In this document: positions 1 through 22,518 of the stretch, one piece after another
Position numbering within the stretch: the stretch's first letter is position 1
Layout: each line of letters starts with the position of its first letter
IMG/VR virus record: IMGVR_UViG_3300025276_003974
Coordinates: 1-22,518 of that record
Reading direction: 5' to 3' (one strand)
From: a virus
DNA length: 22,518 nt
Made by a program: the position numbers and the translations under genes
The notes under the pieces: generated by a model
Databases searched by the model: none
Told to the model about the DNA's origin: nothing
The model's input: only the letters and a program-made list of their open reading frames with translations

Positions 1-1299
1 TCTAAATTTGCAGATAGTACTACTTGGGCAACTAACACTAGCGCCAACGTAGAGACACTACTAGGTACAGATGTACAGTCAACTTCTGCTGGTGATATTG
101 CAGACTTTGCGGGAACTATGGGTGGGTTAAGTTTAGGACTCATAGCATTCTTACCTGGTGCGGCTGCTGGTGCGGCTGTAGGCACATTCTCAAAGACTTT
201 GTGGGCTAGTGACATTAAGGATAATGTCGAGAAGCTACTCGAAATACCAGATTTAAAAAATGCGTCTTGGGCAGGAACTGGATCGTTCCTTCGTACAATG
301 TTTGGACTATCAGCTGGTTTAGCCGCTTTTGCTCTAGGCAAAGGTCTAGAAGGAACGGCAGAGGTAGGACAAGAGGGATTATCATACTTTACTGATCAAG
401 CTGGCTGGGCAGAACGAGTTAAGACTGAGGTAAAAACTCTACTATCAATAGCAAGTTTAAAAGGAGTGGGTAGTGATACTGCCGGCTTTGTTACAACTAT
501 GGGTGGTTTGAGTCTAGGTCTTGCCGCATTTGCTTTAGGCAAAGGTGTAGAAGGTGGTGCGACTGCATTTCAGGGAATACTATCTAAGTTCACTGGAACT
601 GAGCCATTTGCAGACAGAATTAAATCTGAAGTAGATACTCTATTAGGTATTACGTCTACCAATAAAAACGACGGTGCCATGTTCAACACCGCAATGGGTA
701 ACATCTCAAAAGGCTTGTTAAAGTTTTCTGGTGGTGAATTTGGAGCATCTTTCGTAGGTGTTGGCTCTAGCATACTTAACTTCTTAAGTGGTGATAAAAG
801 CCCTATAACAAAAATAAAAGAAATCGCAGATAATGCTGATCAGTTGACTAAAGGAGCTACAGCAATAGGATCAATCGCTGATAACTTAAACAAGTTTCAA
901 TCGATCACCTTTGACGGTGGGAAATTTGATATAAAATCTTTTGCTGATGATCTATTAGAAGCAGTACCTATCATTGAAGGTGCAGTAATGGGATCTCCTG
1001 GTGGGTATCTATGGGGCAAAGAGATTAAAGGACTAGCTTCACCCGAGATTGATTATGAAGCCGCAAGACAAAACATATTTAAACTAAGAGATATTATGGG
1101 ATTAGATGCTAGAGGTTCAGTCCCTTCAGCCGCAAATGAAGACGCAACTGTAAATAAAGCTTCTAACATAGCTGTTGGTCCCACAACAATAATTAACAAA
1201 GCTGGCGATGTATACAATGGCGGTAATAAAACCGATGTAATAAACAACGTTCTCAAGCCAGGCAGTCTAGCAACAAGCCAAGGCGGCTTTTCTAATTAA
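1..1299 (+). CDS. 3' part of a repeat-rich, probably virion (tail/tape-measure-like) protein
   Basis: The reading frame is open from base 1, so the gene begins outside the window and the ATG at 118 is probably internal. About 432 residues are visible. The first two thirds are built from degenerate units of roughly 70 residues. Each has a motif like W-A-x-x-(I/V)-K-x-x-V-x-x-L-L-x-I followed by a glycine/alanine-rich hydrophobic stretch (TMGGLSLGLAAFALGKG); copies lie near bases 1-200, 205-400, 400-620 and, degenerate, 600-800. The C-terminal part is hydrophilic, with an asparagine/valine-rich end. Repeated amphipathic and hydrophobic units with a low-complexity tail are common in phage tail tape-measure and other virion proteins, but I do not recognise a specific family. 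It is the only + strand gene and converges on gp32. That it is a real gene is secure; the virion role is inference. Confidence 0.75.
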   Translation, partial: SKFADSTTWATNTSANVETLLGTDVQSTSAGDIADFAGTMGGLSLGLIAFLPGAAAGAAVGTFSKTLWASDIKDNVEKLLEIPDLKNASWAGTGSFLRTMFGLSAGLAAFALGKGLEGTAEVGQEGLSYFTDQAGWAERVKTEVKTLLSIASLKGVGSDTAGFVTTMGGLSLGLAAFALGKGVEGGATAFQGILSKFTGTEPFADRIKSEVDTLLGITSTNKNDGAMFNTAMGNISKGLLKFSGGEFGASFVGVGSSILNFLSGDKSPITKIKEIADNADQLTKGATAIGSIADNLNKFQSITFDGGKFDIKSFADDLLEAVPIIEGAVMGSPGGYLWGKEIKGLASPEIDYEAARQNIFKLRDIMGLDARGSVPSAANEDATVNKASNIAVGPTTIINKAGDVYNGGNKTDVINNVLKPGSLATSQGGFSN

Positions 1300-1329
1300 A
1301 AAAAAGGGGATGCGATTAAGCACCCCCTT
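1298..1329 (-). terminator. Rho-independent terminator of gp32, shared by convergent genes
   Basis: A 9-bp stem with one mismatch (1304-1313 with 1320-1329, AAGGGG-x-TGC against GCA-x-CCCCTT) encloses a 6-nt loop. On the - strand it is followed by eight T residues, a textbook intrinsic terminator for gp32 transcripts. Read from the + strand the same hairpin lies directly after the stop codon at 1297-1299 and is followed by a pyrimidine run, so it may serve both convergent genes. Confidence 0.85.
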
Positions 1330-1349
1330 CTCCCCTATGCTAGTAGAGA

Positions 1350-2294
1350 TTACTCTTCAGCTAGACTCTTGAAAAAATCAAGTGAATCATCAGCATCAGA
1401 ACTATCGTCTGCCGTCTGCATAGTCGGTGATGGACTCGCAACAGTTACCGGAGCAGGTTGCTCTTTAAACTTAGGAGTGAAATCCATCGCCGTATTGTCG
1501 TCCTCGGCAGTTGAGCTGGGTGCGTGTTTACTGCCATCAAGTCCTAGAACCTTATACAATTTAGCTTTCAGTTCATTGTAAGACTTGAAGTTTTTAGGGT
1601 CGACAATATCGGACAGGGAATGCTCTTTACCCCAAACTTCTTCTAAAGCATCTTCTGATACTGCTGTACCAGATGAATCACTCAACTGTGCAGTTGAAGA
1701 GAACTCAGACTTATCGTAGTTACGATAGCCCTCTACTTGACGAATTTTAAGTTTGAAGTCAGCGCCTTCCCAGAAGTCAAATGGGTTAATCGGATCTTCA
1801 TCAGCAAACTGAGGATTCATAGCATCGTTCAGTTTGTCAAAGATTTTCTTACCAAATTTATACAGATAGACTTGACCTTCACGAGAAGGGTTTGCGCTAT
1901 CTTGTACGATGTAGATGTTCGCAGTGTACGACAACCTGCGCTTCTGCTTACGAGCAGTTTCTTTATCTTCATCATGACCAGAATTCCACAGCTTAGAGTT
2001 ATACTCTGAGACTGGATCATCTTGACCTAAAGTTGTAAGAGAGTTTTCGATGTACCAACCACCGGGTCCTTGAAAGCCATGGTCCCATGCACGAACAAAG
2101 GGCATATCTTCACCTGACGGTGCTGGTAAAAAACGAATCACTGCATAACCATTGCCGGCTTTATCTACTTCTGGTTTCCAGAAGCGGTCATCGCCTTTGT
2201 TGTTATTGGGTGATCCCATCTTCTGTAACTGAGAATTCAGTTTATCGAAAGATGAAGTGCGAGCCTTCTTTAAGGCTGAGAATGATGTTGTCAT
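1350..2294 (-). CDS. 32: T4-like gp32 single-stranded DNA-binding protein
   Basis: Single-stranded DNA-binding protein that coats the template during phage replication, recombination and repair. The 314 residues follow the T4 gp32 plan. The basic N-terminus (KKARTSSF) is in the place of the cooperativity LAST motif. The core contains WYIE, a YTANIYIVQD-like strand, YLYKFGKKIFDKLND and WEGADFKLKIRQVEGYRNYDKS, matching T4 gp32 core motifs. The C-terminal tail is acidic and ends DDSLDFFKSLAEE, as expected for the tail that recruits gp59 and other partners. There are no cysteines: T4's zinc-binding CPVC is replaced by DPVS. The ATG at 2294 is preceded by AGGAA. The gene has its own promoter at 2367-2395, a repetitive leader and a strong terminator, and lies downstream of its partner gp59. 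Confidence 0.95.
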   Translation of the reverse strand: MTTSFSALKKARTSSFDKLNSQLQKMGSPNNNKGDDRFWKPEVDKAGNGYAVIRFLPAPSGEDMPFVRAWDHGFQGPGGWYIENSLTTLGQDDPVSEYNSKLWNSGHDEDKETARKQKRRLSYTANIYIVQDSANPSREGQVYLYKFGKKIFDKLNDAMNPQFADEDPINPFDFWEGADFKLKIRQVEGYRNYDKSEFSSTAQLSDSSGTAVSEDALEEVWGKEHSLSDIVDPKNFKSYNELKAKLYKVLGLDGSKHAPSSTAEDDNTAMDFTPKFKEQPAPVTVASPSPTMQTADDSSDADDSLDFFKSLAEE

Positions 2295-2311
2295 AATTGT
2301 ATTCCTATATA

Positions 2312-2358
2312 TTTACGGTTTATGTTACGTTGTATTACGATTTGTATTACGTTGTATA
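2312..2358 (-). promoter_or_regulatory. Tandem-repeat gp32 leader, candidate autogenous translational operator
   Basis: Between the promoter and the gp32 ribosome binding site, the - strand holds four imperfect 10-13-nt units built on (A)CAA(A/T)-CGTAA(T/C): ACAACGTAAT, ACAAATCGTAAT, ACAACGTAAC, ATAAACCGTAAAT. The stretch is poor in G and shows no obvious hairpin. In T4, gp32 represses its own translation by binding cooperatively to an unstructured AU-rich leader; these repeats sit in the equivalent place. The operator function is inference. Confidence 0.55.
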
Positions 2359-2366
2359 CAGCTAGT

Positions 2367-2395
2367 ATTGTACTATATTGCGTTGTATTTGTCAA
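2367..2395 (-). promoter_or_regulatory. Sigma-70-type promoter of gp32
   Basis: TTGACA (2390-2395) and TACAAT (2367-2372) are separated by 17 bp on the - strand. The promoter overlaps the last codons of gp59, and the expected start of transcription near 2360 lies just ahead of the repeated gp32 leader. Confidence 0.75.
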
Positions 2396-2981
2396 GACAT
2401 ATTTTACGCATTTTCGACTTATCGTAAGATAAAAATGGCTTATATTTCTTAACTGTCTTATTTATACTCGGGTAAACTATGGTATCATTGATAGCTTTAT
2501 CCCAGTACTTGAAGCATCCTGTCAGATCATCTAAGATGACTAGAGTTTCGATGCATAGTTGCCTCATGTTGAAGAGCTTAAGTATACGAGGATACTGTCC
2601 ATTCTCTACAATGAAGTTTTGGTTAAAGTCTTCGTACATCTCATCAAGATCATTCTTGAATATGTATGACAAGGACTGTTGCCGTTTTTGCCACTCAGTA
2701 TAGTTCGTATCTGCATCTTCACTATCTACTAAGTTGCCTATCCAAATGTCAGGGTTTACGATCAAATTTGCTAACACAAAGTTTTTCGAGTCCTTACGCT
2801 TAGATAGTTTATAGAAGAAAAACTTATCTCTTCTGTTCTCAAAGCTATCAACACTTAACCGCATCTTTCCACCATACTTAACAAAATCGTAAGATGTGGT
2901 AAAATGCTTTCTCATCGCCATGTAGTAACTGTAGAGATCAAAAGCATCCCTTGTTGAATACTGTGACGATGAGTTGGTCAT
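2373..2981 (-). CDS. 59: T4-like gp59 helicase loader
   Basis: Loader that places the replicative helicase (gp41) on gp32-coated single-stranded DNA at forks and recombination intermediates. The 202 residues are close to T4 gp59 (217). The N-terminal part carries the family pattern YDFVKYGGKMR, then ENRRDKFFFYKLSKR, then LANLIVNPDIWIG, which matches the T4 sequence YDVIKYN..MR / KRRDKYFFQKLSEKY / SNLVANQDAWIG closely enough for a firm assignment. The C-terminal half is less conserved but keeps the basic, tyrosine-rich character. The start ATG overlaps the gp33 stop by four bases (ATGA), indicating translational coupling. Order gp33-gp59-gp32 is as in T4-type phages. The gp32 promoter lies over its 3' end. 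Confidence 0.93.
   Translation of the reverse strand: MTNSSSQYSTRDAFDLYSYYMAMRKHFTTSYDFVKYGGKMRLSVDSFENRRDKFFFYKLSKRKDSKNFVLANLIVNPDIWIGNLVDSEDADTNYTEWQKRQQSLSYIFKNDLDEMYEDFNQNFIVENGQYPRILKLFNMRQLCIETLVILDDLTGCFKYWDKAINDTIVYPSINKTVKKYKPFLSYDKSKMRKICLDKYNAI
2459..2466 (-). promoter_or_regulatory. Possible T4-type late promoter (TATAAATA) inside gp59
   Basis: An exact TATAAATA occurs on the - strand near the 3' end of gp59, about 165 bp upstream of gp32. It could give late gp32 expression, but an 8-bp AT-rich match inside a coding region may be chance. Confidence 0.3.
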
Positions 2982-3235
2982 ACTGGTAGCCGTACGAGTC
3001 TTTCGACCATGTTAAGTTCTTCAGCTTCCTTATATATCTCAGCTTTTAGAACTGGTGATCTTCGAATTATCTCTCCGATAACTTCAACTTCTAACTGATT
3101 TCTATCAGCGTAATCAATAACGGCATCGATGTATGGTACACCAGCGGCGATATGTTTAGAAATCTCAGTCATAATACGTTGAGAATTTAGTTTGTTCAAG
3201 ATTTCAATCTCTTGTTTCTGTTCTGAAATTTTCAT
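2978..3235 (-). CDS. 33: gp33-like late transcription co-activator
   Basis: In T4, gp33 bridges RNA polymerase and the sliding clamp and, with the late sigma factor gp55, activates late promoters. This 85-residue protein is mostly helical, with the pattern MTEISKHIAAGVPYIDAVIDYA...EVEVIGEIIRRSPVLKAEIYKEAEELNMV, like gp33 of marine T4-type phages, which are shorter than T4's 112 residues. I chose the internal ATG at 3235 because GGGAGG lies directly upstream and because the longer frame back to 3349 would overlap the preceding gene. It lies 7 nt after that gene and overlaps gp59 by four bases. The assignment rests on the helical pattern and synteny with DsbA and gp59. The TATAAATA late promoter elsewhere in the window fits a phage that uses this system. 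Confidence 0.85.
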   Translation of the reverse strand: MKISEQKQEIEILNKLNSQRIMTEISKHIAAGVPYIDAVIDYADRNQLEVEVIGEIIRRSPVLKAEIYKEAEELNMVERLVRLPV

Positions 3236-3242
3236 ATCCTCC

Positions 3243-3446
3243 CTATCCGTTAAGTGTTTTAATACCAAGAGCCCAGTTCTCAGCCGCATCTTCAGCGTAC
3301 AATTGACTTTTCCCTGCAAAGACTTCAGTCTTGACAGGCTCAACTCCACCCATATAATACTCTACTGAGTAGACTCCATTTACTTCGATGACTTCTGCTC
3401 TAGGAGCTTGATCACCTTCTTTGTAAAAAGTTTTTATAATGGTCAT
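3243..3446 (-). CDS. Conserved small phage protein in the gp33/gp59 operon
   Basis: 67 residues with a start at ATG 3446 (purine-rich GAAGA upstream); the longer frame to 3476 would begin almost on the promoter -10 box. The sequence shows a short strand-rich N-terminal half (RAEVIEVNGVYSVEYYMGG) followed by LYAEDAAENWALGIK. I recognise this as a small protein that recurs in marine T4-like phages, but no function is known to me. It is the first gene behind the consensus promoter at 3479-3507 and is followed after 7 nt by gp33, so it is probably co-transcribed with gp33 and gp59. Confidence 0.8.
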   Translation of the reverse strand: MTIIKTFYKEGDQAPRAEVIEVNGVYSVEYYMGGVEPVKTEVFAGKSQLYAEDAAENWALGIKTLNG

Positions 3447-3478
3447 AATGTATCTTCTCTTTTTATTCCGATACATGT

Positions 3479-3507
3479 ATTATAGCATCGAAATGGGCTC
3501 CTGTCAA
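3479..3507 (-). promoter_or_regulatory. Consensus sigma-70 promoter for the 67-aa/gp33/gp59 operon
   Basis: Perfect TTGACA (3502-3507), 17-bp spacer, perfect TATAAT (3479-3484) on the - strand. It sits in the short gap after the dsbA stop codon and about 33 bp ahead of the 67-aa gene start. The exact match to the host consensus suggests strong early transcription. Confidence 0.85.
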
Positions 3508-3510
3508 GTG

Positions 3511-3768
3511 TTATTTGACACTTTCTAGTAGTGCTTCTATCTCCTCAATTTCGGACACTAATTCACTCATATTCTGTTTGTGGTAGATACGAGCCATTTT
3601 ACCTAGATATTTTTTTGGAATACCAACATCGTCTTCTAAGGAGATGATTGCTTCTTTGACAAAATCACGTTCCGCTTCTTGTCGAAGGTACGAGTTACTG
3701 ATTTCGTCCATACAGTCTTTGATGCGCTTTTTATCTACATCGCTTGAGGGTAGTATAATTCCTGTCAT
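3511..3768 (-). CDS. dsbA: DsbA-like double-stranded DNA-binding protein
   Basis: T4 DsbA is a small DNA-binding protein that binds near late promoters. This 85-residue product has the same size (T4 about 89) and the helical pattern DFVKEAIISLEDDVGIPKKYLGKMARIYHKQNMSELVSEIEEIEALLESV. The block GIPKKYLGKMARIYHKQ corresponds to the LDGKLFNKL..TYHRQ region of T4 DsbA, and the acidic C-terminus also matches. The ATG at 3768 is preceded by GGTGA. It lies next to gp33 and gp59 as in T4, apart from the inserted 67-aa gene. The assignment rests on motif similarity by eye plus synteny. Confidence 0.82.
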   Translation of the reverse strand: MTGIILPSSDVDKKRIKDCMDEISNSYLRQEAERDFVKEAIISLEDDVGIPKKYLGKMARIYHKQNMSELVSEIEEIEALLESVK

Positions 3769-3804
3769 AATTTATTCACCATGTTATGTTACATTAATAT
3801 TAAG

Positions 3805-3826
3805 TTGGTGCGTTGAGGTGCACCAA
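3805..3826. other. Perfect 7-bp stem-loop upstream of dsbA
   Basis: TTGGTGC (3805-3811) and GCACCAA (3820-3826) flank an 8-nt loop in the short gap between the exported-protein gene and dsbA. No T-tract follows on either strand, so it may be a weak terminator, an RNA-processing site or a transcript-end stabiliser. Confidence 0.5.
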
Positions 3827-3856
3827 GCCTACTCTTTTAGAATATTCCCTATTCTT

Positions 3857-4222
3857 CTAGAATTTAAATGCGGCACCGATAGCGATATCGCCTCGATTCC
3901 ACTTATCATCATATGAAACTTTTGCTGTCAATGTTGTATCAACGATAGACACTGCATCAAGATCATAGTTCATGCCAAACTCAACGCCTGTGTACTTTAC
4001 GTCACGCAGATTCAGTTCATGCATCTCAGCATAAAAATCTACTTTAGGCAATGCACTTGGATTGTACGTTGCTTCGATTTCGTATGTAGACGTCCATGTT
4101 TGACTGTCTGTATTATACCATGTTTCGACTGTGTTGTCAAGTGCAAGTGTCGGGCTTAGGTCTACTGCGAATGCAGTGTTTGCAGTCATCATAGCGGCTG
4201 CGGTGAGGGATACTAGTTTCAT
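3857..4222 (-). CDS. Small exported, probably outer-membrane beta-strand protein
   Basis: 121 residues with an N-terminal signal peptide (MKLVSLTAAAMMTANTAFA, likely cut after AFA). The rest consists of alternating polar/hydrophobic strands and ends in AIGAAFKF. A terminal phenylalanine after an alternating strand is typical of outer-membrane beta-barrel proteins. I placed the start at ATG 4222 because the signal peptide begins there; the longer frame up to 4300 runs into the tmRNA. Its gene follows the tmRNA by about 40 bp and precedes dsbA. It resembles in plan, though not clearly in sequence, the exported protein at 5718-6038. No family is recognised. Export is well supported; the outer-membrane location is inference. 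Confidence 0.7.
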   Translation of the reverse strand: MKLVSLTAAAMMTANTAFAVDLSPTLALDNTVETWYNTDSQTWTSTYEIEATYNPSALPKVDFYAEMHELNLRDVKYTGVEFGMNYDLDAVSIVDTTLTAKVSYDDKWNRGDIAIGAAFKF

Positions 4223-4261
4223 ATAGGTTCTTTCTCTATTGTTTCGTTTAACTTTAAAAGT

Positions 4262-4540
4262 GCCAGTTTCTGTTGACAGGTACTGGCGAACCCCGTACAA
4301 CTATGCCGCTAGGGCGTAGTCTACAGGAGCAAAATTATCGTTTGCGTTTACTTTAGTTTCTTGCGTTAACGGAGCTCGTACCCGGATTCTCCACTTTTCT
4401 ACCCTGCCAGTCGATTCCCAGTTCAGCCCCATCAAAAACATACTAGCCCTATTCAGTATGCTTTTGGTGGAGCTGTCGGGATTCGAACCCGAGTCCTGTT
4501 CAGTATCAATCTGCTTCATCGAATCAATTTTAGATTGATA
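4262..4540 (-). ncRNA. ssrA: tmRNA (ssrA), circularly permuted two-piece form
   Basis: Transfer-messenger RNA, which frees stalled ribosomes and tags the unfinished protein for proteolysis. The halves are in permuted order. First comes the acceptor piece (3' end at 4465) with T-arm TCGGG-TTCGAAT-CCCGA, strand CAGCTCC and an encoded ACCA end. After a 34-nt insert comes the coding piece from 4430, starting GGGGCTGAACTGGGAATCGAC, the standard tmRNA 5' end. GGGGCTG pairs with CAGCTCC over 7 bp, including the G3-U pair that marks alanine tRNAs. The tag frame (4345-4304, resume codon GCA) reads ANDNFAPVDYALAA, then TAG at 4303-4301. The insert can fold into a 6-bp hairpin (CATACT/AGTATG). A hairpin (GCCAGT/ACTGGC) near 4262-4286 followed by TTTT probably ends the transcript. 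The outer ends are estimates: 4540 is the edge of a 9-bp inverted repeat (4504-4512/4532-4540). I could not assign the pseudoknots or helix P2. Confidence 0.93.
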
Positions 4541-4568
4541 ACTTCATCAACCTATGTCTTATTTATCT

Positions 4569-4597
4569 ATAATACACTATAGACATGCTTATGTCAA
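4569..4597 (-). promoter_or_regulatory. Sigma-70-type promoter of the tmRNA
   Basis: TTGACA (4592-4597), 17-bp spacer, TATTAT (4569-4574) on the - strand. It lies in the gap after the 44-aa gene and directs transcription into the permuted tmRNA, whose acceptor half begins some 25-60 bp further on. Confidence 0.78.
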
Positions 4598-4612
4598 GCA
4601 CTTATTTGTCTA

Positions 4613-4747
4613 TTATGTCATATAGTTGTAACTTATAAACAACAATGCTATCCAAGCTAAACCTTTCACTAGAAAGAACGTGAATGTGAGTATCATAATA
4701 GCACGTGTGCGATTTTCTGTCAAGTACTTTCTGATCTTCTCGATCAT
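4613..4747 (-). CDS. 44-aa single-pass membrane protein coupled to the phosphate transporter
   Basis: A short frame starting MIEKIRKYLTENRTRAIM, then one hydrophobic segment of about 20 residues (roughly 17-37), ending SYNYMT. A basic, helical N-terminus followed by one membrane segment suggests a small integral membrane protein. AGGAGG lies 6 nt upstream of the ATG and the start overlaps the stop of the phosphate transporter (TAATG), strong signs of a translated, coupled gene. It could be a small accessory subunit of the transporter or a holin-like peptide; neither can be shown from sequence. Confidence 0.72.
   Translation of the reverse strand: MIEKIRKYLTENRTRAIMILTFTFFLVKGLAWIALLFISYNYMT
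4695..4723 (-). promoter_or_regulatory. Possible second promoter upstream of the tmRNA, inside the 44-aa gene
   Basis: TTGACA (4718-4723), 17-bp spacer and TATTAT (4695-4700): the same boxes and spacing as the tmRNA promoter about 126 bp further on. It lies inside the small coupled gene, so it may be chance or an extra tmRNA promoter. Confidence 0.4.
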
Positions 4748-5706
4748 TAATATCCTCCTGGTACTAGTACGTAATGTATGAGTAATACGATGCCGAGTGA
4801 AGCACCTAATCCTACCATCATCTTCAAGAAGTCCTTACCTATCAAAGGGAACACTGTCTTAAACTTTTCTTTGCCAGTGTATGATGCCATAGCTAATTCA
4901 CGTCCTGCTAACAAGCCTACAAATACCCATGTAGTACTCATCGGAATATCATTCAACTCTTTGAAGTAAAACAAGATCATCCAATACACAAAATCGATAA
5001 TAGTGGCACTACGGACATATCGTGTGTTGTGCTTCTCTACCACAATCTGCTGTATCTTGCCACCGCCCTCACGAAACATGAATGCTAGTCCCGCAACAAA
5101 CACTATGCTGATCATAAGCATTAATGGTATGTCTAATGTGCGTGGAAGAAATACAGCTATGTTAGCCATATCGTGTGACAACCACGTGAACCATAAAAAT
5201 CCTGTAGTTATCCACTGACCTATTCGCCAATATGTTTTGTGCTGTTCTTTAACTGGCTTTGCTTCATCTAGTAATCGACTGACTACCATCCAGATAACAT
5301 AAGCAGAGACTGCGGCAACAGCATAGCCCATCATGGACTTCATCAGCATCTTCTCTAAGATAAAAGTACTAGCAAAAGCACTTAGCACTAGAAAGGAAGT
5401 TGATACTGGTACTCCGACACGAGTTAGCAGTAATAGTACTCCAGGCGCCATTGCATGATACCATTGTACTTCTTGCCAGGGTATTCTGTTTAGTCTACCA
5501 TAGCTGATGTCACCGCCATTTATGTACCATCCGTACCATATCGTGTATAGTAGAACTGTGCTTGCGGCTACCCACATTACTTGCCATGAAAACTTTTCAT
5601 TGTTAGATGCAATCCAAGTACCTAAAGTCTGTACCGAATCGTTAGCTATTACAGCATATGCGGCGAAGGCAAAGCCTAACGCCATCCATAAGGTGAGTTC
5701 TTCCAT
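4747..5706 (-). CDS. PiT-family inorganic phosphate transporter
   Basis: Inner-membrane carrier of the PHO-4/PiT family, which moves phosphate (usually as a metal complex) with H+ or Na+. The two family signatures are present: IANDSVQTLGT near residues 20-30 and SHDMANIAVFLPR near 177-189. Each is followed by the paired PVST-type motif, GVPVSTSF (98-105) and DIPMSTTWVFVGLLAGRE (253-270), reflecting the internal duplication of the family. I count about eight or nine hydrophobic segments. At 319 residues it is shorter than E. coli PitA (499), lacking the long central loop. The ATG at 5706 has AGGAGG upstream. It lies 11 nt after an exported-protein gene and is translationally coupled to a 44-aa membrane protein. 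Phosphate acquisition genes are common in marine phages, where DNA synthesis is phosphorus-limited. No Pho-box was recognised. Confidence 0.9.
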   Translation of the reverse strand: MEELTLWMALGFAFAAYAVIANDSVQTLGTWIASNNEKFSWQVMWVAASTVLLYTIWYGWYINGGDISYGRLNRIPWQEVQWYHAMAPGVLLLLTRVGVPVSTSFLVLSAFASTFILEKMLMKSMMGYAVAAVSAYVIWMVVSRLLDEAKPVKEQHKTYWRIGQWITTGFLWFTWLSHDMANIAVFLPRTLDIPLMLMISIVFVAGLAFMFREGGGKIQQIVVEKHNTRYVRSATIIDFVYWMILFYFKELNDIPMSTTWVFVGLLAGRELAMASYTGKEKFKTVFPLIGKDFLKMMVGLGASLGIVLLIHYVLVPGGY

Positions 5707-5717
5707 TACAAATCCTC

Positions 5718-6038
5718 CTAAAAGGTGTATCTTATCTCTGTTTCTATTCCATGTCTCAACTTATCAGTATTGGATCCTTCCCACTTACCGTTGACCGTAA
5801 GCTTCTTATTGATCTTGAATTTATAGCCAGTCTCGAAAGCTTCGCCTTGTTCGTCTTTGCCCGCTTCAAAGTACATACCGTTCTCTGTTTCGAAGCCGAT
5901 ACGTAGGTGATTATATGTGCCAGAATGCACATCATTAGTGTATTGCTGTTGATTTGAATATTCTACGTAAGGTCCTGCTAGTGAAGGACCTGCTAGTGCA
6001 GTGGTGGCTAATATAACAAGTGTTATTAAAATCTTCAT
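5718..6038 (-). CDS. Small exported protein, outer-membrane-like C-terminus
   Basis: 106 residues with a clear signal peptide (MKILITLVILATTALA then GPSLAGP). The mature part alternates polar and hydrophobic residues in strand-like runs (HLRIGFETENGMYFEAG, ETGYKFKINKKLTVNGKW) and ends IETEIRYTF, with the terminal phenylalanine typical of outer-membrane barrels. The ATG at 6038 has AGGA about 9 nt upstream; the longer frame to 6080 lacks both a ribosome binding site and a leading signal sequence. It follows the bilin reductase and precedes the phosphate transporter by 11 nt, so it may belong with phosphate uptake, for example as a small outer-membrane component. Function unknown. Confidence 0.72.
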   Translation of the reverse strand: MKILITLVILATTALAGPSLAGPYVEYSNQQQYTNDVHSGTYNHLRIGFETENGMYFEAGKDEQGEAFETGYKFKINKKLTVNGKWEGSNTDKLRHGIETEIRYTF

Positions 6039-6129
6039 GTATAGTTTCCTTTTGTTTGACAGCTTTTCCCTGTCGCTCACAAGTGAATAGACGAAATTAT
6101 CTAGTCACAACTATATATGAAGATTTTTA

Positions 6130-6819
6130 CTAAAGTTTTACTTCTGGGAATAGTGATTCTTGAATGAATGCATCAACATCGTCTGGGTTTATCCCTAGAC
6201 TTTTCATCACTGTTGGTGTGTGAGGATTCTGTTTCTGATAATACGCATAATTATTCTGAGCACCGACACCGAGTTCTCGATTGGAAAATCCATTGTAGTT
6301 GCCTATATTATCAAGATAGTAATTCATTGTGTCGTTAGCAACTCGACATATCTGCTCGACTTCAGCAGGCTCTTTTACCATTCCAGCGGCAATCATATCA
6401 TCGCTGAATATAGCTTTAGCCCATGGCGGTAGTTCTCGTTCACGTTTCCATTGCAGTGATCTCGACACAGTAGAAAAGTGTTCCATCATATCATGGTCGT
6501 GTACTGTCGTAGCTGAGAAATCATGAAATGCACCAGTCATCTTATTGGGACCAGCGATCACATCAAATCCATAGATAGGACCATCGTTATCTGTATGAGG
6601 AAATACACACACGTGCATCATCCACAACTTCTTTTGTTCACGCATATCTACAACGTCAACGTGGGCACGGCGAAAGTTCTGATTAGACCACACCTTATTT
6701 ACCCAGCCAGATTGATTGAATCTTTCCATACCAGGCTCTTGTACTGCATTTCCAACCGCATCTATCTTCTCGATTAGATCGTCTTGTAGCTTTATAAGGC
6801 TATCCCATATCATACTCAT
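6130..6819 (-). CDS. pcyX: Ferredoxin-dependent bilin reductase, PcyX-like
   Basis: Ferredoxin-dependent bilin reductase, reducing the biliverdin made by heme oxygenase. PcyX, first described from marine phage metagenomes, makes phycoerythrobilin. The 229 residues contain the family core RRAHVDVV...LWMMHVCVFPH...GPIYGFDVIAGPNKMTGAFHDFSAT. By eye, D55 is at the position of PcyA Glu76, H69 at PcyA His88 and D86 (in YGFD) at the essential PcyA Asp105. I chose the ATG at 6819 because it overlaps the upstream stop by four bases (ATGA), with GGAG 8 nt ahead; a GTG two codons earlier is possible. It sits two genes after heme oxygenase, giving a heme to biliverdin to reduced bilin route. PcyA or PebS are alternatives, but the gene pair and length suit PcyX best. 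Confidence 0.87.
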   Translation of the reverse strand: MSMIWDSLIKLQDDLIEKIDAVGNAVQEPGMERFNQSGWVNKVWSNQNFRRAHVDVVDMREQKKLWMMHVCVFPHTDNDGPIYGFDVIAGPNKMTGAFHDFSATTVHDHDMMEHFSTVSRSLQWKRERELPPWAKAIFSDDMIAAGMVKEPAEVEQICRVANDTMNYYLDNIGNYNGFSNRELGVGAQNNYAYYQKQNPHTPTVMKSLGINPDDVDAFIQESLFPEVKL

Positions 6820-6959
6820 AACCACGCTCCGAAAAATAATACTACTACTGTTACTACATAAAGTCCAATCAGCATCGTTTGTAACCTATGCATCCTGCGT
6901 TTTCTTTCCTCGAGTGCTTCCATCACCTTTTCATATGACGCTTCGAGTTCTTTATCCAT
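6816..6959 (-). CDS. 47-aa coiled-coil/membrane protein between heme oxygenase and bilin reductase
   Basis: MDKELEASYEKVMEALEERK is a charged helical N-terminus, followed by RRMHRLQ and one hydrophobic segment (about residues 27-47) that ends at FFGAWL. The ATG at 6959 overlaps the end of heme oxygenase by eight bases and the stop overlaps the bilin reductase start by four, so it is embedded in the operon. The possible GGAG is unusually close to the ATG, suggesting that translation depends on ribosomes finishing heme oxygenase. Its place between two enzymes of one pathway hints that it could tether them to the membrane, but no family is recognised. Confidence 0.6.
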   Translation of the reverse strand: MDKELEASYEKVMEALEERKRRMHRLQTMLIGLYVVTVVVLFFGAWL

Positions 6960-7491
6960 TCTCCAATTCTCCAAATAACTTAATTGCAAATTCAAAGCAA
7001 CGATTCGCTTCAGGTGCCATGCTATCATCTAACATACCACGAACTGTAGTCTTCAGTGTCTCTACGTCAACAAATTGGTACATCGTACCACTTCCAGGAA
7101 TACGTTTAGCGATCATCTTGCCACCGTACATGTCACCAAAGTGACGAACGTACATATGTGCGATAAGACCTTCTTTGTTATTCTCAAAAAGATTCTCTGT
7201 GTATGAGGCGTATTCTTGTGTAGATTTTGTTATGATCTCTGGGTCAAAAACGAACCCATGCATATGCTCTAGTTCTTGTAGATCATCTCTTATTAAAGAA
7301 CTTCTGGCTATTGAAGTCAAGCCGAGTTCCACTAGAGGTAACTTATACTCTAATGCAACGTAGTTATAAAATTGATTTGTAAGGTATCTGTAGTATAGAA
7401 ATGGGTCGATTGACCCACTCATAAGCGTAGACGCAAATTTCTTGCGTTCGGCTGATTTGTGGTTTTCCCACGTTAGTTCTTTTAAGTTCAC
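6952..7491 (-). CDS. ho1: Heme oxygenase
   Basis: Opens heme to biliverdin, iron and carbon monoxide using reduced ferredoxin. The 179-residue protein has the proximal heme-ligand region LTWENHKSAE (His11) at the N-terminus and the distal-helix motif HFGDMYGGKMI (GDMYGG at 119-124), where the glycines bend over the heme. Conserved YRYLTNQFYNYVALE and a C-terminal helix complete the fold. The length suits phage heme oxygenases, which are shorter than bacterial HO1 (about 240). The start is GTG at 7491 with GGAG 7 nt upstream; no ATG lies between it and His11. It lies ahead of the bilin reductase, its natural partner. In a non-photosynthetic host, iron release from heme could be as important as the bilin. 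Confidence 0.92.
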   Translation of the reverse strand: MNLKELTWENHKSAERKKFASTLMSGSIDPFLYYRYLTNQFYNYVALEYKLPLVELGLTSIARSSLIRDDLQELEHMHGFVFDPEIITKSTQEYASYTENLFENNKEGLIAHMYVRHFGDMYGGKMIAKRIPGSGTMYQFVDVETLKTTVRGMLDDSMAPEANRCFEFAIKLFGELENG

Positions 7492-7521
7492 TCAACATCT
7501 CCAATTCACTGTGTTTCATAA

Positions 7522-7546
7522 CTACTTAGTCTTATTTTCTAAGTAG
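7522..7546. other. Perfect 8-bp inverted repeat at the end of the kinase gene
   Basis: CTACTTAG (7522-7529) and CTAAGTAG (7539-7546) flank a 9-nt loop, and the right arm includes the stop codon of the kinase-like gene. There is no T-tract on the - strand, so it is more likely an attenuator or mRNA-end stabiliser than a full terminator ahead of heme oxygenase. Confidence 0.5.
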
Positions 7547-8246
7547 ATTTACTCTTCTTTTGACCGTCGATCCACTTTTGAGCGTTCTTATTCTCAGGTG
7601 CTTTGTTGACAAATTTGCTTACTTCTTTGTATGCACGTAGAGTCTCTACTTTGAAATCTTTACCTTCAGAGTTATCTACTACAGTAAACTTTTGCTTGCC
7701 AAAAAACGTTTGGAATGCACCAATGTTTTTCTGAACTGTTGTCCAGTATGTCTCAACTTCACTAGCTGGTAGTGTACGCTTTCTCTTTAGATTACGTGCC
7801 TGCGCTGTAGCGAGATCAGTGTTTACGAATATCATGGATACATCATATCCAATCTTTTTCAGCCCTGCGGCTTGCTTCTTTAATTTTTCTGTATCTTTAC
7901 CAGTACCATCAATGACCAGACCGAGTCGACCTTTAAGCCACATATTCTGCTTAACGCCTGTTAGTGCTTTTGCGGCGCCTCGGAGCTCTTGCCCTTGAAC
8001 AGAGAAAATATTCTCTGGTGTTGTTTCTAGTCCTGCTTTGCCCATTGCTTTTTCAAATGCATCGTCTGAGTTAACGACTTTGAAGCCTAGTGCTTGCAGA
8101 CCTGTTTTGCCCACTATGAATGACTTACCTGATCCAGGACCACCTGCTAGGAATACGGCTTTGAAGATTGCGGGGTCATTGACTCCCTCTTCCACTTCTC
8201 TTAATTCTTCTTTAAGGTAGTTTTGAAACGATAGCATCTTGTACAT
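7539..8246 (-). CDS. P-loop kinase, zeta-toxin/predicted-kinase type
   Basis: About 235 residues with a Walker A motif GGPGSGKS (35-42) after a hydrophobic strand (AVFLAGG), then FKVVNSDDAFE, a second-strand aspartate typical of small kinases and zeta-toxin-like proteins, and LGLVIDGTGKD as the probable Walker B/sensor strand. Arginine/lysine-rich RNLKRKRTLP may form the lid. Proteins of this kind recur in marine T4-like phages; the substrate is unknown, and an inhibitory (toxin) role should not be assumed. The first ATG (8246) has GAGG only 3 nt upstream, while the ATG three codons later has it 12 nt upstream, so the start is uncertain by three residues. A TATAAATA late-promoter match lies about 70 bp upstream. 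Confidence 0.78.
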   Translation of the reverse strand: MYKMLSFQNYLKEELREVEEGVNDPAIFKAVFLAGGPGSGKSFIVGKTGLQALGFKVVNSDDAFEKAMGKAGLETTPENIFSVQGQELRGAAKALTGVKQNMWLKGRLGLVIDGTGKDTEKLKKQAAGLKKIGYDVSMIFVNTDLATAQARNLKRKRTLPASEVETYWTTVQKNIGAFQTFFGKQKFTVVDNSEGKDFKVETLRAYKEVSKFVNKAPENKNAQKWIDGQKKSKST

Positions 8247-8314
8247 AGTCCTCTAGTTCTATTGTTGTTTAGGTTTGACTCCATCTGTATAGATTAGTCT
8301 TCCCACTCATACTG

Positions 8315-8920
8315 TTATTTATAAAATATGTGACTGTCAATCCTGACGGTACGATCATATGATTTAGCCCAATACGGCTTTACATATGACGCATGATACA
8401 TTGTAGCACCACTTGTTACGTCAGGAATCTTACCATAATCACCCATTATCTCTGAAGCATTTATCTCTGCTACTTTATAGTCATCTTTGTTAAGAGGGCG
8501 ATCATGTTTACCGTCACAGTACCAAGAAAATTGGCATTTGTTACGTAGAGGATTACCCTTCTGATCAACGTGTGATTGATAGACTACATCACATATAGTA
8601 TCTGGGTACCGTTCATCCATTACCCTATTAATAGTAACAAAGCCTACTGCTTTTTGACCTAACTGAGAGTCACTTCTAGCTTCATGATATATATTAAGAG
8701 AAAGGCATTGATGCTCACGAACGTATTCCAGTTGTCTATCGACTTGTAGTGATGTTGCTTGCGCTATCGCAATCTGATTAGCAGAGGCAATAGAAGCGTT
8801 AATAGCTATGAATACTATTCCACCCATTGATATGACTGACAAGAAGCCAGAGACTAATGCAATAGTGTCTTTTAATTTGTATCGTTTTAATATCATTTGA
8901 GTAGCCTTAATCGTTTTCAT
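8315..8920 (-). CDS. SleB-like cell wall hydrolase with N-terminal membrane anchor (putative endolysin)
   Basis: Peptidoglycan hydrolase of the SleB/Hydrolase_2 family. The signature LSLNIYHEARSDSQLGQKAVGFVTINRV (72-100) contains the expected catalytic glutamate (Glu80, YHEAR), followed by YPDTICDVVYQ and CQFSWYCDGKHD, both typical of the family. The N-terminal 20 residues are basic and are followed by a hydrophobic segment (about 20-48) rich in Ala, Gly, Ser and Ile. That looks like a signal-anchor/SAR-type export signal, so the enzyme could reach the periplasm without a holin. I use the ATG at 8920, just after the promoter; ATG 8899, with AAGG upstream, is an alternative. It probably acts in host lysis at the end of infection, although it follows a host-type promoter. 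Confidence 0.85.
   Translation of the reverse strand: MKTIKATQMILKRYKLKDTIALVSGFLSVISMGGIVFIAINASIASANQIAIAQATSLQVDRQLEYVREHQCLSLNIYHEARSDSQLGQKAVGFVTINRVMDERYPDTICDVVYQSHVDQKGNPLRNKCQFSWYCDGKHDRPLNKDDYKVAEINASEIMGDYGKIPDVTSGATMYHASYVKPYWAKSYDRTVRIDSHIFYK
8316..8323 (-). promoter_or_regulatory. Candidate T4-type late promoter (TATAAATA)
   Basis: An exact TATAAATA overlaps the stop codon of the lysin gene and lies about 70 bp upstream of the kinase-like gene on the - strand. The intergenic position supports it, and it could provide late transcription of the kinase, heme oxygenase and bilin reductase genes. Confidence 0.5.
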
Positions 8921-8938
8921 TTCTGAGTTTATAACTCT

Positions 8939-8966
8939 ATTATACACGAAAAATTTGGAGTGTCAA
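8939..8966 (-). promoter_or_regulatory. Sigma-70 promoter of the lysin gene
   Basis: TTGACA (8961-8966), 16-bp spacer, TATAAT (8939-8944) on the - strand. Transcription would start near 8932, only about 12 nt before the chosen lysin start codon. A large stem-loop (9000-9032) lies 34 bp upstream. Confidence 0.78.
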
Positions 8967-8999
8967 GTACTAAATCCGAAAATCTCAATTTATTTGTGT

Positions 9000-9032
9000 G
9001 CTATAAAGTGCATGATTTCTACACTTTTTAGC
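9000..9032 (-). terminator. Long stem-loop ahead of the lysin promoter
   Basis: An 11-position stem with one mismatch (9000-9010 against 9022-9032) and an 11-nt loop follows the small-gene operon ending at 9052. There is no strong T-tract on the - strand, so termination may be partial. Its placement just ahead of a promoter resembles the stem-loop/early-promoter cassettes described in T-even phages. Confidence 0.55.
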
Positions 9033-9051
9033 GCATATAAGTGTTGTCGGA

Positions 9052-9237
9052 TTACCGCTTTAGCTTGATGAACTTTCTGCGGCTCTTAGAGAACTGCTTC
9101 ATAGGCTTGTTGAATATGATCTCCTCAGTGGTACCCGTTTTGATGTACCCAACGAGTGAACCAGCTTTGTCGATCATATATGTGTGGTTCGGAATGTTAG
9201 TATCCCAAACAGTAATTTCTTTAAAGTATTCTATCAC
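9052..9237 (-). CDS. 61-aa basic hypothetical protein
   Basis: The sequence runs MIEYFKEITVWDTNIPNHTY with strand-like segments, then a strongly basic C-terminus (KQFSKSRRKFIKLKR). It starts at GTG 9237, which overlaps the preceding stop codon as GTGA, with GGAG 8 nt upstream. The basic tail suggests contact with nucleic acid or membrane, but no family is recognised. Last gene of a three-gene overlapping operon. Confidence 0.68.
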   Translation of the reverse strand: MIEYFKEITVWDTNIPNHTYMIDKAGSLVGYIKTGTTEEIIFNKPMKQFSKSRRKFIKLKR

Positions 9238-9407
9238 GCATTTTCTCCAGGATAACCCTCAAGATCGTAATACACTTTGTATGCCTCAATAACTTTAAGT
9301 GGCATAGCGTACGGATTCTTCACAATGAAGATCATCAGTTGGTCCCAGGTTAACCCTAGAAACTCACACTCTTTGTTCAAAACAGTTGTTGCGCCTTTGA
9401 TTCTCAT
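9234..9407 (-). CDS. 57-aa hypothetical protein in an overlapping small-gene operon
   Basis: MRIKGATTVLNKECEFLGLT is followed by WDQLMIFIVKNPYAMPLKVIEAYKVYYDLEG. The ATG at 9407 overlaps the preceding stop as TAATG, with AGGGG upstream, and its own stop overlaps the next start as GTGA. Two precise couplings make a real gene very likely despite the small size. No function is recognised. Confidence 0.72.
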   Translation of the reverse strand: MRIKGATTVLNKECEFLGLTWDQLMIFIVKNPYAMPLKVIEAYKVYYDLEGYPGENA

Positions 9408-9697
9408 TATCTTTTCCCCTTATATCCAAGTGCTTTCATTGCTCCGGCTGGATGCTCTGCTTTTTCTAGAGCCAAGTATTCCTCAACAGTAGTGTTCTTA
9501 ACTAAGAAGTTGACCCAAGCTTTCCAAGGCTTATATCCATATTTGAATCTAGCGATGAATTCCGGCTTTGGTAACCCATGCCAAGATGGGTGACAAGTAG
9601 GTCTTGCGACTTCCATGTTCACACTCTGGGTGTGTCTGCCTCTATACATTAGGAACATTCCGTCCCAGGTAAAGTCTTCTTTGGTAAATGCTGTCAT
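9407..9697 (-). CDS. 97-aa hypothetical phage protein
   Basis: Rich in tryptophan and aromatic residues (DFTWDGMFLMYRGRH, HPSWHGLPKPEFIARFKYGYKPWKAWVNFLVKN), ending in a helical TTVEEYLALEKAEHPAGAMKALGY. Two cysteine/histidine-containing stretches are too sparse to call a zinc finger. The start at ATG 9697 follows AGAGAG; an upstream in-frame ATG at 9718 lies within the leader of the promoter cassette. It is first in an operon with the 57- and 61-aa genes. It looks like a conserved small protein of marine T4-like phages, but I do not know its function. Confidence 0.72.
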   Translation of the reverse strand: MTAFTKEDFTWDGMFLMYRGRHTQSVNMEVARPTCHPSWHGLPKPEFIARFKYGYKPWKAWVNFLVKNTTVEEYLALEKAEHPAGAMKALGYKGKR

Positions 9698-9729
9698 ATT
9701 ATCACTCTCTTTCTTCATTTTATACAACT

Positions 9730-9757
9730 ATTATAACATAGTTGGTGGGAATGTCAA
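9730..9757 (-). promoter_or_regulatory. Sigma-70 promoter cassette for the 97/57/61-aa operon
   Basis: TTGACA (9752-9757), 16-bp spacer, TATAAT (9730-9735) on the - strand. AAATAAAGG lies just before the -35 box and TTGTATA just after the -10 box; both flanks recur at other promoters in the window. Confidence 0.8.
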
Positions 9758-9760
9758 CCT

Positions 9761-10015
9761 TTATTTTACATCAAAAGCTTTGATATCACTTATGGTTTTC
9801 ACTATCCAATGAGACATGAATTCCGCAAGAAGGTATTCGTCCTCAGTGGCTTGAAGCAAAGTAGCTCCGTTACATATAGTAACCTCAGCTGGATCAGCAT
9901 TATCCATGACGTACATAGAGTACTCTTCGTGGATGTTATCAATGTCGTTATCTAGGTTAAAGTTAAACAGATCAACGTACATGCTTTCATTAATGGTGTA
10001 ATTTTGTGTATTCAT
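9761..10015 (-). CDS. 84-aa acidic hypothetical protein
   Basis: A strongly acidic protein (MYVDLFNFNLDNDIDNIHEEY, then NADPAEVTICNGATLLQATEDEYLLAEFMSHWIVKTISDIKAFD). The ATG at 10015 has AGAGAA upstream. It stands alone between two promoter cassettes, at 10050-10077 and 9730-9757, so it is probably an early single-gene unit. Small acidic early phage proteins often bind host factors, but nothing here identifies a partner. Confidence 0.7.
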   Translation of the reverse strand: MNTQNYTINESMYVDLFNFNLDNDIDNIHEEYSMYVMDNADPAEVTICNGATLLQATEDEYLLAEFMSHWIVKTISDIKAFDVK

Positions 10016-10049
10016 TCAAATTCTCTTGGTTTCTTTAGTTTATACAAGT

Positions 10050-10077
10050 ATTATAGCATACCTGGCAGGGATGTCAA
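10050..10077 (-). promoter_or_regulatory. Sigma-70 promoter cassette for the 84-aa gene
   Basis: TTGACA (10072-10077), 16-bp spacer, TATAAT (10050-10055) on the - strand, followed by ACTTGTATA. The same flanks occur at 9730, 19120 and 21663. Confidence 0.8.
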
Positions 10078-10100
10078 CCTTTATTTTCGTTTTATTTGAA

Positions 10101-10130
10101 GAAAAGTGGGCAGTTTAACGACAGTGCCCA
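10101..10130 (-). terminator. Terminator at the end of the curli/cyclase operon
   Basis: TGGGCA/TGCCCA (10107-10112 with 10125-10130) form a 6-bp stem followed on the - strand by CTTTTC. A second perfect 6-bp hairpin (GTCCCA/TGGGAC, 10137-10142 with 10149-10154) lies directly before it and starts inside the stop codon of the 45-aa gene. The tandem hairpins close the long operon that begins at 17369. Confidence 0.72.
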
Positions 10131-10153
10131 GGTCAGGTCCCAAGGTAGTGGGA

Positions 10154-10291
10154 CTATTCGGTTCCTTTTATGTATGGCTTCGGTGCGACAGTCATCACAT
10201 AATCAGGGTTAATTCGGCCGTTGATGATTACAACGGGTGTCTTCTTTTCTATAGGCTTCAATGTGAAGCCCTTGTGTCGTATCACTATCAT
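10154..10291 (-). CDS. 45-aa hypothetical protein coupled to the cyclase
   Basis: The sequence begins MIVIRHKGFTLKPIEKKTPV, continues VIINGRINPDYVMTVAPKP and ends YIKGTE. The ATG overlaps the cyclase stop codon by four bases (ATGA), and the frame ends right at the first of two hairpins that close the operon. That fit supports a translated gene. It is basic, has no membrane segment and is not recognised. Confidence 0.62.
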   Translation of the reverse strand: MIVIRHKGFTLKPIEKKTPVVIINGRINPDYVMTVAPKPYIKGTE

Positions 10292-12321
10292 TTTGAAGTT
10301 GCGATGAATACACCGTTCCAGTCTTCTGGTAAGGTCTGCGTGTTCATGTACTCACAACGCTCAATCCACATCTCATAGTATCCAATCAGTTTACCATCGA
10401 ATTGAGTCTTAAGCTTCTCGCATTCTATAATAGCATCGTCAAACTTTTGCTTGCGATACATCTGGTGCATGGCAACATGCTTGCGCTGACTAGATTTGTA
10501 ATGCGCTTTAATGTTATCTAATACTGTATATATCTCTATGCCAATCGTCTTACCTTTGACTGCTAGATCATCAACTTTCAAGTAGAAGAAGTCATCTTTG
10601 GTCTTATCATAAGTCGATCCACCTACTAGTAGTACACATCCATATTCTTTACACTTACTTTCTATACGAGCCGCAGTACTAACAGCATCTCCAAGTATGT
10701 CATATGCGTGTCGTTTAGTCGAACCCATCTCACCGATATAGCCTAGACCGCTATTGATTCCAGCACCCATGCCAATTTCAGGTTTGCCTTGAGCCATGAG
10801 GTCTTCGTTGAATTTCTCTACAGCCTTTAACATATCGAGACCAGTCTGTACCGCTGTTTTTGGATGATCTGGATCGTCCATAGGAGCATTATGTATATGC
10901 ATAGATGCATCACCAATGTACTTGATTATCATACCGTTCGCATCGATGACTGGCTCAGATATTGCGTCCATGTAAGCATTCATCACTTGAGTGAGACCCT
11001 TTACATCGTCACCAAACGACTCACCAAGCGGTGTGAATCCACGTAGATCAGAGAAGCATATCGTTACCTCTTTTTTCTGACCATTTTTAACTAGTTCAGG
11101 ATTCTTCTGTAGCATCATCACAACTTCTGGAGATGTATATCCAGCAAACTGCTTCTTGATCTTCATCTTCTCGAAATACTCTTGCCCGTACTTAACACCA
11201 TACACATGAGCAAATACTATTATGCACATCAGTCCTTGAAGTGCGGTATTACATAGTACTTGATATTCAGCGAAGATGTATATGGGACTATAGACTACTG
11301 CGCCTATGATGAGTATTGGTGGTAACCAACCAAATCTGATATAACTGAGTGCTATTATTAATAGTCCTATACCAGCAATTGCTATCAATTTAGCGAATGA
11401 TTCTAGTGGGTGAGTGACAATGTTGTAGCCATTCTTTACAGACGCAAACGATCTAGCAGTCACATCATGCCCGTAGACAGCACCAGACGCTGTAGGAACG
11501 GGATTGGAGATACCTTCTGCTGTTACACCAATAAAGACTGTTGCTCCTTGCAAATCAGGCAACTCACTGACTAAATCATATCGACTAAAATCGTAGTTTG
11601 GGTTTATCCATATGCGTGATTGTGGATCAGTTTTGATCGTTGGGAATCCTTTAACACGAACTGCTGAAACCCCGATCCCATTGGACTTTACTTGAAATGT
11701 GTTGGATCCGGTGTACGCCTTGAATATCTCTAGTACGATAGATGGGTACAGATCCTCACCCACGCCAGCGAGCATTGGTAATCTGCGAACAACTCCATCG
11801 ATCTCGGGCAGAGTGTTGGCAATTCCAACACCTGTAGCTACGTTCTCATACTTCTCAATATTAGCGGCTATACCAGGATAATTGTAAATATAATCCAAAG
11901 CATTATTACCAACCTGTACGATAGCAGTACTGTATGCTGATCTATTTTGTGCTTTATTACTAGGGAAGTGAGATAGGATGACACCTTGTCCGAGAACAGA
12001 TGTGAACATCTCATCTTTACCTGTACGATCTTCTTCAGGAAATGATATGTTGAATACAATGACACCAGCGTTAGCTTGACGTAGCCTGACAATCAGGTCG
12101 CCGTAGATATCTCTAGGTAAAGGGTATTGTCCATGTACTTCTAAAGTCTTCTCTGATATGTCGATTAGTACGACATCTGTAATGGTTTCTTTTTCTTGTA
12201 CTATGAGTTGATCCGCAATCTTTAGATCAATCACCTGCAATAAGGTGGGATTCGATAGTGTCAACCACGTCAAGAATAGCGTAGTGATTATAGCAAATAT
12301 TGGTGATAAAATAAACTTCAT
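10288..12321 (-). CDS. CHASE2-domain class III adenylate cyclase
   Basis: Membrane receptor-type cyclase. Residues 1-20 form a membrane segment. Residues 30-300 look like an extracytoplasmic CHASE2 sensor (DVVLIDISEKTL, YPLPRDIYGDLI, PEIDGVVRRLPML, TVFIGVTAEG). Two or three membrane segments follow (about 308-372), then a class III catalytic domain (415-600) and a C-terminal helical tail ending EDWNGVF. Both metal-binding aspartates are present (Asp425 in CFSDLRGFT, Asp471 in KYIGDA). Lys467 and Asp541 (YDILGD) match the adenine-selecting pair of adenylate cyclases, so cAMP is the likely product. Arg552 is kept, but the usual transition-state asparagine is Ser548. AGGGGAA precedes the ATG at 12321. 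FecR-domain proteins and CHASE2 cyclases often occur together in bacteria, and a FecR gene lies two genes upstream. Confidence 0.9.
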   Translation of the reverse strand: MKFILSPIFAIITTLFLTWLTLSNPTLLQVIDLKIADQLIVQEKETITDVVLIDISEKTLEVHGQYPLPRDIYGDLIVRLRQANAGVIVFNISFPEEDRTGKDEMFTSVLGQGVILSHFPSNKAQNRSAYSTAIVQVGNNALDYIYNYPGIAANIEKYENVATGVGIANTLPEIDGVVRRLPMLAGVGEDLYPSIVLEIFKAYTGSNTFQVKSNGIGVSAVRVKGFPTIKTDPQSRIWINPNYDFSRYDLVSELPDLQGATVFIGVTAEGISNPVPTASGAVYGHDVTARSFASVKNGYNIVTHPLESFAKLIAIAGIGLLIIALSYIRFGWLPPILIIGAVVYSPIYIFAEYQVLCNTALQGLMCIIVFAHVYGVKYGQEYFEKMKIKKQFAGYTSPEVVMMLQKNPELVKNGQKKEVTICFSDLRGFTPLGESFGDDVKGLTQVMNAYMDAISEPVIDANGMIIKYIGDASMHIHNAPMDDPDHPKTAVQTGLDMLKAVEKFNEDLMAQGKPEIGMGAGINSGLGYIGEMGSTKRHAYDILGDAVSTAARIESKCKEYGCVLLVGGSTYDKTKDDFFYLKVDDLAVKGKTIGIEIYTVLDNIKAHYKSSQRKHVAMHQMYRKQKFDDAIIECEKLKTQFDGKLIGYYEMWIERCEYMNTQTLPEDWNGVFIATSK

Positions 12322-12344
12322 ATGACGTTCCCCTACATTGCTAT

Positions 12345-13313
12345 TTAGTCGTTTTGATACACTATTAGATTACATCCTCCGAAGGCATTACAAGTTCCAC
12401 TAACTGCGGCACCATCGGTCATGGTATGTGGCAACGTGTAATTCTTATTGGACGCTCCTTTTTGCTCTAGCTTGAAATCCCATGGCTGTGAGCCATCGAG
12501 TGCTACTCTAGCGGCATGAACGCCTGCTCCGTTTTGGAATATATCTGCCTTGTGATTATCGCCAGTAATTGCTAAGTCTATAAATTTATCACCAGCACCG
12601 TGTTGCCTTATATCGACATCATTACTATCTCCCGTTACGGTGAGTACAGCGGCTTTGTTGCCGATGCCTTTTTGTAGTATGTCTATGTCATTACTATCGC
12701 CAATTATAGTGGCATCGATATATCCGTGTGAGCCCGAATGCAGATCCTGTTCAGTATCAACATCATTACTGTTGCCAACGATTATTAAGCCTAAGTAACT
12801 TATGCCTCCAGCCTGTGTTATGAATACATCATTAAAGCTACCTGTTATGCCTGCTTCAACTGTGTCACCTTGTCCTGAGGCAGCCAATGCAAGTTTTGCA
12901 TTTATTTTGGTTTGCTGTGCGGTAGTTGGTGCGGTTGATGCATAAACTGGGGTAGCCGCGGCTGCAGGAGCTGAAAAGGAGTACCAAGAACCTGCGGCAG
13001 GGGTAAAACTATTGCCATCAGCGTCACACATAGTTAGAAATAGATTGTCGCCACTGCCACTGACACCGCATACAAAAGCAGTATCTCCTACTGAACCAGA
13101 TCCAAAGCCGCTATAAGATGTCATAGTAGCAATCCATCCAACAATGCCATTGCCTAAAGCTACTAGATCAGCAAAGGTTGTTGTATCATTGCCATTATAG
13201 ACGTAGATATAAGTAGAGCCTTGTGAACTTACGTTCATGACAGCCGTGCCAGTATCAGCTTTGGCGGGTGCTGGAGATACGAGTAGCAGTAGTAATATGA
13301 ATAGATATCTCAA
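12345..13313 (-). CDS. Secreted curlin-repeat protein with an extra N-terminal domain
   Basis: 322 residues. Signal peptide 1-19 (cut likely after AKA). Residues 20-150 form a Gly/Ser/Ala-rich domain. Residues 155-285 hold curlin-type repeats built on G(D/N)SNDVDI-x-Q-x-GxGxxA (for example GDSNDIDILQKGIGNKA and GDSNDVDIRQHGAGDKF). A C-terminal part with two cysteines ends NLIVYQND. Curlin repeats stack into amyloid-forming beta-arches in CsgA/CsgB. The start is TTG at 13313, overlapping the FecR stop as TTGA; no later start keeps the signal peptide. CsgG and CsgF in the same operon are the expected export route. The gene could encode a CsgB-like nucleator or a host-surface protein. Confidence 0.82.
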   Translation of the reverse strand: MRYLFILLLLLVSPAPAKADTGTAVMNVSSQGSTYIYVYNGNDTTTFADLVALGNGIVGWIATMTSYSGFGSGSVGDTAFVCGVSGSGDNLFLTMCDADGNSFTPAAGSWYSFSAPAAAATPVYASTAPTTAQQTKINAKLALAASGQGDTVEAGITGSFNDVFITQAGGISYLGLIIVGNSNDVDTEQDLHSGSHGYIDATIIGDSNDIDILQKGIGNKAAVLTVTGDSNDVDIRQHGAGDKFIDLAITGDNHKADIFQNGAGVHAARVALDGSQPWDFKLEQKGASNKNYTLPHTMTDGAAVSGTCNAFGGCNLIVYQND

Positions 13314-14410
13314 TTTGATTGCGTAATGTTTATCAACACATCACCCCCTCCATTAAGCTGTATTAGGGCTGGGACACCATCTTTGTACATATTAACATCT
13401 CCGTCAGTATCTCTTGTGGTCGTTACATCTGTAATATGTACCGCACTTTCACTGAATATGCCAATACTATCTTCGTCATAGAATGCCTGAACAGTGGTCT
13501 TATATGCATTAATTGTAGGAAGAACTGGATCGATTGCTAACTGCTCATCTTGTAGCATAGCAGTTGCATCTAGGATATTGAATAGAAAACTAATGTCTAG
13601 TCGATTAACATCCAACTCTTTATATTCTAGTTTATCCTCTTCCAATGCATCTTCATTAAGCCCTTTAAATTCTAGTACATCACTATCCAGATATTCTGAG
13701 ACCTCAGCTTGTTGGATATATCCTATGCCTTCTAGCTGTGCCGGTGGTGTAATAATCAACATATTGTTAATGCTGGCTTCAGTGATGTCTAATATGATAG
13801 GCTTTGAAGGTAATGACATGAGACTATTCACTAGCGTGGCTTGGAATGCCTGATCTAATAACACCATGCCTACATCTGTAGATACCATGATTTCTCCAGT
13901 CCAGCATTCACCAGTTGGTGGACATGAGGGTAATAATATTATAATACTGCGTCCGAGTTCATCTACGGTCATAGTGAAGTCAGTACCACGCACAGAAATT
14001 GTGGCAGTCGGTGTGTAGAGTTTTACATTCTCTCTTGAGTTTGCCGCAATTGCACCTGAGGAGTACCGAACGGTACCTAGTGCTACGTTCATTGCTAACG
14101 TTCCAGTGCCTGCGTTTGCGTCATAGATGAAGTCATCGATAACTAGCACACTCTGTTCACTGATATTTACTTTAGTATCATCTACAAAGGTTAAAGCGAG
14201 TTTGGTCTTGGCTGTAGATATCTCATCATCCATAGAAATCCCAGTGCCAGTCTCCGTGAGAAAGCTTTCGCCTTCACGTTCTATTTTGGCCGCTGGTCCT
14301 TCTTGTTGAGTGATACTTCCTACCTCTTCTACTACTGCCCAAGCGTTGGAGCTTGAGAAGCAGAGAAAAGCGAGAAGTAGTATCCTAGTTTTGTAAGACG
14401 TTAATGGCAT
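13310..14410 (-). CDS. Exported FecR-domain protein
   Basis: 366 residues starting with a signal peptide (MPLTSYKTRILLLAFLCFSSSNAWA). Residues 30-145 are a FecR domain: GSITQQEGPAAKIEREG, GISMDDEISTAKTKLALTFVDDTKVNISEQS, GTVRYSSG and TPTATISVRGTDF are classic family motifs. FecR domains act in the periplasm, often sensing or relaying signals. The remainder is acidic, and the last residues (DVLINITQSN) resemble the ends of both neighbouring curlin proteins. I use ATG 14410; a TTG at 14425 would add five residues but leaves the signal peptide less natural. It overlaps the upstream curlin gene by 26 nt and the downstream one by four. Possible roles: a periplasmic partner of the CHASE2 cyclase, or a cell-surface component of the curli-like system. 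Confidence 0.83.
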   Translation of the reverse strand: MPLTSYKTRILLLAFLCFSSSNAWAVVEEVGSITQQEGPAAKIEREGESFLTETGTGISMDDEISTAKTKLALTFVDDTKVNISEQSVLVIDDFIYDANAGTGTLAMNVALGTVRYSSGAIAANSRENVKLYTPTATISVRGTDFTMTVDELGRSIIILLPSCPPTGECWTGEIMVSTDVGMVLLDQAFQATLVNSLMSLPSKPIILDITEASINNMLIITPPAQLEGIGYIQQAEVSEYLDSDVLEFKGLNEDALEEDKLEYKELDVNRLDISFLFNILDATAMLQDEQLAIDPVLPTINAYKTTVQAFYDEDSIGIFSESAVHITDVTTTRDTDGDVNMYKDGVPALIQLNGGGDVLINITQSN

Positions 14411-15071
14411 TTGAATCGCCGTCAACAGTCATGACAACTGTGGGAATATCGTTCCCAGTTTGCTTAAGATTGATATCGTTAAAGTTAGACGCAACAGTTC
14501 CACCCACAGTAATTGTGTTAGTGGCATTTGCAGAACCTAGCTCTAGATCCACAGAGTTGTAATCACCCGTGACTGCTAGGACAGTAGTAGTATCAGCTAC
14601 CGTTACATCAGTACTACATGCAGATGCAGTTCCTGTAGTTGATGCAGTAGATGTACTACCCGATGTAGTACCGACAGACTTTGTTCCTGCGCCATCGTTT
14701 GTTCCACATAATGTAACAATGTTGTTATCGCCTGTCACTGCGCCTGTGAAATCGTTCTCAGCCGCAATTCCCATTACCAATTCGTTAGAATCTCCAGTAG
14801 CAGTATAATTTATAATTGCGCTTGCCGCTCCTGTTGATGTGTTAATATCTATCTTGTTACTATTACCAGTTTGCACAAGATCAATATCTTGAGAATTGCC
14901 AGTAAAAGTAGTTGGCGTAGTTGTTGATCCAATCGTGTTACTATCACCAGTTTGTGTTATATCGATGGTCGAGGACGAACCCGCCTGATCGATATATACA
15001 TCACTAGCGAATGCAATTGAACTTGTTGCCGATAATACAGCAACATATAATAAAAGCTTATTGATGCTCAT
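14385..15071 (-). CDS. Secreted curlin-repeat protein (CsgA/CsgB-like)
   Basis: 228 residues with a signal peptide (cut likely after IAFA, residue 22). The mature N-terminus is SDVYIDQAGSSSTIDITQTG, followed by repeats of the curlin form x-QTGDSN-x-(I/V) (QTGDSNTIG, VQTGNSNKID, TGDSNELV, TGDNNIV, TGDYNSVDL, DGDSNAINVLQN). This Gln/Asn ladder of beta-arches is the hallmark of amyloid subunits exported by CsgG. The central Ser/Thr/Ala-rich stretch is low complexity and has two cysteines, unusual for CsgA. The start at ATG 15071, with AGAGG upstream, places the signal peptide first; the longer frame to 15134 has no export signal. It is the first gene after CsgG in the operon, so it is the best candidate for the main exported subunit. 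Confidence 0.87.
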   Translation of the reverse strand: MSINKLLLYVAVLSATSSIAFASDVYIDQAGSSSTIDITQTGDSNTIGSTTTPTTFTGNSQDIDLVQTGNSNKIDINTSTGAASAIINYTATGDSNELVMGIAAENDFTGAVTGDNNIVTLCGTNDGAGTKSVGTTSGSTSTASTTGTASACSTDVTVADTTTVLAVTGDYNSVDLELGSANATNTITVGGTVASNFNDINLKQTGNDIPTVVMTVDGDSNAINVLQN

Positions 15072-15147
15072 AATTTTTTCCTCTTGGGCTCCCACCCATG
15101 TTATTTCTTGATTAATCTCCTCATCATCTATCAATTAATGTTAAAGT

Positions 15148-15164
15148 GTTATCCTTATGATAAC
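15148..15164. other. Stem-loop between csgG and the first curlin gene
   Basis: GTTATC (15148-15153) and GATAAC (15159-15164) form a perfect 6-bp stem with a 5-nt loop in the 124-nt gap, the largest in the operon. With no T-tract it may be a processing site that lets curlin mRNA differ in amount from csgG mRNA. Confidence 0.45.
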
Positions 15165-15195
15165 GCATCGTGTATGTTCATATCTCATAGTCTAC

Positions 15196-15984
15196 TTACT
15201 TGACAAAGGTCCAGTATTGCTTACGTTCACCTTCCTTTATCATTTCAACGACAGATTGTTCTATCGCTACCCTAACCGCATAATTTACCGGCTCATTAAT
15301 ACTGTGTCCTAATTCCGCTTCTAGACTATTTGTACCCATGTCGAAAAACCTAAAAAATGTCATGCTAGTTCCAGTGCTGATAATCGTTTTAGTTACCGAT
15401 ACGCTTATCAATACTTCACCAGTTTGTACACTTACCATTCTCATTGTTACCGTCACTATATCCTGACGATATTGTGTGCTAGGTCCTACTCCTAAATATC
15501 GAGCCCCGGCACCACCTGTTAAAACATTCGAATCATATCCAATTATTCCACCCTCTACTATGACTCCAGCAAAGAGCATTGGTCTAAGTTCTCTTGTGTC
15601 TTTAACTGCCGAACGAGCCTGTCTTATAATTTGACGCTCTTTAGTTAAATTCTCCAGTCCTACTCTTTCCACTACTTGAAACCAAGTTCCTCTACCTACT
15701 TCTTGTAGAGCCTTGATCAGCCAAACTTCAGCGCCTTGTGTAACGGCTGTACTTATATTTGCCATTCTTTCACTAGGCTTTCTTTGCCCAGTTTTGTCTG
15801 TAAATCCATAAACAGCTACAACTGCTTTACCCGTAGCTGGAGCTGGCATGGTAAGAAACTCCGTATTCTCATTCTTAACTACCTGAGCCTTCTCAGGGGT
15901 GTGTTCGAATCCAAAGTCTGTGACTAATGATGCACATCCTTGGATTAGAAGCACGGCTAATAGTAATGCTATAGTTCTGATCAT
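15196..15984 (-). CDS. csgG: CsgG-like curli secretion channel lipoprotein
   Basis: Outer-membrane lipoprotein that forms the nonameric curli export pore. The N-terminus is a lipoprotein signal with lipobox LIQGC (Cys17). The core follows CsgG closely: VAVYGFTDKTGQRK, MANISTAVTQGAEVWLIKAL, WFQVVERVGLENLTKERQIIRQAR, VEGGIIGYDSNVLTGGAGARYLG, QYRQDIVTVTMRMVSVQTGEVLISVSVTKTI and FFRFF. Length (262) is near E. coli CsgG (277). By eye, the constriction residues Tyr51, Asn55 and Phe56 of E. coli correspond to Glu72, Asn76 and Ile77, so the pore lining is partly changed. The ATG overlaps the CsgF stop (TAATG). CsgF, two curlin-type proteins and FecR in the same operon make a dedicated export system likely; csgE and csgD are not seen. 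Confidence 0.94.
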   Translation of the reverse strand: MIRTIALLLAVLLIQGCASLVTDFGFEHTPEKAQVVKNENTEFLTMPAPATGKAVVAVYGFTDKTGQRKPSERMANISTAVTQGAEVWLIKALQEVGRGTWFQVVERVGLENLTKERQIIRQARSAVKDTRELRPMLFAGVIVEGGIIGYDSNVLTGGAGARYLGVGPSTQYRQDIVTVTMRMVSVQTGEVLISVSVTKTIISTGTSMTFFRFFDMGTNSLEAELGHSINEPVNYAVRVAIEQSVVEMIKEGERKQYWTFVK

Positions 15985-16448
15985 TAGAATGCAAAGTCCC
16001 CTACAGGTACATCGAATTCCGATACAATATCACCGTTAGAGTTCTTGATGATTACATAAATTCTACCATCAAGTCTCTTCCATGATACACTATCTCCAAA
16101 TGGAGTAATAGCTTCGTACCACTCTCCATCTACTGTAGAAGTTCCATCTTCACCAAACAATGAATCGGCTATGTTCTTTGACAACGTAGCATAAATTCTA
16201 GACTCAAGGTTGTTCTGAAACTTATAAGCGTTAGTCGATTTGAGATCACGCTCCTCTTGATCCTCTAATGCTTTCTTTTCGTCTTTATTCTCTTTTCTTC
16301 TGTTAGCCTCTAACTGCTCTATCGTGAGTATGTGTGAACTGTATCCAATCCCACTAAACGCCGGGGATTTGAACACGTGATTTAACTCACTTGTTTTTGC
16401 CTGGCTTGTTACCAGTACTAGGGCTATCGCTATCCAATATTTTCTCAT
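15984..16448 (-). CDS. csgF: CsgF-like curli assembly protein
   Basis: CsgF is a secreted partner that inserts its N-terminus into the CsgG pore and helps anchor or nucleate curli at the surface. This 154-residue protein has a signal peptide (MRKYWIAIALVLVTSQA) and a mature N-terminus ELNHVFKSPAFSGIGYSSHILTIEQLE, matching the CsgF pattern (TFQFRNPNFGGN...LLNSA). A charged, Lys/Glu-rich stretch (about 49-70) may form a helix. The C-terminal strands DGRIYVIIKNSNGDIVSEFDVPVGDF resemble the CsgF end. AGGAAA lies 9 nt before the ATG. The first 62 bases overlap the preceding gene in another frame. The E. coli protein is 138 residues. Confidence 0.88.
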   Translation of the reverse strand: MRKYWIAIALVLVTSQAKTSELNHVFKSPAFSGIGYSSHILTIEQLEANRRKENKDEKKALEDQEERDLKSTNAYKFQNNLESRIYATLSKNIADSLFGEDGTSTVDGEWYEAITPFGDSVSWKRLDGRIYVIIKNSNGDIVSEFDVPVGDFAF

Positions 16449-16701
16449 AATCGTATTTTTCCTGTTGTTGCAAGATCATGTCTAATTTTGTCTTCAGTCT
16501 GATTAGATCATTATCTAGCATTCTTACTCTATCTATCAAAGCTATCAGTGTCATATGCGACTGACCAATAACTGGATCGACTTCTTCTGTTACCCAATTC
16601 CATATGTAATATATGAAATACCCTAGACCAACAGCCGCAATGATTGGAAAGCCATATTGACTAATCAATTGGGCTATGTCTAAGCCACTATCTTCTATCA
16701 T
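16387..16701 (-). CDS. Small membrane protein with coiled-coil tail (holin-like plan), copy B
   Basis: 104 residues: a short N-terminus, then a membrane segment (about 17-36, GFPIIAAVGLGYFIYYIW), a helical coiled-coil-like region (MTLIALIDRVRMLDNDLIRLKTKLDMILQQQEKYD) and a basic end. The plan is like BhlA/UviB-type holin-like proteins, but no firm family match is visible. It resembles the 92-residue product at 17091-17369 (both have a GFPI membrane segment and a NRV/DRV-x-x-x-x-N-(E/D) helix). It overlaps the 66-aa gene by four bases at its start and csgF by 62 bases at its end. Could be a membrane component of the curli module or a lysis protein. Confidence 0.73.
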   Translation of the reverse strand: MIEDSGLDIAQLISQYGFPIIAAVGLGYFIYYIWNWVTEEVDPVIGQSHMTLIALIDRVRMLDNDLIRLKTKLDMILQQQEKYDYEKILDSDSPSTGNKPGKNK

Positions 16702-16898
16702 TGGTTCCAGGTATCAAAAGGCATGGTGACCTTCTTCAACCATCCATTAGGTTGTACTACAAATACATCACCAGGTTTATACAACCAATGATCTCTGGGT
16801 GATCCGTCTTTCTGTACACCCATAACTTCACCTTCCCATTCTCCACTTACTTTAAAATTACTACCTGCTTGATCTATATTATAATCTAACCACATCAT
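16698..16898 (-). CDS. 66-aa small protein with GDVF-PNG motif, copy B
   Basis: Begins MMWLDYNIDQAGSNFKVSG and ends with PGDVFVVQPNGWLKKV followed by a short tail. The block GDVF-x(3)-PNG-x(2)-KK is shared with the neighbouring 64-aa protein (GDVFRLGPNGYFEKI). It starts with an ATGA overlap of the upstream stop and ends with an ATGA overlap of the next start, so all four genes here are tightly coupled. No signal peptide or membrane segment; function unknown. Confidence 0.7.
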   Translation of the reverse strand: MMWLDYNIDQAGSNFKVSGEWEGEVMGVQKDGSPRDHWLYKPGDVFVVQPNGWLKKVTMPFDTWNQ

Positions 16899-17089
16899 AT
16901 TGTTGGTCCATCCTCTATTTTTTCAAAGTATCCGTTAGGTCCTAATCTGAAAACATCACCGATGGCGAATTGTACATCATCGATAATAAAAAACTTGTCA
17001 TCTGGATCTTTATCAGCCAGAATCCTAAATCCATCCTTAAATCTCATTAACAGTAACTCTGTAAAAAGCTTCGCTGTATTCTCAAACAT
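16895..17089 (-). CDS. 64-aa small protein with GDVF-PNG motif, copy A
   Basis: MFENTAKLFTELLLMRFKDG is followed by a strand-rich region (KFFIIDDVQFAIGDVFRLGPNGYFEKIEDG). The start at ATG 17089 has AAGGAA 8 nt upstream and lies one base after the stop of the 92-aa gene; the longer frame to 17125 would overlap that gene. The GDVF-PNG block suggests a small beta-rich fold shared with the 66-aa product. No function recognised. Confidence 0.7.
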   Translation of the reverse strand: MFENTAKLFTELLLMRFKDGFRILADKDPDDKFFIIDDVQFAIGDVFRLGPNGYFEKIEDGPTI

Positions 17090-17090
17090 T

Positions 17091-17369
17091 TTAGTCTTTC
17101 CTTGCATCCTTCTGCCCATCCGCACGTGCTATTATGTTCAGATCTGGTTTCACTCCAAACGCATGACACACCATTATGTCGATACGAACTACTTCGTTAT
17201 TCATCGTCTTAACTCTGTTATCAAGGGCTTGTGCAAAACCCCTTTGTGTCTTTATATCACTCAGTACGCCGTCTAGTATAAATCGTAGAGTTAAGAATAC
17301 AAAGAACCCACCAGCTAGAGCCGATGCTATCGGAAATCCCACATCTGCGACTATTGTAAAAATATCCAC
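17091..17369 (-). CDS. Small membrane protein with coiled-coil tail (holin-like plan), copy A; first gene of the curli operon
   Basis: 92 residues with one strong membrane segment (about 8-33, VGFPIASALAGGFFVFLTLRFIL), then a helical region (ALDNRVKTMNNEVVRIDIMV) and a charged C-terminus. The start is GTG at 17369 with AGGAG 8 nt upstream. It is the first gene behind the TATAAATA late promoter at 17403-17410 and begins the long operon through CsgF and CsgG to the cyclase. It is similar in plan and in two motifs to the 104-aa product at 16387-16701. Could be holin-like or an accessory membrane component. Confidence 0.73.
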   Translation of the reverse strand: MDIFTIVADVGFPIASALAGGFFVFLTLRFILDGVLSDIKTQRGFAQALDNRVKTMNNEVVRIDIMVCHAFGVKPDLNIIARADGQKDARKD

Positions 17370-17402
17370 ACCTTCACTCCTATTTAGCTTTGTCTTTAGT
17401 TA

Positions 17403-17410
17403 TATTTATA
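17403..17410 (-). promoter_or_regulatory. T4-type late promoter of the curli/FecR/cyclase operon
   Basis: Exact TATAAATA on the - strand, intergenic, 33 bp ahead of the first start codon (GTG 17369, with AGGAG). It directly abuts the T-tract of the preceding terminator. It is the only clear promoter ahead of the ten-gene operon, which places the curli genes in the late class controlled by the gp33/gp55/clamp system. Confidence 0.75.
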
Positions 17411-17432
17411 AAAAAAGGCGCCGTGAGGCACC
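17410..17432 (-). terminator. Rho-independent terminator after the 117-aa membrane protein
   Basis: GGTGCC-TCAC-GGCGCC (17417-17422 with 17427-17432, one G-T pair) followed by seven T residues on the - strand. The stem extends by two further A-T pairs. The T-tract is the first part of the late promoter box. Confidence 0.9.
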
Positions 17433-17463
17433 TTAAGTTCGAAATTATATACGATTGTGGGAG

Positions 17464-17817
17464 CTAGTCGGGATAATCTATCTTTATGTACCCCAATGCT
17501 ACAAGTGTGGACATGATGTCAGAACATACGCTTAGGATAACAAATGGTAATGAGAAGTAGAACGCCTCTATGAAGCCAAGTGGATGCAGTACGAGTACTC
17601 CCGCAACGTGTATGAAACGACTCTGCCACATAGCATTGACATCGAAGTCATCAGTTAGTTCCACAATCTTAGTGCCGATGATCATATGAAATATGACCCA
17701 GTAAAACATTGAAGCAAAGACAACTGATATTCCAGCCAAGATATAACTAGCTTCACTAACGAACTCAGTGAAAGCTAATGCTATTAGGCATATTAGAATG
17801 GGATATTTAAAATACAA
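17464..17817 (-). CDS. 117-aa polytopic membrane protein
   Basis: About four hydrophobic segments (roughly residues 3-20, 25-48, 70-85 and 88-112) joined by short loops; the acidic loop VELTDDFDVNAMW lies between the second and third. The start is TTG at 17817 with AAGGA 9 nt upstream; no ATG or GTG in a better position was seen. It is a single-gene unit between a UUCG-loop terminator upstream and a T-rich terminator downstream, but I see no clear promoter in that gap, so expression may come from readthrough of the CobS transcript. No family recognised. Confidence 0.65.
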   Translation of the reverse strand: MYFKYPILICLIALAFTEFVSEASYILAGISVVFASMFYWVIFHMIIGTKIVELTDDFDVNAMWQSRFIHVAGVLVLHPLGFIEAFYFSLPFVILSVCSDIMSTLVALGYIKIDYPD

Positions 17818-17834
17818 GTTTGTAATCCTTATAA

Positions 17835-17856
17835 GAAAAGGGGTCCGAAGACCCCT
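17835..17856 (-). terminator. Strong rho-independent terminator after CobS
   Basis: On the - strand, GGGGTC-TTCG-GACCCC (17840-17855, 6-bp stem with a stable UUCG tetraloop) is followed by TTTTCTT. It lies 23 bp after the CobS stop codon. Confidence 0.92.
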
Positions 17857-17878
17857 CGTTTAAGTACTGTACAGTTAT

Positions 17879-19075
17879 TTAGTAAGGTGTGCCTAATACA
17901 TTTGAGGCTTCATCGACATAAGCCATAACTTCAGGCTCAGTGATTCCCATATCGACATCAGCATCGATTTTGGTGTAGAGATCCAAGAACCCAGCACGTG
18001 TATCAGTGTCGAAACGATTGACACATAACTCGATGGCTTTCATACGATCATTGAAGATCGAGAAAGTCTGGACAATGTGGCACAACCTACGAGTCGAGAT
18101 GATCTCATCGATCCCACCATCTTCGAAAGTCTTACGGATCGCTTGACCCCATTGAACTAGCTTTTCAGCAAAGTCAGTATCGACTGCACCGAACTTGGTC
18201 ATGTGGTTATTAACAATCTTCTTCTCAGTGGCAGCCGTTGGGTATGGTTGCTCAAGAGTGATAGTGAAACGCTCAAGAAAGGCTTCATCGATTATGGTAG
18301 CCGCTATGAAACGACCAGCTTCATCGCCTTGACCCTTAGTGTTAGCAGTAGCAATCACATTGAACCCTGGCTGAGGCATAATAACTTCACCAGTTTTCTT
18401 GATCATGAATGGCTTACCCTCTAGGATACCTTGAAGACACATTAGCTTGTTAGAGCCACGATCAATCTCATCGATCAGCAGGATTGCTCCAGCTTCCATC
18501 GCTTTGATTACTGGACCTTTTGCAAAGACAGTCTCACCATCTAGCAATCGAAATCCACCGATCAGATCATCTTCATCAGTCTCAGGCGTAATCTGAACAC
18601 GAACGTATTCACGCTTTAGGTTAGCACAGACTTGCTCGATCATCATTGTCTTACCGTTACCAGATAGACCAGCAACGTACATTGGGTAGAACAAGGCACT
18701 TTGTACAATCTTCTTAACATCGTTAAAGTAGCCCCACTTGACAAAAGTACTGTCGGCTTGAGGAACGTAAACTTCTTCAGAAGATGTACTCATCACTTTA
18801 CCAACGGCTTTTGCAATCGGTGATTGCGATTGAGGAATTGCAGAGGGCGAGACTTGCGCCATAGGCATCTGAACTACATTACCAGATCCGATCATCTGGT
18901 AGACTCCACGAGCAACCCGTGGCATCTTCTTCATTAGTGTGTAGGCTGCGGAGCCTGTAAAGCCTTGCTCTTCAGCAAACTTAAACAGTTCGGCACGTTC
19001 GAAAGATGGCTTGTCTGCATTAGCAGAAACGAAGGCATCTAGTAGGGTACTTTGGGCATCATTTAATTTCATCAT
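17879..19075 (-). CDS. cobS: MoxR/CobS-type AAA+ ATPase
   Basis: AAA+ ATPase of the MoxR group, usually annotated CobS in marine T4-like phages. MoxR ATPases work with VWA-domain partners to remodel protein complexes or insert metals; CobS proper works with CobT in cobalt chelation. Residues 1-100 are a helical N-terminal domain. Walker A is GLSGNGKT (136-143), Walker B AILLIDEIDR (197-206), sensor region NVIATANTKGQGDEAGRF, and the arginine-finger region is DEAFLERF. The start is ATG 19075 (GAGAG 9 nt upstream), with an adjacent in-frame ATG at 19072; a GTG at 19093 is less likely. Its own promoter cassette is at 19120-19147. The VWA/HExxH partner gene lies just upstream, so the two probably act together. 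No cobalamin genes are visible, so the phage role may be unrelated to B12. Confidence 0.9.
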   Translation of the reverse strand: MMKLNDAQSTLLDAFVSANADKPSFERAELFKFAEEQGFTGSAAYTLMKKMPRVARGVYQMIGSGNVVQMPMAQVSPSAIPQSQSPIAKAVGKVMSTSSEEVYVPQADSTFVKWGYFNDVKKIVQSALFYPMYVAGLSGNGKTMMIEQVCANLKREYVRVQITPETDEDDLIGGFRLLDGETVFAKGPVIKAMEAGAILLIDEIDRGSNKLMCLQGILEGKPFMIKKTGEVIMPQPGFNVIATANTKGQGDEAGRFIAATIIDEAFLERFTITLEQPYPTAATEKKIVNNHMTKFGAVDTDFAEKLVQWGQAIRKTFEDGGIDEIISTRRLCHIVQTFSIFNDRMKAIELCVNRFDTDTRAGFLDLYTKIDADVDMGITEPEVMAYVDEASNVLGTPY

Positions 19076-19119
19076 AATATAATCTCTCTTCACTTTGGTT
19101 TACTTCATTCTATACAAGT

Positions 19120-19147
19120 ATTATAGCAGGTTGGACCACAATGTCAA
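19120..19147 (-). promoter_or_regulatory. Sigma-70 promoter cassette of CobS
   Basis: TTGACA (19142-19147), 16-bp spacer, TATAAT (19120-19125) on the - strand. The stop codon of the 60-aa gene lies inside the -35 box. The flanking sequence is shared with the promoter at 21571-21598. Confidence 0.82.
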
Positions 19148-19172
19148 CCATTATTTTCACTATTTTGAAAAT
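19127..19172. repeat. Promoter-cassette repeat, copy 1 (copy 2 at 21578-21623)
   Basis: 46 bp here match 21578-21623 at 41 positions by direct count. They span part of the promoter spacer, the -35 box and about 25 bp upstream of it (AAAATAGTGAAAATAA on the - strand). Shorter relatives of the -35-proximal part occur at 21685-21715, 9752-9768 and 10072-10087. Confidence 0.75.
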
Positions 19173-19326
19173 TAATTTCATCTAACATATCCATCAGATC
19201 AAGTTTCAACTCCGCTAAAGCGAATTTGGTATCTTGGGCTATCGCTCCAGGTCTGACACTTTCTATAGTGGCAAAGGCATTCTGGGCGGCACTTATTGCT
19301 TGCATTTTGTTCTCAATATTTAACAT
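19144..19326 (-). CDS. 60-aa helical hypothetical protein between CobT-like and CobS genes
   Basis: MLNIENKMQAISAAQNAFAT is followed by ALAELKLDLMDMLDEINFQNSENNG; mostly helical and acidic. ATG 19326 has GGAG 7 nt upstream; an ATG four codons earlier (19338) has no ribosome binding site. The gap to the CobT-like gene is 24 bp. Its last codons and stop overlap the duplicated promoter cassette of CobS, so the C-terminus may have been reshaped when the cassette arrived. Function unknown. Confidence 0.68.
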   Translation of the reverse strand: MLNIENKMQAISAAQNAFATIESVRPGAIAQDTKFALAELKLDLMDMLDEINFQNSENNG

Positions 19327-19350
19327 CTTTATCTCCATTATATAATTATA

Positions 19351-21546
19351 TTAGGCTACTAATTCAGTGAACTTCTGAGCAACAACTCGGTTGCCCTTCT
19401 TAGATCCACTGAACTTCTTAAACGCACGAGCGATCTGGGCTGGGGTAGCTGAGGTCTCTACCTCAAACTCTTCAGTCTCACCGCTCATAGTGTTAGACTT
19501 GTCGACCATAATGAAACGCTTATCGTATCCGTCTTGCTTATTGACAACCCATACACCGTCTTTAGCCATCTCTTTTTTAGCCGATTTCTGAGCAGTGCTA
19601 TCCCAAGGTAACAAGCGATACATCTCATGGGTAAAGTCTCGACGGCTACAGATGAAGAAGTTAGAGGTTGTTACGTTTGGTCCTGAAACTGCCTTCATAA
19701 TCTTTGCAGTGTTTTCAGTACCGCCACCGTAGTAAGAATCTAGTTCAACTTTCTTGCCTCGAATAGACATGATCAACTTAGTACCACGTCTTTGGTGTGG
19801 CGTATCACGACGGTAGTCAACACCAGCGATAACTCGGGCATAGTCACTCGCACCATCAGTCAGAGTGACCAAGTTCAATTTGTGAACTGGGTTAGACTTC
19901 AAGAAATCTTTGATGATGTATTCACAGCCGAGTAGAGCGGCATTCAAAGGAGTAGATCCTAAACGCTCCATCGCTGGCAAATAACGAGTCTGGACAGTCT
20001 GAGCATAAAAGCTTTTCAACGCTCGGTTAAAATCAGTCTTAGACATCTTATTACTGAACAGTTGGTTTAGCGTTAAATCATCATAGTCAAATCGAGTAAG
20101 GTTACTCGAGGCTTCACGAACCGCAACTTCTTGCTTACTGCTACTAGTAGTAGTGAATGCGTAGACCTCGAATGGAATCTGAACTCGCTTACAGAACATC
20201 ACGAGAGCGATGGTCTGGCGAATAACGCTAGGTAAGTTAGGGTACATTGAACCTGAGTAATCAACTAGCATTATCATGCCGTGATTTTTACCGTCAGCAA
20301 GCGTGGTCACTTGCTTAAACAAGTTATCTTCATACTTGTAAGAGTGAAGCTTGTTAACATCTAGCGAACCCTTGTTAGAGTTACGGGCACGAGCAGAACG
20401 ATAGGCTGCCTTACGCATTTCAAATTCTTTGGACATCAAGTTAACAACTTGCTTAGTTGAGGTCATGAATTCATCGTAGCCAGTAGCCTGGTATTCTTCA
20501 CCACCTTGCTGAACCAAATATTCTTGGTGCTTCTCACGAGACTCTAGAACTTTACTGTAAGGGTTGACTAGTTGATCAAACGCTTGACGATTCATGCCTT
20601 GAACAAAGAGGCTTCCATCAGACTCGACTAGATCCTTCATGTTTTCGATCTGAGAATTCTCAGTCTCAACTTCTGGGAGATTAGAAAGATCAGGAGTAGG
20701 TACGCCGTTATCGACAGGACCGACTGAAGACTCTTCAGGCTTCTCTTTAGGTTGACGCTCGATTTGAGAATCGGCTTCATCAGCCTCTTCTTCAGAGTCA
20801 TCGCTATCTTGATCACCAGATTGGTCGACTTTCTCACCGTCTTCATCTGAATTCGAAGATTCGCCATTCATCTTATCGATGAGATCAGCTAGGTCGTCTT
20901 CTTTCAGATCAACTTCAGCAGTAGCGTCACCCTCTTCAGAATTTTCGTCTAGGGTTATCTCAACTTTATTGGTATCACCCTCGTCTTCATTCTGGTCATC
21001 TTTACCACCTAACCAGGCGACAAGTTCTTGACATACAGTCTTGACTTCTTCAAAGGTTTCAACAGCCATAGCTTTCTTGAAATATGGCATCTCTTCTTCA
21101 GAGAACTCGATATCGACTAGATCACGACCTTTAGCTTTCAGATTCAAACGATCCATGAAACCCATGGTGTTGATATCTTTATTCTTGGTGCCGAATAGAT
21201 CCATCTCCATCAGGTCAACATAACCACGTTTGAAGTTAGCGACTAGTCCGGGGTACTTGGCAAGAACTGCCTTTTCGATCCGAATGTCTTCAACAACGTT
21301 CATGTAAGCAAAGGGAATTCCCTCAGCTTCAAGTTCTGCTGGTGTGATAGTGTTTGGTGTGTATAAGGCGTGACCGACTTCGTGACCAACGAGGAGATCC
21401 ATGACATCAGGTGACATCTCTTTCCAGAGAGGTAAACCTAGAACACGGTTCTCGACATCGAAAAAGGCGGACTCAAAGTTGCCCTGTTGGACGCTAATAT
21501 TCTCATTAGCGAGTAAACGGGCTAGAACTGATTTTTGACTTAACAT
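19351..21546 (-). CDS. cobT: CobT-like protein: HExxH metallopeptidase-like N-terminus plus VWA domain
   Basis: 731 residues. The N-terminal region has the zinc-peptidase motif HEVGH (His55, Glu56, His59) within LLVGHEVGHALYTPN, and a downstream NVVEDIRIEK helix with a glutamate in place for a third ligand. Residues about 190-280 are an acidic linker. The C-terminal half is a VWA domain with a complete MIDAS start, VDYSGSM (Asp429, Ser431, Ser433), and a later TDGASD. CobT proper has an acidic linker and VWA domain; the HExxH motif points to an additional peptidase role seen in phage relatives. GGAG precedes the ATG at 21546. It is followed by a 60-aa gene and then CobS, its likely AAA+ partner. 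The pair may process or remodel a large protein target; cobalamin synthesis is not supported here. Confidence 0.87.
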   Translation of the reverse strand: MLSQKSVLARLLANENISVQQGNFESAFFDVENRVLGLPLWKEMSPDVMDLLVGHEVGHALYTPNTITPAELEAEGIPFAYMNVVEDIRIEKAVLAKYPGLVANFKRGYVDLMEMDLFGTKNKDINTMGFMDRLNLKAKGRDLVDIEFSEEEMPYFKKAMAVETFEEVKTVCQELVAWLGGKDDQNEDEGDTNKVEITLDENSEEGDATAEVDLKEDDLADLIDKMNGESSNSDEDGEKVDQSGDQDSDDSEEEADEADSQIERQPKEKPEESSVGPVDNGVPTPDLSNLPEVETENSQIENMKDLVESDGSLFVQGMNRQAFDQLVNPYSKVLESREKHQEYLVQQGGEEYQATGYDEFMTSTKQVVNLMSKEFEMRKAAYRSARARNSNKGSLDVNKLHSYKYEDNLFKQVTTLADGKNHGMIMLVDYSGSMYPNLPSVIRQTIALVMFCKRVQIPFEVYAFTTTSSSKQEVAVREASSNLTRFDYDDLTLNQLFSNKMSKTDFNRALKSFYAQTVQTRYLPAMERLGSTPLNAALLGCEYIIKDFLKSNPVHKLNLVTLTDGASDYARVIAGVDYRRDTPHQRRGTKLIMSIRGKKVELDSYYGGGTENTAKIMKAVSGPNVTTSNFFICSRRDFTHEMYRLLPWDSTAQKSAKKEMAKDGVWVVNKQDGYDKRFIMVDKSNTMSGETEEFEVETSATPAQIARAFKKFSGSKKGNRVVAQKFTELVA

Positions 21547-21570
21547 TCGCTTCTCCTTATCTATACGTAT

Positions 21571-21598
21571 ATATTAACAGGTTGGACAGCAATGTCAA
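21571..21598 (-). promoter_or_regulatory. Sigma-70 promoter cassette of the CobT-like gene
   Basis: TTGACA (21593-21598), 16-bp spacer, TAATAT (21571-21576) on the - strand, about 25 bp ahead of the start codon. The -10 box is weaker than at the other cassettes, but the -35 region is nearly identical to that of CobS. Confidence 0.65.
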
Positions 21599-21623
21599 GC
21601 TTTATTTTCACTATTTTCAAAAT
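21578..21623. repeat. Promoter-cassette repeat, copy 2 (copy 1 at 19127-19172)
   Basis: Matches 19127-19172 at 41 of 46 positions. A third related cassette (21663-21690 plus its upstream TGAAAATAATGG) lies 92 bp further upstream, giving a tandem arrangement. Confidence 0.75.
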
Positions 21624-21662
21624 ATTTCGCATAATCACTCTCTTTTTTCATTCTATACAAGT

Positions 21663-21690
21663 ATTATAGCATAGTGGTCCAGAAAGTCAA
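21663..21690 (-). promoter_or_regulatory. Upstream sigma-70 promoter cassette, in tandem with the CobT promoter
   Basis: TTGACT (21685-21690), 16-bp spacer, TATAAT (21663-21668), then ACTTGTATAGAATGAA on the - strand. The leader between it and the second promoter contains AAAGAGAGTGATTATG, almost the same as the leader of the 97-aa gene at 9697, and could encode an 18- or 23-residue peptide. Confidence 0.75.
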
Positions 21691-21709
21691 CCATTATTTT
21701 CACTTATTT

Positions 21710-21955
21710 TCAAAATATATTCTTTAATAGTCCTCCAAAGAGCATTATGAACATAATTGTATTGAGGATGATCAGTGATCTATCGTTCCATATCACAGCC
21801 ACCCACAGCCACATTGCCGCACCGGCACTACCGAATAGTAGGTCTAGTATGTGAAATTCTGTTCCTGCATATCTAAATGAGACTGATACTAGTATCAATA
21901 TAGTTGCGATCCATTTCACGTACCAGACTAGCGGCTTACTCTCAGTTTTAGTCAT
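21710..21955 (-). CDS. 81-aa membrane protein
   Basis: MTKTESKPLVWYVKWIATIL starts a protein with about three hydrophobic segments (roughly 11-27, 36-54 and 58-80) and very short loops, ending LLKNIF. I chose ATG 21955 because it overlaps the end of the upstream gene by eight bases; an ATG two codons earlier is equally possible, and the longer frame back to 22099 lies entirely over the upstream gene. No family recognised. Confidence 0.62.
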   Translation of the reverse strand: MTKTESKPLVWYVKWIATILILVSVSFRYAGTEFHILDLLFGSAGAAMWLWVAVIWNDRSLIILNTIMFIMLFGGLLKNIF

Positions 21956-22508
21956 CGACATAGCCCATATCATCACACTCGACCAGAGTGACAGTGCAAT
22001 GGATCTCACAGTAGAATCCATCAGTTTCCCAGCCATCTTCTTCAATCCCAAGATAAGCACTCTCATCATCGACAGCTTCCCGATCTTCGATTTCCTCACG
22101 AAGTTCTTCTAACTCTTCTTCGCTCATCATAGGAAAACTGGGATTACTTTCGTTGGCATATTGTCGTACCTGCCATTCTGTCCAGCACCCGTCATACGCC
22201 TCAAGCATTTCGTTGTCATAATCATCGACATCAATATATGACATTTCATCATTTGGCATAAAGTCAAAAGGAGGTAGGATGGTTGTATCGCCATCGATAT
22301 CTTCCATCATATCTTCCATCATATCCTCTAGCGACATATCGTGAACATTTCGGCACCAATCTCGGAGCTCTTCTTCGGTTTCAGGCACATAGATTATCCA
22401 ACTACCAGAGCGATATCCAGTTTCCTTAGTAGCAATGGTCTTAATGCCATCGATAACTTTGGTGTATGCCTCGAATTCCAGCACACATTTCTTATGTGTT
22501 GGTTGCAT
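21948..22508 (-). CDS. 186-aa acidic hypothetical phage protein
   Basis: Very acidic product. The N-terminal part has LEFEAYTKVIDGIKTIATKE and SWIIYVPETEEELRDWC, strand-rich and possibly a small domain. A perfect small repeat DMMEDMMED follows (two nearly identical 15-base units near 22302-22330), then long Glu/Asp runs and a C-terminal GFYCEIHCTVTLVECDDMG with three cysteines and a histidine. The start at ATG 22508 is close to the window edge, so its ribosome binding site cannot be fully seen. DNA-mimic proteins can be this acidic, but that is only a possibility. Function unknown. Confidence 0.68.
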   Translation of the reverse strand: MQPTHKKCVLEFEAYTKVIDGIKTIATKETGYRSGSWIIYVPETEEELRDWCRNVHDMSLEDMMEDMMEDIDGDTTILPPFDFMPNDEMSYIDVDDYDNEMLEAYDGCWTEWQVRQYANESNPSFPMMSEEELEELREEIEDREAVDDESAYLGIEEDGWETDGFYCEIHCTVTLVECDDMGYVDD

Positions 22509-22518
22509 TAAATATTGC

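Follow-up and report, generated by a model that had tools for sequence, protein, structure and literature searches.

Some lytic phages encode a ribosome-rescue RNA but not the protein SmpB that works with it, which invites the question of its purpose. The window analyzed here, i.e., the whole stretch of 22,518 nucleotides, is a 22.5-kb virus record that represents a phage genome fragment. The window holds a complete circularly permuted tmRNA gene on its minus strand, at 4262-4597. In our assessment, it is probable that a T4-like marine phage of the Melnitz/pelagimyophage group here encodes a working two-piece tmRNA, which would rescue ribosomes together with host SmpB. This explanation draws on the anatomy of the gene, covariation, the conserved locus, the conserved tag end, and the lack of smpB in the phages tested.

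ARAGORN independently classes the minus-strand locus as a permuted tmRNA (tmRNA*), the tag being ANDNFAPVDYALAA, and Rfam cmscan at the gathering threshold gives full-length matches to both tmRNA_permuted (RF04321; 4525-4301, 102.2 bits with a cut-off of 47, E 3e-19) and alpha_tmRNA (RF01849; 4581-4259, 89.1 bits with a cut-off of 50, E 3e-23); these tools detect structure, not function. In a single predicted transcript, the order from 5' to 3' is acceptor half, spacer, and coding half, with the following parts:

4569..4597, minus strand: sigma-70-type promoter-like site TTGACA-17-TATTAT, 11 of 12 consensus positions, assigned by consensus match alone
4465..4562, minus strand: acceptor half, from RF04321, RF01849 and its covariation with the other half; position of the 5' end inferred by way of the promoter
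4521-4525, minus strand: strand GATTC of the inter-piece helix, in the acceptor half
4476-4492, minus strand: T-arm, in the acceptor half
4469-4475, minus strand: acceptor 3' strand CAGCTCC, which pairs with GGGGCTG to form the 7-bp acceptor stem
4465-4468, minus strand: encoded ACCA, 3' end of the acceptor half
4431..4464, minus strand: spacer of 34 nt between the halves, no gene inside
4259..4430, minus strand: coding half, from ARAGORN, RF04321/RF01849 and the fold
4424-4430, minus strand: acceptor 5' strand GGGGCTG, in the coding half, with G3-U70
near 4385-4389, minus strand: strand GAATC of the inter-piece helix, in the coding half
4301..4345, minus strand: tag reading frame, ANDNFAPVDYALAA and stop, from ARAGORN and the tag-pattern scans
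about 4262-4287, minus strand: 3' hairpin at the end of the coding half

A first-pass annotation had described this gene as a circularly permuted two-piece tmRNA with an acceptor stem, a G3-U alanine signal, a T-arm, an encoded CCA and a tag followed by a stop, all behind a near-consensus promoter. The description is in agreement with the permuted ARAGORN call and with both full-length Rfam matches, RF01849 among them; each named part is present, and the promoter is promoter-like as judged by its consensus match. The precursor in the window folds 3.9 SD better than dinucleotide shuffles, and the two ends of the 34-nt spacer pair with each other, thereby lengthening the acceptor stem. The T-loop, TTCGAAT, is atypical, nearly all relatives having loops of the GCAGTA/GCGATA type, and we count this against a working tmRNA, as we do the fact that the hosts already have one. 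A 72-aa ORF that runs across the whole tmRNA gene, with the tag frame open for 66 codons upstream, was rejected as a gene; in two relatives (L137 and L172), this frame extends over no more than 7 open codons. These relatives share 89.5% identity with the window within the tmRNA.

The window represents part of the genome of a T4 relative that is Melnitz/pelagimyophage-like. It encodes T4-type gp32, gp59 and gp33 as well as CsgG and CsgF (Pfam, PHROG), and in a comparison of gene orders its T4 core genes and phage curli module are arranged as in Melnitz. Over its full length, the cyclase in the window shares 49.7% identity with its counterpart in Methylophilales phage Melnitz; identity to the cyclase of Pelagibacter phage HTVC008M is 32%. 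The setting of the tmRNA gene is formed by three T4-type genes:

2978..3349, minus strand: gp33 late-transcription coactivator, Pfam Trans_coact with 31.3 bits, downstream of the tmRNA on the same strand
2373..2981, minus strand: gp59 helicase loader, Pfam T4_Gp59_N and PHROG 269
1350..2294, minus strand: gp32 single-strand DNA-binding protein, PHROG 224 with 395 bits

Wherever a viral locus yielded a parsed tmRNA together with a gp33 match, gp33 lies 0.2-4.7 kb downstream of the tmRNA on the same strand, and one relative (L145) is essentially identical to the window. As the first-pass annotation had it, the gene is phage-borne: its strand and its position, upstream of the T4-type genes gp33, gp59 and gp32, are those of the Melnitz tmRNA, and this is no bacterial chromosome locus. 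This arrangement bears on the alternative that host DNA was picked up by chance, as an integration-site remnant or a binning error, and has no role for the phage. The gene ssrA is often a prophage integration site, and fragments of it occur in prophages (PMC9004378), but the gene in the window is complete, has a promoter-like site, shows covariation across relatives, and occupies one conserved place in T4-type genomes, including the complete isolates Melnitz and HTVC008M; a chance origin is the least probable of the explanations that we considered.

Several neighboring genes merit description in their own right. Immediately upstream of the tmRNA, 4747-5706 (minus strand) encodes a multi-span membrane protein that by eye resembles a PiT-type phosphate transporter; it occurs in several viral contigs, has no Pfam or PHROG family, and gave 0 matches among 50,697 phage records. 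The outer-membrane-like neighbor at 3857-4222 is likewise without a Pfam or PHROG family. A ferredoxin-dependent bilin reductase (6130-6825, minus strand; Pfam Fe_bilin_red, 60.6 bits) adjoins a heme oxygenase (6952-7491, minus strand; 57.4 bits), in a phage whose relatives are non-cyanophages, and the pair resembles the hemO-pcyX cassette of Mosig-type pelagiphages (PMC11480375). The curli-like module at 10288-16448 (minus strand) comprises CsgF, CsgG, a curlin-repeat protein, a FecR-type protein, a second curlin-repeat protein and a CHASE2-like adenylate cyclase, with the gene order of Melnitz.

Selection on the RNA was assessed with 214 complete permuted tmRNAs, nearly all parsed from viral contigs, a few of which could be bacterial contamination; the 170 that are distinct in the tRNA-like part constitute the covariation set. 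Acceptor and T-stem pairing served to find the genes and is therefore not independent evidence of selection. The inter-piece helix beside the acceptor stem is paired in 98% (n = 170), as compared with 78% when partners are shuffled and 4-56% when the strands are slid, and its pairs (TA 85, AT 77, CG 4) document two-sided changes with swaps between A-U and U-A. G3-U70 is invariant, being present in all 170 distinct phage-borne sequences. Complete tags, collected with a scan pattern that did not include the tag, end in AA in 58 of 58 cases and in LAA in 49, the parser demanding an A-N-[D/E]-[N/K] start. The permuted tmRNA of the window is far beyond chance.

The tag ends also speak to the proposition that the RNA is a decoy against host tmRNA or SmpB and performs no trans-translation of its own. 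There is a precedent in the tag-less tmRNA-like gene of mycobacteriophage DS6A, for which inhibition of the endogenous tmRNA upon expression in E. coli has been reported (PMC11915505); a decoy, however, has no need of a conserved tag, and every complete relative retains the tag frame and its AA end, which makes this function very improbable.

As far as the scanned collections go, the tag body is a phage trait. The degenerate DNA pattern for ANDN[FY][AV]PVDYA matched 97 viral contigs and gave 0 matches across 84,980 genomes of bacteria and archaea, in a scan with exact patterns only that covered contigs of 3 kb or more. Re-examination of 99 loci (the 97 contigs, the window and Melnitz) yielded an ARAGORN tmRNA call at 72, and all 12 of the ARAGORN-missed contigs that were run through Rfam match a permuted model. 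A looser pattern, ANDN[FY][AV]Pxx[YF]ALAA, matched one genome contig, NHBR02000136.1 (L212), assigned to Muricauda; since proteins that by eye resemble T4-type DNA polymerase, clamp loader and clamp adjoin its tmRNA, this contig is most likely DNA of a T4-like phage, permuted tmRNA included, that was misbinned into a Muricauda species genome. Close phage relatives with the same gene order differ in their tags (ANDNFAPSEYALAA in L010 and L038 vs ANDNFAPVDYALAA in L138 and L200), as if tags change fast or are exchanged.

Such private tag bodies might mainly re-programme tagging, altering the fate of tagged proteins through adaptor binding, protease choice or evasion of a host factor specific for the host tag, with faster host protein turnover as one example. 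The confinement of the pattern to the 97 viral contigs and the different tags of relatives with the same gene order fit this idea, but the tag ends in the standard LAA signal, and the wide tag variation among phages fits drift equally well as a special reader; we consider re-programming unlikely. An LAA end is the general ClpX signal of SsrA tags. The phage-specific degron put forward in the first-pass annotation accordingly stands in part: the tag body is found only in phages, but its ordinary ALAA end should be treated by proteases like a host tag. The further claim that the gene points to the host group is not supported, because the host of Melnitz, a phage with this RNA type and an almost identical tag, is OM43, which lies outside the Alphaproteobacteria (PMC9004378); an alpha-type RNA does not identify the host.

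Ribosome rescue by a two-piece tmRNA thus remains our preferred explanation. A search for smpB that was positive in control bacteria gave 0 matches in 15 phage records, among them complete Melnitz and, for the rest, mostly fragments, and the phage tmRNA presumably uses host SmpB. In the proposed course of events, whose steps of expression, processing and charging are inferred, as is the gain for the phage, a host-type promoter would drive transcription of the precursor, which would fold such that the two halves pair. The 34-nt spacer would be lost, presumably through host RNase P and 3'-processing nucleases, and host AlaRS would charge the RNA with alanine through G3-U70. Together with host SmpB, the phage RNA would then free ribosomes stalled on broken mRNA during infection, adding ANDNFAPVDYALAA, the LAA end of which would direct the product to ClpXP. 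The phage would benefit in that ribosomes stay available during mRNA degradation. With its single conserved locus, its private tags and its numerous natural variants, the lineage makes it possible to test why such an RNA is carried.

The relatives assign a possible further role to the spacer, the length of which, from CCA to GGGG, varies from 10 to 264 nt across the parsed sequences. All 14 distinct spacers of 180-300 nt contain an ORF longer than in dinucleotide shuffles (each p<0.05; mean coverage 0.90 vs 0.40), the excess over shuffles is weaker for spacers of 100-180 nt, and for those of 60-100 nt the ORF content is not above shuffles and no nested genes are claimed. The loci concerned are:

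Spacers with small protein genes: L148, L156, L302, L249, L087, L274, L291, L143, L008, L095, L101
Spacers with small protein genes, continued: L250, L104, L114, L246, L058, L079, L025, L080, L002, and others

The ORFs form at least ten families, and ten recur in different contigs, nine of them with different tags. Their pN/pS values are 0.21-0.46 (raw Nei-Gojobori proportions, from single pairs in some families), and the ORFs of F4 and a few others continue beyond the spacer, being subject to RNA constraint as well within the coding half. The encoded proteins are mostly hydrophobic; that of L079 matches Pfam DUF6356 well above the cut-off, that of L104/L114 lies just below the DUF2061 cut-off, and family F1 gave 0 matches in phage isolates. 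Family F2, located in the spacers of L148, L156, L302 and L249, has 67% identity to an annotated gene that stands free in the Melnitz genome, where the tmRNA follows it within a few bases. This is direct evidence that one and the same gene can lie within a tmRNA gene or apart from it.

In several spacers, a Shine-Dalgarno-like AAGGAG or AAGGA directly follows CCA, and many spacer ORFs use as their stop the TGA within the TGAT|GGGG junction. Pairing between the two spacer ends has a mean of -12.9 kcal/mol, as compared with -5.4 for swapped ends, so that the Shine-Dalgarno-like sequence can sit in a stem that lengthens the acceptor stem. Folding of the tmRNA and translation of the spacer gene may consequently exclude each other in some relatives, a putative form of regulation. 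On balance, we favor the view that the tmRNAs of marine T4-like phages are a phage-kept lineage with its own tags, in which the cut-out spacer houses small protein genes and one transcript provides both a two-piece tmRNA and a short mRNA; the tmRNA of the window is a member of this lineage with a short, empty spacer. If confirmed, the spacer genes of the relatives would be coding sequences accommodated in the part of a permuted RNA gene that is cut out and discarded; annotation pipelines miss these small, mostly hydrophobic proteins. A literature search, with most subscription journals outside its range, returned no publication on proteins encoded within the spacers of permuted tmRNAs. For such spacers, the 2025 tmRNA database paper mentions a tRNA gene and a repeat and nothing else, homing-endonuclease genes being named for the separate intron form (PMC11915505), and one paper puts bacterial permuted-tmRNA spacers at 75-125 bp (PMC2704228).

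A two-piece tmRNA has been reported for phage Melnitz by Buchholz et al. 2022, who listed 53 among public phages, 50 of these from marine or aquatic samples, and who already proposed ribosome maintenance or selective tagging (PMC9004378); the 2025 tmRNA database contains 79 phage tmRNA sequences (PMC11915505). The Melnitz tmRNA (MZ577095-MZ577098) is likewise of the permuted alpha type, its tag is nearly the same (ANDNYVPVDYALAA vs ANDNFAPVDYALAA in the window), it lies in the same setting upstream of gp33-gp59-gp32, and the phage has the same curli/cyclase module. It differs from the window in the T-loop and in the spacer, which in Melnitz has 142 nt and a conserved ORF (MFKWLSKTRLVVITRDYF..., unannotated in the Melnitz record), whereas that of the window has 34 nt and no ORF. 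Furthermore, a glutamine riboswitch directly follows the Melnitz tmRNA, but nothing like its aptamer was found in the window at E up to 1. A manA RNA motif (L185:3933-4103) and the glutamine riboswitch (Melnitz, L002:17643-17691) each stand directly after a phage tmRNA, as if different cis-regulatory RNAs had been swapped in behind it.

HTVC008M (KC465899), a T4-like phage, has a permuted tmRNA upstream of a late promoter transcription factor, as in the window, but with the tag ANFNEYALAA and low sequence similarity to the window tmRNA; the gene is situated at about 145,120-145,461 (L305:1939-2280) and is unannotated in the record. In blastn searches of phage isolates, the window tmRNA gave short T-arm matches only, in unrelated phages. 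The tmRNA-like genes of actinobacteriophages and DS6A are phage-borne too, but are one-piece or lack a tag frame, and their DNA resembles the window gene at the T-arm only. The alphaproteobacterial permuted tmRNA of the Caulobacter type (RF01849), reportedly described by Keiler et al. in 2000, shares with the window the order of acceptor half, spacer and coding half, G3-U70, the inter-piece helix and an alanine-rich tag end. In contrast to it, the gene in the window is phage-borne, has a tag body absent from the cellular genomes scanned, and has a T-loop nearer to that of ordinary tRNA. A tmRNA of the kind found in the window is thus already published, and it is the private tag and the spacer-nested genes of the relatives that go further.
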